This document shows, in pieces, positions 1-64,000 of a DNA stretch of 64,000 nucleotides. A model generated the notes under the pieces. It searched no databases, had not been told where the DNA came from, and was given only the letters and a program-made list of their open reading frames with translations. The stretch's first letter is position 1. Each line of letters begins with the position of its first letter. The translations under genes were made by a program, and so were the position numbers. Source of the stretch: Burkholderia metallica (GTDB lineage Bacteria; Pseudomonadota; Gammaproteobacteria; Burkholderiales; Burkholderiaceae); the NCBI RefSeq assembly GCF_902832845.1, contig NZ_CADFDB010000009.1, forward strand, positions 1 to 64,000, in the 5' to 3' direction.

Positions 1-1
1 G

Positions 2-826
2 CCGTTCGAGGAATTCCAGCGCTACAAGACGCATCCGTCGATCCGCGCGTTCCTGGAAGGCGGCAAGCGCGTGTCGTACGGCGCGCGCGCGATCACGGCC
101 GGCGGGCTGCTGTCGCTGCCGAAGACGGTGTTCCCGGGCGGCGCGCTGATCGGCGACGACGCGGGCTTCCTGAACGCGTCGCGGATCAAGGGCAGCCACG
201 CGGCGATCAAGACCGGCATGCTGGCGGCCGACGCCGCGTTCGATGCGGTGCAGGCCGGCCGCCAGTCGGACGAACTCAACGCGTACCCGGACGCCTTCAA
301 GCAATCGTGGCTGTACACGGAGCTGTACCGCGCGCGCAACTTCAAGCAGTGGATGGCCAAGGGGCTGTACCTGGGCACGCTGATGGTCGGGCTCGAGCAG
401 AAGGTGATGGGCGGCAACGTGCCGTGGACGCTGCATCACAAGCACGCGGACCACGAGATGCTGAAGCCGGCGTCGCAATGCCAGCCGATCGAGTATCCGA
501 AGCCGGACGGCAAGCTGACGTTTGACCGGCTGTCGTCGGTGTTCATCTCGAACACGAACCACGAGGAGAACCAGCCGGCGCACCTGACGCTGAAGGATGC
601 GAACGTGCCGGTGAACGTGAACTTGCGCACGTACGCGGGGCCGGAGGGGCGTTTCTGCCCGGCGGCCGTGTACGAGTTCGTGAAGAACGACGACGGCAGC
701 GACCGGCTGGTGATCAACGCGCAGAACTGCGTGCACTGCAAGACCTGCGACATCAAGGACCCGACGCAGAACATCGTGTGGGTCACGCCGGAAGGCGGCG
801 GCGGGCCGAATTACCCGAACATGTAA
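2..826 (+). CDS. Electron transfer flavoprotein:ubiquinone oxidoreductase, C-terminal part (5' end outside window)
   Basis: Oxidises reduced electron-transfer flavoprotein and passes electrons to ubiquinone at the inner membrane, linking fatty-acid and amino-acid acyl-CoA dehydrogenation to respiration. The frame is open from base 2, so only the last 274 residues of a protein usually near 550 are present. The ferredoxin-like C-terminus is clear: FCPAAVYEF, then NCVHCKTCDIKDP, which supply the four cysteines for the [4Fe-4S] cluster, ending in GGGGPNYPNM. A GTG at 71 lies inside the reading frame and is not the start, because the protein family continues upstream of it (PFEEFQRYKTHPSIRAF). A strong terminator follows the stop codon. 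Identification is from the family sequence; confidence is high. Confidence 0.95.
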   Translation, partial: PFEEFQRYKTHPSIRAFLEGGKRVSYGARAITAGGLLSLPKTVFPGGALIGDDAGFLNASRIKGSHAAIKTGMLAADAAFDAVQAGRQSDELNAYPDAFKQSWLYTELYRARNFKQWMAKGLYLGTLMVGLEQKVMGGNVPWTLHHKHADHEMLKPASQCQPIEYPKPDGKLTFDRLSSVFISNTNHEENQPAHLTLKDANVPVNVNLRTYAGPEGRFCPAAVYEFVKNDDGSDRLVINAQNCVHCKTCDIKDPTQNIVWVTPEGGGGPNYPNM

Positions 827-834
827 TGACCTAA

Positions 835-861
835 ACGCGCCGCCGCGAACGGCGCGTTTTT
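835..861 (+). terminator. Rho-independent terminator after the ETF-QO gene
   Basis: A 7-bp perfect stem (835-841 with 851-857) closes a 9-base loop and runs into five T residues at 857-861, nine bases after the stop codon. Confidence 0.8.
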
Positions 862-884
862 GTCACCGCGAACCGCCGCAAACG

Positions 885-919
885 AAAACGGGGCGCTGCC
901 TGAAGCAGCGCCCCGTTTT
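885..919. terminator. Bidirectional terminator between convergent ETF-QO and aroC genes
   Basis: A perfect 15-bp inverted repeat (885-899 with 905-919) with a 5-base loop, AAAA on the left and TTTT on the right, so it can end transcripts from both sides. It lies 47 bases beyond the aroC stop codon and back-to-back with the preceding terminator. Confidence 0.85.
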
Positions 920-965
920 GCATTCTTCGCGCCGGGCGTGACGCGCTGCGCCCCGCCCGCTTGCG

Positions 966-2066
966 TCAGGTTGCGCTGCCTGCGATCTTCGGCGTCGGCG
1001 TCTCGACGTCGCCGCACTGCGCGCGATGGCGTAGCGCATGGTCGATCAGCACCAGCGCGAGCATCGACTCGGCGATCGGCGTCGCCCGAATGCCGACGCA
1101 CGGATCGTGGCGGCCGAAGGTTTCCACCGTCGCTTCGTCACCGGCCTTCGTGATCGAGCGGCGCGGCGTGCGGATGCTCGACGTCGGCTTGATCGCGATC
1201 GACACGGTGATGTCCTGCCCGGTCGAAATTCCGCCGAGCACGCCGCCCGCATGGTTGCCGACGAAACCGCCCGGCGTCAGTTCGTCGCCATGCACCGAGC
1301 CGCGCTGCGCGACGCTGTCGAAGCCCGCGCCGATCTCGACACCCTTCACCGCGTTGATGCTCATCATCGCCTTGGCGATATCCGCATCGAGACGGTCGAA
1401 CACAGGCTCGCCCCAGCCGACCGGCACGCCCGATGCGACGACGTCGATGCGCGCGCCGATCGAGTCGCCGTCCTTGCGCAGCGCATCCATGTACGCCTCG
1501 AGTTCCGGCACGACCGCCGCGTTCGGAGAGAAGAACGGATTTTCGTGCACGTGCGACCAGTCGACGAACGGCACGTCGATTTCGCCCAAGCCGCTCATGT
1601 AGCCGCGCACCTCGACGCCGAAGCGCTCGCGCAGCCACTTCTTCGCGACCGCACCCGCGCCGACGATCGGCGCGGTCAGGCGCGCCGACGAGCGGCCGCC
1701 GCCGCGGTAGTCGCGGATGCCGTATTTCTGCCAGTAGGTGTAGTCGGCGTGACCGGGACGGAACGTCTCGACGATGTTGCCGTAATCCTTGCTGCGCTGG
1801 TCGGTGTTGCGGATCAGCAGCGCGATCGGCGTGCCGGTCGTCACGCCTTCGAACACGCCCGACAGGATCTCGACCTCGTCGGCCTCCTGCCGCTGCGTCA
1901 CGTGACGCGACGTGCCGGGCTTGCGGCGATCGAGCTCGACCTGGATGTCGGCTTCGGTCAGCCCCATTCCCGGCGGGCAGCCGTCGATCACGCAGCCGAT
2001 CGCGGGACCGTGCGATTCGCCGAAGGTCGTGACAGTGAAAAGCGTGCCGAGGGTATTGCCGGACAT
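966..2066 (-). CDS. aroC: Chorismate synthase
   Basis: Catalyses the last shikimate-pathway step, EPSP to chorismate, using reduced FMN as an essential but not net-consumed cofactor; cytoplasmic. The 366-residue length is normal for bacterial AroC. Signatures visible are [18 protein letters not shown] near residue 17, the central [10 protein letters not shown], and [15 protein letters not shown] near the C-terminus. I chose the ATG at 2066 because the protein then begins [20 protein letters not shown] as in the family; the longer frame starts at a TTG five codons upstream and adds nothing conserved. It is read toward the ETF-QO gene and shares the bidirectional terminator with it. The 234-base gap from the upstream acyltransferase gene suggests its own promoter. 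Confidence 0.97.
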
Positions 2067-2161
2067 GATGGAACCGCCCAAAGAGAAATAGGCAAACCGA
2101 TGCGCTGCCGAGGCCGCAGGCAGGCCGATCGTTTGCCGGTCGAGAAAAGAGGTAAGCCGCT

Positions 2162-2167
2162 ATTATG
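2162..2167 (-). promoter_or_regulatory. Candidate -10 element for aroC
   Basis: On the minus strand this reads CATAAT preceded by TGG, resembling an extended -10. No good -35 is visible, so this is a weak call based on position (about 95 bases upstream of the aroC start) and sequence only. Confidence 0.3.
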
Positions 2168-2300
2168 CCAGCCGTCCGGGGCCCGCGGGCCGCATGCCAC
2201 GCGGCCCAGGCGCCCCCAACTCGCGTTCGCGGCCCGACCGGTGCGGCAGGAAGCCCGTTCCGGCCCGATTGCAGCCGAATGCCGGCCGCCGGGCGCCCGC

Positions 2301-4235
2301 CTACTTCCGCGCGCCGCGCAACTCGGTGACCGCAGCCTGCAGCGCGTCGGGCGTCGCGACCGACGCCGGGATCGGCTCGCCGACGGCAAGCGTCAGCCGG
2401 CTCATCGCGCCGCGCTTGATGGGGCGCGGCATCCGCGCATCGGAATGCCGCGAGAAATAGCTGCCCCACAGCCCGCGCAGCGCCATCGGAATCACCGGCG
2501 CCGGCGTGCGGGTCAGGATCTCCGTGATGCCGTGGTGGAACGTGTTGATGTCGCCGGTTTTCGTCAGCTTCCCTTCGGGGAAGATGCACACGAGTTCGCC
2601 GTCCTTCAGCGCCGCCTCGCAGGCGTCGTACGCCCGCGCGAGCATCGCGGGATCCTCGTGACGCGGCGCGATCGGGATGGCCTTCGCATGCCGGAACACC
2701 CAGCTCGCGAAGCGTGTCTTGAAGATCCGGTGATCCATCACGAAGCGGATCGGCCGCGGACTCGCGGCGGCCAGCACCAGCGCATCGACGTAGCTGACGT
2801 GGTTGCACACGAGCACGGCCGCCCCTTGCGCCGGAATCCGCTCCGCGTGTACGAGGCGAATCCGGTAGAAGGTGTGCACGAGCACCCAAGCGACGAAGCG
2901 CAGCAGGAACTCGGGCACGAGCAGATAGATATACGCGGCGACGATCACGTTCAGCAGCGCCGTGACGAGGAACAGGCCCGGGATATCGACGCCGGCCTTC
3001 GTCAGCCCCATCGCCATCACGGCCGACAGGATCATGAACAGCGCGTTCAGGATGTTGTTCGCGGCGATGATCCGCGCGCGGTGCGTCGGCGCGCTGCGGC
3101 TCTGGATCAGCGCGTACAGCGGCACGCTGTAGAAGCCGCCGAACATCGCGAGCAGGAACAGGTCCGCGAGGATGCGCCAGTGGCGCGCGCCGGCCAGGAA
3201 TTCGCCGACCGACAGCAGATGGCCGGGCGACGGCAGCGCGTGGCTCGCGAAGTACAGCTCGATCGCGAACACGCTGATGCCGATCGAGCCGAGCGGCACG
3301 AGGCCGATCTCGACGCGCCGCTGCGACAACCGTTCGCACAGCAAAGAACCGAGGCCGATGCCGACTGAGAACGTCGCGAGCAGGATCGTGACGACGTCGG
3401 GGCTCGCGGACAGCACGTCCTTCGCGAAATTGAAGAACGACGTGAGGAACGTCGCACCGACGAACCACAGCCACGAGATGCCGAGCAGACTCAGGAACAC
3501 GGTGCGGTTCTGGCGCGCGAGCCCGAGGTTGCGCCATGTTTCGCTGACCGGATTCCAGTTGATCACGAGGTCGGGCTGCGGCGCCGGCGTCGACGGCACG
3601 CGCTGCGCGACCAGGCGCCCCGCGAGCGCGATGACGACGACGCTCACCGCGAGCACGCGCTCGCCATTGCCCTCGATCCCCGCGGCCGCGCCGCCGATGA
3701 TCGTGCCGATCAGGATCGCGATGAACGTGCCCATCTCGACGAGGCCGTTGCCGCCGACCAGCTCATGCTCGGCGAGATGCTGCGGCAGGTACGAATACTT
3801 GACGGGCCCGAACAGCGTCGAGTGCATCCCCATCATGAACGTGCACAGATACAGCAGCGCGGCGCTGTGCGTGACGAAGCCGGCGGCGCCGACCAGCATC
3901 AACACGATTTCGAAGGTCTTCACGAAACGCGTGAGGGTCGCCTTGTCGTACTTGTCGGCGATCTGGCCGGAGGTGGCCGAGAACAGCACGAACGGCAGGA
4001 TGAAGATCGCGGAAATCAGGAAGGCCGCCGTCTTCGCATCGACGCCGGCGAACCGCGCGGTGTGATAGGTGACGAGCGACGTGAAGCCGATCTTGAAGAC
4101 GTTGTCGTTCAGCGCGCCGAGGAACTGGGTCGTGAAGAACGGCGCGAAACGGCGCTCGCGCAGCAGGTCGAACTGCGATGCGTGGGCGCGCGGGTCGCCA
4201 CGCCGCCCGGAAGTGACTTGCGTTTGATCGCTCAT
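2301..4235 (-). CDS. MFS transporter fused to 1-acylglycerol-phosphate acyltransferase (LplT-PlsC type)
   Basis: A 644-residue two-domain membrane protein. Residues about 20-410 are a twelve-helix MFS module resembling the lysophospholipid flippase LplT (QFLGALNDNVFKIGF near the N-terminus). Residues about 430-640 are a PlsC acyltransferase with the HX4D motif (NHVSYVD) and the FPEGKLTKTGD block for glycerol-phosphate binding. The likely job is flipping lysophospholipid inward and re-acylating it, that is, phospholipid repair. In E. coli the flippase (LplT) and the acyltransferase/acyl-ACP synthetase (Aas) are separate proteins; here flippase and acyltransferase are fused and no AMP-binding acyl-ACP synthetase domain follows. 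The start is MSDQTQ at 4235; an upstream frame extension has no family similarity. Function is inferred from the domains. Confidence 0.88.
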   Translation of the reverse strand: MSDQTQVTSGRRGDPRAHASQFDLLRERRFAPFFTTQFLGALNDNVFKIGFTSLVTYHTARFAGVDAKTAAFLISAIFILPFVLFSATSGQIADKYDKATLTRFVKTFEIVLMLVGAAGFVTHSAALLYLCTFMMGMHSTLFGPVKYSYLPQHLAEHELVGGNGLVEMGTFIAILIGTIIGGAAAGIEGNGERVLAVSVVVIALAGRLVAQRVPSTPAPQPDLVINWNPVSETWRNLGLARQNRTVFLSLLGISWLWFVGATFLTSFFNFAKDVLSASPDVVTILLATFSVGIGLGSLLCERLSQRRVEIGLVPLGSIGISVFAIELYFASHALPSPGHLLSVGEFLAGARHWRILADLFLLAMFGGFYSVPLYALIQSRSAPTHRARIIAANNILNALFMILSAVMAMGLTKAGVDIPGLFLVTALLNVIVAAYIYLLVPEFLLRFVAWVLVHTFYRIRLVHAERIPAQGAAVLVCNHVSYVDALVLAAASPRPIRFVMDHRIFKTRFASWVFRHAKAIPIAPRHEDPAMLARAYDACEAALKDGELVCIFPEGKLTKTGDINTFHHGITEILTRTPAPVIPMALRGLWGSYFSRHSDARMPRPIKRGAMSRLTLAVGEPIPASVATPDALQAAVTELRGARK

Positions 4236-4374
4236 GCGGAATACGTGCGCGCCGTCTGGGCGACGCTGCACGGGCCTCGTGTGGTCGTTGGAAAAACGGC
4301 GGCGCAGGACGAACCTGCGCCGCCGCGAGCCGGGTGGCAGCGCCCGCGCATGACGGCGACGGGCGCGGCGTGAT

Positions 4375-4830
4375 TCACGACTTGTGCGCTTCGGCTTCCG
4401 ATTCCGGCCAGTCGCGGATGTACGCCTTCAGCATCCGGTTCTCGAAGCTCTGCGCCTCGACGACCGTCTTCGCGACGTCGTAGAACGAAATGACGCCCAT
4501 CAGCACCTTCTTGTCGAGCACCGGCATGTAGCGCGCATGGCGCTCGAGCATCATCCGGCGCACTTCGTTGACGTCGGTTTCCGGCGTGCACGTGAGCGGC
4601 TCGTCCATCACCTTGCGCACCTGCACGTCGCCGATCGCGCCGCCGTTTTCGCGCAGGCGCAGGATGATCTCGCGGAACGTGAGCATCCCGACGAGATCGC
4701 CGTACTCCATCACGACGAGCGAACCGATGTCGTGCTCTGCCATCGTATCGACCGCTTCGCGCAGCGGCTTATCGGGCGTCACGGTAAACAGCGTGTTGCC
4801 CTTCACTTTCAGAATATCGCTGACGCGCAT
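4375..4830 (-). CDS. Tandem CBS-domain protein
   Basis: A 151-residue cytoplasmic protein made almost entirely of two CBS motifs (first about residues 8-65, second about 75-130; KVKGNTLFTVTPDKPLREAV and VRKVMDEPLTCTPETDVNEV open the two repeats). Stand-alone CBS pairs bind adenosine nucleotides and act as small regulatory modules; the partner is not evident here. The ATG at 4830 is chosen because the conserved MRVSDILKVKG start follows a GAGGGG ribosome-binding site at proper spacing. A TTGACA hexamer lies upstream on the minus strand (4884-4889), but the -10 at the right distance is poor. Known only at domain level. Confidence 0.88.
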   Translation of the reverse strand: MRVSDILKVKGNTLFTVTPDKPLREAVDTMAEHDIGSLVVMEYGDLVGMLTFREIILRLRENGGAIGDVQVRKVMDEPLTCTPETDVNEVRRMMLERHARYMPVLDKKVLMGVISFYDVAKTVVEAQSFENRMLKAYIRDWPESEAEAHKS

Positions 4831-4988
4831 CGTAGTCCCCTCATGCTTGAATGCAAAACCTCTTTCGATCCTATCGGAAAGCCTGTCAAAAGGAAAGCGC
4901 GGGCCCGCGCGGCGGGCCGCGCCCCGCTTGCGGAAGCGGTCTGCCGGCCGCACAATGGCCCCGTGAACCGCGGCCGGAGGAGACGTCC

Positions 4989-5306
4989 ATGGCGCATACG
5001 CATTCGGAGCAATTCGCCAGCTTCGCCGATTTCTACCCGTATTACCTGAACGAACACCAGAACCTGACGTCGCGACGGCTGCACTTCATCGGCTCGCTCG
5101 GCGTGATCGGCTGCGTCGCGATGGCGATCGCGACCGGCCACTGGCTGTGGCTGCCGGCGGCGATCGTCTGCGGCTATGGGTTCGCATGGGTCGGACACTT
5201 CTTCTTCGAGAAGAACCGCCCGGCCACGTTCCGGCACCCGATCTACAGCCTGATGGGCGACTGGGTAATGTTCAAGGACATTTGCACGGGAAAAATCCCG
5301 CTGTAA
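4989..5306 (+). CDS. Mpo1-like (DUF962) membrane protein
   Basis: A 105-residue protein with the DUF962/Mpo1 hallmarks: NEHQNLTSRRLHFIG near residue 20, two hydrophobic segments (about 36-75), and GHFFFEKNRPATFRHPIYS with further conserved histidines. Yeast Mpo1 is an Fe(II)-dependent dioxygenase in alpha-oxidation of 2-hydroxy fatty acids; bacterial members are thought to be similar, but the substrate in this organism is unknown. The ATG at 4989 follows a GGAGGA ribosome-binding site; the reading frame is open further upstream, without conserved sequence. It is divergent from the CBS gene with 158 bases between. Confidence 0.85.
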   Translation: MAHTHSEQFASFADFYPYYLNEHQNLTSRRLHFIGSLGVIGCVAMAIATGHWLWLPAAIVCGYGFAWVGHFFFEKNRPATFRHPIYSLMGDWVMFKDICTGKIPL

Positions 5307-5322
5307 CGGCCGGCCGCCCCGC

Positions 5323-6654
5323 TCACGCGGGCCGCGGCGGCCGCGCCTGCGGGTCGGACACGCCGCCCGGCGCCTGCCCCGGGGCACCCGCCGGCTGCGC
5401 GCCGGCCACGCGGTGCGCGGCGATCAGCGTCGCGAGCGACACGTCGAAGCGCTCGCTCGACAGCACCGCGAGCAGCGCGCCGCCGTCGACGTGGCTGCGG
5501 CGGCGCTGCAACTGGTAGGTGAGCTCGGTGCGGTCGATCACCAGCACGTCGAACAGTTGCGCAAGCGTCAACTGCTCCGGATTCGCGAGCAGGATGTAGC
5601 GCGGCGTGGTCTCGCCGCCGCCGTCGAGCCGCGCAATCCACTCCCGCTCCTCCATCGTCGTCAGCAGGCGCTGCGCGGTTTCCATGTCGCAGCGCAACAT
5701 GGTCGCGAGCCGCATCGCCGTGTAGCCGCGCTTGCCGGCCGTGCGCGCGTCGGTGAGCCGCGCGAGCATTTCCAGCGCGTCGAGCAGGTCGCTGCCCGGA
5801 TAGTGGATGCGGTGGAACTGGCCGACGCGGATCGCCGGCAGCGCGGAGGCCACCATCGCACCGAGCAGCGCGATGAACCAGCTCAGATACACCCAGAGCA
5901 GGAACACCGGGAGCGCCGCGAACGCGCCGTAGACGGCCGTATAGGTCGGAATGCGACGCACGTAGTAGCCGAAGCCGCGCTTCGCGAGTTCGAACGCGAC
6001 GGCCGCGAACAGCCCGCCGATCACGGCGTCGCGCCATGCGACCGTGCAGTTCGGCAGGTACACGTACAGCAGCGTGAACGCGAGCACCGTCAGCGGCAGC
6101 GACGCGAGCGCGAGCAGCCACTCGACGATCGACGTCGACGGTGCGGCGCCGGTGAACGCCAGCGACTGCGTAAACAGGTACGACGAGATCGACAGGCTCA
6201 CGCCGAACAGCAGCGGGCCGAGCGTGATCAGCGCCCAGTACGCGAGCACGCGCTGTGCGAACGGCCGCGGCTTGCGCACGCGCCAGATCAGGTTGAATGC
6301 CGACTCGATCGTCATCATCGTCATCACGGACGTGACGACGAGCACGATCAGGCCGGCCGTCGTCAGCCCCTTCGCCTTCGACGCGAACTGGTTCAGGTAC
6401 TTGAAGATCTGGATGTTGAACTGCGCGGGCATCAGGTGATCGGCCAGGAACCCCTGCAGCGAGATCTGGAACGACGCGAACATCGGGAACGCGGTGAACA
6501 GCGCGAACGCGACCGTCACGAGCGGCACGAGCGCCAGCATCGTCGTAAACGTCAGGCTGCCCGCCACTTGCGGAATGCGATCCTCGGCGCTGCGCCGGGC
6601 CGCGAACTGCGCGAGGCGCTTGATGGTGTCGAGATCCACGCTCAACTTCGGCAA
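5323..6654 (-). CDS. YihY/BrkB family inner-membrane protein (UPF0761 type), TTG start
   Basis: A 443-residue protein with about six membrane segments over residues 25-290 and a cytoplasmic C-terminal extension of roughly 150 residues that looks like a winged-helix-like region (AMRLATMLRCDMETAQRLL). The family was once called ribonuclease BN, a label since withdrawn; its molecular role is unsettled. The start is a TTG at 6654 giving MPKLSVDLDTIKRLAQF: AAGGAG sits seven bases upstream and no ATG or GTG fits. The stop is 16 bases from that of the convergent Mpo1-like gene. The tail beginning about residue 400 is rich in Ala, Gly and Pro. Confidence 0.88.
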   Translation of the reverse strand: MPKLSVDLDTIKRLAQFAARRSAEDRIPQVAGSLTFTTMLALVPLVTVAFALFTAFPMFASFQISLQGFLADHLMPAQFNIQIFKYLNQFASKAKGLTTAGLIVLVVTSVMTMMTIESAFNLIWRVRKPRPFAQRVLAYWALITLGPLLFGVSLSISSYLFTQSLAFTGAAPSTSIVEWLLALASLPLTVLAFTLLYVYLPNCTVAWRDAVIGGLFAAVAFELAKRGFGYYVRRIPTYTAVYGAFAALPVFLLWVYLSWFIALLGAMVASALPAIRVGQFHRIHYPGSDLLDALEMLARLTDARTAGKRGYTAMRLATMLRCDMETAQRLLTTMEEREWIARLDGGGETTPRYILLANPEQLTLAQLFDVLVIDRTELTYQLQRRRSHVDGGALLAVLSSERFDVSLATLIAAHRVAGAQPAGAPGQAPGGVSDPQARPPRPA

Positions 6655-6725
6655 ACGACTTCTCCTTCGTGATACCGCGCGCCTGGAGGCGCGCCGCCGT
6701 CGCGCTGCGCGACGGCTTCAGCCCC

Positions 6726-6731
6726 TATAAT
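6726..6731 (+). promoter_or_regulatory. Candidate -10 element for the wrbA operon
   Basis: TATAAT matches the consensus exactly, about 70 bases upstream of the wrbA start, in the gap between wrbA and the divergent YihY gene. The overlapping sequence also reads TATTAT on the minus strand. No convincing -35 is visible. Confidence 0.4.
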
Positions 6732-6733
6732 AG

Positions 6734-7809
<1,076 letters not shown>

Positions 7810-7830
7810 CCCTTACGCGACAAGGTGATG

Positions 7831-9249
7831 ATGTCTTCCGAAGCTTTCGTTTCCGCGTGCCGCGACGCGATCGGCGCCGACTATGTGCTGACCGATCCGC
7901 ACGATACCGAACCGTTCCTGACCGACTGGCGCCGCCGCTACAAGGGCGCGGCGTGCGCGGTGCTGAAGCCGGCGAACACGGCCGAAGTCGCCGCGCTCGT
8001 CAGGCTGGCCAATGCACACGGCATCGCGCTCGTGCCGCAAGGCGGCAACACGGGCCTAGCCGGCGGCGCCACGCCCGACGCGAGCGGCAGCCAGGCCGTG
8101 CTGAGCGCCGCGCGGCTGAACCGCGTGCGTGCACTCGATCCGCACAACAACACGATCACCGTCGAAGCCGGCGTGATCCTCGCCGACGTGCAGGCACGCG
8201 CCCGCGAAGGCGGCCGGCTGTTCGCGCTGAGCCTCGCGGCGGAAGGCAGCTGCACGATCGGCGGCAACCTGTCGACCAATGCGGGCGGGACCGCGGTGCT
8301 GCGCTACGGCAATGCGCGCGAGCTGTGCCTCGGGCTCGAGGTGGTGACGCCGCAGGGAGAGATTTGGGACGGACTGCGCGGACTGCGCAAGGACAACACC
8401 GGCTACGATCTGCGCGACCTGTTCATCGGCGCGGAAGGCACGCTCGGGATCATCACGGCGGCCGTGATGAAGCTGCACCCGCTGCCGGCCGCGCAGGTCA
8501 CCGCCCTCGCCGCGCTCGAATCGCCGCACGCGGCGCTCGATTTCCTCGCCCTCGCGCAGCGCGCGGCCGGGCCGCTGCTGACCGGCTTCGAGCTGATGTC
8601 GGACTTCTGCATGCAGCTGGTCGGCAAGCATTACCCGCAACTGCGCTACCCGTTCGCGCAAGCGCATGCGCAGACGGTGCTGCTCGAACTGTCCGACAAC
8701 GAAAGCGAAGCGCATGCGCGCGCGCTGTTCGAGAAACTGATGGAAGAAGCGTTCGAGGCCGGGCTCGTGATCGACGCGGTGGTCGCGGAGAACCTCGCGC
8801 AGTCGCGCGCGTTCTGGGACCTGCGCGAGCACATCCCGCTCGCGCAGGCCGACGAGGGGCTGAACATCAAGCACGACATCGCAGTGCCGATTTCGTCGAT
8901 CGCGCGCTTCATCGACGAGACCGACGCGGCGATCCAGCAGGCCGCGCCGGGCGCGCGAATGGTGACGTTCGGCCACCTCGGCGACGGCAATCTCCACTAC
9001 AACGTGCAGATGCCCGAAGGCGGCGACCCGAAGGCGTTCCTGGCCGCGTTCCAGGCGCCGATCAACCGGATCGTCTACGACAACGTGCATCGCCATCACG
9101 GCACGATCAGCGCGGAGCACGGGATCGGGCAGCTGAAGATCGACGACGCGCAGCGTTACAAGTCGCCGGTGGAAACGACGCTGATGCGCACGCTGAAGAC
9201 CGCACTCGACCCGCGCGGCCTGATGAATCCCGGCAAGGTCCTGCGCTGA
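7831..9249 (+). CDS. FAD-linked D-2-hydroxyacid dehydrogenase (D-2-hydroxyglutarate/D-lactate dehydrogenase family)
   Basis: A 472-residue flavoenzyme of the VAO/PCMH fold that oxidises a D-2-hydroxy acid to the keto acid. The FAD-binding domain (about residues 40-220) shows VPQGGNTGLAGGATPD and GTLGIIT; the C-terminal FAD-oxidase domain carries the metal/substrate histidines in FGHLGDGNLHYNV and EHGIGQLK. The substrate cannot be told from sequence: closest in feel are D-2-hydroxyglutarate dehydrogenases, but glycolate or D-lactate enzymes share these motifs. Three starts are stacked (GTG 7825, ATG 7828, ATG 7831); AAGG at 7822-7825 is best placed for 7831. It begins 21 bases after the DUF2069 gene and may be co-transcribed with it. 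Confidence 0.9.
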   Translation: MSSEAFVSACRDAIGADYVLTDPHDTEPFLTDWRRRYKGAACAVLKPANTAEVAALVRLANAHGIALVPQGGNTGLAGGATPDASGSQAVLSAARLNRVRALDPHNNTITVEAGVILADVQARAREGGRLFALSLAAEGSCTIGGNLSTNAGGTAVLRYGNARELCLGLEVVTPQGEIWDGLRGLRKDNTGYDLRDLFIGAEGTLGIITAAVMKLHPLPAAQVTALAALESPHAALDFLALAQRAAGPLLTGFELMSDFCMQLVGKHYPQLRYPFAQAHAQTVLLELSDNESEAHARALFEKLMEEAFEAGLVIDAVVAENLAQSRAFWDLREHIPLAQADEGLNIKHDIAVPISSIARFIDETDAAIQQAAPGARMVTFGHLGDGNLHYNVQMPEGGDPKAFLAAFQAPINRIVYDNVHRHHGTISAEHGIGQLKIDDAQRYKSPVETTLMRTLKTALDPRGLMNPGKVLR

Positions 9250-9274
9250 AGCCGCCCACTCCGGAGCCAAGCCC

Positions 9275-10105
9275 GTGAAAGTTCGCGTCCTGTCCGACCT
9301 GCATCTCGAAAGCAACCTGCCCGACGCGATCCCGCATGCCGACGCGGATCTCGTCGTGCTGGCCGGCGACATCCACAATCACGCGGAAGGCCTGCGCTGG
9401 GCCGCCGAAACGTTCGATCCGGCGGTGCCGGTGATCTACGTGCCGGGCAACCACGAGTATTACGACGGGGAATTCGGCGCGCTGGAGACGGCGATGCGCG
9501 ACGCGGCGCAGGCGCTCGACAACGTGCATTACCTGAACAACGACGTCTACGTCGATCCCGGCCAACGTTTCCGCGTGCTCGGCACGACGCTCTGGGCCGA
9601 TTTTTCACTGTTCGGCGCCGACGAAGCCAGCGTGGCGAACGCGATCGACGCCGGGCTGCGCGTGATGCTCGATTTCAAGGGTTTGATCCAGGTGACCTGG
9701 CCGCACGACGCGGCGCTGCATGCGGCGCAGGGCGCGCCGGAACGGGATTTCTCGCCGGCCGACGCGATCGCGCTGCATCGACGCAGCCGCACGTGGCTGG
9801 AAACGCAGCTCGCGGCGCCGTTCGCGGGCCGCACGATCGTCGTCACCCACCATGCGCCGCACCGGCGCTCGCTGGCGCAGCGCTATGCGCAGGATCTGGC
9901 GTCGGCGGGATTCGTCACGGACATGGCGGAACTGGTGCGGCCGCCGGCGGATCTGTGGCTCCACGGCCACACGCATACGTCATTCGATTATGTGGCGGAC
10001 GGCGGCACGCGCGTGGTGTGCAACCCGCGCGGCTATATCCACCGGCGCACCGGCGAACGGGAAAATACCGCGTTCGCATGGGACAAGGTCGTCGAGCTCG
10101 GCTGA
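9275..10105 (+). CDS. Calcineurin-like metallophosphoesterase
   Basis: A 276-residue cytoplasmic phosphoesterase with the full set of dimetal ligands: DLHLE at residue 8, LAGDIHNH near 29, VPGNHEYYDGE near 53, THHAPH near 190, and LHGHTHTSFDY near 230. The substrate is unknown; members act on cyclic nucleotides, nucleic acids or phosphoproteins. It starts with GTG at 9275, with GGAG about nine bases upstream. It lies 25 bases after the dehydrogenase gene, consistent with a wrbA-DUF2069-dehydrogenase-phosphoesterase operon. Confidence 0.9.
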   Translation: MKVRVLSDLHLESNLPDAIPHADADLVVLAGDIHNHAEGLRWAAETFDPAVPVIYVPGNHEYYDGEFGALETAMRDAAQALDNVHYLNNDVYVDPGQRFRVLGTTLWADFSLFGADEASVANAIDAGLRVMLDFKGLIQVTWPHDAALHAAQGAPERDFSPADAIALHRRSRTWLETQLAAPFAGRTIVVTHHAPHRRSLAQRYAQDLASAGFVTDMAELVRPPADLWLHGHTHTSFDYVADGGTRVVCNPRGYIHRRTGERENTAFAWDKVVELG

Positions 10106-10172
10106 ACACCGAGCCTGCCGGCCGCGTTGCGCGGCCTGTTGCGTGGTTGCGACCCGGAGCGTGACCGCGGGA

Positions 10173-10325
10173 TCAGCGGCCCGGGCGACGGAGCTCGCGC
10201 ACCCGCACCGGCACCGGCTTCATCCGCGCCTTCGCCTTCATCGCGCGCAGCAGGTCGCGGGTCGCCGCGGCGGCCGCGGCCGCGCCCAGCAGGACTCCAA
10301 GGCCGATCATCAGGTGCGTGTCCAT
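10173..10325 (-). CDS. Small single-pass membrane protein, function unknown
   Basis: A 50-residue ORF starting MDTHLMIGLGVLLGAAAAAA, with one Ala-rich membrane helix over about residues 5-22, followed by a strongly basic tail (RDLLRAMKAKARMKP). GGAG lies five bases before the ATG at 10325, which supports translation. No family recognised. It is convergent with the metallophosphoesterase gene and its stop lies 67 bases beyond that gene's. The AT-rich stretch 10350-10410 upstream is a plausible promoter region. Confidence 0.6.
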   Translation of the reverse strand: MDTHLMIGLGVLLGAAAAAAATRDLLRAMKAKARMKPVPVRVRELRRPGR

Positions 10326-10442
10326 CGCTACTCCGGGGTTCCGTATCTCGTTAGTTTCCACAATAACAAACTGTCTGACACGCGTTCGTAAAAAAATGTT
10401 GCGTGAAGGACAAATCTCGTCAGATTGCGGCCCACCGCGCGG

Positions 10443-11384
10443 TCATGTCGCACGCGTGTACTGCTCGAGCGCGGCTTCGTCGGCCGCGAGCGTGGCCGGG
10501 AGTTCGTCGCGCAGGAAATCGACCCAGGTGCGAATTTTCGCGTCGAGGTACTGGCGCGACGGATACAGCGCGTAGATGTTCATCACGTGCGACCGGTATT
10601 CGGGCATCACGCGCACGATGTGCCCGCTGCGCAGCCAGCCGATCGCCGAATAGAGCGGCAACCCGCCGATCCCCATCCCTTCCCGTACGGCCACCGCGAG
10701 CGCCTCGGCGACGTTCACGCGAAACGGCGGCGCCGTGATCGGGACGACCTCGTCGCCGTTCGGCCCCGCCAGCGCCCATTCGTCGAACTGGAACCCCGGC
10801 GCGACCATCCCGAGGCAGACGTGCTGCGCGAGATCTGCCGGCCGCTGCGGCACGCCGTGCACCTCGACGTAATTGCGTGACGCACACACCACGCTGTAGC
10901 TCTCGCCGAGCCGCTGCGACACGAGCCCCGAATCGGGCAGGTCGCGGCCGACGACGATCGCGACGTCGTACCCCTCGTCGAGCAGGTCGGGCATCCGCTG
11001 CGCGAGCGTCAGCTCGACGTGCACGTCCGGATAGCGCTCGCGATAGCGCGCGATGGCCGGCACCAGATAGTGCTGGCCGAGACTCGTGAAGCAATGCACC
11101 TTCAGCTTGCCCGACGGGCGCGCGTGCGCATCGCCCGCCTCGGCTTCGGCCTGGTCGACGTACGCGAGGATCTGCTCGCAGCGCTGCAGATAGCGCTCGC
11201 CGGCTTCGGTCAGCGCGATCCGGCGCGTCGTGCGGTTCAGCAGGCGCGTGCGCAGGTGGGCCTCGAGGTCCGAGACCGCGCGCGACGCGTAGGCGGTGGT
11301 CGAATTCATCTGCTGGGCGGCCGCGGTAAAGCTTCCCGCGTCGACCACGCGGACGAACACCCGCATGTTTTGTAGCGTATCCAT
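10443..11384 (-). CDS. LysR-family regulator of the divergent efflux operon
   Basis: A 313-residue LysR regulator. The N-terminal winged helix (about residues 1-60) has FVRVVDAGSFTAAAQQMN and LLNRTTRRIALTEAGERY; the rest is the effector-binding domain. The sequence belongs to the CrgA/AaeR-like branch, and it faces a FusC/AaeB-type efflux operon, so control of that operon in response to an aromatic or weak acid is the natural inference. The start is MDTLQNMRVF at 11384; the frame runs 16 codons further upstream without LysR similarity. Confidence 0.92.
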   Translation of the reverse strand: MDTLQNMRVFVRVVDAGSFTAAAQQMNSTTAYASRAVSDLEAHLRTRLLNRTTRRIALTEAGERYLQRCEQILAYVDQAEAEAGDAHARPSGKLKVHCFTSLGQHYLVPAIARYRERYPDVHVELTLAQRMPDLLDEGYDVAIVVGRDLPDSGLVSQRLGESYSVVCASRNYVEVHGVPQRPADLAQHVCLGMVAPGFQFDEWALAGPNGDEVVPITAPPFRVNVAEALAVAVREGMGIGGLPLYSAIGWLRSGHIVRVMPEYRSHVMNIYALYPSRQYLDAKIRTWVDFLRDELPATLAADEAALEQYTRAT

Positions 11385-11541
11385 CCCATTACCCGTTTGA
11401 ATCCGGACGGATTGTTGCACAGAGGCGAACAAGTATTGTCTCAGGATTCGTAAAAATGACTTGCACCCTTGTCCATTTATTCAGGAATCACTGAAAAATA
11501 TAATCGCATCCGACTCATCTATATCCGAAAGGGAGAAAATC
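11385..11541. promoter_or_regulatory. Divergent control region between the LysR gene and the efflux operon
   Basis: 157 AT-enriched bases. It holds an inverted repeat AATCCG-GA-CGGATT (11400-11413), a second TTCAG-N6-CTGAA (11480-11495), and an exact TATAAT (11499-11504) placed for plus-strand transcription with a start near 11511. The -35 at the right spacing (TTTATT) is poor, as expected for an activated LysR-dependent promoter. Which repeat is the LysR site is not known. Confidence 0.6.
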
Positions 11542-13134
11542 GTGCAGTCTCCGGCGACAAAAGGGACGCTCGCACTGGCGGTTCTTGCAGTCTCATTAAT
11601 AATGGCCGGGTGTGCGAGCATGGGCGACAACAAGCCGCAGTCGGCCCGCATCGACGCGAACGCGCTCGATGCCGGCGCCGCGATCCGTGCGGCGGACCGT
11701 GACGCGGGCTGGCCCGCGGCCGACTGGTGGCGCGCCTACCGCGATCCGCAACTCGACGCGTGGATCGCCAGCGCCCAGGCCGGCAATCCGACCCTCGCGG
11801 CCGCCGAGGCACGCGTGCGCGAAGCGCAGGCGATGGCGCGCGTGGCGCGTTCGGCCGAGCTGCCGCAGATCAACGGCAACCTGTCGCTGATGCGCGAGCA
11901 CTGGCCGGACAACGTGTACTACGGGCCGGGTCCGCTCGCGAACGCCGACACCTGGAACAACACCGGCACGCTCGGCCTGTCGTACCACCTCGACCTGTGG
12001 GGCAAGGACAAGAACGCGACCGAGCGCGCACTCGACACCGCGCATGCCACCGCCGCCGACGCGCGTGCGGCGAAGCTCGAACTCGAAGTCAACGTCGTGC
12101 GCGCGTACGTCGGCATGTCGATGAACTACGCGCTGCTCGACCTCGCGCATCAGACGTTCGAACGCCAGCATGCGCTCGCCGATCTCGCGCGCAAGCGGCT
12201 GCAGGCGGGCCTCGGCACGCAGCTCGAAGTGAGCCAGGCGGAATCGACGCTGCCCGACTATGAGCGCCAGATCGACAGCTACGAGGAAGCGATCCAGCTC
12301 GCGCGGCACCAGCTCGCCGCGCTGGCCGGCAAGGGCCCGGGCGCCGGCGACGCGATCAAGCGGCCGCAACTGTCGCTCGACGCGCCGGCCGGCCTGCCGT
12401 CGGCGATGCCGGCCGACCTGCTCGGCCGCCGCCCCGACGTCGTCGCGGCGCGCTGGACGGTCGACGCGCAGGCGCGCGGCATCGATGTCGCAAAGGCGTC
12501 GTTCTACCCGAACATCGATCTGCTCGCGACGGTCGGCGGCTTCGGCGTGACCGCACCGTTCACCGACTTCCTGCGCGCGATGAACGGCGGCTGGACGGCC
12601 GGCCCCGCGCTGTCGCTGCCGATCTTCGAAGGCGGCCGGCTGCGCGCGCAACTCGGCGCGGCGAATGCCGGCTACGACCAGGCGGTCGAGCGCTACAACC
12701 AGACGATCGTCGGCGCGCTCAAGGACATCGCCGACCAGGTCGTGCGGATCCGTTCGCTCGATACGCAGAAGAAGGACGCCGCACGCTCGGTGGCCGCCAA
12801 CGACCGCAGCTACCAGTTGTCGCGCGAAGGCTTCCGCCGCGGGCTGACCGATTACGTGAACGTGCTGGTCGCCCAGCAGCAGTTGCTGCGCGCGCAGGAA
12901 ACGGCCGCCCGGATCGACGCGGAGCGCCTCGCCGCGCACGCGCAGCTGATGGCCGCGCTCGGCGGCGGCGTCGAAACCGGCACCGACGTGCCGGGCGGCC
13001 ATCCGTCGCATGACGAATCCGCCGCGGGCACCAGCGCGAGCGCTGCCGCATCGGCTGCGAAGCCCGCGGCGGCAGTCGCGCGGCCCGCCCGGGTGGCGGC
13101 CGCCGGTGCGTCCGGCGTGCCGGCCGCACGGTAA
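11542..13134 (+). CDS. Outer-membrane efflux lipoprotein, NodT/OprM family
   Basis: A 530-residue TolC-like outer-membrane channel. The signal sequence ends in a lipobox (LIMAGC, Cys near residue 24), predicting lipid anchoring. Two outer-membrane-efflux repeats cover about residues 75-275 and 290-475, including LSYHLDLWGKDKNATERA and LSLPIFEGGRLRAQLG. The C-terminus has about 60 extra residues rich in Ala, Ser and Pro. The start is GTG at 11542, preceded by GGGAGA; the frame is open to 11461 but those codons lack a signal peptide. First gene of the operon with FusC, DUF1656 and HlyD genes, so it gives this inner-membrane pump its own outer channel. Confidence 0.93.
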   Translation: MQSPATKGTLALAVLAVSLIMAGCASMGDNKPQSARIDANALDAGAAIRAADRDAGWPAADWWRAYRDPQLDAWIASAQAGNPTLAAAEARVREAQAMARVARSAELPQINGNLSLMREHWPDNVYYGPGPLANADTWNNTGTLGLSYHLDLWGKDKNATERALDTAHATAADARAAKLELEVNVVRAYVGMSMNYALLDLAHQTFERQHALADLARKRLQAGLGTQLEVSQAESTLPDYERQIDSYEEAIQLARHQLAALAGKGPGAGDAIKRPQLSLDAPAGLPSAMPADLLGRRPDVVAARWTVDAQARGIDVAKASFYPNIDLLATVGGFGVTAPFTDFLRAMNGGWTAGPALSLPIFEGGRLRAQLGAANAGYDQAVERYNQTIVGALKDIADQVVRIRSLDTQKKDAARSVAANDRSYQLSREGFRRGLTDYVNVLVAQQQLLRAQETAARIDAERLAAHAQLMAALGGGVETGTDVPGGHPSHDESAAGTSASAAASAAKPAAAVARPARVAAAGASGVPAAR

Positions 13135-13148
13135 CGAGGAGCGACACC

Positions 13149-15350
13149 ATGTCAGCCTCCTCCCCCGCCTCCACGCCTGCCGGCGGCCCGTTCGCGACCT
13201 GGAGCACCGCGTTCGGCGACTGGGCCCGCACCGACGGCGCCGCGTGGCTTTATCTGTTCAAGGCGCTGCTCGCGACCTTCATCGCGCTCGGCGTGTCGAT
13301 GCGGCTCGACCTGCCTGCACCGAAAACGGCGATGACCACGGTGTTCATCGTGATGCAGCCGCAAAGCGGCGCGGTGCTCGCGAAGAGCTTCTACCGGGTC
13401 GCCGGCACGATCTTCGGGCTCATCGCGACGCTCACGTTCGTCGGGCTGTTCCCGCAGCAGCCGCAGCTGTTCCTGCTGGCGGTCGCGGTGTGGATCGCGC
13501 TGTGCACCGCGGGTGCCGCGCGCAACCGCAACTTCCGCAGCTACGGCTTCCTGCTCGCCGGCTATACGACCGCGCTGATCGGCCTGCCCGCGTCGCAGCA
13601 CCCGGACGGTGCGTTCATGAGCGCGATGACGCGCGTGTCCGAAGTCATCATCGGGATCGTGTCGGCCGGCGTGGTCAGCGCACTCGTGTTTCCGCAATAC
13701 ACGGGCGAGCAGATGCGCACGACGGTGCGCAAGCGCTTCGGCAGCTTCGTCGACTACGTCGCGTCGGCGCTGTCGGGCCAGCTCGACCGCGCGCACATCG
13801 AGACCATCCACACGCGCTTCGTCGCCGACGTGGTCGGCTTCGAAGCCGCGCGCAGCATGGCCGTGTTCGAGAATCCGGACACGCGCATGCGCAGCGGCCG
13901 CCTCGCCCGGCTGAACAGCGAGTTCATGAGCGCGTCGAGCCGCTTTCACGCGCTGCACCAGCTGATGAACCGGCTGCACGCGGCCGGCGCGCAGGCGGCG
14001 ATCGATGCGATCGAACCGTATTTCCGCGAAATCGCGCCGCTGCTCACGCGCCACGGCGAACCCGTGCGCACGTCGATCGACGCCGCGCACTCGGCCGAGC
14101 AGCTGCTCGCGTGGCGCGACGCGCTGCCGCGCCGCATCCGGGCGACGCGCGCGGCACTCGAAACGCAGCCCGGCTTCCCGCTGCTCGACTTCGACACGGC
14201 CGCCGAGCTGCTATACCGCTTCATCACCGACCTGCAGGAATACGCGGCGACCTACGCGTCGCTCGCGACCGCGACCCACGAGCGCGAACGCTGGATCGAA
14301 CGCTACGAGCCGCGCACCAACCGGACGGCCGCCACGATCGCCGGCATCCGCACCGCGACGGTCATTCTCGCGCTGGGCTGGTTCTGGATCGAGACCGCCT
14401 GGCCGAGCGGCGTGATGCTGGTGCTGAACGCGGCGGCGACCTGCGCGCTCGCATCGTCGGCGCCCCGCCCGACCGCGATGGCCGCGCAGATGGGAATGGG
14501 CACCGCGCTGGCCGTCTGCACCGGCTTCCTGCTGATGTTCGGCATCTACCCGCGGATCGACGGCTTCTGGCTGCTGTGCGCGGCGCTCGCGCCGTTGCTG
14601 GCGATCGGCATCTACATGACGCTGAAGCCGAAGCTCGCGGGCTACGGGATGGGCTACCTGATCTTCTTCTGCTTCCTCGCCGGCCCCGACAGCATCACGC
14701 ACTACGATCCCACCAGCTTCATGAACGACGCACTCGCGCTGCTGCTGTCGATGCTGGTCTCGGCGATCGCATTCGCGGTGATGTTCCCGCCGACCGCGCC
14801 GTGGCTCAAGAAGCGGCTGCTCGCCGACCTGCGCCACCAGGCCGTCGCGGCGTGCCACGCGCGGCTCGCCGGATTGCGCACGCGTTTCGAGAGCGGCGCG
14901 CGCGACCTGATGTACCAGGCGCACTCGCTGTCGGCCGACCAGCCCGACGTGCAGCGCGACGCGCTGCGCTGGATGTTCGCGGTGCTCGAAACCGGCAACG
15001 CGGCCATCGACCTGCGCCACGAGCTGGCCACGCTGCCGCCGGACCCGCGCTATGCGCCGACGATGCCGTGGCGACGCGCGATCGAGACGATGCGCGCCGC
15101 GCTGTCGTCGCTGTTCACGCGGCCCGACGCCGAACGCTTCGATGCGACGCTCGCCGCGGTCAACGACGCGATCGACGCGACCCGGCAGACGCTCGACGCG
15201 TTCACGCCGTCGCGCGACGAACGCCACCGGCTGCAGCGCATCCTGAGCCATCTGCATTTCGTGCGCACGGCGCTGCTCGATCCCGAATCGCCGCTCGCCG
15301 CGCTCGACCGCAACCGCCCCGTGCGTCCCCAACCAGGAGCCTCGTCATGA
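13149..15350 (+). CDS. FusC/AaeB-family inner-membrane efflux pump
   Basis: A 733-residue protein of the fusaric-acid-resistance/aromatic-acid exporter family, which exports weak aromatic acids such as p-hydroxybenzoate (AaeB) or fusaric acid. Two membrane blocks of about five or six helices (roughly residues 35-185 and 395-560) are separated and followed by soluble helical segments, the usual FusC layout; LPAPKTAMTTVFIVMQPQSG lies in the first block. GAGGAG precedes the ATG. Its stop overlaps the DUF1656 ATG (ATGA). Substrate is not deducible. Confidence 0.92.
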   Translation: MSASSPASTPAGGPFATWSTAFGDWARTDGAAWLYLFKALLATFIALGVSMRLDLPAPKTAMTTVFIVMQPQSGAVLAKSFYRVAGTIFGLIATLTFVGLFPQQPQLFLLAVAVWIALCTAGAARNRNFRSYGFLLAGYTTALIGLPASQHPDGAFMSAMTRVSEVIIGIVSAGVVSALVFPQYTGEQMRTTVRKRFGSFVDYVASALSGQLDRAHIETIHTRFVADVVGFEAARSMAVFENPDTRMRSGRLARLNSEFMSASSRFHALHQLMNRLHAAGAQAAIDAIEPYFREIAPLLTRHGEPVRTSIDAAHSAEQLLAWRDALPRRIRATRAALETQPGFPLLDFDTAAELLYRFITDLQEYAATYASLATATHERERWIERYEPRTNRTAATIAGIRTATVILALGWFWIETAWPSGVMLVLNAAATCALASSAPRPTAMAAQMGMGTALAVCTGFLLMFGIYPRIDGFWLLCAALAPLLAIGIYMTLKPKLAGYGMGYLIFFCFLAGPDSITHYDPTSFMNDALALLLSMLVSAIAFAVMFPPTAPWLKKRLLADLRHQAVAACHARLAGLRTRFESGARDLMYQAHSLSADQPDVQRDALRWMFAVLETGNAAIDLRHELATLPPDPRYAPTMPWRRAIETMRAALSSLFTRPDAERFDATLAAVNDAIDATRQTLDAFTPSRDERHRLQRILSHLHFVRTALLDPESPLAALDRNRPVRPQPGASS

Positions 15351-15550
15351 TGCCGCGTGAAATCGCCATTCTCGATGCCTACATGCCCACGGTGGTGCTG
15401 ATGTTCGTCCTCGGCGCGCTCGCGACCTGGGCCGTCGACCGCCTGCTCGCCTATACGGGCCTCTACCGTCTCGTCTGGCACCCGTCGCTGTTCCGGGCCT
15501 GCCTTCTCGTCTGCATTTGCGGCGGACTGAGTCTTGCCGTTTACCGTTGA
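15347..15550 (+). CDS. DUF1656 (AaeX-like) small membrane protein
   Basis: A 67-residue protein with two hydrophobic helices (about residues 12-30 and 46-64), matching the DUF1656/AaeX family that always accompanies FusC-type pumps. Its role is unknown. The ATG overlaps the pump gene stop by four bases (translational coupling), and the HlyD gene follows after 12 bases. Confidence 0.9.
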   Translation: MMPREIAILDAYMPTVVLMFVLGALATWAVDRLLAYTGLYRLVWHPSLFRACLLVCICGGLSLAVYR

Positions 15551-15562
15551 TTCCGAACCATC

Positions 15563-16438
15563 ATGATTCTCAGAAAACTCTTCGGCTTCGTCGCGACCGC
15601 CGTCATTCTTCTCGTCGCGATCCTGATCGGGCGCTCGCTGTGGGTGCACTACATGGACGATCCGTGGACGCGCGACGGGCGCGTGCGCGCCGAGATCGTC
15701 AACGTCGCGCCGGACGTGTCGGGCGCGATCGTCGAGCTGCCCGTGCATGACAACCAGCTCGTGAAAAAGGGCGACCTGATCATGCAGATCGATCCGTCGC
15801 ATTACCAGATCGCGGTCGAGCAGGCGCAGGCGGCCGTCGCCGCCCGCCGCGCGGAACTGCAGATGCGCCGCGACGACGCGGCACGCCGCGCGGATCTCGA
15901 TGCGCTCGTCGTGTCGAAGGAAAACCGCGAGAACGCGGCGCACAGCGCGTCGAGCGCCGATGCGCAGTATCAGCAGGCGATCGCCGCGCTCGACGCCGCG
16001 AAGCTCAACCTCGAACGCACACGCGTGGTCGCGCCGGTCGACGGCTACGTCACGAACCTGCAGACGTTCAAGGGCAACTACGCGGTGGCCGGGCAGGCGA
16101 AGCTCGCGATCGTCGACAGCCATTCGTTCTGGGTCTACGGCTACTTCGAGGAAACCAAGCTGCCGCGCGTGAAGATCGGCGCGCCGGCCGAGATGCGGCT
16201 GATGAGCGGCGGGGTGATGAAGGGCCACGTCGAGAGCATCTCGCGCGGCATCTACGATCGCGACAACCCGCAAAGCCGCGACCTCGTCGCGGACGTGAAC
16301 CCGACGTTCAACTGGGTGCGCCTCGCGCAGCGCGTGCCGGTGCGCATCCGGATCGACGAGGTGCCGGCCGACGTGGTGCTGTCGGCGGGCACGACCTGCA
16401 CGGTCATCATCGATCCGGACGCGAAGAAGAAGTCGTAA
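15563..16438 (+). CDS. HlyD/AaeA-family periplasmic adaptor
   Basis: A 291-residue membrane-fusion protein joining the FusC pump to the outer-membrane channel. One N-terminal membrane helix (residues 8-27), a barrel/lipoyl half-motif (VAPDVSGAIVELPVHDNQ), a short coiled-coil hairpin (about 75-140), and the second lipoyl half (RTRVVAPVDGYVTNL) are visible. Last gene of the efflux operon, convergent with the chemoreceptor gene whose stop is 24 bases away. Confidence 0.93.
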   Translation: MILRKLFGFVATAVILLVAILIGRSLWVHYMDDPWTRDGRVRAEIVNVAPDVSGAIVELPVHDNQLVKKGDLIMQIDPSHYQIAVEQAQAAVAARRAELQMRRDDAARRADLDALVVSKENRENAAHSASSADAQYQQAIAALDAAKLNLERTRVVAPVDGYVTNLQTFKGNYAVAGQAKLAIVDSHSFWVYGYFEETKLPRVKIGAPAEMRLMSGGVMKGHVESISRGIYDRDNPQSRDLVADVNPTFNWVRLAQRVPVRIRIDEVPADVVLSAGTTCTVIIDPDAKKKS

Positions 16439-16462
16439 GCGCGTCGCCCCGCGTCGCGGCGC

Positions 16463-18136
16463 TTACGCGGCGAGGCGAAAGCGCCCGACCAGCGACTTCA
16501 GCGCCTGCGCCTGCTCGTCGAGCGCATTCGCCGCGGCGGCCGCCTGTTCGACGAGCGCCGCGTTCTGCTGCGTGCCGGCATCCATCTGCGTGACCGCGCG
16601 GCCGATTTCGTCGATGCCGGCGCTCTGCTCGTCCGATGCGGCGGAGATTTCGCCGATGATGTCGGTCACGCGCTTGACCGCGCGTACGACGTCGTCCATC
16701 GTGCGGCCCGCATCGTGCGCAAGTGCGGCGCCGTTCGCGACGCGCTCGACCGACGCGCCGATCAGCGCGCGGATCTCCTTCGCCGCGGTGGCCGAGCGCT
16801 GCGCGAGCAGGCGGACCTCGCCTGCGACCACCGAGAAGCCGCGCCCCTGTTCGCCGGCGCGCGCGGCCTCGACCGCCGCATTCAACGCGAGTATGTTCGT
16901 CTGGAACGCGATCCCCTCGATCGTGCCGATGATGTCGCGGATGTTCTTCGCGCTGTCGTCGATCTCGCTCATCGTCGCCACCACGCGGCCGACCACTTCC
17001 CCGCCCGTTTCCGCGACGGCCGACGCATTGGCCGCGAGCGCGCTCGCCTGCCGAGCGTTCTCGGCATTCTGCCGGACGGTCGACGTGAGCTGCTCCATGC
17101 TGGCCGCGGTGCGCTCGAGCGCGACGGCCTGCTGCTCGGTGCGCTTCGACAGATCGAGGTTGCCGGTGGAAATCTCGCCCGACGCGGCGGCGATCGCCTC
17201 GGCGCTGACGGCGATCTCGCCGACGGTCGCCGCGAGCCCCGTCTGCATCTCGGCCAGCGCACGCACGATGCTGTCGCGGTCGTGCCGGCCCAGCTCGATC
17301 GGTCGCGTCAGGTCGCCGCGCGCGATGTCCGCGGCGATCGCCTTCGCATGCGCGGGCTCGCCGCCGAGCTGCGACACGAGGCGGCGCACGACACGCTCGG
17401 CGATCACGATCGCGAGCACGATCAGCGCGCCCGTCATCGCCGCGATCATCGCGAACGACGACGAGAAAATGGTCGCGGACGCATCGAGCGTCGCCTTCGA
17501 TTTCGCGCCGCGCGTCTTCACCAGTTCGGCGACGAGCTTCTCGAGCTTGCCGGTTTCGACCAGCAGCGACACGTCCTGCGTGCCGACCTGCCAGTTCATC
17601 TGCGACAGGTCGAGCGGCTGCGCGCGCACGAGCGTGACGAAATCGCGCAGATGCGCGCTCCACGCGCCGACCGCCGTCGAGAATGCCCGCAGGCGCGCCG
17701 AATCGTCGGCATCGGCCGGATCCGCGTAGCGCTGCAGCGTGCCGAGTGCCTGGCCGATCGACGCGAGCCCCGCGCCGACGTCGGCGCCCAGGTCGTCGCG
17801 CTCCTTCGCGGTGGTCGCGGTCAGCAGCATCTTCTGCGCGCGGCTCGCGCGCAGCACTTCGGCGCGGACCTCCTCGGCCGCGCGGCTCGCGACGTGGCCC
17901 TGTTCGTAGACCGACGCGATCGACGCATTCAGCCGGCTGATCTGCCACAGCGAAAACACGCCGATCGCGAGCGTTCCGACAAGCAGGATCGCGAATGCGG
18001 CGCGCAACGTCGCCTTGACGGTCCACGGCCGGCGCGCGCGACGCGCCGCGCGCACGCGCCGTGCGGCGCGGCCGGCGGCAACGTCGTGTGCGGCGGCCGC
18101 CGCACCGGGCTGTGGAGGCAAAGATGCTGCTTTCAT
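16463..18136 (-). CDS. Methyl-accepting chemotaxis protein
   Basis: A 557-residue receptor. After an unusual Ala/Arg-rich cytoplasmic leader of about 45 residues comes membrane helix 1 (about 48-68), a periplasmic four-helix-bundle ligand domain (about 70-230), membrane helix 2 (about 237-258), a HAMP region, and the cytoplasmic signalling domain with the conserved hairpin tip ([20 protein letters not shown]). The C-terminal pentapeptide for CheR/CheB tethering is absent (ends VGRFRLAA). Ligand unknown. The start at 18136 follows GGGGA; a longer frame upstream has no membrane or conserved sequence. Confidence 0.93.
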
Positions 18137-18543
18137 CGAACTATCCCCGTATTGATCACGCGGCCGGAAAGGTCGGTCCCGGCGTTCCCGCGATGGCTGG
18201 CCATGCCGCGCGTCCTGCGCCCGCACGGCGGATAGCCGGTGCCGGGCGCGGCGCGCCTGTTGTCATTGGGTCGTACTACGGCCGCCATCGCCGCTTCTTG
18301 AGTCCGGGAAACCACGTACCGGCCTCGGCGCCGCCCCTCCGCTTGCGGGCGGGCGCGCCGCCAGCGTTATACCCGGCCAAAAAAGCCGGTACCGGCCGAT
18401 CCGTCCGAGGAATGTCCGATTCACGATAAAACTTGTCCTGACATTCTCGATACGCCACATTACACTTCTTTGACGCAGCAACGATTCAAGACGCGCCGCC
18501 CCCGACAGAGCGCGCCCGCCACCTCAACTCGTTCAGCTCTCAC
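18137..18543. other. 407-base intergenic region between the divergent chemoreceptor and fsr-like genes
   Basis: No coding sequence can be supported on either strand. The right half (about 18410-18480) is AT-enriched and probably carries the fsr-side promoter; TTGTCC at 18433-18438 is a possible -35, but no clear -10 follows. A short CCGGC/GCCGG hairpin with an A-rich loop lies near 18373-18390. No operator is recognised. Confidence 0.5.
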
Positions 18544-19782
18544 ATGGAAACCAGCCTCGACTCCGGCGCCGCCGCCGCTACCGCTTCCCAGCCTTCCGCC
18601 CCTCCCGTCGCCCGCACCGTGTACCCGGTGCTCGGCGCGATCAGCTTCTCGCACATGCTCAACGACATGATCCAGTCGTTGATCCTCGCGATCTATCCGA
18701 TGCTCAAGAGCCAGTTCGCGCTGTCGTTCGCGCAGATCGGCCTGATCACGCTCACCTACCAGATCACCGCGTCGCTGCTGCAGCCGCTCGTCGGCCTCTA
18801 TACCGACAAGCGTCCGAAGCCGTATTCGCTGCCGGTCGGCATGGGCTTCACGCTCGCGGGGCTGCTGCTGATGTCGGTCGCGCCGAATTTCCCGATGCTG
18901 CTGGTGGCCGCGGCGCTCGTCGGCTGCGGGTCGTCGGTGTTCCACCCCGAATCGTCGCGGGTCGCGCGCATGGCGTCGGGCGGCCAGCACGGGCTCGCGC
19001 AGTCGGTGTTCCAGGTCGGCGGCAATGCGGGTTCCGCGCTCGGGCCGCTGCTCGCCGCGCTCGTGATCATTCCGCACGGCCAGCACAGCATCGCGTGGTT
19101 CTCGGCAGCCGCGCTCGTCGCGATGATCGTGCTCACGCAGATCGGCCACTGGTACAAGAAGCATCCGTCGATGAAGAAGAAGGCCGCGGCGGCCGGCCAC
19201 CCGACCCTGTCGCGCGGCCGCGTGATGGGCGCGATCGGCGTGCTGGTGCTGCTCGTGTTCTCGAAGTATTTCTACCTCGCGAGCATCAACAGCTATTTCA
19301 CGTTCTATCTGATCGACAAGTTCCACCTGTCGGTGCAGGCCGCGCAGATCCACCTGTTCGTGTTCCTCGCGGCCGTGGCGGCGGGCACGCTGATCGGCGG
19401 CCCGGTGGGCGACCGGATCGGCCGCAAGTACGTGATCTGGGTGTCGATCCTCGGCGTCGCGCCGTTCACGCTGCTGCTGCCGTACGCGAACCTGTTCTGG
19501 ACCAGCGTGCTGACCGTGATCATCGGCATCGTGCTGGCATCGGCGTTCGCCGCGATCCTCGTCTACGCGACCGAACTGATGCCCGGCAAGGTCGGGATGG
19601 TCGCGGGGCTGTTCTTCGGCTTCGCGTTCGGCCTCGGCGGCGTCGGTGCGGCCGTGCTCGGCCAGCTCGCCGACGCGACGAGCATCACGTTCGTCTACAA
19701 GGTGTGCTCGTTCCTGCCGCTGATCGGCGTGCTGACGGTGTTCCTGCCGAACCTCGAAAGCAGCCGGCGCAAGAACGCGTGA
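18544..19782 (+). CDS. MFS exporter, fosmidomycin-resistance (Fsr) family
   Basis: A 412-residue major-facilitator protein with twelve predicted helices and a 22-residue Ala/Pro-rich leader. The Fsr signature is clear: ISFSHMLNDMIQSLILAIYP at the first helix, GSSVFHPESSRVARMASGG near residue 140, and a mid-protein basic loop (HWYKKHPSMKKKAAAAG). E. coli Fsr exports fosmidomycin; the natural substrate is unknown. It stands alone, divergent from the chemoreceptor and convergent with the nucleosidase gene. Confidence 0.9.
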   Translation: METSLDSGAAAATASQPSAPPVARTVYPVLGAISFSHMLNDMIQSLILAIYPMLKSQFALSFAQIGLITLTYQITASLLQPLVGLYTDKRPKPYSLPVGMGFTLAGLLLMSVAPNFPMLLVAAALVGCGSSVFHPESSRVARMASGGQHGLAQSVFQVGGNAGSALGPLLAALVIIPHGQHSIAWFSAAALVAMIVLTQIGHWYKKHPSMKKKAAAAGHPTLSRGRVMGAIGVLVLLVFSKYFYLASINSYFTFYLIDKFHLSVQAAQIHLFVFLAAVAAGTLIGGPVGDRIGRKYVIWVSILGVAPFTLLLPYANLFWTSVLTVIIGIVLASAFAAILVYATELMPGKVGMVAGLFFGFAFGLGGVGAAVLGQLADATSITFVYKVCSFLPLIGVLTVFLPNLESSRRKNA

Positions 19783-19836
19783 CGAACCGGCCGCGGCGGG
19801 GTTGCCGCGGCCGTTCGATCGATCCGGAGGAAAAAT

Positions 19837-19863
19837 ACGACGGCGGCTTCAGGCCGCCGTCGT
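19837..19863 (-). terminator. Rho-independent terminator built into the end of the nucleosidase gene
   Basis: An 11-bp perfect stem (19837-19847 with 19853-19863), 5-base loop, followed on the minus strand by five T residues (19835-19831). The hairpin contains the last four codons and the TGA of the nucleosidase gene (stop at 19851-19849). Confidence 0.8.
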
Positions 19864-20646
19864 CGCATGCAGCGTCAGGAAACGCTTGAGGATGCCGGAC
19901 GAATAGCTGCTCGCGATCGCCGACAGGAAATGCGAGAACGACTGCGTCGCGTGATCGTCGGCCGTATCGGAAATCGTGCGCACGAGCGCGAACGGCACGT
20001 CGTGTTCCGCGCACACCTGCGCGATCGCCGCGCCTTCCATCTCGACCGCGAGCGCGTCCGGCAGCGCGTCGCGCAACGCGACGACCTCGTGCTCGCTCGA
20101 CACGAAGCGGTCGCCGCTGATGATGAGCCCGCCGTGCAGCGTCGCGCCGGCCAGCCCGAAGCGCTCGGCGAACTGCGCGCCCTCTTCCGCGACGAACAGC
20201 GTGCAGGCGGCCTTCAGGCGCGCGGTGAGCGCCGCGTCGGTCGCGAAACGCGTGATGCCGAGCAGCGGCACCTCGTAGCGCGGAAACAGCGGCGACGCAT
20301 CGAGGTCGTGCTGCAGCAGCGTATCGGCCACGACGACGTCGCCGACCCGCACCGTGCGCGACACGCCGCCCGCGACGCCGGTGAACACGACGCCCGCGAC
20401 GCCGAACACGTGGATCAGCGCGCTGACCGTGGCCGCGGCCGCGACCTTGCCGACCCGCGCGAGCGTCACGACGCAGGCCGCGCCGTGCACGGTGCCGACG
20501 TGATAGTCGCGGCGGCCGAGCGTGACCGTCTTCATCGCGCCGTCGGCGCGCATCGCGGCGATCAGGTCGCCGAGTTCCTCGGGCAGCGCGGCCAGGATGC
20601 CGAGCGGACGGGCCGAATCCGCACCCGCGATGTCGATGTTCATCAT
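19849..20646 (-). CDS. mtnN: 5'-methylthioadenosine/S-adenosylhomocysteine nucleosidase
   Basis: Hydrolyses methylthioadenosine and S-adenosylhomocysteine to adenine plus the thioribose, clearing inhibitors of methyl transfer and feeding autoinducer-2 or methionine salvage. PNP/UDP-phosphorylase fold, 265 residues, about 30 longer than the E. coli enzyme. Seen: GILAALPEELGDL at the N-terminus, GVAGGVSRTVRVGDVVVAD, the catalytic-site block VEMEGAAIAQVC, and the catalytic aspartate in ISDTADDHA. Its ATG overlaps the uvrD stop (ATGA), and a terminator hairpin covers its own stop codon. An alternative ATG is one codon downstream. Confidence 0.92.
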   Translation of the reverse strand: MMNIDIAGADSARPLGILAALPEELGDLIAAMRADGAMKTVTLGRRDYHVGTVHGAACVVTLARVGKVAAAATVSALIHVFGVAGVVFTGVAGGVSRTVRVGDVVVADTLLQHDLDASPLFPRYEVPLLGITRFATDAALTARLKAACTLFVAEEGAQFAERFGLAGATLHGGLIISGDRFVSSEHEVVALRDALPDALAVEMEGAAIAQVCAEHDVPFALVRTISDTADDHATQSFSHFLSAIASSYSSGILKRFLTLHATTAA

Positions 20647-23006
20647 TCCACCGCCTGCAGCTTCGCGACCGCGAGCGCGAGCCACTTCTCGCCGTGCCGC
20701 TTGAATTTCACCTGCGCCTTCGCGTCGGTGCCGTTGCCTTCGAGCGCGGTGACCGTGCCTTCGCCGAACTTGGTATGGAACACCTGCTGGCCGACCCGGA
20801 AGCCGGCATCGGCCGCCCGCTGCTTGTCCGCGAACGCGGGCAGCGGCGCGGACACGGCCGGATCGACGATCTGCTCGCGGCTGCCGCCGCCGGGCCGCGC
20901 GAACCAGTCGCGCCCGTAGCCGGCGTTGTCCGAACGGCCGCCCCAGCGCGAACCGGCCTCGACCTTCGGCGTCAGCCACTTGAGCACGTGCTCCGGCAGT
21001 TCGTCGAAGAAGCGCGAGCGCACGTTGTAGCGCGTCTGGCCGTGCAGCATCCGGCTTTGCGCGAACGACAGGTAGAGCCGCTCCTTCGCACGCGTGATCG
21101 CGACGTACATCAGCCGGCGCTCTTCCTCGAGGCCGTCGGATTCGAGCACGCTGTTCTCGTGCGGGAACAGCCCTTCCTCGAGGCCCGTGATGAACACGGC
21201 CGAGAATTCGAGCCCCTTCGCCGCGTGCACGGTCATCAGTTGCACGGCGTCCTGCCCGGCCTGCGCCTGGTTGTCGCCGGCCTCCAGCGACGCATGCGAC
21301 AGGAAGCCCGCGAGCGGCGTCATCGTGTCGGGGTTCTGCGCCGGGTCGGCGGGCGACACCGGATCGAGCACGTCGAGCGCCGGATCGTCGGTGGCCGTGC
21401 CGAGCTCGGGCGCCGCGATCGCGCCCGCGCGCAGCGGGATCGACCGGGCGGGCGTGTCGAGCCCGTAGCCTTCCTCGGCGATGAACGCGGTGGCCGCGTT
21501 CACGAGTTCCTGCAGGTTTTCGAGGCGATCCTGGCCTTCGCGCTCGCCCTGGTAGAAATCGGCGAGACCGCTGGCGCGCACGATGTGCTCGACAGTGTCG
21601 GGCAGGTTCATGTGCTGCGTGTCGGCGCGCATCTTCGCGACCAGGTTCGCGAACCCGCCGAGGCTCGTGCCGGCCTTGCCGGTCACGTACGGAATCGCGG
21701 CGGCCATCGAGCAGCCGTACAGGCGCGCGGCGTCGGCGAGCTGCTCGATCGAGCGCGCGCCGATCCCGCGGGTCGGGAAGTTCACGACGCGCGCGAACGC
21801 GGTGTCGTCGTTCGGGTTGTCGATCAGGCGCAGGTACGCGAGCGCATGCTTGACTTCCTGACGCTCGAAGAAGCGCAGGCCGCCGTACACGCGGTACGGA
21901 ATGCCCGACGACATCAGCGTGTGCTCGATCGACCGCGACTGCGCGTTGCTGCGGTACAGGACGGCCACTTCGCTGCGCGCCATCCCGGTGTTGATCAGCG
22001 AACGGATCTCCTCGACGATCCAGCCCGCTTCCTGCGAATCGGTGCTCGCCTCGTACACGCGCACGGGCTCGCCGTGGCCCGCATCGGTGCGCAGGTTCTT
22101 GCCGAGACGGTGCGCGTTGTTCGAGATCAGCTGGTTCGCCGCATCGAGGATGTTGCCGTGCGACCGGTAGTTCTGCTCGAGCTTGATCAGGTTGCGCACG
22201 CGGAATTCGTCTTCGAAGTCGCGCATGTTGCCGACGTTCGCGCCGCGGAACGCGTAGATCGACTGGTCGTCGTCGCCGACCGCGAAGATCGCGTTCTCGC
22301 CGCCCGCGAGCATCTTGAGCCACGCGTACTGCAGCTTGTTGGTGTCCTGGAACTCGTCGACGAGGATGTGCCGGAAGCGCGCCTGGTAGTGCGCGCGCAG
22401 CGGCGCGTTGTACGCGAGCAGTTCGTAGCAGCGCAGCAGCAGCTCGGGGAAATCGACGACGCCCTCGCGCTGGCACTGCTGGTCGTACGCCTGGTACAGC
22501 TCGACGAACTTGCGGTTGAAGTTGTCGCTCGCGTCGACCTTGTCCGGGCGCAGCCCCTGCTCCTTCGCGTTGTTGATGAAGTACTGGACGTTCTTCGGCG
22601 GGTACTTTTCGTCGTCGACGTTCGCGGCCTTCATCAGCCGCTTGATCGCGGACAGCTGGTCGGCCGTGTCGAGGATCTGGAAGGTCTGCGGCAGGCCGGC
22701 ATCGCGCCAGTGCGTGCGCAGCATCCGGTTGCACAGGCCGTGGAACGTGCCGATCCACATCCCGCGCGTGTCGATCGGCATCATCGCCGACAGGCGCGCC
22801 ATCATCTCGCGCGCGGCCTTGTTCGTGAAGGTGACGGCCAGCACGGTGGGCGGCGATGCGTAGCCCTGCTGGATCAGCCACGCGATGCGCGTGATCAGCA
22901 CGCGGGTCTTGCCGCTGCCCGCCCCCGCGAGGATCAGCGCCGGTTCGTTCGGCAACGTGACGGCGGCGAGTTGTTCGGGGTTCAGATTGGCGAGCAGGTC
23001 GGGCAT
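20643..23006 (-). CDS. uvrD: UvrD/Rep-type DNA helicase II
   Basis: A 787-residue superfamily-1A 3'-5' helicase, with roles in nucleotide-excision and mismatch repair. Motifs in order: Q-motif region LNPEQLAAVTLP, Walker A GAGSGKT, motif Ia TFTNKAA, motif II DEFQDTN, motif III GDDDQSIYAFRGA, motif IV QNYRS, and motif VI VAITRAKERLYL. The C-terminal Tudor-like tail (FHTKFGEGTVTALEG) favours UvrD/PcrA over Rep. The start MPDLLANLN at 23006 is family-typical although the ribosome-binding site is weak; the frame is open far upstream without conservation. Overlaps the nucleosidase gene by four bases. Confidence 0.95.
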   Translation of the reverse strand: MPDLLANLNPEQLAAVTLPNEPALILAGAGSGKTRVLITRIAWLIQQGYASPPTVLAVTFTNKAAREMMARLSAMMPIDTRGMWIGTFHGLCNRMLRTHWRDAGLPQTFQILDTADQLSAIKRLMKAANVDDEKYPPKNVQYFINNAKEQGLRPDKVDASDNFNRKFVELYQAYDQQCQREGVVDFPELLLRCYELLAYNAPLRAHYQARFRHILVDEFQDTNKLQYAWLKMLAGGENAIFAVGDDDQSIYAFRGANVGNMRDFEDEFRVRNLIKLEQNYRSHGNILDAANQLISNNAHRLGKNLRTDAGHGEPVRVYEASTDSQEAGWIVEEIRSLINTGMARSEVAVLYRSNAQSRSIEHTLMSSGIPYRVYGGLRFFERQEVKHALAYLRLIDNPNDDTAFARVVNFPTRGIGARSIEQLADAARLYGCSMAAAIPYVTGKAGTSLGGFANLVAKMRADTQHMNLPDTVEHIVRASGLADFYQGEREGQDRLENLQELVNAATAFIAEEGYGLDTPARSIPLRAGAIAAPELGTATDDPALDVLDPVSPADPAQNPDTMTPLAGFLSHASLEAGDNQAQAGQDAVQLMTVHAAKGLEFSAVFITGLEEGLFPHENSVLESDGLEEERRLMYVAITRAKERLYLSFAQSRMLHGQTRYNVRSRFFDELPEHVLKWLTPKVEAGSRWGGRSDNAGYGRDWFARPGGGSREQIVDPAVSAPLPAFADKQRAADAGFRVGQQVFHTKFGEGTVTALEGNGTDAKAQVKFKRHGEKWLALAVAKLQAVE

Positions 23007-23045
23007 GGAGCGGCAGCGAACGGGCGAGGAAAATGCGGACCCGAC

Positions 23046-23051
23046 ATTATA
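23046..23051 (-). promoter_or_regulatory. Candidate -10 element for uvrD-mtnN
   Basis: Reads TATAAT on the minus strand, 40 bases upstream of the uvrD start. The -35 position is GC-rich and not convincing. Confidence 0.4.
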
Positions 23052-23177
23052 AGTCGGCCGCGCGATGCTGTTCCCGATCCGTTCGACAGCAAGTTGCAAG
23101 CGGGTCGCGGGCACGCTGCGGCCGCGTCGCGACGGGCCCGCGCCGGCAAGGCGATGGCTGGTGGATGTGCATCCATT

Positions 23178-23183
23178 TATAAT
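23178..23183 (+). promoter_or_regulatory. Candidate -10 element for valS
   Basis: Exact TATAAT on the plus strand, 48 bases before the valS ATG, in the 224-base divergent gap with uvrD. No good -35 at 16-18 bases. Confidence 0.4.
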
Positions 23184-23230
23184 CGTCGGATTCGGCATCC
23201 AATTCACGCATTTTTCGGCAGATTTCCAAC

Positions 23231-26098
23231 ATGAGCGACAACACGCTTGCGAAGAGTTTCGAGCCCCACACCATCGAGTCCCAATGGGGGCCGGAGTGGG
23301 AAAAGCGCGGTTACGCGGCCCCGGCATTCGACCCGGCCCGCCCCGATTTCGCGATCCAGTTGCCGCCGCCGAACGTCACGGGCACGTTGCACATGGGCCA
23401 CGCGTTCAACCAGACGATCATGGACGGCCTCGCCCGCTATCACCGGATGCTCGGCGAGAACACGCTGTGGGTGCCCGGCACCGACCACGCGGGGATCGCG
23501 ACCCAGATCGTCGTCGAGCGCCAGCTCGATGCGCAGGGCGTGTCGCGCCACGACCTCGGCCGCGAGAAGTTCGTCGAGCGCGTATGGGAATGGAAGGAAA
23601 AATCCGGTTCGACGATCACCGGCCAGGTGCGCCGCCTCGGCGCGTCGACCGACTGGTCGCGTGAATACTTCACGATGGACGACAAGATGTCGGCCGCCGT
23701 GCGCGACGTGTTCGTCACGCTTTACGAACAGGGCCTGATCTATCGCGGCAAGCGCCTCGTCAACTGGGATCCGGTGCTGCTGACCGCCGTGTCGGACCTC
23801 GAAGTCGTGAGCGAAGAGGAAAACGGCCACCTGTGGCACATCCGCTACCCGCTCGTCGACGGCTCGGGCTCGCTCACCGTTGCCACGACGCGTCCGGAAA
23901 CGATGCTCGGCGACGTCGCATTGATGGTCCACCCGGAAGACGAACGTTACGCGCACCTGATCGGCAAGCTCGTCACGCTGCCGCTGACGGGCCGCGAGAT
24001 TCCGGTGATCGCCGACGACTACGTCGACCGCGAGTTCGGCACGGGCGTCGTGAAGGTCACGCCCGCGCACGACTTCAACGACTACCAGGTCGGCCAGCGC
24101 CACAAGCTCGCGCCGATCGAGATCCTGACGCTCGACGCGAAGATCAACGACAACGGCCCCGAGCAGTATCGCGGCCTCGACCGCTTCGACGCGCGCAAGG
24201 CGATCGTCGCCGACCTCGACGCGCAAGGCTTCCTCGATTCCGTGAAGCCGCACAAGCTGATGGTGCCGCGTGGCGACCGCACGGGCGTCGTGATCGAGCC
24301 GATGCTGACCGACCAGTGGTTCGTCGCGATGACGAAGCCGGCGCCGGAAGGCACGTTCAATCCGGGCAAGTCGATCACCGAAACGTCGCTCGACGTCGTG
24401 CGCAGCGGCCAGATCAAGTTCGTCCCGGAAAACTGGACGACCACCTATTACCAGTGGCTCGAGAACATCCAGGACTGGTGCATCTCGCGCCAGCTGTGGT
24501 GGGGCCACCAGATTCCCGCGTGGTACGGCGAGAACGGCGAGGTGTTCGTCGCGCGCAACGAGGAAGAAGCGCGCGCGCAGGCCGCCGCGAAGGGTTACGC
24601 GGGCGCGCTCAAGCGCGACGAGGACGTGCTCGACACGTGGTTCTCGTCGGCGCTCGTGCCGTTCTCGTCGCTCGGCTGGCCGAACGAAACGCCTGAACTG
24701 AAGCACTTCCTGCCGTCGTCCGTGCTCGTCACGGGCTTCGACATCATCTTCTTCTGGGTCGCCCGGATGGTGATGATGACCACGCACTTCACGGGCCAGG
24801 TGCCGTTCCACACCGTGTACGTGCACGGCCTCGTGCGCGACGCGGAAGGCCAGAAGATGTCGAAGAGCAAGGGCAACACGCTCGACCCGATCGACATCGT
24901 CGACGGCATCGACCTCGACACGCTGGTCGCGAAACGCACGACGGGCCTGATGAACCCGAAGCAGGCCGCGACGATCGAGAAGAAGACGCGCAAGGAATTC
25001 CCGGACGGCATCGCCGCGTTCGGCACCGACGCGCTGCGCTTCACGATGGCGTCGATGGCCACGCTCGGCCGCAACGTGAACTTCGACCTCGCGCGCTGCG
25101 AAGGCTATCGCAACTTCTGCAACAAGCTGTGGAACGCCACGCGCTTCGTGCTGATGAACTGCGAAGGCCACGACTGCGGCACCGACAAGCCGGAAGTCTG
25201 CGGCGCGGGCGATTGCGGCCCGGGCGGCTACCTCGACTTCTCGGCGGCCGACCGCTGGATCGTGTCGTTGCTGCAGCGCACCGAAGCCGACATCGCGAAG
25301 GGCTTCGCCGATTACCGCTTCGACAACATCGCGAGCAGCATCTACAAGTTCGTGTGGGACGAGTACTGCGACTGGTATCTCGAACTCGCGAAGGTGCAGA
25401 TTCAGAACGGCACGCCGGAACAGCAGCGCGCGACGCGCCGCACGCTGCTGCGCGTGCTCGAAACGGTGCTGCGCCTCGCGCACCCGGTCATCCCGTTCAT
25501 CACCGAAGCGCTCTGGCAGAAGGTCGCGCCGCTCGCGGGCCGCTATCCGCAAGGCAACGCGGAGGGCGAAGCGTCGCTGATGACGCAGGCGTATCCGGTC
25601 GCGAACCCGCAGAAGATCGACGAGGCGTCCGAACAGTGGGCGGCCGACCTGAAGGCGATCGTCGACGCGTGCCGCAACCTGCGCGGCGAGATGAACCTGT
25701 CGCCGGCGACCAAGGTACCGCTGCTCGCCGCGGGCGACGCCGAGCGCCTGCGCGCGTTCGCGCCGTACGTCCAGGCCCTCGCGCGCCTGTCGGAAGTGCA
25801 GATCCTCGCGGACGAAGCGGCGCTGGACAAGGAAGCGCACGGTGCGCCGATCGCGATCGTCGGGCCGAACAAGCTGGTGCTGAAGGTCGAGATCGACGTC
25901 GCGGCCGAACGCGAACGTCTGTCGAAGGAAATCGCGCGCCTGACGGGCGAGATCGCGAAGTGCAATGCCAAGCTCGGCAACGAGGCATTCGTCGCGAAAG
26001 CGCCGCCGGCCGTGGTCGAGCAGGAACAGAAGCGCGTCGCGGAATTCCAGAGCACACTCGAGAAACTGCGCGCGCAGCTCGATCGGTTGCCTGCGTAA
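23231..26098 (+). CDS. valS: Valyl-tRNA synthetase
   Basis: Charges tRNA-Val; class I synthetase, 955 residues. The HIGH-type motif ([15 protein letters not shown], about residue 48) and the KMSKSKGNT loop (about 545) are intact, as is the editing domain between them ([19 protein letters not shown], with the [15 protein letters not shown] block). The C-terminal coiled-coil arm ([18 protein letters not shown]) is present. Between the catalytic core and the anticodon domain is a short cysteine-rich segment ([19 protein letters not shown]) that is longer than in E. coli ValS. Single gene with its own upstream region; galU follows after 87 bases. Confidence 0.98.
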
Positions 26099-26124
26099 CA
26101 AACCGTAAGGTCGATTGCGTTCAC

Positions 26125-26130
26125 TATAAT
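26125..26130 (+). promoter_or_regulatory. Candidate -10 element for galU
   Basis: Exact TATAAT, 55 bases before the galU ATG, in the gap after valS. The -35 at 17 bases (ACCGTA) is poor. Confidence 0.4.
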
Positions 26131-26185
26131 GCGGACGTGAACATAGACCGTCTGACAAGTCGATTACAGAAATAAAGGTTCGATC

Positions 26186-27070
26186 ATGTTGAAAGTTACG
26201 AAGGCGGTGTTCCCCGTCGCCGGTCTCGGCACGCGGTTCCTCCCGGCAACGAAGGCGAGCCCGAAGGAAATGCTGCCGGTCGTCGACAAGCCGCTGATCC
26301 AGTACGCGGTCGAGGAAGCGATCGCCGCCGGCATTACCGAGATGATCTTCGTCACCGGGCGCAGCAAGCGCGCGATCGAGGATCACTTCGACAAGTCGTA
26401 CGAAATCGAGGCCGAGCTCGAGGCGCGCGGCAAGGAGAAGCTGCTCGAACTCGTTCGCAGCATCAAGCCGAGCCACGTCGACTGCTTCTACGTGCGCCAG
26501 CCGGAAGCGCTCGGCCTCGGCCATGCGGTGCTGTGCGCGGAAAAGCTCGTGGCCGACAATCCGTTCGCGGTGATCCTCGCCGACGACCTGCTCGACGGCA
26601 ACCCGCCCGTGATGAAGCAGATGGTTGACGTGTTCGACCACTATCACAGCTCGGTGATCGGCGTCGAAGAGATCCCGCCGTCGGAGACGAAGTCGTACGG
26701 CATCGTCGACGGCAAGGAGTGGGAAGAGTCGATCGTCAAGATGTCGGCTATCGTCGAGAAGCCGGCGCCGGAAGTCGCGCCGTCGAACCTCGGCGTGGTC
26801 GGCCGCTACATCCTGAAGCCGCGGATCTTCGAGCACCTGCGCGCGCTGAAGCCCGGCGCGGGCGGCGAGCTGCAGCTCACCGACGCGATCCAGGCGCTGC
26901 TCGCCGACGAGCAGGTGCTGGCCTACAAGTATCAGGGCACGCGCTACGACTGCGGCAGCAAGCTCGGCTACCTGAAGGCGACGGTCGAATTCGCGCTGCG
27001 CCATGCGGAAGTCGGCACGGATTTCGACGCATACCTGCGCTCGCGCAACGGCGCCCACCCGGCCGACTGA
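26186..27070 (+). CDS. galU: UTP-glucose-1-phosphate uridylyltransferase
   Basis: Makes UDP-glucose from UTP and glucose-1-phosphate, the sugar donor for LPS core, exopolysaccharide and trehalose routes. 294 residues, standard for bacterial GalU. Seen: nucleotide-binding [20 protein letters not shown] at residue 13, [12 protein letters not shown], the acidic metal-site region ILADDLLDG, and the C-terminal block [18 protein letters not shown]. It ends 64 bases before the stop of the convergent lipoprotein gene; a GGCTCGC/GCGAGCC hairpin lies between but lacks a T tract. Confidence 0.97.
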
Positions 27071-27134
27071 ACGCGGCAAGGGCGCGACGGCTCGCAGCGG
27101 CGAGCCCGCCCTCACCTCACCGGCCGCACCGCGC

Positions 27135-27752
27135 TCAGCGCGCGTCGGCCGGCTTCACCAAGACGACGCCCGGCATTGCGCCCGCGTCGTCTTTTTTCGT
27201 CTTGACGAGCCAACCGCCGCCTTCGCCGAACGGCACCTTCGCGAGCGCGCTCTTCACGAGCGCCGGCGCGGCCTGTTGCGTGCCGGGATCGCGATCTCGC
27301 AGCGCAGCCGACACGCGGTAGACGTCGGCGCCCGATTTCGCGTCGACGAAGCGCAGCGTCAGCACATGGCGGTACACGCGCCCCATGAACGGCAGAGGGA
27401 GCGGCGCCGGGCCGTCGACCGTCACGCACGCGCTGCTCGCGGCGCCACACCCGGCAGCGCTTGCCGCGACCGACGCCGGCTGCGTCGCATACGCGATCGA
27501 CAGCCGGTAGCGCGCGGCCGGGAGCGGTTTCACATCGAAGCCGCGGTGCGCGAGTTCGTCGCGCACGAGCGCCTCGATCTGCCGGTATTCGGCGTCGCCC
27601 GCCTGCGCGGCCGTGCGCACGATGTCGTAGCCGTGCGCGTCGGACGCGAACGCGTTCGGCTGCCCGATCGCGCTCACGCCGCTCGTCACGCCGCCGGCGC
27701 AACCCGTCAACAGCGACACCGCCAGCGCGGCCGCTGCCCATTCCTTTCTCAT
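27135..27752 (-). CDS. Putative DUF4136-like lipoprotein
   Basis: A 205-residue exported protein whose signal peptide ends in a lipobox (SLLTGC, Cys about residue 18). The mature part resembles small DUF4136-type lipoproteins (RTAAQAGDAEYRQIEALV, DELAHRGFDVKP, YRLSIAYAT), including two extra cysteines in GCGAASSACVTVDG that could form a disulphide. Function unknown. It is 37 bases downstream of the CHASE2 kinase gene on the same strand and is probably the last gene of that signalling operon, or an outer-membrane output or partner of it. The start at 27752 gives the best signal sequence (MRKEWAAAALAVSLLTGC). Confidence 0.75.
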   Translation of the reverse strand: MRKEWAAAALAVSLLTGCAGGVTSGVSAIGQPNAFASDAHGYDIVRTAAQAGDAEYRQIEALVRDELAHRGFDVKPLPAARYRLSIAYATQPASVAASAAGCGAASSACVTVDGPAPLPLPFMGRVYRHVLTLRFVDAKSGADVYRVSAALRDRDPGTQQAAPALVKSALAKVPFGEGGGWLVKTKKDDAGAMPGVVLVKPADAR

Positions 27753-27789
27753 GGCTTTCCCCAAATGCCTGCCGTCGCGCCCGGCCCTG

Positions 27790-30177
27790 TCAGGCGGACG
27801 GCTCGTCCATCGCGGGCAGCGACACCGTCACCGCGGTGCCGACACCCACCTCGCTGTCGACCGACACGCTGCCCCCATGGCGCGTGACGACCGTCTTCAC
27901 GAATGCCATGCCAAGCCCGGAACCCGAGATTTCGGGCCGCTCGCCGGCATGGAACCGCTTGAAGCGCTCGAACAGATGCCGCTGATCTTCCGGCGCAATG
28001 CCGTATCCCTGATCGCGAATCGTACAGAACATCCGTTTCGATGCGTGCTCGACCGCCAGCGTACACGTGATCACGGTATCGGATGGACTGTATTTGACCG
28101 CGTTGTTCAACAGGTTCACGAACGCGCGCGTGAGCAGCGAGCGGTCCGCGCGTACCCAGCACATCCCGGTGCCGACGTCGGTGTCGATGCGGATGTGCTT
28201 CGCCTGCGCCTGCGGCCATACCTCGTCGCTCGCATCGATCAGCACGTCGACGAAGCTCGTCGTCTCGAGCTGGTATGCCTGCGACTCGGCGCGCGCCAGC
28301 TGCACGAACTCGTCGGCCAGCGACAGCGCACGGTGCGCATAGCGCTCGATCCGCGCGAGCAGCCCGCGCATCGCGTCGGTCTCGGCGCGGTCGCGCTCGA
28401 TCTCGACGAGCGCGAGAATCGACGACTGCGGCGAGCGCATGTCGTGCGACAGCAGGTGCAGCGCTTCCTCGCGCTGCCGCTCCGCCGCGTGCAGTTCGGT
28501 CACGTCGACGAGGCCGGCGATCCAGCCCGTCACGCGGCCCTGCGCGTTCGTGCAAGCCGCGTAGCGTAACAGATGGTCGAGCCCATCGCGATCGCGCACC
28601 TCGATGCCGCGCGCCATCGCGTCGTGTTCGGCCTCGAGCGTCGGGTCGAGCGCGGCCGGCCAGTGTTCGCGGATCGCCGCATCGTGGTCGGCGTTGCCGT
28701 CGACGGTCTTCATGAACGTCAGCTCGCCGAGCGCGGTGCGCAGCGGCCGCCCTTCCGGCAGCGGCAGCGCGAGACGCGACCCGTAGCGCTTGGCCGCATG
28801 GTTCGCGATCAGCACGGTGCCGGCCAGGTCGGTCACGAAGATCGGCTCCGGCATGCTGTCGAGGCTGTCCCACACGAAGCGCTTCATGTCCTGCACGCGC
28901 TGCGCGGCTTGCGCCATCAGCGCCATCTGCCGCTCGAGCACGTCGCCGCCGACGTTGCGCGTGCGCGGCGCCTCCGGCAGCAGGTGCGGCTCGTCGGCGA
29001 GCCGCTGCAGCTCGCGGCGCAGGTACGACATCGTCATTTCCAGGCGCCGCCAGTTCCAGATCGGGTAGACGGCGATCAGCCCGAAGATCGCGGGCGCCGG
29101 CGACAGCCAGATGCGCGCCTCGACCAGCAGCGCGAGGCTCGCGACGACGGCGAGCGCGGCGAGGCTCAGCGTCAGCAGCAGCGCGCGCCACGGCGACAGC
29201 ATCAGGAAGCCGCCCAGCAGCACGGCGAGCGGCAGCAGCGACGCGGCGAACAGGCCGGCGCCCGACGCAGGCGAGATCGCGCTGCCGGTGGCCAGCATGT
29301 CGAGCACGTTCGCATGGATATAGACGCCGGCGAGCGGCCCGAACTCGCCGGACACAGGCGTCGCGAAGCGGTCGTACAGCCCCGATGCGGTCACGCCGAC
29401 GACGACGATCTTGCCGCGCAGCGCATCGGGCTTCACGCGCCCTTCGAGCACGTCGTCGAACGACAGCGTCGGATAGGCGGGCGTGTTGCGGCTGAACGGG
29501 ATCAGGTAGCGGCCCTCGCCGTTCGCGTCGCGCGACAGGTCGTGCGCGTGGGCGCCGGGCACGCCGCCGACCGGATGCAGCCGGCCGGCCTGGATCGCGC
29601 GGTACACGGGCACCATCAGTTGCGGCCAGCGCACGCGGCCGTCGCTTTCGAACAGCGCAACGCTGCGAACGATGCCGTCGGGGTCGACTTCGAGGTTGAT
29701 GTGACCGAGCCCGACCGCGCGCGCCGCGAGCGCGGCCACCGGCGGATCGACCACGCGCGAGCCGTCCGCCTGTTCGGGGCTCAGCAGCACGGGCAGGAAG
29801 GTCGGCACGCGGCTCATCGCGTCCGCGAACGCGCGATCCTCCGGCGACGGTTCCGTAAACAGTACGTCGTAGACGACGGCGGCCGGCTGCGCGCGCGCCA
29901 GCGTGTCGAGCAGCCGCGCATGCACGTCGCGCGACCACGGCCAGCGGCCGAGCGCGGACACGCTCTGGTTGTCGATGTCGACGACGACCACGTCGGGCGA
30001 CAGCGGCAGGCTGCGCAGCATCAGCAGCCGGTCGTAGATCAGGCCGTCGACGCTCGCCGACAGGCGGCCGAGCGCGCACGCGAGAATCACCGCGATCCCG
30101 AGGCAGCCGATCGCGATCCATTCGATCAGGAAGCGGCGGCCGAGATGCCGCCGCGGGGATACGGAGTCGGGTTTCAT
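27790..30177 (-). CDS. CHASE2-domain sensor histidine kinase
   Basis: A 795-residue inner-membrane kinase. After a first membrane helix (about 20-40) a periplasmic CHASE2 domain spans about 40-310 (SPDVVVVDIDNQSVSALGRW, PAAVVYDVLFTEPSPEDRAF). Three further helices (about 315-390) return it to the cytoplasm. A PAS-like region (about 445-560; MPEPIFVTDLAGTVLIANHA) precedes the kinase core: H-box LLSHDMRSPQSS with His578, N-box NLLNNAVKYSP, G1 DQGYGIAPED and G2 GSGLGMAFVKT. All catalytic boxes are intact. It is the third gene after an OmpR-type regulator and a LysM/FecR protein (10 bases away), so these form one signalling unit. CHASE2 ligands are unknown. Confidence 0.92.
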   Translation of the reverse strand: MKPDSVSPRRHLGRRFLIEWIAIGCLGIAVILACALGRLSASVDGLIYDRLLMLRSLPLSPDVVVVDIDNQSVSALGRWPWSRDVHARLLDTLARAQPAAVVYDVLFTEPSPEDRAFADAMSRVPTFLPVLLSPEQADGSRVVDPPVAALAARAVGLGHINLEVDPDGIVRSVALFESDGRVRWPQLMVPVYRAIQAGRLHPVGGVPGAHAHDLSRDANGEGRYLIPFSRNTPAYPTLSFDDVLEGRVKPDALRGKIVVVGVTASGLYDRFATPVSGEFGPLAGVYIHANVLDMLATGSAISPASGAGLFAASLLPLAVLLGGFLMLSPWRALLLTLSLAALAVVASLALLVEARIWLSPAPAIFGLIAVYPIWNWRRLEMTMSYLRRELQRLADEPHLLPEAPRTRNVGGDVLERQMALMAQAAQRVQDMKRFVWDSLDSMPEPIFVTDLAGTVLIANHAAKRYGSRLALPLPEGRPLRTALGELTFMKTVDGNADHDAAIREHWPAALDPTLEAEHDAMARGIEVRDRDGLDHLLRYAACTNAQGRVTGWIAGLVDVTELHAAERQREEALHLLSHDMRSPQSSILALVEIERDRAETDAMRGLLARIERYAHRALSLADEFVQLARAESQAYQLETTSFVDVLIDASDEVWPQAQAKHIRIDTDVGTGMCWVRADRSLLTRAFVNLLNNAVKYSPSDTVITCTLAVEHASKRMFCTIRDQGYGIAPEDQRHLFERFKRFHAGERPEISGSGLGMAFVKTVVTRHGGSVSVDSEVGVGTAVTVSLPAMDEPSA

Positions 30178-30187
30178 GCGCCGCGGA

Positions 30188-31570
30188 TCAGCGCGACAGC
30201 GTAAACGCGCCGACCGGACTGGTCTTCTCGTAGAACTTGCCGCCTTCGAACTCCTCGACGGTCACGGCCCAGAAATAGTCGCCCGGCGGCAGGTGCGCGA
30301 CGGTGATCTGACGCGCATGCAGGCCAACCTGGTCGACGACCGGCGCACTCAGGTCCTTCGAGCGCGACAGCACGAACCGGTAGCGCGCGCCCTTGCCCGC
30401 GCCGTTCGGCGACCAGCGGAACTCGTAGCCGCCCGCGCCGGGCGACGCGCTCGCGTCGAGCCCCATCGCGCGGCGTTCGAACGCGTACGTGCGCGGCTGG
30501 CCCTCGAGGCCGTTCGCGTCGATCGCGGCGACCCGCACGAAGTAGTTTCCGTTCGGCACGTTGCGGAACACCGCGCGCGGCGAATCGGTACGCGTTTCGC
30601 GGAACAGGTCGAGCAGCCCCGCGTCGTGCGCGAGCTGCACGCGGTACGCATGCGCCTGTTCAAGCGGCGCGACGTCGAACGTGACGTCGGGCTCGTCCTG
30701 CACCTTGTCGGGATGCGCAAGCGCCGGTGCGGGCAGCAGCTCGACGGGCGCGCCGACCGCGCCGGACGCCGTCGCGACGCTGCCGAAATTCGCATGCACG
30801 AGCGTCGGGGTGGCCGACTGGCGGCCGCCCGCGACGCCGACGGTGCCGTCGAGCACTTCGACGCGCGTCGACGCCGTGCCGGCCGCGTCGTAGTTCACGC
30901 GAAAGCGCGTGCCGCGCACGCCGGCCACGACCGACGGCGAACGGATCTGGAAGCGGTCGTCGCGCTTCTTCAGGTGGGTGACCTCGCTTTCGACCGAGCC
31001 GCGCGTGAGTTCGAACTCCCGATCGAGCGTGCCGGTCAGCACCGTGCGGCGCAGCGACTTCAGGTCGAGCTGACTGTCCGGCGGCAGGCTCATGTGCGTG
31101 CCGTCGGACAGTTCGAGCGTCACGAAGCCGTTCGGGCCCGTGCGTACGCGATCGCCCTCGGCGAGCGTCGCATCGCTCGCGAGCGGCGAGAAGACATTGC
31201 CGGCGACATTATTGCCGGACGCGCGTTCGGCCGCGCCCTGCACCGCGACGACGCGCGCGGTCAGCTTTTCCTTGCGCAGCCGCGCCACCGGCAGCTTCAG
31301 CGCGATGCCGGGCTGCAGGCGCTTCGGCGCAGGCACGCCGTTGATCTGCTGAAGCAGTTGCCAATCGTCCGTGCCTTGCAGGTAGCGTGCGGCGATGTCG
31401 TACAGCGTGTCGCCCGCGTGCGTGCGATACACGACCATCTTGCCTGCTGCCGCGGCCGCCGGCGGCTGCGCGGCCGCATGCTGCGCGGCGAACGCAAACG
31501 CGGCCACGCAGACGGCGCGCAGCGCGGCCGTGCGCAGGTTCGCCGCGCGCTGCATGATGTGCCGGGTCAC
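30188..31570 (-). CDS. Periplasmic LysM-FecR domain protein
   Basis: A 460-residue exported protein. A signal peptide (residues about 6-32, cleavage after QHAAAQ) is followed by a LysM peptidoglycan-binding domain (about 40-92; YRTHAGDTLYDIAARYLQG), a FecR domain (about 95-250; GDRVRTGPNGFVTLELSDGT and SPSVVAGVRGTRFRVNY) and fibronectin-like repeats to the end. It probably sits on the cell wall and communicates with the CHASE2 kinase encoded next to it. The GTG at 31570 overlaps the regulator stop (GTGA) and is the likeliest start; an ATG at 31555, five codons in, is the alternative. Between two signalling genes with almost no spacing. Confidence 0.88.
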   Translation of the reverse strand: MTRHIMQRAANLRTAALRAVCVAAFAFAAQHAAAQPPAAAAAGKMVVYRTHAGDTLYDIAARYLQGTDDWQLLQQINGVPAPKRLQPGIALKLPVARLRKEKLTARVVAVQGAAERASGNNVAGNVFSPLASDATLAEGDRVRTGPNGFVTLELSDGTHMSLPPDSQLDLKSLRRTVLTGTLDREFELTRGSVESEVTHLKKRDDRFQIRSPSVVAGVRGTRFRVNYDAAGTASTRVEVLDGTVGVAGGRQSATPTLVHANFGSVATASGAVGAPVELLPAPALAHPDKVQDEPDVTFDVAPLEQAHAYRVQLAHDAGLLDLFRETRTDSPRAVFRNVPNGNYFVRVAAIDANGLEGQPRTYAFERRAMGLDASASPGAGGYEFRWSPNGAGKGARYRFVLSRSKDLSAPVVDQVGLHARQITVAHLPPGDYFWAVTVEEFEGGKFYEKTSPVGAFTLSR

Positions 31571-32271
31571 TCCGGTTCTCCCTGGCCGACCCGTTCGAGC
31601 CGGTAGCCGTAGCCGTAGATCGGCGCGAGGCGATAGCCGTTTTCGGGCCGCAGGCCGAGCTTGGTGCGCAGCATCGAGATATGCGTATCCATCGTGCGCG
31701 ACGGGATGTCGGTCGCCTGCTTCCACACGAGATCGAGAATATGGGCGCGCGACAGCGGCCGGTCGAGGTGCTGGAACAGCAGCAGCGCGAGCTCGAATTC
31801 CTTCTGCGTGAGGCTCACGGCCTTGTCGCCGACGTAGGCCTGCTTCAGGTTTACGTCGAAACGGAACTGATCGAATTCGCGAACGGTGGCCTCGGCGTTG
31901 ACCGGATACGCGCGGCGCAGCAGCGAGCCGATGCGCGCGCGCAGGATCGGGCCCGACACGGGCTTGACCACGTAGTCGTCGGCGCCGGCGTTGAGGATCT
32001 GCGTGATCCCCGCCTCGTCGTCGCGGCTCGTCATGAAGATGATCGGCAGGCTGTGCTCGGTCTGATTGGCACGCACCCACTTCAGCACTTCCTCGCCGGA
32101 CATGTCGGGCACGTTCCAGTCGAGGACCAGCAGATCGAACGTCTCGCGCTGCAGACGCTTCTTCAGGGCCTTGCCTTCCTTGAACGCATAGCACGTGTGG
32201 CCAACGGCCGTCAGCGTTTGACTGACGAAATCCGTCTGGGCCGGATCGTCATCCAGTACAGCAATTCTCAT
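31567..32271 (-). CDS. OmpR/PhoB-family response regulator
   Basis: A 234-residue DNA-binding regulator. The receiver domain (1-120) has the acidic pocket LDDD at 6-9, phospho-acceptor Asp51 (LVLDWNVPDMSG), the switch Thr (FMTSRD) and Lys (VVKPVSG). The winged-helix output domain (about 135-230) shows LTQKEFELALLLFQHLDRPL, SRTMDTHISMLRTKLGL and YGYGYRLE. It heads the operon with FecR-LysM, CHASE2 kinase and lipoprotein genes and is the obvious partner of that kinase. The start is MRIAVLDDD at 32271 with GGGG upstream. Confidence 0.93.
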   Translation of the reverse strand: MRIAVLDDDPAQTDFVSQTLTAVGHTCYAFKEGKALKKRLQRETFDLLVLDWNVPDMSGEEVLKWVRANQTEHSLPIIFMTSRDDEAGITQILNAGADDYVVKPVSGPILRARIGSLLRRAYPVNAEATVREFDQFRFDVNLKQAYVGDKAVSLTQKEFELALLLFQHLDRPLSRAHILDLVWKQATDIPSRTMDTHISMLRTKLGLRPENGYRLAPIYGYGYRLERVGQGEPE

Positions 32272-32457
32272 AGCACCCCGCAAATCGAAATCGATTCGTC
32301 CAGTTCAGCTCTCCGCCTTCATCCAGCCGCGCGACACGTGTGCGGCGGCGTCCGGATATCGGCCGTCGAGCCGTCGTTCGCCGCTCGCGCCACCTGCGCA
32401 AACCAGCGACCCCGGCCAAGCATCTCAAAAACGGGGCACGGACGAACCGGCGATTTC

Positions 32458-32485
32458 ATCATAGTAGTATGAAATTCGCCAACAA
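32458..32485 (-). promoter_or_regulatory. Candidate sigma-70 promoter for the response-regulator operon
   Basis: On the minus strand: -35 TTGTTG (32485-32480), 16-base spacer, -10 TATGAT (32463-32458). Transcription would start near 32451, giving a leader of about 180 bases before the regulator gene. The whole 32272-32542 gap has no supportable gene. Confidence 0.55.
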
Positions 32486-32542
32486 ATTGCGCGGACTACC
32501 GTCTTTTCTTCGAATAATCCTTCCTGCCGTGCAATCTGGCGC

Positions 32543-32965
32543 CTAGTCGACGCGCGCCACGCCCGTCGCCGGCTCGGCGACATCGTCGGCCGGCACGTGC
32601 GGTGACAGCCGCTCCGGACGCGCCGGTTGTGCCAGCATCCGCTGCAACTGCCCGCGCACACGCTCCCACGCGGTGGCCGCGTAGTCCGGCTGGCTCGTCG
32701 CCCACGCGTGCGCCAGATCGAACACGCGCTCGATCGTCGCACCGCAGTAAGTCGGGCCCGAGCCCTCGCGCTGCGCGGCATCGCGCAGCCGTTCGTCGAG
32801 CCACTCGGCCAGCCACGGCATCTCGGCCGCGGCGGAATCCGCGTACGCCTCCAGCGCGGCACGCGCGTGGCGATCCTGTTGTGGGTCGAGCTCGATACGG
32901 CTCAGCCCCGATACGCTGCGTTCCGCTTCGGACGGACTTCGAATGGTCCCTGGTCTGAAGGACAT
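32543..32965 (-). CDS. Conserved-looking hypothetical cytoplasmic protein
   Basis: A 140-residue acidic, helix-rich protein with no signal peptide or membrane segment (MSFRPGTIRSPSEAERSVS at the start; EMPWLAEWLDERLRDAA in the middle). No family recognised. A good ribosome-binding site (GGGGAGAGGA) supports the ATG at 32965 over the longer frame. It stands alone: a 271-base gap separates it from the response-regulator operon, and TusA lies 212 bases upstream. Confidence 0.6.
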   Translation of the reverse strand: MSFRPGTIRSPSEAERSVSGLSRIELDPQQDRHARAALEAYADSAAAEMPWLAEWLDERLRDAAQREGSGPTYCGATIERVFDLAHAWATSQPDYAATAWERVRGQLQRMLAQPARPERLSPHVPADDVAEPATGVARVD

Positions 32966-33177
32966 GTCCTCTCCCCGTTGTACGACGGTAGCGCCAGGCA
33001 TGGCCCCCGTGCCCGCCGTACGACGTACCGTGACCGGCGCATCCGCTGGGAGCGGACGACCGGCCGGGTCAGTATACGCAGGCGGTCGCGAAGCGAGGTT
33101 TAAGAATTGTCAGAGAAGCGTGGCCGGCGCGGCGCGGCCGTACGGCGCCCGGGCGGCCGGCACCGCGAGGCGCGCCG

Positions 33178-33405
33178 TCAGCGGCGGCGCATCAGGAACA
33201 CGAAGGTCTTGTCCTGCGTCGTCGATTCGACGATCTCGTTGCCCGTCTGCTTCGCGAACGCGGCGAAGTCGCGCTGCGAACCCGGATCGGTCGCGAGCAC
33301 CTTGAGGATCTGCCCGCTTTCCATATCGGCGAGCGCTTTCTTGGCACGCAGGATCGGCAACGGGCAATTGAGCCCGCGCGCGTCCACTTCCTTGTGAATC
33401 TGCAT
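33178..33405 (-). CDS. tusA: TusA-family sulfur carrier protein
   Basis: A 75-residue SirA/TusA/YeeD-fold protein that carries persulfide sulfur on a single cysteine, for tRNA thiolation, molybdenum-cofactor or other sulfur relays. The CPxP motif is intact (DARGLNCPLPILRAKK, Cys14), and the length matches the family. Whether it serves tRNA 2-thiouridine formation like E. coli TusA is inferred. The start at 33405 precedes MQIHKEVDARGL. It follows the LysR gene on the same strand with a 116-base gap. Confidence 0.92.
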   Translation of the reverse strand: MQIHKEVDARGLNCPLPILRAKKALADMESGQILKVLATDPGSQRDFAAFAKQTGNEIVESTTQDKTFVFLMRRR

Positions 33406-33521
33406 CGGCTGTCGACCTTCGAATGACGCGCCACACGCGGCGCGGGAGGAAGCGGCGATTTTACCGCAGCGCCGCCCCGGCTGCCCGGACGGCCCACGGC
33501 CGGCGCCCGCGGGCGCGAGGC

Positions 33522-34457
33522 TCATGCGCCGGAGAAGCCGCCCGCGAGCCGTTCGCGCAGGTGCCGCACGAGCGCGCGCACCGCGCTCGGCACGACCGGG
33601 CTGTACGGCCGGATCGCGAAGATGTGGTCGCCGAACGCGCCGGACGGCCGCCAGCCGTCGAGCAGCGTGACGAGCCGGCCGGCATCGAGGTCGCGCTGCG
33701 CGCTGAAATCCGGCAGCAGCGCGATGCCGAGCCCGCCGAGCGCGGCCTCCCGCATCGCCTCGCTGTTGTTCGCGGCGAAGCTGCCGCGCACCGGCACGCT
33801 CACGCGCTGACGCCGCCGGCCGTCCGGCTCGAAACTCCACGCGGCCGGTTCGTTGTCGCGCAGGTAGCACAGGCAGCTGTGCTCGACCAGTTCGCTCGGG
33901 TGCCGCGGCGCGCCGCGCGCGTCGAGATAGTCGCGGCTCGCGACGAGCAGCGAGCGCGTGTCGCACAGCTTCCACGCGACGTGGGTCTGCGGTGCGGTGG
34001 TCGTATGGCGGATCGCGAGGTCGAAGCCCTCCTGCGTCAGCGAATGCAGCCGGTCCGACAGGTCGAGTTCGATCTGCACGCCCGGATGCTGGCGCAGGAA
34101 ATCGGGCAGGTGCGGCACGACCTGCTGGCGCCCGAGCGCGACCGGCACCGTCACGCGCAGCAGCCCGCGCGGCTCGCCGGCCAGATCCTTCACGCGCGCG
34201 AAGTGCTGTCCGATCGACTCGAACGCGTCGCGCGTGCTGTCGACGAGCGTCTGGCCCGCATCGGTGAGCCGCACGCTGCGCGTCGTGCGCCGCACGAGCG
34301 GCACGCCAGCCGCCTTTTCGAGATCGGCGATGCGCTGGCTCATCGCGGCCTTGCTGATGCCGAGCCGCTGCGCGGCAGCCGTGAAACTGCCGGCCGCGGC
34401 CAGCACCGTCAGCGAATGGATATGCGGCCAGAGCGCCTGGACATTTTGCTGATTCAT
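33522..34457 (-). CDS. LysR-family regulator divergent from mmsA
   Basis: A 311-residue LysR regulator with an N-terminal winged helix (HSLTVLAAAGSFTAAAQRLG, VPLVRRTTRSVRLTDAG) and a standard effector domain. It is divergent from the methylmalonate-semialdehyde dehydrogenase gene with 113 bases between the two starts, and a perfect palindrome lies in that gap, so local control of mmsA is likely. The start MNQQNVQALW at 34457 is chosen because the frame before it lacks LysR sequence. Confidence 0.92.
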   Translation of the reverse strand: MNQQNVQALWPHIHSLTVLAAAGSFTAAAQRLGISKAAMSQRIADLEKAAGVPLVRRTTRSVRLTDAGQTLVDSTRDAFESIGQHFARVKDLAGEPRGLLRVTVPVALGRQQVVPHLPDFLRQHPGVQIELDLSDRLHSLTQEGFDLAIRHTTTAPQTHVAWKLCDTRSLLVASRDYLDARGAPRHPSELVEHSCLCYLRDNEPAAWSFEPDGRRRQRVSVPVRGSFAANNSEAMREAALGGLGIALLPDFSAQRDLDAGRLVTLLDGWRPSGAFGDHIFAIRPYSPVVPSAVRALVRHLRERLAGGFSGA

Positions 34458-34467
34458 CCATCGATTA

Positions 34468-34481
34468 TTCAGAATTCTGAA
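34468..34481. promoter_or_regulatory. Perfect 14-bp palindrome in the LysR/mmsA gap, probable operator
   Basis: TTCAGAATTCTGAA is its own reverse complement and contains the T-N11-A arrangement of LysR sites. It begins 11 bases from the LysR start codon and about 90 bases from the mmsA start, fitting autoregulation plus mmsA activation. Confidence 0.6.
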
Positions 34482-34570
34482 CAGTGAATCAAGTTTCGCG
34501 GCCTTCTCCCGCCCCGCGCGTTTGCCTAGACTGGGTGCTGTCCATCCCACCCGATTCCCCAGGAGACACG

Positions 34571-36091
34571 ATGAATCCGGTTCCCGCTTACACCTCCGAC
34601 GCCGACGTCGGCCACTATGTCGACGGCGCGCCCGTCGCCGGCCGCAGCGGCCGCTTCCAGGACGTCCTCAACCCGGCGCTCGGCCGCGCGGTGCGCCGCG
34701 TGGCGCTCGCCGACGACAGCGAAGTGCAGCAGGCCGTCGCGTCGGCCCATGCCGCGTTCCCGACCTGGGCCGAGACGCCGCCGATCCGCCGCGCGCGCGT
34801 GCTGCACCGCTTCCTGCAACTGATGAACGAGCATCGCGACGCCCTCGCGGCGATCATCACGGCCGAGCACGGCAAGGTGTTCTCCGACGCGCAGGGCGAA
34901 GTCGCACGCGGCATCGACATCATCGAATTCGCATGCGGCGTGCCGCAACTGCTGAAGGGTGACTTCACCGACCAGGTCAGCACCGGCATCGACAACTGGA
35001 CGATGCGCCAGCCGCTCGGCGTCGTCGCGGGCATCACGCCGTTCAACTTCCCGTGCATGGTGCCGTGCTGGATGTTCCCGGTCGCGCTCGCGACGGGCAA
35101 CACGTTCGTGCTGAAGCCGAGCGAGCGCGACCCGTCGGCCGCGCTGTTCATCGCCGACCTGCTCACGCAGGCCGGGCTGCCGCCCGGCGTGTTCAACGTC
35201 GTGCAGGGCGACAAGGGCGCGGTCGACGCGCTGCTCGACCACCCCGATGTACAAGCGGTCAGCTTCGTCGGCTCGACGCCGATCGCGGCCTACGTGCAGC
35301 AGCGCGCGGTGCAGTCGGGCAAGCGTGTGCAGGCGCTCGGCGGGGCGAAGAACCACCTCGTCGTGATGCCCGACGCAAACCTCGAGCAAGCGGTCGACGC
35401 GCTGATCGGCGCCGCGTACGGGTCGGCCGGCGAACGCTGCATGGCGATCAGCGTCGCGGTGCTGGTCGGCGACGTCGCGGACAAGATCGTGCCGCTGGTG
35501 GCCGAGCGCGCACGCAAGCTGGTGATCGGCGACGGCATGCAACCGGAAGTCGAGATGGGCCCGATCGTCACCGGCGACGCGCTCAAGCGCATCGAAGGCT
35601 ACATCGAGCAAGGCGTGAACGAAGGCGCGCAACTGGTGGTCGACGGCCGCGGGCTGCGTGTGGCCGGCCGCGAGGCAGGCTTCTTCACCGGCGGCACGCT
35701 GTTCGACCACGTGACGCCCGAGATGCGCATCTACAAGGAGGAAATCTTCGGGCCGGTGCTCGGCTGCGTGCGCGTGAAAGATTTCGGCGAAGCGGTCGAC
35801 CTGATCAACGCGCATGAATTCGGCAACGGCGTGTCGTGCTTCACGAGCGACGGCGGCATCGCGCGCGAATTCGCGCGGCGCATCCAGGTCGGCATGGTCG
35901 GCATCAACGTGCCGATTCCGGTGCCGATGGCGTGGCACGGCTTCGGCGGCTGGAAGAAGAGCCTGTTCGGCGACATGCATGCGTACGGCGAGGAAGGCGT
36001 GCGCTTCTACACGCGCCAGAAGTCGGTGATGCAGCGCTGGTCGTCGAGCATCGGCAAGGGCGCCGAATTCGCGATGCCGACCGCGAAGTAA
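34571..36091 (+). CDS. mmsA: CoA-acylating methylmalonate/malonate-semialdehyde dehydrogenase
   Basis: Oxidises malonate semialdehyde to acetyl-CoA (inositol route, IolA) or methylmalonate semialdehyde to propionyl-CoA (valine route), with NAD and CoA. 506 residues, aldehyde-dehydrogenase fold. Seen: the N-terminal [19 protein letters not shown] typical of [23 protein letters not shown], the NAD loop [11 protein letters not shown], and the catalytic Cys290 in [11 protein letters not shown]. Close to a complete inositol island, so the IolA role is likely, though it has its own LysR gene and no shared operon. The start at 34571 follows AGGAGA; an upstream in-frame ATG at 34484 lacks conservation. 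Confidence 0.93.
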
Positions 36092-36148
36092 GTCCGCCGC
36101 TGTGCCGCCCGCGCGATCGTTCGGCGGGCGGCGCATCGACCATCGCGT

Positions 36149-37033
36149 TCAGCCGGCCTGCGTGCCGTGCGCGCCGTCGGCGGTCGGCAGATACGACAGT
36201 TCGAGCCGGTACGCGAGCGCGACGAACAGGCTCTGCGCAAGGCCCATCGTGGCCGTCAGCGCGCGGAAACCGAACGTCGCGCTGTCCTGCACCATCAGCG
36301 TCACCTCGGCTTCCCGCGCGAGCGGGCTCATCCGGCTGTCGGTGATCGCGATCAGCCGCGCGCCGCGCTGCACGGCCTGCTGCGCGACCTGCACGGTTTC
36401 CTCCGCATACGGCATGAACGAGATCACGATCATCACGTCGCCCGCGCGCACCGAGCGGATCTGCCCGAGATGCATGCTGCCGAGCGCGCTGAACAGCCCG
36501 ATGCGCTTGTCGGTGTGCTGCAGCGCATAGTCGAGGTACACGGCGATCGGAAACGCACGGCGCGAGCCCGCGATCCAGATCGCCTGCGTGTCGGCGAGCA
36601 GGTCGACGGCCTGCGCGAGCGCCTGCGAATCGAGCGTCTGCCGCAGTTGCTGCATCCCGGCGATGCTGCCCTTGATGAACTCGTCGGCGATCTGTTCGGG
36701 CTGCAGGCTCGACGAGCCCGATTCGATCACGTCGCGCAACCGCAGGTTGTACGCGCGCCCCGGCGCGATCTGCTGCGCGAGCCCCTCGCGGAACAGCCGC
36801 TGCATCTCGGAAAAGCCGGAGAAGCCGAAATGCTTCGCGAAGCGCACGACGGCCGACGGCTGGACGCCGCACGCCTCCGCGAGCGACTGGATGCCTTCCA
36901 GGCCAAGCTGGTCCCGATGCGTTTCCACGTGGCGCGCGATCACCTTCAGGCGATTGCTGAGGCCGTCGTATTCCTGCGTCAGATGCTGCAGGAACTGCTC
37001 GACGGTGGCGGGAGGTTTCTCGGATGAACTCAT
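36149..37033 (-). CDS. RpiR-family regulator, probable inositol repressor (IolR-like)
   Basis: A 294-residue regulator: N-terminal helix-turn-helix of the RpiR type (about residues 20-95; GVQPSAVVRFAKHFGFSGFS) and a SIS sugar-phosphate-binding domain (about 130-270; AIWIAGSRRAFPIAVYLDYA, DVMIVISFMPYAEETVQVA). In rhizobia, inositol genes are controlled by RpiR-type IolR, which is thought to release DNA on binding a late pathway intermediate. Its position at the edge of the inositol island makes this the best candidate repressor. Start MSSSEKPPATVEQF at 37033; the ribosome-binding site is weak. Convergent with mmsA. Confidence 0.88.
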   Translation of the reverse strand: MSSSEKPPATVEQFLQHLTQEYDGLSNRLKVIARHVETHRDQLGLEGIQSLAEACGVQPSAVVRFAKHFGFSGFSEMQRLFREGLAQQIAPGRAYNLRLRDVIESGSSSLQPEQIADEFIKGSIAGMQQLRQTLDSQALAQAVDLLADTQAIWIAGSRRAFPIAVYLDYALQHTDKRIGLFSALGSMHLGQIRSVRAGDVMIVISFMPYAEETVQVAQQAVQRGARLIAITDSRMSPLAREAEVTLMVQDSATFGFRALTATMGLAQSLFVALAYRLELSYLPTADGAHGTQAG

Positions 37034-37305
37034 CGGATAGCGCGAAGTTGACGGCCCCGATGCGCGCGCGATGCGGGCGGGCGCGGCCCGGGGCTCACCT
37101 GGATACATGCATGAAGGGCGAATTTAATCACGTTTGCGGCACGGCCCGCGCCGCACGCTCGCTCCCACGCGCTCGATCATCACTTGCCTACGCTCCACGG
37201 CGATACTGGAAGCGATTGTCCGACGCTCTCGCGGCGCCGTAAAGATCAGGGTGTCTACCAAGGCCGGCCGCCACGGCAGCGCGTGGCGCAACCGGCCTGC
37301 CCTGC

Positions 37306-38478
37306 TCAGCGATAGTCGACCCACACGCCGCCCGCATCGGCGGAACGCACGCAGTTCTCGACCCAGCGCACGCCTTCCACGCCCGCATGGACGTCCGGAT
37401 AGCGGATGTGCTTCAATGCCGCGGCGTCGCCGCGATCGGCCGCATCCATCGCCAGCGCGAAGCGCGCGTAGAGATTCGACCACGCTTCGAACAGCCCTTC
37501 CGGATGCCCGGCGCCGATCCGATCCTCGCGCAACGCGTGCGGATGCAGATAGCCCATTCCGCGATCGAGCACCTGCGCGGGTTGGCCCTGCACTTCGTAG
37601 CGCAACTGGTTCGGATGCTCGTCCCACCATTCGACGCTCGCCTTCGAGCCGATCACGCGCACCTTCTGGCTGTGCATCGAACCCGCGTTCACCGCGCTCG
37701 ACCATACGTAGCCGACCGCGCCGGTGTCGTATTCCATGATCGTGAACGCGTTGTCTTCCAGCGGCGCGCGGCTCTTCACGAAGCTCTGCCGCGAACACAT
37801 CAGCCGCCGTATCTTCAGCTCGGGCGCCATCACCTCGGAGATGTACAGCGGATGCGTGCCGATGTCGCCGAGCACGTAGCTCGGGCCCGCGAACTTCGGG
37901 TCGACGCGCCAGCGCGCGGCCGCGCTCGCGGCCTCGACGCCTTCGCTGTGGAAGCCGTGCGCGAACTGCATCTGCACGATGCGGATTTCGCCGAGATCGC
38001 CGCGCGCGATCATCTCGCGCGCCTGCTCGATCATCTGGTGTCCGGAATAGCCGTACGCGACGCCGACGATCCGGTTCTTCTCGACCGACAGCCGCTGCAG
38101 CGTCTCGGCCTCGTCGGTCGTGAAGCACAGCGGCTTCTCGCAGACCACGTGCAGCCCCGCGTTCAGCGCCGCGCGGCAGATTTCGAAGTGCGTGTTGTTC
38201 GGCGTTGCGATCGATACCGCGCGGATGCCGTCCGGGCGCCGCGCCTCGGCGTCGAACATCGTCGCGTAGTCGGAATAGCAGCGTTCGGCCGCGACGCCGA
38301 GCTTCACGCCGAACTGGCGGCCGCGTTCGGGGTCGAGGTCGAACGCGCCGGCGAGCAACTGGAAGCTGCCGTCGCGCAACGCGGCCGACCGGTGGCTGTA
38401 GCCGATCTGGCTGCCGAGCCCGCCGCCGACCATGCCCCAGCGAATCGAATGTCCAAGCAGAATCTGTCCGTCAATCAT
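37306..38478 (-). CDS. Gfo/Idh/MocA dehydrogenase, second inositol-type oxidoreductase
   Basis: A 390-residue NAD(P)-dependent sugar or cyclitol dehydrogenase. The Rossmann motif GMVGGGLGSQIGYSHR lies at residue 15, the EKP catalytic lysine in VVCEKPLCFT, and the D-x3-H pair in LGDIGTHPLYIS. It differs clearly from the IolG encoded upstream in length and sequence and lies last in the ABC-importer operon, so oxidation of another cyclitol (for example scyllo-inositol or a chiro form) is a reasonable inference; the substrate is not readable. 32 bases after the IolE-like gene. The 272 bases beyond it, up to the RpiR start, hold no gene. Confidence 0.88.
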   Translation of the reverse strand: MIDGQILLGHSIRWGMVGGGLGSQIGYSHRSAALRDGSFQLLAGAFDLDPERGRQFGVKLGVAAERCYSDYATMFDAEARRPDGIRAVSIATPNNTHFEICRAALNAGLHVVCEKPLCFTTDEAETLQRLSVEKNRIVGVAYGYSGHQMIEQAREMIARGDLGEIRIVQMQFAHGFHSEGVEAASAAARWRVDPKFAGPSYVLGDIGTHPLYISEVMAPELKIRRLMCSRQSFVKSRAPLEDNAFTIMEYDTGAVGYVWSSAVNAGSMHSQKVRVIGSKASVEWWDEHPNQLRYEVQGQPAQVLDRGMGYLHPHALREDRIGAGHPEGLFEAWSNLYARFALAMDAADRGDAAALKHIRYPDVHAGVEGVRWVENCVRSADAGGVWVDYR

Positions 38479-38510
38479 GATGGTGGTGTTCCTGGTGCGT
38501 GTTCACAAGA

Positions 38511-39437
38511 TCATGCAAAACCGGCCGACGCGAGAAACGCGCGGCTCGCGGCGACGTCGCGCAGGCTCGTGCCGGCGTTGCGCGGGTCGCGCTCCTGCTC
38601 GATCGTGATGTAACCCGCGTAGCCGATCTCGTCGAGCGCCTCGCGGATCGCGCGGTAGTCGAGCACGCCGGTGCCGATCGGGCACATCACGCCGCGCGCG
38701 CACGCGGCGAAGAACGCGATGTGCTCGCCCATCACCGCGTCGTACACGGCCGCGTCGATGTCCTTGAAATGCACGTAGTCGACGCGCGACGCGTGACGGC
38801 GCAGCCACGTTTCCGGGTCCATGCCCGAGTAATGCAGGTGGCCGGTGTCGAGACACAGGCCGGCCGTGTCGGCGGGAATATCGGCGACGATCCGGTCGAT
38901 CTCGTCCGCGAACTCGATATAGCCGCCCGCGTGCGGATGAATCACCGCGCGCACGCCGAATTCGTCGCGTGCGATCGTCGCGATCTGCCGGATATGGTCG
39001 ACCATCCGCGCCCAGCGCTCGTCCGACAGCCGCGGCGCACGATCGCCGTGCCCGGCCGCGTAGTCGCGCTCGTCGTGGCCCCAGTCCATCACGACCAGGT
39101 ACGGCGCCGCATGGCGCTGGCCGTCCTGCGTCGGCAGCCTGGGCAGCCGCGTGATCAGCGCGCAGATGTCGCGGGTCTGGCGCAGCAGGTTCGGCAGGTT
39201 CTCCGGCGACACGAGATCGTCGAAGATCGTGCCCGCGGTGATGCTCAGGCGTTGCCGCTCGAGCTCGGCGCTCACCACGTCCAGTTCGAGCGGGATGTAG
39301 CCATACGGCCCCAGCTCGATGCCCGAGTAACCGGCCTGCGCGGCCTCGGCGAGCACCTGCCGCCACGGCGGCAGGTGCGGGTTCTTCACGTCGTCGACGC
39401 CCCAGCAGCACGGGGCGCAGCCAATCTTCATCGTCAT
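38511..39437 (-). CDS. IolE/IolI-like TIM-barrel isomerase or dehydratase
   Basis: A 308-residue AP-endonuclease-2-fold (TIM barrel) protein with metal-site blocks at the usual strand ends: VIHPHAGGYIEF, LCLDTGHLHYSG, VHFKDID and TIEQERDP. These resemble inosose dehydratase and inosose isomerase, but this is not the main IolE, which lies in the other operon. It may convert an alternative inosose, working with the neighbouring dehydrogenase. The start is MTMKIGCAPCCWG at 39437 (a second ATG is two codons on); a TTG further upstream is not convincing. Confidence 0.82.
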   Translation of the reverse strand: MTMKIGCAPCCWGVDDVKNPHLPPWRQVLAEAAQAGYSGIELGPYGYIPLELDVVSAELERQRLSITAGTIFDDLVSPENLPNLLRQTRDICALITRLPRLPTQDGQRHAAPYLVVMDWGHDERDYAAGHGDRAPRLSDERWARMVDHIRQIATIARDEFGVRAVIHPHAGGYIEFADEIDRIVADIPADTAGLCLDTGHLHYSGMDPETWLRRHASRVDYVHFKDIDAAVYDAVMGEHIAFFAACARGVMCPIGTGVLDYRAIREALDEIGYAGYITIEQERDPRNAGTSLRDVAASRAFLASAGFA

Positions 39438-39476
39438 GTCGGTCGGTCCGTCAGACAAGCGGCGGGTGGCCGCGGA

Positions 39477-40490
39477 TCAGCCACGATAGAACGCGGGACG
39501 CTCGGCCATCGCGATCGGTTCGACCGCGCCGCTCTTCTGCGCGCGCACGCACGCGTCGGCCGCGACCGCCGCCGCGTAGCCGTCCCAGGCCGACGGCCCG
39601 GTGAGCGCATGCGCGCGCACGCCGTCGATGAATGCCTGCAGCTCGACGTCGTACGACGCGATGAAGCGCTCCTTCCAGTCGGTCATGATCTCGACCGACT
39701 GCCGCGCCGCATGCTTGAGCCCGACGGCCGGCGGATCGGGCAGCTTCGCGACGCCCTGCTCGCCGACCACCTCGCACTGGATGTCGTAGCCGTACTGGCA
39801 GTTCACGAAGATCTCGACGTCGATGCGCACGCCGCTCGCGGTTTCGAGCAGCACGATCTGCGGATCGGCGAGATGCGCGGATGCATGGCGCGTCTTCTTC
39901 GGATAGACGACCTGCGCGCTCGTGTAATCCTCGCCGAGCAGCCAGCGCAGCACGTCGAGTTCGTGGATCAGCGTGTCGGTGATCGCCATGTCGGTCGTGT
40001 AGCGCTCGCCGACCGACTGGTTGCGGTGCGCGCAATGCAGCATCAGCGGCTCGCCGATTGCGCCGCTGTCGATCACGCGTTTCAGCGCGCGGTAGCCTTC
40101 GTCGTACGGCCGCATGAAGCCGACCTGCACGAGCCGCTTGCCGTGCGCGACTTCGGCTTCGACGATCCGCATGCAGCCGTCGGCGGTGACGGCCAGCGGC
40201 TTCTCGCAGAACACCGGCTTGCCGTGCGCGATCGCGTCGAGCACGAACGCTTCGTGCGTCGGCCCCCACGACGTGACGAGCACGGCCTGCACGTCGGCGG
40301 CCGCGACGACCTCGTGGCCGTCGCCGTAGATCTCCGCTTCGAGCCCGTACTTCGTCACCGCGTCGCGCGCCTGCTGCGGATCGATGTCGTTGACGGCCAC
40401 GACGCGCGCGCCGGACAGCGTGCGGGTCAATCTGCGGATATGGTCCTGGCCGATCGCGCCGCAGCCGATCACGCCGATTTGCAAGGTCAT
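39477..40490 (-). CDS. iolG: Inositol 2-dehydrogenase
   Basis: First catabolic step: myo-inositol plus NAD to scyllo-inosose. 337 residues, the usual IolG length. Seen: [17 protein letters not shown] at residue 6, [14 protein letters not shown], and the catalytic D-x3-H in [13 protein letters not shown]. In the importer operon between two TIM-barrel genes. Family and context agree, so confidence is high. Confidence 0.93.
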
Positions 40491-40549
40491 CTAACAGTCT
40501 CCAGTCGTTCATTGGCGGTGCGGCACGCGCCGCACCGGTCAGTCATTCT

Positions 40550-41461
40550 TCAGCGCGCGGTGCGATCGAAATGACGATCGACGTAGCGCTGGATCGTGTC
40601 GCGCATGTAGCGTGACGACGCTTCCGCGCGGTCCTCCCACGCGAACACGCACGACGACATCACGCCGTCGAAGCCTGCCGCGCCGAGCGCGCGAAAGAAC
40701 ACGTCCCAGTCGATCTCGCCCTGCCCGATGTCGAGATGCTGGTGCACGCGGATCTGGTTCGAACCCGGCGGGTTCACGATGTAGCGCAGCTGGCTGCTCT
40801 TGCGGTGGTCGAACGTATCGGCCACGCGCACGTGCGCGAGGATCGGCGCGGCCTGCGCGATCATCGCGGCCATGTCGTCGCCGTAGTAGAACGTGTGCGG
40901 CGCGATGTACGACAGCTTCAGCGACGGCGAGCCGATGTTCGTGACGATGTCGATCGCCGGCTGCAGCTGCTCGATCCAGTCCTCCGGATGCGGCTCGACC
41001 GACAGCACGATGCGTTCGCGCTCGAGGATCGGCAGCAATTCGTCCATCGACCGGAACCACGCGGCTTCGCACAGTTCCTTCGGGTTCGCCCCCGGCCGTT
41101 CGCCGACCGAGCACTCGGGCGACGCGCCGCGCCCGAACTCCGACACCATCAGCGCGCACTCCATCTCGACCGCCACCTCGATCGCCTTCTTCCAGCAGCG
41201 CACCGCCCATTGCCGCTCGTCGTCGAACGGGCTCGCCCAGCGGTACATCGGCTGCAGCGACGCGAGGCCGACGCCGCTTGCGCGCAGCGCGTGGCGGAAC
41301 GCGGCCATCCGCTCGCGGGTCGCACGCGGCATCACCCACCAGTCGAGAAAGTCGCTGCGCGGCGACAGCTCGATCTGGTCGTAGCCGAGCTCGGCCACCG
41401 CGTGCGGCAGCCGGTCGAGCGGCAGGTGGCGAATCATGTACGGGTCCAGCGCGATCTTCAT
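40550..41461 (-). CDS. TIM-barrel sugar-phosphate isomerase/epimerase-like protein
   Basis: A 303-residue AP-endonuclease-2-fold protein starting MKIALDPYMIRHLPLDRL; AAGGAA precedes the ATG. Candidate metal ligands sit in VSEFGRG, SVEPHPEDW and HQHLDIGQGEIDW. It is more distant from IolE than its neighbour at 38511-39437. In the importer-iolG operon its likely job is epimerising or isomerising a cyclitol ketone or sugar, but no substrate can be named. Confidence 0.8.
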   Translation of the reverse strand: MKIALDPYMIRHLPLDRLPHAVAELGYDQIELSPRSDFLDWWVMPRATRERMAAFRHALRASGVGLASLQPMYRWASPFDDERQWAVRCWKKAIEVAVEMECALMVSEFGRGASPECSVGERPGANPKELCEAAWFRSMDELLPILERERIVLSVEPHPEDWIEQLQPAIDIVTNIGSPSLKLSYIAPHTFYYGDDMAAMIAQAAPILAHVRVADTFDHRKSSQLRYIVNPPGSNQIRVHQHLDIGQGEIDWDVFFRALGAAGFDGVMSSCVFAWEDRAEASSRYMRDTIQRYVDRHFDRTAR

Positions 41462-41511
41462 CGGGGTTTCCTTCGCGAATGGGGGGAGCGGGCTCGCGCG
41501 CACGCGTGTGC

Positions 41512-42537
41512 TCAGCGGCGCTTCTTCTTGTTGCGGTACTGGTCGGCGATCACGGCCGCGACGATGATCGCGCCCTTGACCATCTCCTGGTAATACGCGT
41601 CGATGCGGATGAACGTGAAACCCGACGTCATCACGCCGAGGATCAGCACGCCGATCACGGTGCCCGTCACGCGGCCGAGGCCGCCCGACAGCGACGTACC
41701 GCCGATCACGACCGCCGCGATCGCGTCGAGCTCGTACATCACGCCCATGCCGGACTGGCCGGAGATCGCGCGCGCGGCCGTCACGGTGCCGGCGATTCCG
41801 CTTAACAGGCCCGCGATCGCGTACACGAAGATCAGGTGGCGGGTGACGTTGATGCCCGACACGACGGCCGCATGACGGTTCGCGCCGATCGCGTAGGTGT
41901 ACTTGCCGAAGCGCGTGTAGCGCAGCACGACGTGGAAGATCGCGGCGATCACGAGGAAGATGATCACCGGATTGGCGCCCGCGCCGATCGCGGCGAACTG
42001 GTCGGTCAGCATCGACACCGGCATCCCGTTGGTGAACCACTTCGCGAAGCCGCGCGCGGCGACCATCGTGCCGAGCGTCGCGATGAACGGCGGGATGCCC
42101 GTCATCGCGATCAGCGAGCCGTTCAGCAGGCCGACCAGCAGCCCGACGCACACGCCGGCCAGCACGGGCCAGATGATCGGCAGGTCGGTGAGGTGCGGAA
42201 ACACCGCGCGCGGGAAGTCGGACACCTGCGCGAGACTCGCGGACACGACCGCCGCGGCGGCCACGACCGAGCCCGACGACAGGTCGATCCCGCTGGTGAT
42301 GATCACGAGGTTCACACCCACCGCGATGATGCCGATCACGGCCATCTGCAGCACGATGATCTCGAGCCGCTCGGCGTTGAACAGGAAGCTCTGGCCGACG
42401 ACGACCCAGCCGACGATCTCGAAGAACAGGCTGATGCCGACGAGCACGAGGAAGATGCTCAGCTCGGGCGGCCACTTCGTGTGCCGCGACTTGAGGGTCA
42501 TGGTCTGCGCGTCCGCGACCGGATTCAGGTTGCCCAT
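41512..42537 (-). CDS. Sugar/inositol ABC transporter permease
   Basis: A 341-residue RbsC-type inner-membrane permease with about nine or ten hydrophobic segments after a 30-residue cytoplasmic leader. Typical blocks are GVNLVIITSGIDLSSGSVVA and GGTSLSGGLGRVTGTVIGV, and it ends in a basic tail (RNKKKRR). It lies 26 bases after the double-ATPase gene and 68 kDa-class sugar importers are built the same way. Context points to inositol (compare IbpA-IatA-IatP of Caulobacter). Start at 42537 with GGAGA upstream. Confidence 0.92.
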   Translation of the reverse strand: MGNLNPVADAQTMTLKSRHTKWPPELSIFLVLVGISLFFEIVGWVVVGQSFLFNAERLEIIVLQMAVIGIIAVGVNLVIITSGIDLSSGSVVAAAAVVSASLAQVSDFPRAVFPHLTDLPIIWPVLAGVCVGLLVGLLNGSLIAMTGIPPFIATLGTMVAARGFAKWFTNGMPVSMLTDQFAAIGAGANPVIIFLVIAAIFHVVLRYTRFGKYTYAIGANRHAAVVSGINVTRHLIFVYAIAGLLSGIAGTVTAARAISGQSGMGVMYELDAIAAVVIGGTSLSGGLGRVTGTVIGVLILGVMTSGFTFIRIDAYYQEMVKGAIIVAAVIADQYRNKKKRR

Positions 42538-42563
42538 TTCGTTGTCTCCACTCTTGTTTCGGC

Positions 42564-44138
42564 TCAGCGCGACGCGAGGTCCATGATGCGGACCTGGTCG
42601 GCGTCCTTGCGATCGACGATGCCGGTCATGCGCCCTTCGTGCATCACCATCACGCGATCGCTCATTCCCAGCACTTCCGGCATTTCCGACGAGATCATCA
42701 GCACCGCGACGCCCTTGCCGGCGAGCGCGCTGACGAGCCGGTGAATCTCGGCCTTCGCGCCGACGTCGATGCCGCGCGTCGGTTCGTCGAGGATCAGGAT
42801 GCGCGGCTGCGTGAGCAGCCACCGGCCGATCAGCACCTTCTGCTGGTTGCCGCCCGACAGGTTCTGGATCTCCTCGTGCAGCCCGGGCGACTTCACCCGC
42901 AGCATCCGGCTCATTTCCTCGCAGTCGCGTTTCAGTTGCGCGTGCCGCACGAAATTGAACTTCACGTAGCGGTTGCTGAGCACCGCGGCCTCCATGTTCG
43001 CGAGGAGGTCGAGATTCAGGAAACAGCCGGTGTCCTTGCGGTCTTCGGTGAGGAAGGCCATCCCGTGCTTCATCGCCTGCGCGGGCGTCGCGATGCGCAC
43101 CGGCTTGCCGTCGATGCGGATCTCGCCCGACGTGGCCGGCACGACGCCGAACAGCGCCTCGGCGACGTTCGAGCGCCCCGACCCGACGAGGCCGGCCACG
43201 CCGAGGATCTCGCCCGCGCGCAGCTCGAAACTCACGTCGCGGAACACGCCGTCGACGCCGAGATCCTTCACCGACAGCACGACGTCGCCGATCGGCACCT
43301 CCTCCTTCGGGAACATCTGCGTGATCTCGCGCCCGACCATCATCCGGATGATGTCGTCGCGCGTGACGTCGCTCGATGCGTGCGTGCCGATGTACTTGCC
43401 GTCGCGGAACACCGAGAATTCGTCGGCGATCTCGAACAGCTCGTTCATCTTGTGCGTGATGTAGACGATGCCCTTGCCCTGCTCGCGCAGCTGCCGAATG
43501 ATCCGGAACAGGTGCGTGACTTCCTTGTCGGTCAGCGCGGAGGTCGGCTCGTCCATGATCAGCACGTCGGAGTCGAACGATACGGCCTTCGCGATCTCGA
43601 CCATCTGGCGGCTCGCGACCGTCAGCGTGCGCACGTCGGTTTCCGGATCGATGTCGATCGACAGCCGTTCGAACAGCTCGGCCGTGCGGCGGCGCAGCGC
43701 CGCGTGATCGATCAGGCCGAAGCGGTTCTTCGGTTCGCGGCGGATCCAGATGTTCTCCGCGACCGTCATGTACGGCATCAGGTTGAGTTCCTGGTGGATC
43801 ATCGCGATGCCGCGATCGAGCGCATCCAGCGGGCCGTTCAGCACGACCGGCTCGCCGTTGATCAGGATTTCGCCCTGGTCGGGCGTGTAGACGCCCGCGA
43901 TGATCTTCATCAGCGTCGACTTGCCCGCGCCGTTCTCGCCCATCAGCGCATGAACGGTGCCGCGGCGCACGCGGAACTGCACGCCGTCAAGCGCGACGAC
44001 GCCCGGAAAGGACTTGCCGACGCCGCGCACCTCGAGCACGCAGTCGGCCGCGGAAGAAGCCGGCGGCGCCGACGCGCCGGACGAAGCGGCCGACGCATCG
44101 TCGCCGGCCATCGGGCGCGCGATCCTGGCTGTAAACAT
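42564..44138 (-). CDS. Sugar/inositol ABC transporter ATP-binding protein (double ATPase)
   Basis: A 524-residue protein with two fused nucleotide-binding domains of the RbsA/MglA type. The first (about residues 35-265) has Walker [10 protein letters not shown], Walker [11 protein letters not shown] and signature-region [14 protein letters not shown]. The second (about 280-520) has the usual degenerate Walker [10 protein letters not shown], the signature LSGGNQQKV and Walker [12 protein letters not shown]. The asymmetry is normal for this family. A 30-residue Ala/Ser-rich N-terminal leader precedes the first domain. It drives uptake with the adjacent permease and binding protein. Confidence 0.94.
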
Positions 44139-44206
44139 GGACGTTCCTCGACGAGTCGCGCGCGAACCCGGCCGTGCCGGGCCCGCGCAGTTCAACGGAT
44201 CACCGG

Positions 44207-45133
44207 TCAATGCTTCGCGTACTGGCTCATGTTCTCGGGCGTGACCAGCTCGAACGGCACGTTCACGTAGCGGTCGACGGGCTGTTTCTTCGCGAGCTTG
44301 AGCGCGGCCGCGACGGCCTGCTGCCCCTGCCCGGCCGCGTTCTGATACACCGACACCTTCAGCTCGCCGCTCTTCATCGACGCGAGGCCGTCCGGCGTCG
44401 CGTCGATGCCCGCGACGATCGTCTTCGGCGTCCACTTGCGCGCGGCCTTCAGCGCGTTGATCGCGCCGATCGCCATCTCGTCGTTGTTGGAGATGATCGC
44501 GTCGTACTTCGTGCCGGAACTCAGCCAGTTCATCGTGATGTCCTGGCCCTGCGTGCGGCTCCACTTGCCTTCGCGCTTGTCGACGATCTTCATGCCCGAG
44601 CAGTCCTTCGTCGCGATCACGTCCTCGATGTCCTTGGTGCGGGCGCGCGCCGATTCGTTGGACAGCTCGCCCATCAGCACGAGCACGTCGCCCTTGCCGC
44701 CGAGCAGCTTGCACACCTGGCGAGCCTGCAGCGTGCCCGACTGCTTCTCGTCGGACGCGACGACCGCGACGCCGGCCGGCAGCTTGTCGAAATCCACCGG
44801 CTTGCGGTTCACGTAGACGAGCGGGATCTTCGCGGCCGTCACCATCTTCGTGATCTTCGGCGTCGCGTCGGTATCGACCGCGTTCACGATGATCGCGTCG
44901 ACCTTCTGCGCGATCATGTTCTGGACCTGGCTCAACTGCTTGCCGACGTCGTTGCCGCCGTCCTCGATCTGCACCGTCGCGCCGTCCTTCTTCGCTGCGT
45001 CGGAAATGCTGTTGCGCAGGATGGTCAGGAACGTGTCGTCGAACGACGCCATCGTCACGCCGATCTTCTCGGCATGCGCGAGCGGCGCAGCCAGGATCGC
45101 GGCGGCCGCGACGGCCATCAGCTTGGTCTTCAT
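44207..45133 (-). CDS. Periplasmic sugar/inositol-binding protein of the ABC importer
   Basis: A 308-residue exported binding protein; the signal peptide is [21 protein letters not shown]. The mature part is the ribose-binding-protein fold ([54 protein letters not shown]). First gene of the importer-iolG operon, directly beside the divergent iolCDEB promoter region, so its ligand is most probably myo-inositol. The ATG at 45133 is chosen over a TTG two codons upstream. Confidence 0.93.
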
Positions 45134-45260
45134 GATCAATCTGTCTCCTCATCTCCGGGGGCGGAAGACGGCGCGTTGCGCGCCGCCGGGCCCAGTCCGA
45201 TCGAAGCCGATGCGGACTGATGCATCCGGATGAAACTGTAGATCACTTCCTCAAAAATTT

Positions 45261-45274
45261 GGAAATTTATTTCT
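45261..45274. promoter_or_regulatory. Probable IolR (RpiR-type) operator 1, one mismatch
   Basis: Reads GGAA-N6-TTCT, one base off the GGAA-N6-TTCC motif associated with RpiR-type IolR in rhizobia. It lies 30 bases (start to start) from the perfect copy, about three helical turns. Confidence 0.5.
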
Positions 45275-45290
45275 ACGTGATTTCACCTAG

Positions 45291-45304
45291 GGAACTGGAT
45301 TTCC
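45291..45304. promoter_or_regulatory. Probable IolR (RpiR-type) operator 2, perfect motif
   Basis: Reads GGAA-CTGGAT-TTCC, an exact match to GGAA-N6-TTCC, in the shared iol control region. The assignment to the RpiR regulator at 36149-37033 is inference. Confidence 0.6.
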
Positions 45305-45448
45305 AAAAAGTCTAGACTGCGTCCGTAGCCCGATTCCTTGCGGCAGGCAGTCCCGCGTCGTGCAGTACACGATGCGGACGGTCGCGACCGGATCGGCCCC
45401 CTAATTCGCCGGCATCGCCGAACGCCGGCCGCGAGCGTGACACGTGAT

Positions 45449-47407
45449 ATGAGCCTGCTGAACTTTCCGAGTGACCGCCCCATCGATCTCGCCTGCCTCG
45501 GCCGCGTGGCCGTGGATCTCTATGCGCAGCAGTACGGCAGCCGCCTGGAAGACGCGCGCAGCTTCCAGATGTATCTCGGCGGCTCGTCGGGCAACGTCGC
45601 GTTCGGCGTCGCGCGGCTCGGGCTGAAGACCGCGATGATTTCGCGCGTCGGCGACGAGCAGATGGGCCGCTTCCTGCGCGAGACGCTCGAGCGCGAAGGC
45701 TGCGACACGAGCCAGTTGCAGACCGACCGCGAACGCCTCACCGCGCTGGTGCTGCTCGGGCTGAAGGATCGCGACACGTTTCCGCTGCTGTTCGTGCGCG
45801 AGAACTGCGCGGACATGGCCGTGCGCGCCGACGAGATCCGCGAGGACTTCATCGCCGGCTGCCGCGCGCTCGCGATCACCGGCACGCACCTGTCGACGCC
45901 GGGCACGCGCGAGGCGTCGCTGACCGCGCTCGGCTATGCGCGCCGCCACGGCGTCGTGCGGATTCTCGACATCGACTACCGGCCCGTGCTGTGGGGGCTG
46001 ACCGCGCGCGGCGCGGGCGAGAACCGCTACGTGCCGGACGCGCAGGTGACGCGGCAGCTGCAGCAGGTGCTCGGCGAATTCGACCTGCTGGTCGGCACCG
46101 AGGAGGAGTTCCTGATCGCCGGCGGCGTGCCGCACGACCTGATCGGGTCGCTCCAGGCGGTGCGCGCCATCACGAACGCGACGCTGGTCGTCAAGCGCGG
46201 CGCGCTCGGCTGCTGCGTGATCGAGGGCGACATTCCCGCCCGCATCGACGACGCGCCGACCTTTCTCGGCGAACGCGTCGAGGTGCTCAACGTGCTCGGC
46301 GCGGGCGACGCGTTCCTGTCGGGCCTGCTGTCGGGGCTGCTGCGCGGGCGCGACTGGGCCGAGTCGACGCGCATCGCGAACGCGTGCGGCGCGATCGTCG
46401 TGTCGCGCCATGCGTGCTCCGCGGCGATGCCGACGCCGGCCGAACTCGCGCACTGGTTCGACGGCAGCCGCAACCCGGTGGTCGACGCGGACCACACGCT
46501 CGCGCACCTGCATCGCGTGACGGTGCCGCGCCGCGAATGGGACGACCTGTGCGTGATGGCGTTCGACCATCGCAGCCAGTTCTACGAGCTCGCGGTGCAG
46601 TCCGGCGCGGACGAAGCGCGGATCAAGACGCTGAAGCAGCTGCTCGTGCGCGCGGTGGAGAAGGTCGAGCGCGATCGCCATATCGAAGGCCACGTCGGCG
46701 TGCTGATCGACGGCGGCGGCTACGGCAGCGACGCGCTGGCCTCGGCCACCGGGCGCGGCTGGTGGGTCGGCCGCCCGGTCGAGCTGCCGGGCTCGCGGCC
46801 GCTGCGTTTCGACGAAACGCGCTCGGTCGGCTCGTCGCTCACGCACTGGCCGACCGAACAGGTCGTGAAGTGCCTCGTTCACTATCATCCCGACGACGCC
46901 GTCGACCTGCGCGTCGAACAGGAGCAGCGCGTGCTGGAACTGTGGGAAGCCACGCGGGCCAGCGGCAACGAGCTGCTGCTGGAAATGATTCCGCCGCGCG
47001 CGGTCACGCCGGCCGGCACCGAGGACGACGCGGTGCTGCGCACGATCGCGCGCTTCTACAACCTCGGCGTGAAGCCCGAATGGTGGAAGCTCACGCCGCT
47101 GAGCGCCGACGGCTGGACGCGGCTCGCCGCGCTGATCGCGGAGCGCGACCCGTACTGTCGCGGCGCCGTGATCCTCGGGCTGAACCAGCCGCTGCAATAT
47201 CTTGTCGACAGCTTCCGCTCGGCGACCAACCCGATCGTCAAGGGCTTCATGGTCGGGCGCACGCTGTGGGCCGACGCGTCGCTGAACTGGTTCGCCGGCC
47301 GGATCGACGACCAGGCGCTGATCGACGAAGTCGCCGGCAACTTCGCGCAGCTGGTCGACGCATGGCTCGGCCGCCGCGCGGCGGCTGCCCGCGCCGCCGC
47401 GGCCTGA
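45449..47407 (+). CDS. iolC: Bifunctional 5-dehydro-2-deoxygluconokinase / aldolase-like DUF2090 protein
   Basis: A 652-residue fusion. Residues about 8-330 are a PfkB kinase (GGSSGNVAFGVARLG; catalytic loop NVLGAGDAFLSG near 280-291) that phosphorylates 2-deoxy-5-keto-D-gluconate. Residues about 340-640 are DUF2090, which resembles class I tagatose-bisphosphate-type aldolases: VVKCLVHYHPDD and GVKPEWWKLTPL carry lysines where the Schiff base would form. This half probably replaces the separate aldolase IolJ, splitting the phosphate to DHAP and malonate semialdehyde; no iolJ is visible in the window. Start MSLLNFPSDRPIDL at 45449, with a weak ribosome-binding site. First gene of iolCDEB. Confidence 0.92.
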   Translation: MSLLNFPSDRPIDLACLGRVAVDLYAQQYGSRLEDARSFQMYLGGSSGNVAFGVARLGLKTAMISRVGDEQMGRFLRETLEREGCDTSQLQTDRERLTALVLLGLKDRDTFPLLFVRENCADMAVRADEIREDFIAGCRALAITGTHLSTPGTREASLTALGYARRHGVVRILDIDYRPVLWGLTARGAGENRYVPDAQVTRQLQQVLGEFDLLVGTEEEFLIAGGVPHDLIGSLQAVRAITNATLVVKRGALGCCVIEGDIPARIDDAPTFLGERVEVLNVLGAGDAFLSGLLSGLLRGRDWAESTRIANACGAIVVSRHACSAAMPTPAELAHWFDGSRNPVVDADHTLAHLHRVTVPRREWDDLCVMAFDHRSQFYELAVQSGADEARIKTLKQLLVRAVEKVERDRHIEGHVGVLIDGGGYGSDALASATGRGWWVGRPVELPGSRPLRFDETRSVGSSLTHWPTEQVVKCLVHYHPDDAVDLRVEQEQRVLELWEATRASGNELLLEMIPPRAVTPAGTEDDAVLRTIARFYNLGVKPEWWKLTPLSADGWTRLAALIAERDPYCRGAVILGLNQPLQYLVDSFRSATNPIVKGFMVGRTLWADASLNWFAGRIDDQALIDEVAGNFAQLVDAWLGRRAAAARAAAA

Positions 47408-47443
47408 CGCGACGCCCCACCCGATTCCTCTTCACCGACCGAC

Positions 47444-49327
47444 ATGACCTCTACCGTAAGACTGACCGTCAGCCAGGCGCTCGTGCGCTACCTGGCCGCC
47501 CTGCGCGCCGAAGTCGTCCAGCCCGACGGCCGCACCGAGATCCTGCCGTACTGCGGCGGCGTGTTCGCGATCTTCGGCCACGGCAACGTGGCCGGGCTCG
47601 GCGAGGCGCTGCATGCGGAAAAAGACCGCTTGCCGACCTTGCGCGCGCACAACGAGCAAGGGATGGCCAATGCGGCCGTCGCGTTCGCGAAAGCGAATTT
47701 CCGTCAGCGGATGATGGCCGCGACGTCGAGCATCGGCCCCGGTGCGACCAACATGCTGACGTCGGCCGCGCTCGCGCACGTCGGCCGGCTGCCGCTGCTG
47801 CTGCTGCCCGGCGACGTGTTCGTGTCGCGGCTGCCCGACCCCGTGCTGCAGCAGGTCGAGGATTTCGAACAGGGCGACGTCAGCGCGAACGACTGCTTCC
47901 GGCCGGTGACGCGCTATTTCGACCGGATCACGTCGCCCGAGCAGCTGCTCGTCGCGCTGCCGCGCGCGATCCAGGTGATGACCGACCCCGCGCAATGCGG
48001 CCCGGTGTGCCTCGCGCTGCCGCAGGACGTGCAGACCTTCGCGTACGACTGGCCTGAGGATTTCTTCGCGCCGCCGGTGATCCGGATGCGCCGGCCGCCG
48101 GCCGACGCGCTCGAACTCGCCGACGCGCTCGACGTGCTGAAGGCCGCGAAGAAGCCGCTGATCGTCGCCGGCGGCGGCGTGCTGTACAGCCAGGCATGGG
48201 ACGCGCTGCGCGCGTTCGCCGACACGCACGGCGTGCCGGTCGCCGAATCGCAGGCCGGCAAGGGCAGCCTCGCGTGGGACCATCCGCTCAATCTCGGGTC
48301 GATCGGCGTGACGGGCTCGCCTGCCGCGAACCGCGCGGCCGCGCAGGCCGACGTGATATTCGCGGTCGGCACGCGGCTGCAGGATTTCACGACCGGCTCG
48401 CATGCGCTCTATGGCGACGCGACGCTGTTGAGCCTGAACGTGCAGCCGTTCGACGCGGGCAAGAAACGCGGCCATCAACTGGTGGCCGACGCGCGCACGG
48501 GCCTCGGCCAGTTGTCGGCGGCGCTGGCCGGCTGGCGCGCCGATCCGGCCTGGACCGCCGGCAACCGCGACCAGGCCGCCGCATGGAACGCGCGCGTGAC
48601 CGAACTCACCACGCACGTGCCGACGGACACGCTCCCGTACGACGCGGAAGTGATCGGCGCGGTGCGCGACTCCGCGGCCGATGCGGGGCGCGACAGCGCG
48701 CGCGACGATCTCGTCGTGTGCGCGGCCGGCACGCTGCCGGCCGAGCTGCACAAACTGTGGCGCAGCGGCGTGCCGGGCAACTACCACATGGACTACGCGT
48801 ACTCGTGCATGGGCTACGAGATCGCGGGCGGCCTCGGTGCGAAGCTCGCGCGGCCGGCGCGCGAAGTGATCGTGATCGTCGGCGACGGCTCGTACATGAT
48901 GCTCAATGCGGAACTCGCGACGTCCGTGATGCTCGGCCGCAAGCTGATCGTCGTGATCCTCGACAACCGCGGCTACGGCTGCATCGAGCGGCTGCAGCTG
49001 AATTGCGGCGGCGCGAGCTTCAACAACATGCTCGACGACTGCGTGCCGGAAGGCGGCGAGCGCTCGACGATCGACTTCGCGATGCATGCGCGCGCGATGG
49101 GCGCCGACGCCGTGCACGTGCGCGACATCGGCGAATTGCGGCGCGAAATGAAGCGTGCCCGCGCGGCGACGAAGAGCCAGGTGCTCGTGATCGACACCAC
49201 GCACCGGCGCACGACCGACGACGGCGGCGCGTGGTGGGAAGTCGCGGTCCCTGAGGTGTCGGCGCGCGCCGGCGTCGACGCGGCGCACCGCGCGTATCTC
49301 GATGCGAAGACCCGGCAGCGGCGCTGA
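47444..49327 (+). CDS. iolD: 3D-(3,5/4)-trihydroxycyclohexane-1,2-dione hydrolase
   Basis: Thiamine-diphosphate enzyme that opens the cyclohexane-dione ring to 5-deoxyglucuronate. 627 residues in the three-domain ThDP layout: the activating Glu in HNEQGMANAAVAFAKA (about residue 70), central domain, and the C-terminal ThDP/Mg block GDGSYMMLNAELATS with LDNRGYGCIERLQ. 36 bases after iolC, 61 before iolE. Confidence 0.95.
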   Translation: MTSTVRLTVSQALVRYLAALRAEVVQPDGRTEILPYCGGVFAIFGHGNVAGLGEALHAEKDRLPTLRAHNEQGMANAAVAFAKANFRQRMMAATSSIGPGATNMLTSAALAHVGRLPLLLLPGDVFVSRLPDPVLQQVEDFEQGDVSANDCFRPVTRYFDRITSPEQLLVALPRAIQVMTDPAQCGPVCLALPQDVQTFAYDWPEDFFAPPVIRMRRPPADALELADALDVLKAAKKPLIVAGGGVLYSQAWDALRAFADTHGVPVAESQAGKGSLAWDHPLNLGSIGVTGSPAANRAAAQADVIFAVGTRLQDFTTGSHALYGDATLLSLNVQPFDAGKKRGHQLVADARTGLGQLSAALAGWRADPAWTAGNRDQAAAWNARVTELTTHVPTDTLPYDAEVIGAVRDSAADAGRDSARDDLVVCAAGTLPAELHKLWRSGVPGNYHMDYAYSCMGYEIAGGLGAKLARPAREVIVIVGDGSYMMLNAELATSVMLGRKLIVVILDNRGYGCIERLQLNCGGASFNNMLDDCVPEGGERSTIDFAMHARAMGADAVHVRDIGELRREMKRARAATKSQVLVIDTTHRRTTDDGGAWWEVAVPEVSARAGVDAAHRAYLDAKTRQRR

Positions 49328-49388
49328 TCGCGCGCACTGCCCACGAACCCTCCCTGCGAAAAACACATTCGAATCAAGGAAGCACGTC

Positions 49389-50318
49389 ATGAGCTGGAAC
49401 GTCCGCATCGGTATCAATCCCCTGTCGTGGATGAACGACGACCTGCCGTCGCTCGGCGGCGAGACGCCGCTCGAAACGGCGCTGAAGGAAGGCGCCGAAA
49501 TCGGCTACGCAGGCTTCGAGCTCGGCAACAAGTTTCCGAAGACGGGCCCCGAGCTGAAGGCGAAACTCGCCGAGTTCGGGCTCGTGTGCGTGTCGGGCTG
49601 GTATTCGGGCTTTCTCGCCGAAGTCGCGCCGGGCCTGAGCGACGCCGATGCGCTCGCCGCGGAGATCGAGCGCTGCCGCGCGCACATGACGAAGCTGCAG
49701 TACAACGACGTGAAGGTGGTCGTGTACGGCGAATGCGCGGGCACGATCCAGGGCAACATCGACACGCCGGTCGCGAAGCGGCCGCGCTTCGTCGACGACG
49801 ACGCGTGGCGGCGCTATGCGGCGCGCCTCGACGCGTTCGGCGCGCACCTGCTCGACACGTACGGGATCAAGCTCGCCTACCATCACCACATGGGCGCGTA
49901 CGTCGAGTCGCCCGCCGACGTCGACCGGCTGATGGCGCTGACCGACCCGGCGAAGGTCTTCCTGCTGTTCGACACCGGCCACGCGTATTTCGGCGGCGCG
50001 GCCGACCCGGTGGCGCTGCTGAAGAAGCACGTCTCGCGCGTGGTCCACGTGCATTGCAAGGACGTGCGGCCGCAGGTCGTCACGCAGGCGCGCAACGACG
50101 GCTGGAGCTTCCTGAACGGCGTGATCAACGGCACCTTCACGGTGCCCGGCGACGGCGCGCTCGACTACGAGGCAACACTGCGTACGCTGAAAGATGCCGG
50201 CTATGAAGGCTGGCTCGTCGTCGAGGCCGAGCAGGACCCGGCCGTCGCGCCGAGCTATGCGTATGCGAAGAAGGGCTACGAATCGCTGCGCGCGATCGTC
50301 GACCGGCTGAGCGCGTGA
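49389..50318 (+). CDS. iolE: Myo-inosose-2 dehydratase
   Basis: Dehydrates scyllo-inosose to the cyclohexane-dione used by IolD. 309 residues, TIM barrel with metal ligands in the blocks YHHHMGAYVE, LFDTGHAYFGG, VHCKDVR and VVEAEQDP. The N-terminus RIGINPLSWMNDDLPSLGG is IolE-typical. The ATG at 49389 follows AAGGAA; the reading frame extends 29 codons upstream without conservation. Confidence 0.94.
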   Translation: MSWNVRIGINPLSWMNDDLPSLGGETPLETALKEGAEIGYAGFELGNKFPKTGPELKAKLAEFGLVCVSGWYSGFLAEVAPGLSDADALAAEIERCRAHMTKLQYNDVKVVVYGECAGTIQGNIDTPVAKRPRFVDDDAWRRYAARLDAFGAHLLDTYGIKLAYHHHMGAYVESPADVDRLMALTDPAKVFLLFDTGHAYFGGAADPVALLKKHVSRVVHVHCKDVRPQVVTQARNDGWSFLNGVINGTFTVPGDGALDYEATLRTLKDAGYEGWLVVEAEQDPAVAPSYAYAKKGYESLRAIVDRLSA

Positions 50319-50359
50319 GCGCATGACCGCCTGAGCCCTACCCCACGGAGCCCGAACCC

Positions 50360-51178
50360 ATGACGATTTCTCCCCTGCTGGTCAAGGCCTCGGCCGACCG
50401 CGAAATCTGCAACGTCACGCCCGAATCGGCCGGCTGGAAGCACGTCGGCTTCCGCGCGCTGCGCCTGAAGGCCGGCGACACCGAAACGCTCGACACCGGC
50501 GCGCGCGAGCTGTGCGTGGTCGTGCTCACCGGCACGGTGCGCGCGGACGTCGACGGCGCCACCTACGACGCGCTCGGCACGCGCGACAGCGTCTTCGACG
50601 CCGTGTCGCCGGACGCGCTGTACGTGCCGGGCGGCAAGACGGTCACACTGGTCGCGACGCGCGACGCGGAAATCGCGCTGTGCACCGCGCCGTACACGAG
50701 CGGCGACAAGCCCGTGCAACGCCTGGACGGCGAGCGGATGCGCCGCTCGGTACGCGGGCAAGGCACCAATACGCGCTACGTGTGCGACATCCTGATGGGC
50801 GACAACCCGGCGGCCGACCGGCTGCTCGTGGTGGAGGTCGTCACGCCGGCCAGCCATTCGAGCAGCTATCCGCCGCACAAGCACGACCGCGACGCGGCGC
50901 CCGAGGAAACGTCGCTCGAGGAAACCTACTACCACCGGATCGATCCGCCGCAGGGCTTCGCGTTCCAGCGCGTGTACACGGACGACCGCAGCCTCGACGA
51001 AGCCTGCGCGGTCGAGAACCACGACGTCGTGATGGTGCCGCGCGGCTATCACCCGGTGGTCGCGCCGCACGGCTACAACCTGTACTACCTGAACGTGATG
51101 GCCGGGCCGAGCCGTGCGTGGGCGTTCAAGAACGATCCCGCGCACGAATGGATGCTCGACGCGGCGCCGCCGCGCTGA
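50360..51178 (+). CDS. iolB: 5-deoxy-glucuronate isomerase
   Basis: Isomerises 5-deoxy-D-glucuronate to 2-deoxy-5-keto-D-gluconate, the IolC substrate. 272 residues, double cupin fold; metal-binding histidines appear in PPHKHDRDAAPEETSLEE (with the following YYHRIDP) and GYHPVVAPHGYNLYYLNVM. 41 bases after iolE. Confidence 0.95.
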   Translation: MTISPLLVKASADREICNVTPESAGWKHVGFRALRLKAGDTETLDTGARELCVVVLTGTVRADVDGATYDALGTRDSVFDAVSPDALYVPGGKTVTLVATRDAEIALCTAPYTSGDKPVQRLDGERMRRSVRGQGTNTRYVCDILMGDNPAADRLLVVEVVTPASHSSSYPPHKHDRDAAPEETSLEETYYHRIDPPQGFAFQRVYTDDRSLDEACAVENHDVVMVPRGYHPVVAPHGYNLYYLNVMAGPSRAWAFKNDPAHEWMLDAAPPR

Positions 51179-51276
51179 CGCATTGAAGCAGTGATCGGAA
51201 CACGGGCCCGCGCGCGGCCCGTGACGACGCGACGCCCGGCACGCGCACGCTGAGCCGGCGACGCCACGGAGCCGCC

Positions 51277-51771
51277 ATGGTGACGACCCTCTTTCGCCTC
51301 GAACCCCCTCCCTTCGACGACGACGCGTCGAATCCGGCGCTGCCGCGCTTCGACGCGGCGATCGCCCGCCGGATCGGCGAGATCGCGGTCAACCTCGCGT
51401 CGCGCCGCGGGCTGCCGATCGCGGTCGGCATCGTCGGCGAGCGCGCGCCGCTGTTCTACTGCGCGCTCGACGGCAGCCGCGCCGGCGACAGCGACGCGAT
51501 CCGCCGCCGGCAGAACACGGTGCTGCGCTTCGGCGTCAGTTCGCTCGCGGTCGGCGAACGCTTTCGCCGCGCCGGCTGGTCGCTGCAGTCGCAGGGGCTG
51601 TCGGACGACGACTATGCGCTCGACGGCGGCGGCGTGCCGCTGCGGATCGCCGGTGCGGGCGTCGTCGGCGCGATGACGATCGCGGGGCTCGACGACGCGC
51701 GCGATCATGCGCTCGTCGTCGAGTGTTTGCGCTGGCACGTCGGCGCGAATGCGCTCGCGATGAGCACGTAG
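51277..51771 (+). CDS. HbpS/UPF0303 (DUF336-type) protein
   Basis: A 164-residue protein of the UPF0303/haem-degrading-like family (GEIAVNLASRRGLPIAVGI; NTVLRFGVSSLAVGERFR; GVVGAMTIAGLDDARDHALV). Some relatives bind haem or cobalamin, others are of unknown function; nothing here proves a ligand. It follows iolB on the same strand after 98 bases and may be the last gene of the inositol operon. GGAG precedes the ATG. Confidence 0.82.
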   Translation: MVTTLFRLEPPPFDDDASNPALPRFDAAIARRIGEIAVNLASRRGLPIAVGIVGERAPLFYCALDGSRAGDSDAIRRRQNTVLRFGVSSLAVGERFRRAGWSLQSQGLSDDDYALDGGGVPLRIAGAGVVGAMTIAGLDDARDHALVVECLRWHVGANALAMST

Positions 51772-51854
51772 CCGCCGCGCGACGATGAAGCGGCTGGCGG
51801 CGCCGGTCAGGCGGCCGCTTGCGCGCCCCCTGCTACCCGCGCGGCACGATCCGC

Positions 51855-52601
51855 TCAGTTCAGCCCGCCGCTCACGACGAGGTGCTCGCCGGTCATCCAG
51901 CGTGCATCGTCCGACGCGAGGAATACGGCCACCGACGCGATATCGTCCGGCTCGCCGAGACGGCCGAGCGGCGTTTCGGCGCGCACCTGTTTGTCGAGAT
52001 CCGAACCGATGATGCCCGCGCTGTGCGTGCCCTCGGTCACGATCATCCCCGGGTTGATCGCGTTCACGCGAATCTTGCGCGGGCCGAGTTCGAGTGCGAG
52101 CACGCCGGTGATCGCGTCGACCGCGCCTTTGGTGCCGCTGTATACCGCGCTCGCGGGCGGCGTGATGCTGGTCACCACCGAGCTGATGTTGATGATGCTC
52201 GCGCCTTCGCCGAGATGCTTGACGGCGGCCTGCGTGGTCAGCAGCACGCCGAACACGTTCGTGTCGAACTGCCGCCGGTAGTGTTCTTCGGTGATCGCTT
52301 CGATCGGCGCGAATTCGTACACGCCGGAATTGTTGACGAGCACGTCGAGGCGGCCGTACGTGTCGATCGCCGTGTCGACGATGCGCTGCGCGTCGGCGGC
52401 CTTCGACACGTCGCCGCCGACGGCGACCGCGCGGCCGCCGGCCTCGACGATCGCGCCGACGACCGCATCGGCGCCCGCCTTGCTGCTCGCATAGTTGACG
52501 ACGACCGATGCGCCCTCGGCGGCCAGTGCCTTCGCGATCGCGGCGCCGATGCCTTTCGACCCGCCCGTGACGATCGCAACCTTGTTTGCCAGCTTGCTCA
52601 T
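51855..52601 (-). CDS. Short-chain dehydrogenase/reductase
   Basis: A 248-residue classical SDR. NAD(P)-binding TGGSKGIGAAIAKAL at residue 12, NNSGVY, catalytic serine in INISSVV, YSGTKGAVDAI with the Tyr-x3-Lys pair, and NPGMIVTEG are all intact. The substrate is unknown; related enzymes are often named 3-oxoacyl-ACP reductase or glucose dehydrogenase without proof. Convergent with the HbpS-type gene (83 bases between stops), so not clearly part of the inositol island. Confidence 0.9.
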   Translation of the reverse strand: MSKLANKVAIVTGGSKGIGAAIAKALAAEGASVVVNYASSKAGADAVVGAIVEAGGRAVAVGGDVSKAADAQRIVDTAIDTYGRLDVLVNNSGVYEFAPIEAITEEHYRRQFDTNVFGVLLTTQAAVKHLGEGASIINISSVVTSITPPASAVYSGTKGAVDAITGVLALELGPRKIRVNAINPGMIVTEGTHSAGIIGSDLDKQVRAETPLGRLGEPDDIASVAVFLASDDARWMTGEHLVVSGGLN

Positions 52602-52768
52602 GATTGCATTCCTCAGTCAGAAGACCTTCGATGGATGGCGCCGGTTGCCGCGCAGTGCGTCGATGCGGCGACCGGCATGACTGGCAATTTACGGCGCGGT
52701 GCGGCAGCGATAAAGCGGCTCGACGCGAATTGACCGGTGGGGTTTTCCGAACAATCGGGCGCGCGCCG

Positions 52769-53473
52769 TCAGCCGGCGCTCAGCCATGCGTTCGCGACCT
52801 CGCCGCCCAGGCCGTCGAGCGCGCCGTCGTAGACGATCCGCCCGCGCCCCATCACCGCGACGCGCCGCGCGAGCCGCGGCGCGAACTGCAGCCGCTGCTC
52901 GATCAGCACGATCGCGACGCCGTCGGCCTGCAGCGCGGCAAGACACGCGCCGACTTCGTCGACCGCGAGCGGCGCGAGCCCTTCGGCCGGTTCGTCGACG
53001 ATCAGCACGCGCGGGCGGGCAGCCAGCGCCCGCACCAGCGCGAGCACCTGCTGTTCGCCGCCCGACAGCCGCGCCGCCTTCACGTCCGCGCGCGCGGCCA
53101 GCAGCGGAAAGCGGTCGAACAGCCGTTCGAGCGCCGCGCGTTCGGCGCTGCCACGGAGGCCGCGCAGCCCGAGCCGCAGGTTCTCGCGGACCGTCAGCAG
53201 CGGGAACACGTCGCGGCTTTCCGCGACGTACGCGACGCCGCGCCGCGCGATCTCGAACGTGCGCGCGCCCGCGCATTCGGCGCCGCCGATGCGCACCGAG
53301 CCCGCCGTGCGCACGAGCCCCATCACGGCCTTCGCGAGCGTCGAGCGCCCCGAGCCGTTGCGGCCGAGCAGCGCGAGCGTCTCGCCCGGCGCCAGCGCGA
53401 GATCGACGCCGTCGAGCACCGGTTGCAGCCCGTACCAGGCGCGCAGGCCGCGAATGTCGAGCAACGCGCTCAT
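52769..53473 (-). CDS. LivF-like branched-chain amino-acid-type ABC ATPase with Arg in Walker A
   Basis: A 234-residue ATPase of the LivF family. Walker A reads GRNGSGRST: the universally important lysine is Arg43 (codon CGC at 53347-53345). The signature LSGGEQQ, Walker B VLIVDEPAEGL and the LivF-type VLIEQR switch region are normal. The substitution predicts weak ATP binding at this site; paired with the degenerate signature of the LivG partner it would make one degenerate ATP site. ATGA overlap with the LivG-like gene. Last gene of the operon. Confidence 0.88.
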   Translation of the reverse strand: MSALLDIRGLRAWYGLQPVLDGVDLALAPGETLALLGRNGSGRSTLAKAVMGLVRTAGSVRIGGAECAGARTFEIARRGVAYVAESRDVFPLLTVRENLRLGLRGLRGSAERAALERLFDRFPLLAARADVKAARLSGGEQQVLALVRALAARPRVLIVDEPAEGLAPLAVDEVGACLAALQADGVAIVLIEQRLQFAPRLARRVAVMGRGRIVYDGALDGLGGEVANAWLSAG

Positions 53474-54222
53474 CGGCCGCCCTCGCCCAGATAGGCGACA
53501 CGCACGGCCGGATCGGCGCGGATCGCATCGGGCGCGCCGGTCGCGACCACCGTGCCGCGCACGAGCACCGTGATGCGTTCGGCGAAGCCGAACACCGCAT
53601 CCATGTCGTGTTCGATCAGCAGGACCGTACGACCCTGCGTCGTCGCCCGGATCAGCGCGATCATCCGCGCCGCCTGCGCGCGGCTCATGCCGGCGGTCGG
53701 CTCGTCGAGCAGCAGCGTGCGGGCGCCGCTCGCGAGCGCGATCCCGAGATCGAGCGCGCGCTGTTCCGCATAGCTCAGCGCGTCGGCCGGCGTGTCGCGG
53801 TGCGCATCGAGGCCGATGTCGTGCAGCACGCGTTCGGCCGCGCGATCGACCGACGCCGATTCGCGCAGCCGGTTCCACCAGCGCCGCCGTTCGACCGGCG
53901 CATGCAGCGCCGCGCAGCGCAGGTTGTCGAACACGGTCAGCCGCGCGAACGCGCTCGTCTGCTGGAAACTGCGGCCGATGCCGAGCCGGCTCGCAACGAC
54001 CGGCCCACGCCCGCGCAGCTCGACGCCGTGCAGCACGACGCGCCCGCGCGTGGGCCGCGTCGCGCCGGCGATCACGCCGAACAGCGTCGACTTGCCCGCG
54101 CCGTTCGGCCCGATCAGCGCATGGCGCTCGCCGGCCGCGATGCTCAGCTCGACGCCGTCGAGCACCGTCTGCGCGCCGAAGCGCTGCACGACGCCGTGCA
54201 GCGCAATCGCGTTGCCGTTCAT
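53470..54222 (-). CDS. LivG-like branched-chain amino-acid-type ABC ATPase
   Basis: A 250-residue ATPase: Walker A GPNGAGKST and Walker B TLLLDEPTAGM are intact, as is the switch histidine in LLIEHDMDAV. The signature is LSYAEQR instead of LSGGQ; LivG proteins already vary here, but the loss of the first glycine and the Ala are notable. Overlaps the genes on both sides by four bases (ATGA each time). Confidence 0.9.
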   Translation of the reverse strand: MNGNAIALHGVVQRFGAQTVLDGVELSIAAGERHALIGPNGAGKSTLFGVIAGATRPTRGRVVLHGVELRGRGPVVASRLGIGRSFQQTSAFARLTVFDNLRCAALHAPVERRRWWNRLRESASVDRAAERVLHDIGLDAHRDTPADALSYAEQRALDLGIALASGARTLLLDEPTAGMSRAQAARMIALIRATTQGRTVLLIEHDMDAVFGFAERITVLVRGTVVATGAPDAIRADPAVRVAYLGEGGR

Positions 54223-55475
54223 CGCCCGTCCTCCCGCTTGGCGGTCTGTGCGCTCCGTCGGCTCTGCCCACTTTGCTCGCCCGATACGAGCCGCGCGCGC
54301 CAACCCCACAGCAGCGTGCCGATGCCCGCCGCCGAACACGCGACGGCCCAGCCGGCCGGCGTATCGGCATCGACGCTCCACGCGCCGAACGCGAAGCCCG
54401 CGCCGTCGTCCTCCCCGAAGCGCCACGCATAGCCGAGCTCGGCCGCGCAGACGATCGCGACGCCCCAGAACACGCACGCGCCGACCGCGCACAGCATGCG
54501 CCACCGCTCGGCCGCCGGCGCGCCGCGCCGCAACGCATGCGCGAGCGTCTGCACGATGCCGGCGATCCCGCGCGGCGCGGCCACGACGATCGCGACGAAC
54601 AGCACGCCGAGATACAGCGCCCACGCGCGCGACACGCCCGCGACGCCGATGCTGAGCGCGGTCAGCACGGCCGCGCCGGCCGCCGGCCCGAAGAACGTGC
54701 CCGTCCCGCCGATCACCGCGGCGATCAGCACGGTCGCCGAACGCGCCATCGATACGCTGTCGGGCGTCGCGAGTTCGACGTCGATCAGCGTCAGCGTGCC
54801 CGCGACGCCCGCGAAGAACGATGCGCAGGTGACCATCGCGAGCCGGATGCGGCGCGGATCGGTGCCGAGCGCGGCGACGCGCGCCGGGTTGTCGCGCACC
54901 GCGTTCGCGAGCCGCGCGAGCGGCGTGCGCGTCAGCGCGTGCATGGCCCACGCCGACGCGACGCACCACGCGGCAATCACCGCATACGCGTGCGCCGGCG
55001 CACCGAAATGCCAGCCGCCCCACGGCGTGCCGCTCGCGCGGTCGATCGGCACGCCGCCGATTCCGCCGAACCAGGCCGGCACGCTCCACGCAGCGGCCGC
55101 GACGCATTCGCCGAGCCCGAGCGTGATCATCGCGAACGCCGTGCCGGCGCGACGCGTCGCGAGCAGCCCGGCAGCCAAGCCGAAACCGGCGCCGGCCACG
55201 CCGCCGACGAGCGGCAACAGCGGCAGCGGGCCGCCAATGTGGTTGAACCAGTGCGCGGCCGCGAACGCGCCGAGGCCCGCGAACGCCGCGTGCCCGAACG
55301 ACAGCAGCCCGGTCGTGCCGAGCTGCAGGTTGTACGACAGCGCGAGCACGACGAGTGCGGCCGTCTGCGCGAGATAGCCGAGCACGGCGCCGTGCGGCCA
55401 CAGCCACGCGGGCAGCGCGACGCAGGCGGCGAACAGGGTCCAGCGCACGACGCCGGCGAATGGACGGTTACGCAT
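54219..55475 (-). CDS. LivM-like ABC permease with extra C-terminal membrane segments
   Basis: A 418-residue permease. The core (about residues 1-320) is LivM-like (LQLGTTGLLSFGHAAFAGLG, ALGTDPRRIRLAMVT, AVIGGTGTFFGPAAGAAVL). It continues for about 90 residues beyond the usual end, with two further hydrophobic stretches (LCAVGACVFWGVAIVCAAEL and WAVACSAAGIGTLLWGW) and a polar tail. The start MRNRPFAGVVRW at 55475 lies inside the end of the LivH-like gene (8-base overlap). Confidence 0.88.
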   Translation of the reverse strand: MRNRPFAGVVRWTLFAACVALPAWLWPHGAVLGYLAQTAALVVLALSYNLQLGTTGLLSFGHAAFAGLGAFAAAHWFNHIGGPLPLLPLVGGVAGAGFGLAAGLLATRRAGTAFAMITLGLGECVAAAAWSVPAWFGGIGGVPIDRASGTPWGGWHFGAPAHAYAVIAAWCVASAWAMHALTRTPLARLANAVRDNPARVAALGTDPRRIRLAMVTCASFFAGVAGTLTLIDVELATPDSVSMARSATVLIAAVIGGTGTFFGPAAGAAVLTALSIGVAGVSRAWALYLGVLFVAIVVAAPRGIAGIVQTLAHALRRGAPAAERWRMLCAVGACVFWGVAIVCAAELGYAWRFGEDDGAGFAFGAWSVDADTPAGWAVACSAAGIGTLLWGWRARLVSGEQSGQSRRSAQTAKREDGR

Positions 55476-56403
55476 CGGCGCGCTCGCCGAACAGCCCGCG
55501 CGGCCGGGCAACCAGCACCGCGACGAGCAGCAGGTACGGCACCAGCGGCGCCAGTTGCGCGACCGACACCGCGGCCACGCTGTCGGGCAGCGCGATGCCG
55601 GCCCATTCCGTCAGATCGCGCAGCGACGTGTCGCTCGCGGCCGCGAAGGTCTGCGCGAAGCCGACCGCGAGCGACGCCGCGAACGCGCCGCCGAGCGAGC
55701 CGAGCCCGCCGATCACGACGACCGCGAACACGACCGACCCGACGGTTTCGGCAAGCGCGGGCTCGATCACCGCGAGCGGCGCGCCGATCACGCCGGCGAG
55801 CGCCGCGAGCGCGGTGCCCGCGCCAAACAGCGCGGTCATCACGCGCGGCACGTCGTAGCCGAGCGCCTCGACGGCCGCACGATGCGTGAGCGCCGCGCGC
55901 ACCACGAGCCCGAGGCGCGACGCGCGCAGCAGCGCGCCGAGCGCGACCAGCATCGCGGCGGACATCCCCATCATGAACAGCCGGTAGCGCGGCAGCGCGA
56001 GGCCGAAGACGGTCACGGGCGCGCCGTCGAACAGCGCCGGCACGGGCGCCGGCAGCGGCGCGAGGCCCCACGCGAGCTTCGCGCCCTCGCCGATCAGGTA
56101 CGCGAGGCCGAAGGTCAGCAAGAGCTCGCTCGTGTGGCCGCGCGCCTGCACGCGGCGCAGCAGCGCGCGTTCGCAGCCGGCGCCAAGGAGCCCGACCGCG
56201 AGCGGCGCGAGCGCGAGCGCCAGCCAGAAGCCTGCACTGGCCGCGATGCTGTAGCCGACGTACGCACCGAGCATGTAGAAGCTCGCATGCGCGAAGTTGA
56301 GCACGCCCTGCACGCTGAAGATCAGCGTGAGGCCGGCCGACAGCATGAACAGCAGCAAGCCGTAGCTGAGGCCGTTGAAGGCCTGGAGCGCGAACGCGTG
56401 CAC
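55468..56403 (-). CDS. LivH-like ABC permease, GTG start
   Basis: A 311-residue permease of the LivH type (QAFNGLSYGLLLFMLSAGLT, VLNFAHASFYMLGAYVG, VVIGGLGSLGGAFAASLAVG), about eight membrane segments. The best start is GTG at 56403, giving MHAFALQAFNGL seven bases after the thioesterase stop; the longer frame upstream is the antisense-like, Arg/Ser-rich overlap with that gene. The ribosome-binding site is weak, so coupling to the thioesterase gene is likely. Confidence 0.85.
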   Translation of the reverse strand: MHAFALQAFNGLSYGLLLFMLSAGLTLIFSVQGVLNFAHASFYMLGAYVGYSIAASAGFWLALALAPLAVGLLGAGCERALLRRVQARGHTSELLLTFGLAYLIGEGAKLAWGLAPLPAPVPALFDGAPVTVFGLALPRYRLFMMGMSAAMLVALGALLRASRLGLVVRAALTHRAAVEALGYDVPRVMTALFGAGTALAALAGVIGAPLAVIEPALAETVGSVVFAVVVIGGLGSLGGAFAASLAVGFAQTFAAASDTSLRDLTEWAGIALPDSVAAVSVAQLAPLVPYLLLVAVLVARPRGLFGERADA

Positions 56404-56410
56404 CGCGACG

Positions 56411-56851
56411 TCAGGCCGCGAGCGGCTCGAGTGCGGCGCGCAGCGCGTCGGGCAGCGGCACCGGCCGGCGCGTGCCGCGATCGACATACACGTGCACGAA
56501 ATGCCCCTGCGCGGCGGGCGACGGGTCGCCCTGCGCGAACAGCCCGACCTCGTAGCGCACGCTCGACGTGCCGAGCTTCACGACCCGCAGCCCGGCGTCG
56601 ACCGCCTGCGGAAACACGAGCGGCGCGAAGTAGTTGCACTGCGTCTCGACCACGAGGCCGATCGTCTGCCCGTGTTCGACGTCGAGCACGCCGGCGCGGA
56701 TCAGGTATTCGTTCACGACCGTGTCGAAGTAGCTGTAGTAGACGACGTTGTTCACGTGCCCGTAGACGTCGTTGTCCATCCAGCGGGTCGTGATCGGCAG
56801 GAAATGGCGATAGGCGTCGCGCGGACGCGATTCGGGTTTGGCGGCGGACAT
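56411..56851 (-). CDS. YbgC/FcbC-type acyl-CoA thioesterase
   Basis: A 146-residue hot-dog-fold thioesterase. The active-site region [20 protein letters not shown] (Asp and the GHVNN loop) and [19 protein letters not shown] are family hallmarks. Substrate: an acyl- or aromatic-acyl-CoA, not specified by sequence. It heads the liv-type transporter operon, with the permease gene starting seven bases later. A thioesterase with a liv-type importer suggests handling of an imported acid whose CoA ester must be hydrolysed; this is inference. Confidence 0.88.
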
Positions 56852-57206
56852 GAATCGGAGGCTCGGTTACGGGGCGCGGCAACGGCCGCCACGCGGTGCC
56901 GCACAGAAAAGCACATCTCGCGCGAAATGCCAAGCGGCAGGCAAATCCGGCCCGTCGTCGCAGACTTTAGTTCTCGTCACACCATAACTATCGATGAATT
57001 AGGGCATATCCCATCTTTTGCGGCGGTTGAGATCCGTAAAATTACAAATCGCCCACAAACGCGCCACGCTACGCGCGCCGTCGCCCCAACCTCACGGAAT
57101 CTTCTTATCTTGACGTTCGAGCACGCCCCTTCGCCAACCCGGTCGATTACCGCTCCCTGCGGGCACGCGGTCACCCCGGCGGGCGCCGCACTCGCGTGCC
57201 CGCTCG
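56852..57206. other. 355-base region with an AT-rich core, no intact gene
   Basis: Between the thioesterase start and the recognisable part of the fimbrial pseudogene. Bases about 56955-57060 are markedly AT-richer than the rest of the window and may hold promoters for the thioesterase operon (minus) and the former fimbrial gene (plus). A TTG-initiated frame from 57110 encodes an Ala-rich stretch (AVTPAGAALACPLAAAG) that may be a signal-peptide remnant of the fimbrial gene in a third frame. Nothing else supported. Confidence 0.5.
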
Positions 57207-57909
57207 CTGCTGCCGGCGTTCGTGTTCGCCGGGGAATCGCTGTACGCGTTCGACAGCGGCCGGATCGCGATTCCGTCGAACACGGCGGTCGGCACCGTCG
57301 TCGCGCGCGACTACTTCACGCCGACACAACTCTGCGGCAAGAAACGTCGAAGTGCAGTTGCTCCGCGATGCCCGCACCCCGTATAACGGCACGTTGAAGC
57401 CGTCCCTCTTCAACATGTACTTCACCATCCGCTACAAGTCCGGCCTGTTCGGTGACTCAAGCTCGATCTATCTGGCCACCGACGCCGAGTACATCGCGGG
57501 CACCTGTTCGGTTCAATCGAAAACGGTTCAACTGCGGGGCGCGAAAACGACCGAACTCAGCGGCGTCGGCAGCACCGCGCACCCCACTCCGTTTAGGCTC
57601 AACCTCAGCAACTGCCCGGCCCGCTTCAACAAGATCGGCTATCAGCTCAATCCGCTGAACGGCGAGGTCGCCGGCATGCCCGGCGTGCTTGCGCCCCGCT
57701 CCGATTCGACGGCGAAAGGCATCGCGATCGGATTGATCGACCCGGCGACAAATCAGCCGCTGACATTCAACGTGTCCCGGCCGACACCCTACAACGGTAT
57801 CGCGGGGTCCTATTCGGTCCCGCTGATCGCCGCCTATCGGCAGACCGACGCGAAGATCGGCGGCGGCTCGGTCAACGCCGCGGTCACCGTGCTGCTCGAC
57901 TATCAATAG
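57207..57909 (+). pseudogene. Broken fimbrial adhesin gene
   Basis: The conserved C-terminal pilin domain is in one frame (57343-57909; IYLATDAEYIAGTCSVQSKT, FRLNLSNCPARFNKIGYQLN, GIAIGLIDPATNQPLTF, ending AVTVLLDYQ). The mature N-terminus of the same kind of protein is in another frame (57207-57344; FVFAGESLYAFDSGRIAIPS, ARDYFTPTQLCGK). The join near 57340 is too short to hold the whole middle of a two-domain adhesin, so it looks like a deletion plus frameshift; the signal-peptide region may be in yet a third frame. No chaperone, usher or other pilin gene is adjacent. A sequencing error alone would not restore normal length. Confidence 0.78.
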
Positions 57910-57944
57910 TCATCGTGCCCGGCCGGCGTCGCCGCGGTCGCGCG

Positions 57945-58481
57945 TCACTGCCCCGGCCGGTCGACGAATTCGAAATCGAGGCCGCGCGCACGCATCCAGT
58001 CGGCGAGCGCGACGCCCGTGCCGGCGCGCCACGGGCGCAGCAGCGGCGGATCGACGAGCCTGTATTCGAGCAGTTCCGGCGACAGCGCGACCGTACCCGA
58101 CGCGCGCACGTGATACGCGATGATCAGCTCGTTCTTGCGGATGAATTCGTACACGCCGACGAGCGACACGTGCTCGGCCTTCAGCCCTGTTTCCTCGAAC
58201 ACCTCGCGCGCGATACCGTCCTCGGGCGTCTCGCCGTTCTCGAGGAAGCCGGTGATCAGCGCGAACATCCCTTCGGGCCACGCCGCGTTGCGCGCGAGCA
58301 GGATCTTGCCGTCGAGCTCGACGATCGCGGCGACCACCGGCAACGGGTTGTTCCAGTGCACATAGCCGCAGGTGTCGTCGGGGCACGCCTGGCGAACGCG
58401 GCCGCCTTCATGGTCGGGATCGGCACGCTCGGTGAGCGGGCTCGCGCAGCGCGGGCAAAAGCGGTAGTCGGCGGTGGTCAT
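57945..58481 (-). CDS. Nudix hydrolase with N-terminal zinc ribbon
   Basis: A 178-residue protein. Residues 7-36 form a zinc ribbon (CPRC and CPDDTCG), then a Nudix domain with an intact box (GFLENGETPEDG followed by AREVFEETGL). The layout recalls NADH pyrophosphatase NudC, but the protein is much shorter and the NudC-specific SQPWPFP motif after the Nudix box is absent, so the substrate (NADH, ADP-ribose, another nucleoside diphosphate derivative) is open. Start MTTADYRFCPRC at 58481; the frame runs on upstream without similarity. Confidence 0.88.
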   Translation of the reverse strand: MTTADYRFCPRCASPLTERADPDHEGGRVRQACPDDTCGYVHWNNPLPVVAAIVELDGKILLARNAAWPEGMFALITGFLENGETPEDGIAREVFEETGLKAEHVSLVGVYEFIRKNELIIAYHVRASGTVALSPELLEYRLVDPPLLRPWRAGTGVALADWMRARGLDFEFVDRPGQ

Positions 58482-58602
58482 CGATGGGGATCTGGCGGGC
58501 GGCGGACAGCCGCCAGCCGGCTGCCCGCGCACCCGCTCGGCGCGGGAAAGGCTTCATTCTAGCGAGTTTGCCCGCCCCGCAGACGATCCGGCCCCATCGC
58601 GA

Positions 58603-59862
58603 TCAGCACGGCAGGCGCCGGCGCGTGGCGCTCGCCGCGAAGCCGGCGGCACCGAGCAGCAGCGCGGCCACCGCGACCCACAGCGCGGGGGAAAACGATC
58701 CGAAGCGCGCGGCCAGCGGCGCCGCGACGAGCGGGCCGAGAATCTGCCCGACCCCGTACGACGCGGTTGCATAGCCCATCAGCCCGGCCGCGCGCTCGCC
58801 GTGCAGGCGCCGCGCCTCGCGCATCGCAAACAGCGTGATCGCGGTGAACGGCAGGCCGAGCAGCGCGCTGCCGACCGAGAAGCCGGCCGCGGTCGGCCAC
58901 ACGATCCCGGCGGCGATGCCGAGCGCCTGCGTCGCGCAACCGGCCGCCAGCAGCAGCCGGTTGTCCCAGTGCGCGGGCAGCCGCGCGGCGGCGATCGCGC
59001 CGACGATCAGCGCCGCGCCGAACATCGGCCAGAACAGGTCGGGCCACGGTGAACCGGCCGGCAGCGCGGCGCGCGCGATAACGGGCAGGAACGTCGCGGT
59101 GATGATGTAGCCGAAGCCCGGCAGGCCGTACAGCACGACGAGCCACGCGGCGTCGGTGCGATGGCCGCGCGCACGGGCCGGCGTGTCCACGGCTGCGGCA
59201 GCAGCCGGCGCATGCGGCGCGGCGCCGCCCGGCGGCACGACTTGCGCCGGGGCGGCTGTGAACGTACGCCAGATCGAGACCGACAGCACGGCCGACAGTG
59301 CCGCGAAACCGAGCCAGCCCGACGCCGCGCGCTGGCCGGCCAGCGCGCTGCCAAGCAGCCCCGTCACGACGATGCCGACGCCCGGCCCCGCGTAGATCAC
59401 ACCGCTCCACTCGGGCGCGTGCAGTTCGGTCAACCGCCGCAGTCCCCATTGCGACACGAACACGAACGTCCATGCGCTGACGACACCTGCGACGAAGCGC
59501 ACCGCGAGCCACACGGGCAGCAGATGGCCCACACCCATCGCGGCGGTAAGCAATACGGTGGCCGCGAGCCCGACGCGCACCATTCGCGCGGGCGCGACGC
59601 GCAGCGCCGCGCAACTGACCGCGCCCACGAAGTAGCCCGCATAGTTCGCCGATGCGAGCCAGCCGCCGGCCTTCAGGCCGATCGAGCCGTCCGCGAGCAT
59701 CAGCGGCAACAGCGGCGTGAACGCGAAGCGGCCGACGCCGAGCACGACCGCGAGGCCGATCATGCAGGCCAGCGCGGCCGTGCGGGCGCGGCGGTCGACA
59801 TCGTCGGCATCGCTGGCGGAAGGCGCGCCGGCGGCGGCAGTCGGGGCATCGGAGCGTGACAT
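58603..59862 (-). CDS. MFS transporter, YbfB/YjiJ family
   Basis: A 419-residue major-facilitator protein with about twelve hydrophobic segments. The first helix carries the YbfB/YjiJ hallmark (VLGVGRFAFTPLLPLML) and FVSQWGLRRLTELHAPEWSG is characteristic of the middle. A 25-residue polar leader (SRSDAPTAAAGAPSASD) precedes helix 1, and the central loop is Ala/Pro-rich. Substrate unknown. Divergent from a LysR gene, which probably regulates it. Confidence 0.88.
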   Translation of the reverse strand: MSRSDAPTAAAGAPSASDADDVDRRARTAALACMIGLAVVLGVGRFAFTPLLPLMLADGSIGLKAGGWLASANYAGYFVGAVSCAALRVAPARMVRVGLAATVLLTAAMGVGHLLPVWLAVRFVAGVVSAWTFVFVSQWGLRRLTELHAPEWSGVIYAGPGVGIVVTGLLGSALAGQRAASGWLGFAALSAVLSVSIWRTFTAAPAQVVPPGGAAPHAPAAAAAVDTPARARGHRTDAAWLVVLYGLPGFGYIITATFLPVIARAALPAGSPWPDLFWPMFGAALIVGAIAAARLPAHWDNRLLLAAGCATQALGIAAGIVWPTAAGFSVGSALLGLPFTAITLFAMREARRLHGERAAGLMGYATASYGVGQILGPLVAAPLAARFGSFSPALWVAVAALLLGAAGFAASATRRRLPC

Positions 59863-59925
59863 GGCGGCATGGGCCGGCGTTCAACGCGCCGGCCGGATCG
59901 GGAATCGGAATGGCTCCATCGTAGC

Positions 59926-59955
59926 TTGACCAAACGTTCTCGAAAAATGAATAAT
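59926..59955 (+). promoter_or_regulatory. Sigma-70 promoter for the LysR gene
   Basis: TTGACC (59926-59931), 18-base spacer, AATAAT (59950-59955), each one mismatch from consensus. Transcription would start near 59962, 24 bases before the LysR ATG. It overlaps the MFS control region. Confidence 0.6.
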
Positions 59956-59985
59956 CAAGAATACAATCATCGCCTGGAGAGAATC

Positions 59986-60900
59986 ATGGATCTGTCGGCG
60001 CTGGCGATTTTCCGGGCCGTGGTGCGCGAGAACGGCGTGACGCGCGCGGCGGCCAAGCTCAATCGCGTGCAGTCGAACGTCACGACGCGCATCAAGCAGC
60101 TGGAAGAGGAACTCGGCGCCGCGCTGTTCGTGCGCGACGGCCGCCGGCTCGTGCTGACCCCGGCCGGGCACACGCTGCTGCCGTACGCGGAACGCCTGCT
60201 CGCGCTCGCCGACGAGGCGCGCGACGCGGTGCGCGAGGACACGCCGCGCGGGCGGCTGCGGCTCGGCACGATGGAAAGCACGGCCGCGAGCCGCCTGCCG
60301 ACCGTGCTCGCCCGCTATCACCACGCGTGGCCCGACGTGTCGCTCGAACTGTCGACGGGCACGACGGGCTGCCTGATCGACCGCGTGCGCGATTTCGAGA
60401 TCGACGCCGCGCTGTTCGCGCGGCCGCCCGCGCCGGACACGCTGCCCGACACGTTCGAGACGGTGCCGATCTTCCGCGAGGATCTGGTGCTGCTCACCCC
60501 CCGCGGCCATCCGCCGGTGCGCACGCCGCGCGACGTGATCGTGCCGACGCTGATCGCGTTCGAGCGCGGCTGCGCGTATCGCAAGTACGTCGAACAGTGG
60601 TACGCGGCGCACGGCGTCAAGCCGGCGCGCGTGCTCGAACTCGCGTCGTATCACGCGATCGTCGCGTGCGTCGCGGCAGGGGCCGGCATCGCGGTCGCGC
60701 CGCGTTCGGTGCTCGATCTGCAGTCCGAAACCGGCAACATCGCCGCGCACACGATTCCCGAACTGGAAGGCATCGACACGCTGCTCGCGTGGCGACGCGG
60801 TTATGCGTCGGCGGCGCTGGCCGCGTTGCGCGATGCGCTCGCCGAAGCCGCGCGGCAACCGGACGGTGCTTTGGAGCCGCCCGTCACCGCGCCGGTCTGA
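59986..60900 (+). CDS. LysR-family regulator divergent from the MFS gene
   Basis: A 304-residue LysR regulator: winged helix RENGVTRAAAKLNRVQSNV at residues 13-31 and the effector domain after residue 90 (LRLGTMESTAASRLP). The start MDLSALAIF at 59986 follows GGAGAG and is favoured over an ATG 13 codons upstream (59947), which would overlap the -10. Expected to regulate the divergent YbfB/YjiJ-type exporter and itself. A strong terminator follows. Confidence 0.92.
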   Translation: MDLSALAIFRAVVRENGVTRAAAKLNRVQSNVTTRIKQLEEELGAALFVRDGRRLVLTPAGHTLLPYAERLLALADEARDAVREDTPRGRLRLGTMESTAASRLPTVLARYHHAWPDVSLELSTGTTGCLIDRVRDFEIDAALFARPPAPDTLPDTFETVPIFREDLVLLTPRGHPPVRTPRDVIVPTLIAFERGCAYRKYVEQWYAAHGVKPARVLELASYHAIVACVAAGAGIAVAPRSVLDLQSETGNIAAHTIPELEGIDTLLAWRRGYASAALAALRDALAEAARQPDGALEPPVTAPV

Positions 60901-60947
60901 CGCTTCCTTCGGGCGGCCGGCGCACGCACGGCACCGGCCTGCCAACG

Positions 60948-60985
60948 AAAAGACCCGACCGGCCGGATGCCGATCGGGTCTTTTT
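60948..60985. terminator. Bidirectional terminator between the LysR gene and alaS
   Basis: An 11-bp perfect inverted repeat (60948-60958 with 60974-60984) around a 15-base GC-rich loop, AAAA on the left and five T on the right. It ends the plus-strand LysR transcript and, 49 bases past its stop, the minus-strand alaS transcript. Confidence 0.85.
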
Positions 60986-61033
60986 CACTCCACGCGATGC
61001 CGCAACGACACCGCATCGCATCGGTCGCGACGA

Positions 61034-63658
61034 TCAGAGCCGCGCTTCGACCCAGCCCTTCACGCCCGCGAGCGCGGCCGGCAGGTTCGCCGGCTCGGTG
61101 CCGCCTGCCTGCGCCATGTCCGGACGGCCGCCGCCCTTGCCGCCGACCTGCTGCGCGACGAAGTTCACGAGCTCGCCGGCCTTGACCTTCTTGCTCGCGT
61201 CGGGCGTGACGCCCGCGATCAGGCTGACCTTGCCGGCTTCGACGGCCGCCAGCACGATCGCCGCGTTCTTCAGCTTGTCCTTCAGCTTGTCGACCGTTTC
61301 GCGCAGCGTCTTCGCGTCGGCGCCGTCGAGCGTCGCGGCCAGCACGAACACGCCGCCGATTTCGACCGCCTGCTGCGCGAGCTCGTCGCCCTGACTCGAT
61401 GCGAGCTTCGACTTCAGCGCGCCCAGTTCCTTCTCGAGCGACTTCACCTGGTCCTGCACCTGCGCGATACGCTGCGTGAGTTCGGACGGCTGCGCCTTCA
61501 GCGCGGCCGCGGCTTCGTTCACGCGGGCGTCGAGTTCCTGCACGTAGCGCACCGCGTTGTCGCCGGTGATCGCCTCGACACGGCGGATGCCGGCCGCGAC
61601 GCCGCCTTCGACGACGATCTTGAAGAAGCCGATGTCGCCGGTGCGATGCACGTGCGTGCCGCCGCACAGTTCGCGCGAGAAGCCGAGGTCGAGCACGCGC
61701 ACTTCGTCGCCGTACTTCTCGCCGAACAGCGCCATCGCGCCGCCCTTCACCGCTTCGTCGTACGGCATCACGCGCACGATGCCCGGCGCGTTCGCGAGGA
61801 TTTCGTTGTTGACGATCTGCTCGACGCGACGGATCTCATCGTCGGTCATCGGCGCGTTGTGCGCGAAGTCGAAGCGGGTCTTTTCCGCGTCGACCAGCGA
61901 ACCCTTCTGCTGCACGTGCGCGCCGAGCACTTCGCGCAGCGCCTTGTGCATCAGGTGGGTGGCCGAGTGGTTGCGCTGCGTGCGGGCACGGCGATGCGCG
62001 TCGATTTCCGCGCGCAGCACGTCGCCGACCTTCAGCGTGCCCTGCTCCAGCGTGCCGTGGTGGCCGATCACGTCGGCCTGCACCTTCAGCGTGTCGGCCA
62101 CCGCGAAGCGCGTCGCGGCGTTCGCGAGCACGCCCTGGTCGCCCACCTGGCCGCCCGATTCCGCGTAGAACGGCGTGTGGTCGAGCACGACGACCGCATC
62201 CTGGCCGGTCTTCACTTCGTTGACCGACGAACCGTCGACGTACAGCGCGACGACCTTCGCGTCGTCGAACGCGATTTCTTCATAGCCGTGGAACGTGGTC
62301 TTCGCGCCCGTGTATTCGAGGCCCTGTGCGGCCTTGAACTTGCCGGCCGCGCGCGCCTGTTCGCGCTGGCGCGCCATCGCGTCGTCGAATGCCGGCTCGT
62401 CGACCGTCATCCCGCGCTCGCGGCACACGTCGGCCGTCAGGTCCAGCGGGAAGCCGTACGTGTCGTGCAGCTTGAACGCGAGTTCGCCGTCGAGCACCTT
62501 GCCGCCCTTCGCTTCGACGTCGGCCAGCGCCGCTTCGAGGATCGACATGCCGTGCTCGATCGTCTCGAAGAAGCGCTCTTCTTCCTGGCGCAGCACGTCG
62601 GTCACGCGCTGCTCGGCTTCCTTCAGCTCCGGATACGCGACGCCCATCTCGGCGACGAGGTCGGCCACCAGCTTGTGGAAGAACGAGCCCTTGCGGCCGA
62701 GCTTGTAGCCGTGGCGGATCGCGCGGCGCACGATCCGGCGCAGCACGTAGCCGCGGCCTTCGTTGCCGGGAATCACGCCGTCGACGATCAGGAACGAGCA
62801 CGCGCGGATGTGATCGGCGATCACCTTCAGCGAGTTGTTCGTGAGGTCGGTGATTTCGGTCACGCGCGCGGCGGCCTTGATCAGATTCTGGAACAGGTCG
62901 ATCTCGTAGTTGCTGTGCACGTGCTGCAGCACTGCGGCCAGACGCTCGAGGCCCATGCCGGTGTCGACCGACTGCTTCGGCAGGCGCGTCATGTTGCCCT
63001 GCGCGTCGCGGTTGAACTGCATGAACACGAGGTTCCAGATCTCGATGTAGCGGTCGCCGTCTTCCTCAGGCGACCCCGGCGGGCCGCCCCACACGTCCGG
63101 GCCGTGGTCGTAGAAGATTTCGGTACACGGGCCGCACGGGCCGGTGTCGCCCATCGTCCAGAAGTTGTCGGACGCGTAGCGCGCGCCCTTGTTGTCGCCG
63201 ATGCGGATGATCCGCTCGGTCGGCACGCCGACCTCCTTCGCCCAGATGTCGTACGCCTCGTCGTCTTCCTGGTAGACCGTGACCCACAGCTTTTCCTTCG
63301 GCAACTGGTAGACCGTGGTCAGCAGCTCCCACGCGAACTTGATCGCGTCGTGCTTGAAGTAGTCGCCGAACGAGAAGTTGCCGAGCATCTCGAAAAACGT
63401 GTGGTGGCGCGCCGTGTAGCCGACGTTCTCGAGGTCGTTGTGCTTGCCGCCCGCGCGCACGCTGCGCTGCGCCGTGGTGGCGCGCGAGTACGGACGCGGG
63501 TCCGTGCCGAGGAACACGTCCTTGAACTGGACCATGCCCGAGTTCGTGAACATCAGCGTGGGGTCGTTACCGGGCACGAGGCTCGACGAGCGGACGATCG
63601 TGTGGCCCTTCGATTCGAAGAATTTGAGGAATTTCTCGCGGATTTCGGCAGCTTTCAT
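61034..63658 (-). CDS. alaS: Alanyl-tRNA synthetase
   Basis: Charges tRNA-Ala and edits mischarged serine/glycine. 874 residues, full length. Class II catalytic core at the N-terminus ([52 protein letters not shown]), editing-domain metal motifs [11 protein letters not shown] and CGGTHV, and the C-terminal DHHA1 glycine-rich block [15 protein letters not shown]. The start [10 protein letters not shown] at 63658 is the family start; the frame is open upstream as far as 63970 with only Arg/Pro-rich low-quality sequence. Confidence 0.98.
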
Positions 63659-63743
63659 GGCGTGCGGGGACAGTCTGGCAAAGACGGCTTCAAACGCCGG
63701 CGCCCCAGGCAGGGCGCGCGACGGCAGGTTTCTTAAACGATCG

Positions 63744-63749
63744 ATTATA
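63744..63749 (-). promoter_or_regulatory. Candidate -10 element for alaS
   Basis: Reads TATAAT on the minus strand, about 85 bases before the alaS start. The -35 position is GC-rich and unconvincing. Confidence 0.4.
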
Positions 63750-63827
63750 CGGGATAGATCCGGATGCGCGGCCGGCGGGGCCGGCCGGCGCCGGGTCGGT
63801 CGGGTTCCGACCGGCGTTGGGGGCGTA

Positions 63828-63871
63828 TTTGGCTCGGATCTGGCTCGTCTCTGGCTCGTCTCTGGCCCAGG
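63828..63871. repeat. Four tandem 11-bp direct repeats upstream of alaS
   Basis: Units at 63828, 63839, 63850 and 63861: the two central copies are identical (TCTGGCTCGTC), the outer two differ at three or four positions. The period is one helical turn. They lie in the 310-base gap (63659-63968) between alaS and the next plus-strand gene; apart from these repeats and the candidate -10, I see no other feature in that gap. Confidence 0.7.
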
Positions 63872-63968
63872 TCCGGGCCATCGTGCCCGCCCGGCTACGC
63901 CACCGCCGCGACCGATTCGCCTTAAGATACGCGGCATGCCGCGCGGCTTCGCCGGGCGACGCCAAGCC

Positions 63969-64000
63969 ATGAAAGGAGACGATTCGACGATGGGTGCCCT
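63969..64000 (+). CDS. Start of a plus-strand gene running off the window
   Basis: Two in-frame ATGs (63969 and 63990) with AAGGAG at 63973-63978; the second gives MGA and then the window ends. Too little is present to name the product. The MGAL-type start and the place divergent from alaS would suit a CaiB/BaiF CoA-transferase, but that is only a guess. Confidence 0.4.

Follow-up and report, generated by a model that had tools for sequence, protein, structure and literature searches.

A four-gene Burkholderia metallica operon with a LysM-FecR protein, a CHASE2 kinase and an OmpR-type regulator: a putative wall-tethered version of a FecR-CHASE2 pairing

The 64,000-nucleotide window analysed here, positions 1 to 64,000 of contig NZ_CADFDB010000009.1 of Burkholderia metallica, carries a tight operon of four minus-strand genes encoding an OmpR-type regulator, a LysM-FecR protein, a CHASE2-PAS kinase and a DUF4136 lipoprotein (Table 1). 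We consider it reasonably probable that this is an envelope-sensing two-component operon, in which a wall-held LysM-FecR protein acts on the CHASE2 kinase and, by way of the OmpR-type regulator, on biofilm genes. In such a scheme the LysM-FecR protein would be exported and probably held on peptidoglycan through its LysM domain, the periplasmic target of the FecR domain would be the CHASE2 domain of the kinase, this input would alter phosphorylation of the regulator, and the output of the regulator would include biofilm genes. The logic would be that of NsrA-CyaK of Sinorhizobium meliloti, except that the input would be tethered to the wall instead of being a beta-barrel and a kinase would replace the cyclase; by this analogy the operon looks like a wall-tethered version of the FecR-CHASE2 pairing that is wired to a two-component system.

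Table 1. Features of the operon, with positions in the window
Feature	Positions	Strand	Basis
OmpR/PhoB-type response regulator, 234 aa, receiver and winged helix	31567..32271	-	Pfam
Predicted exported LysM-FecR protein, 460 aa	30188..31570	-	Pfam, hydropathy, signal peptide by eye
CHASE2-PAS histidine kinase, 795 aa	27790..30177	-	Pfam, hydropathy, boxes
DUF4136 lipoprotein of 205 aa (lipobox LLTGC, judged by eye)	27135..27752	-	Pfam
Inverted repeat TTTCA-N11-TGAAA with TACTAT -10-like hexamer	32454..32474	-	Conservation across loci

The initial annotation had described four minus-strand genes with overlaps or gaps of 10-37 bases, and the positions, strand and spacing of the ORFs all agree with this. 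The LysM-FecR gene starts at the GTG of a GTGA overlap, inside the regulator gene, and is followed after 10 bases by the kinase gene, with a further 37 bases between kinase and lipoprotein genes if an ATG start is assumed; the four genes are probably co-transcribed. The domains ascribed to the four products were likewise matched by Pfam: Response_reg (1.5e-22) and Trans_reg_C (1.3e-17) in the regulator, LysM (5.3e-6, residues 52-94) and FecR (1.1e-19, residues 140-244) in the second protein, CHASE2 (2.6e-57) and HATPase_c (4.3e-24) above cut-off in the kinase, and DUF4136 in the lipoprotein (1.1e-7), the last barely above its cut-off (32.9 vs 32.8 bits). For the regulator the best NCBIfam model was PhoB, under its cut-off (155.8 vs 296.2 bits), and the kinase matches to HisKA (22.9 vs 26.9 bits) and PAS_4 (21.4 vs 23.1 bits) fell short of the curated cut-offs. 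The kinase is laid out as CHASE2 (28-305), PAS (439-563), HisKA (569-632) and HATPase (678-789), and hydropathy points to a single helix (16-34) and a hydrophobic block (309-352). Its catalytic boxes, also claimed previously, were all located, with H, N, G1, F and G2 starting at residues 577, 688, 722, 736 and 752, respectively; as the regulator carries the receiver residues Asp 51 and Lys 103, all of these two-component hallmarks are present. The common operon suggests that kinase and regulator are cognate partners in phosphotransfer, and this kinase is the sole CHASE2 match of its genome.

Judged by sequence, the operon corresponds, as its orthologue, to the BiofilmReg operon that was published in 2016 as a biofilm switch from Burkholderia contaminans GIMC4509 (KP288492). 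In that report (PMC5192318), the four genes, their order and their domains are identical to those of the window, FecR-LysM again starts inside the regulator gene and the kinase gene again follows after 10 bases, whilst the kinase-lipoprotein gap is 27 bases in that other strain vs 37 here. The same report places a single promoter far upstream, with a long leader, and equates the regulator with BCAL1443 of B. cenocepacia. B. contaminans no longer formed biofilm when the regulator gene carried an insertion; in the reading of the authors this insertion halted transcription of the whole operon, and the roles of individual genes are therefore not separated (PMC5192318). Their model of protein localization is nearly identical to ours, but it has PBP and HK sensing separate signals, whereas we propose that FecR acts on CHASE2. 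Thus, the signalling unit put forward as a candidate by the initial annotation is not a new one, as the operon and a near-identical model had already been published. The report also mentions PA4035-PA4036 of Pseudomonas aeruginosa, in which a FecR protein is likewise followed by a CHASE2 kinase, but where LysM is truncated and there are only two genes (PMC5192318).

Conservation of the operon was assessed in Burkholderiaceae, where a kinase search gave 128 related stretches, of which the best 80 served as loci. Carriers of the orthologous operon include the soil bacterium Paraburkholderia graminis (L044). All four genes were found in 66 of these 80, and regulator, FecR and kinase genes in a further 12, including L043, in which FecR lies in two frames; the three genes are hence retained in 78 of the 80 best loci, with FecR split in one. 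The two other loci are L038 (P. franconis), with regulator and kinase and a shifted FecR frame, and L067, with kinase and lipoprotein alone, its 6 kb of upstream sequence yielding neither FecR nor regulator. An apparent FecR-kinase fusion in L038 was dropped, because in that record a frameshift carries the FecR frame into that of the kinase. In L075 and L081 the kinase ORFs are long because they extend upstream, in a frame other than that of FecR. A relative of the lipoprotein is present in 67 of the 80 best loci; as it was counted only as an ORF of ≥120 aa with E ≤ 1e-3, the number of loci without it is an upper bound. The lipoprotein presumably has a role in the operon.

An inverted repeat 183-203 bases upstream of the regulator start is probably the promoter/operator of the operon, a proposal drawn from its sequence conservation. 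Across loci L002-L034 it is exact in 28 of 33, with one mismatch in three, three in one and six in one, whilst the 45 remaining loci examined have 6-10 mismatches (background, 7-11). The repeat has one match in the genome at ≤3 mismatches and, with no second copy, no regulon can be proposed from it. Scanning with the sigma-70 consensus gave no promoter match for the operon, the terminator scan gave one terminator-like match, within the kinase gene (shuffles gave more), and nothing matched in an Rfam search.

FecR domains occur in classical FecI-FecR-FecA surface signalling, and an anti-sigma or sensor route had formed the background of the initial annotation. DUF4880 is the N-terminal anti-sigma segment of FecR proteins of that classical type. 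The operon protein shares the FecR domain itself with the FecI-FecR-FecA system, but Pfam gave no DUF4880 match for it, its hydropathy profile has no membrane helix, and a Pfam scan of the operon genes plus three neighbours found no sigma gene. The genome holds one other FecR match; this, by contrast, has DUF4880, and an ECF sigma gene lies beside it. From these features the operon FecR protein is, by sequence, not of the anti-sigma type, such that the anti-sigma part of that background does not apply here, and it is most improbable that the protein regulates a sigma factor as in classical FecI-FecR signalling. Its N-terminus resembles a signal peptide, as judged by eye, and its C-terminal half has Ig-like matches under cut-off. 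In a PDB sequence search, all LysM-FecR matches up to E 0.004 fell on the LysM part, and the CHASE2 part of the kinase gave a single match (E 0.71). Four weaker LysM-FecR matches (E 0.1 to 0.96), located elsewhere or on LysM, appear chance-like.

Comparison of gene neighbourhoods, as suggested at the outset, revealed a strong association of FecR with CHASE2. In 120 Pseudomonadota genomes, where linkage was defined as a FecR-domain gene ≤6 kb from a CHASE2 gene, 60 of the 150 best listed CHASE2 genes (from 74 of 81 positive genomes) had such a neighbour vs about 1.7 expected, the chance expectations assuming 3.5-Mb genomes. In an order-level sample, overlapping with the former in at least four genomes (G000, G019, G102 and G106), 35 of 144 listed CHASE2 places were linked vs about 1.5 expected; these 144 are what is left of the best 150 CHASE2 rows after exclusion of two below cut-off and four fragment rows. 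As co-occurrence is strong, the absence of it that had been named as counting against the proposal is not what the genomes display. Other sensors and outputs served as controls in 47 genomes, which had been picked mainly for containing FecR-CHASE2 pairs; only zeros are used from this set, and the 60 of 106 CHASE2 genes linked within it are biased for that reason. None of 127 listed cyclases lacking a listed CHASE2 within 6 kb had a FecR gene ≤6 kb away, the nearest being at 7.6 kb; two further cyclases, with a CHASE2 gene at 1.5-6 kb and FecR within 6 kb in each case, were set aside. Similarly, none of the 150 best listed dCache matches had FecR within 6 kb (nearest, 6.3 kb), and a first count, restricted to 122 of them (scores down to 46.0 bits; second copies in one frame omitted), also gave zero.

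The 60 linked pairs vary in both arrangement and output. The FecR gene lies upstream on the same strand in 37 within 2.5 kb and in nine at greater distance, downstream on the same strand in three, and on the opposite strand in 11. The CHASE2 proteins carry cyclase (36), HATPase_c (11), GGDEF (6), EAL (4), HD (4) and SpoIIE (1) outputs, some having several. LysM-FecR proteins are themselves found with kinases (the window, L099 and L119), GGDEF proteins (L112 and L113) and a GGDEF-EAL protein (L114). FecR linkage follows CHASE2, independent of output type. All 60 partner proteins carry FecR by selection, and 59 loci beyond the window were read. Outside the FecR domain the partners differ, with LysM, TPR, Ig-like or cadherin-like regions, and at E ≤ 0.001 DUF4880 was found in none of the 60. 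No natural FecR-CHASE2 fusion was seen in 59 FecR-adjacent loci (ORFs ≥120 aa). Moreover, FecR and CHASE2 distances correlate across 59 pairs (rho 0.48, against at most 0.17 in 2000 shuffles), a figure that ignores kinship (the species tree) and drops to 0.20 among distant pairs.

Identical linkage and co-inheritance would be expected if FecR were a structural or folding partner that places the CHASE2 protein at the wall and carries no signal, and the LysM domain does suggest anchoring. Speaking against this is that some CHASE2 proteins have no FecR neighbour. For 90 of the 150 best listed CHASE2 genes no FecR gene lies within 6 kb and, in 19 loci chosen from among these, a sensitive profile (E ≤ 0.1) found no FecR-like ORF in the fetched flanks of 20 of 21 CHASE2 genes, the exception (L160) having one about 3 kb away; FecR is therefore not obligatory for CHASE2. 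Twenty of the CHASE2 proteins from these loci comprise 15 cyclases, two protein kinases, one histidine kinase and two without a tallied output domain. The wide variation of the partners outside the FecR domain, furthermore, fits varied inputs, and we regard a purely structural role as improbable.

Experimental work on related pairs comes from S. meliloti, where NsrA is required upstream for signalling by the CHASE2 cyclase CyaK (PMC7529298). In strain ml28, nsrA lies directly upstream of cyaK, with one base in common, and NsrA has a FecR domain at 66-160 (2.3e-15). As in the window, a FecR-domain gene thus adjoins a CHASE2 gene, and by analogy the pair may be taken as genetic precedent for an action of FecR upon CHASE2. 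NsrA differs from the operon protein in having TPRs and no LysM match, and in being an outer-membrane beta-barrel according to the literature; CyaK, moreover, is a cyclase rather than a kinase. FecR genes are also clustered with CHASE2 adenylate cyclases and TPR genes in Campylobacterota, where a single pathway was proposed by the authors (PMC9239204); these clusters differ from the window operon in their cyclase output, in including a phosphodiesterase and in belonging to another phylum.

A second FecR protein of S. meliloti, SMc02177, whose locus tag adjoins that of the CHASE2 cyclase CyaD1 (SMc02176), lends itself to another reading, in which FecR-LysM, a co-regulated protein of the wall, executes part of the response as a downstream or parallel effector, and CHASE2 senses a ligand of its own. 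SMc02177 is a Clr target gene and its mutant shows a hyper-infection phenotype, yet it is not needed for perception of the plant (shoot) signal (PMC5498481). That test used shoot extract, and shoots contain signal 1, for which CyaK is the transducer; the test may therefore miss the CyaD1 pair (PMC5498481 and PMC7529298). NsrA, likewise a FecR protein, is by contrast needed upstream of CyaK (PMC7529298), and FecR linkage tracks CHASE2 and not output type. We thus view an effector role as unlikely, though less so than a structural one.

Returning to a route from wall-bound FecR through CHASE2 to the regulator, the proposal of the initial annotation is strengthened by linkage that follows CHASE2 and by the NsrA-CyaK precedent, whilst FecR-CHASE2 contact, wall binding by the operon LysM, and the direction and sign of control are what we infer. 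More broadly, we give about even chances to the view that a large subset of CHASE2 sensors has its dedicated input partner in exported FecR proteins lacking the anti-sigma segment. The two would form a portable module on kinases, cyclases and c-di-GMP enzymes, and the remaining parts of the FecR protein (LysM, TPR-barrel, Ig-like or cadherin-like) would determine the input, which would be the cell wall for this operon and the outer surface for NsrA. If FecR proteins do partner many CHASE2 sensors, this is directly testable by binding and deletion experiments on the named pairs. For Burkholderia, the proposed circuit would account for the location of a gene for a wall-binding protein between those of a regulator and its kinase, and would suggest that the state of the cell wall is linked to biofilm formation.

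The initial annotation had described four minus-strand genes in the window (1–64000 of contig C9; genome size 7.55 Mb), and this observation of the operon was right: all four were present, and their domains (assigned using Pfam), as well as the catalytic boxes and hydrophobic segments located by script, agreed with that description. The nucleotidyl transferase gene that follows is presumably galU; for the 152 aa ORF on the other flank, Pfam gave nothing over its cut-off and NCBIfam gave no match.

Features of the operon and its flanks in the window
Feature	Position	Strand	Basis or remark
152 aa ORF, 5′ of operon	32543–33001	− (operon strand)	Pfam, NCBIfam
21-base inverted repeat with TACTAT hexamer	32454–32474 (183–203 bases before regulator start)	−	Sequence conservation
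Gene 1, OmpR/PhoB-type regulator	32271–31567	−	Pfam
Gene 2, LysM-FecR protein, exported	31570–30188	−	GTG start overlaps regulator stop
Gene 3, CHASE2-PAS histidine kinase	30177–27790	−	10-base gap after LysM-FecR gene
Gene 4, DUF4136 lipoprotein	27752–27135	−	37 bases after kinase gene
Nucleotidyl transferase gene, 3′ of operon, convergent		+	Pfam

The locus belongs to a published operon family. In PMC5192318, an operon of B. contaminans termed BiofilmReg shares with ours the gene order, the overlap and the 10-base gap, as well as the LysM, FecR, CHASE2, PAS and DUF4136 domains. There, 1 of 1000 plasposon insertions abolished biofilm formation, and it was located in the regulator gene, for which the same paper gives BCAL1443 as an orthologue; we found no further mention of BCAL1443 by name in the literature searched. 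In the accompanying model, the LysM-FecR protein sits on peptidoglycan and the CHASE2 domain is periplasmic, but kinase and FecR protein each sense a signal of their own. BiofilmReg is also described as having a long leader (PMC5192318). Upstream of our regulator, a block conserved in 33 Burkholderia loci (L002–L034) consists of TTTCATACTACTATNNTGAAA and a subsequent stretch with TTTTTGAGAT at its end, and spans the inverted repeat and about 35 bases after it. The repeat was exact in 28 of these loci, showed near-background similarity in 45 other loci examined, and was unique in that no second copy was found across the genome.

Among the matches listed, the nearest named relatives of the kinase came from the Burkholderia cepacia complex and related species (≤ 96 % identity). 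Within the best 80 of 128 loci retrieved with the kinase, 66 kept all four genes and 12, including L043, kept the regulator, FecR and kinase genes. FecR is divided between two frames in L043 (2416–3955, P. madseniana record), and a frameshift carries FecR into the kinase frame in L038 (4528–8427, P. franconis record); both were accordingly rejected as FecR–kinase fusions. L067 (P. kururiensis, about 4900–9150) retains the CHASE2 kinase and lipoprotein, with neither regulator nor FecR found within 6 kb upstream, a natural example of a kinase separated from its partner.

The initial annotation had proposed comparing gene neighbourhoods, and FecR and CHASE2 do co-occur. In 120 Pseudomonadota genomes, 81 contained CHASE2 and 72 of those a FecR match; among the matches listed, 60 of 150 CHASE2 places had FecR within 6 kb (∼1.7 expected). 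FecR lay upstream on the same strand at ≤ 2.5 kb in 37 of these pairs and further off in 9, downstream on the same strand in 3 and on the opposite strand in 11. Controls were drawn from 47 of these genomes: FecR was within 6 kb of none of the 127 listed cyclase domains that had no listed CHASE2 inside that distance, and of none of the 150 dCache domains listed; the link thus follows CHASE2 rather than cyclases or a common class of periplasmic sensor. A further sample, 80 genomes from the source order with a few genomes in common with the first, had CHASE2 in 58 and FecR in 54, and at least 35 of 144 CHASE2 places were near FecR (about 1.5 expected). Furthermore, FecR and CHASE2 distances were correlated over 59 pairs (rho 0.48, uncorrected for the species tree; largest of 2000 shuffles 0.17), falling to 0.20 among distant pairs.

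Pfam assigned the 60 linked CHASE2 proteins 36 cyclase, 11 HATPase_c, 6 GGDEF, 4 EAL, 4 HD and 1 SpoIIE outputs. Their partners, selected for a FecR domain, included six with LysM and none with DUF4880 (E ≤ 0.001), the N-terminal anti-sigma segment of classical FecR proteins; the only other FecR match in the source genome (L165, 1906–3726) is classical, with DUF4880 and a neighbouring ECF sigma gene. LysM-FecR proteins adjoin kinases in the window, L099 and L119, and lie directly upstream of CHASE2-GGDEF (L112, L113) and GGDEF-EAL (L114) proteins, the same input type here paired with c-di-GMP enzymes. A 1450 aa FecR protein with bacterial cadherin-like repeats adjoins a CHASE2 cyclase in L139 (4057–8409).

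Genetic precedent comes from Sinorhizobium meliloti, where NsrA and CyaK are both needed to perceive signal 1 (PMC7529298). Their genes overlap by one base in strain ml28; NsrA carries a FecR domain (66–160, 2.3e-15) and CyaK CHASE2 plus a cyclase (Pfam), and the FecR partner in L135 shares 56 % identity with NsrA. PMC9239204 reports FecR–CHASE2 cyclase clusters in Campylobacterota and, citing the NsrA study, gives as a working model that a transmembrane cAMP enzyme is inhibited by ECF modules; the idea was therefore already in print for cyclases, and FecR may act on CHASE2 as an inhibitor. Against FecR as the input of CHASE2, 90 of the 150 listed CHASE2 genes had no FecR within 6 kb, and a sensitive profile applied to 21 such genes found none for 20. 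No natural FecR–CHASE2 fusion turned up in 59 FecR-adjacent loci either. Moreover, the FecR protein SMc02177, with a locus tag adjoining that of CyaD1, was dispensable for shoot-signal perception according to PMC5498481, the sole direct test of such a protein in the literature searched, which may, however, report on CyaK instead of CyaD1.

The circuit initially proposed, with the FecR protein acting on the kinase, is thus reasonable and has stronger support than sequence alone could provide, but was largely anticipated in print. A general pairing irrespective of output was not found stated in the literature passages searched, and the new element is this measured FecR pairing, which is linked to CHASE2 and independent of output; as part of it, the LysM-FecR protein can reasonably be read as a wall-tethered variant of the NsrA-type input.
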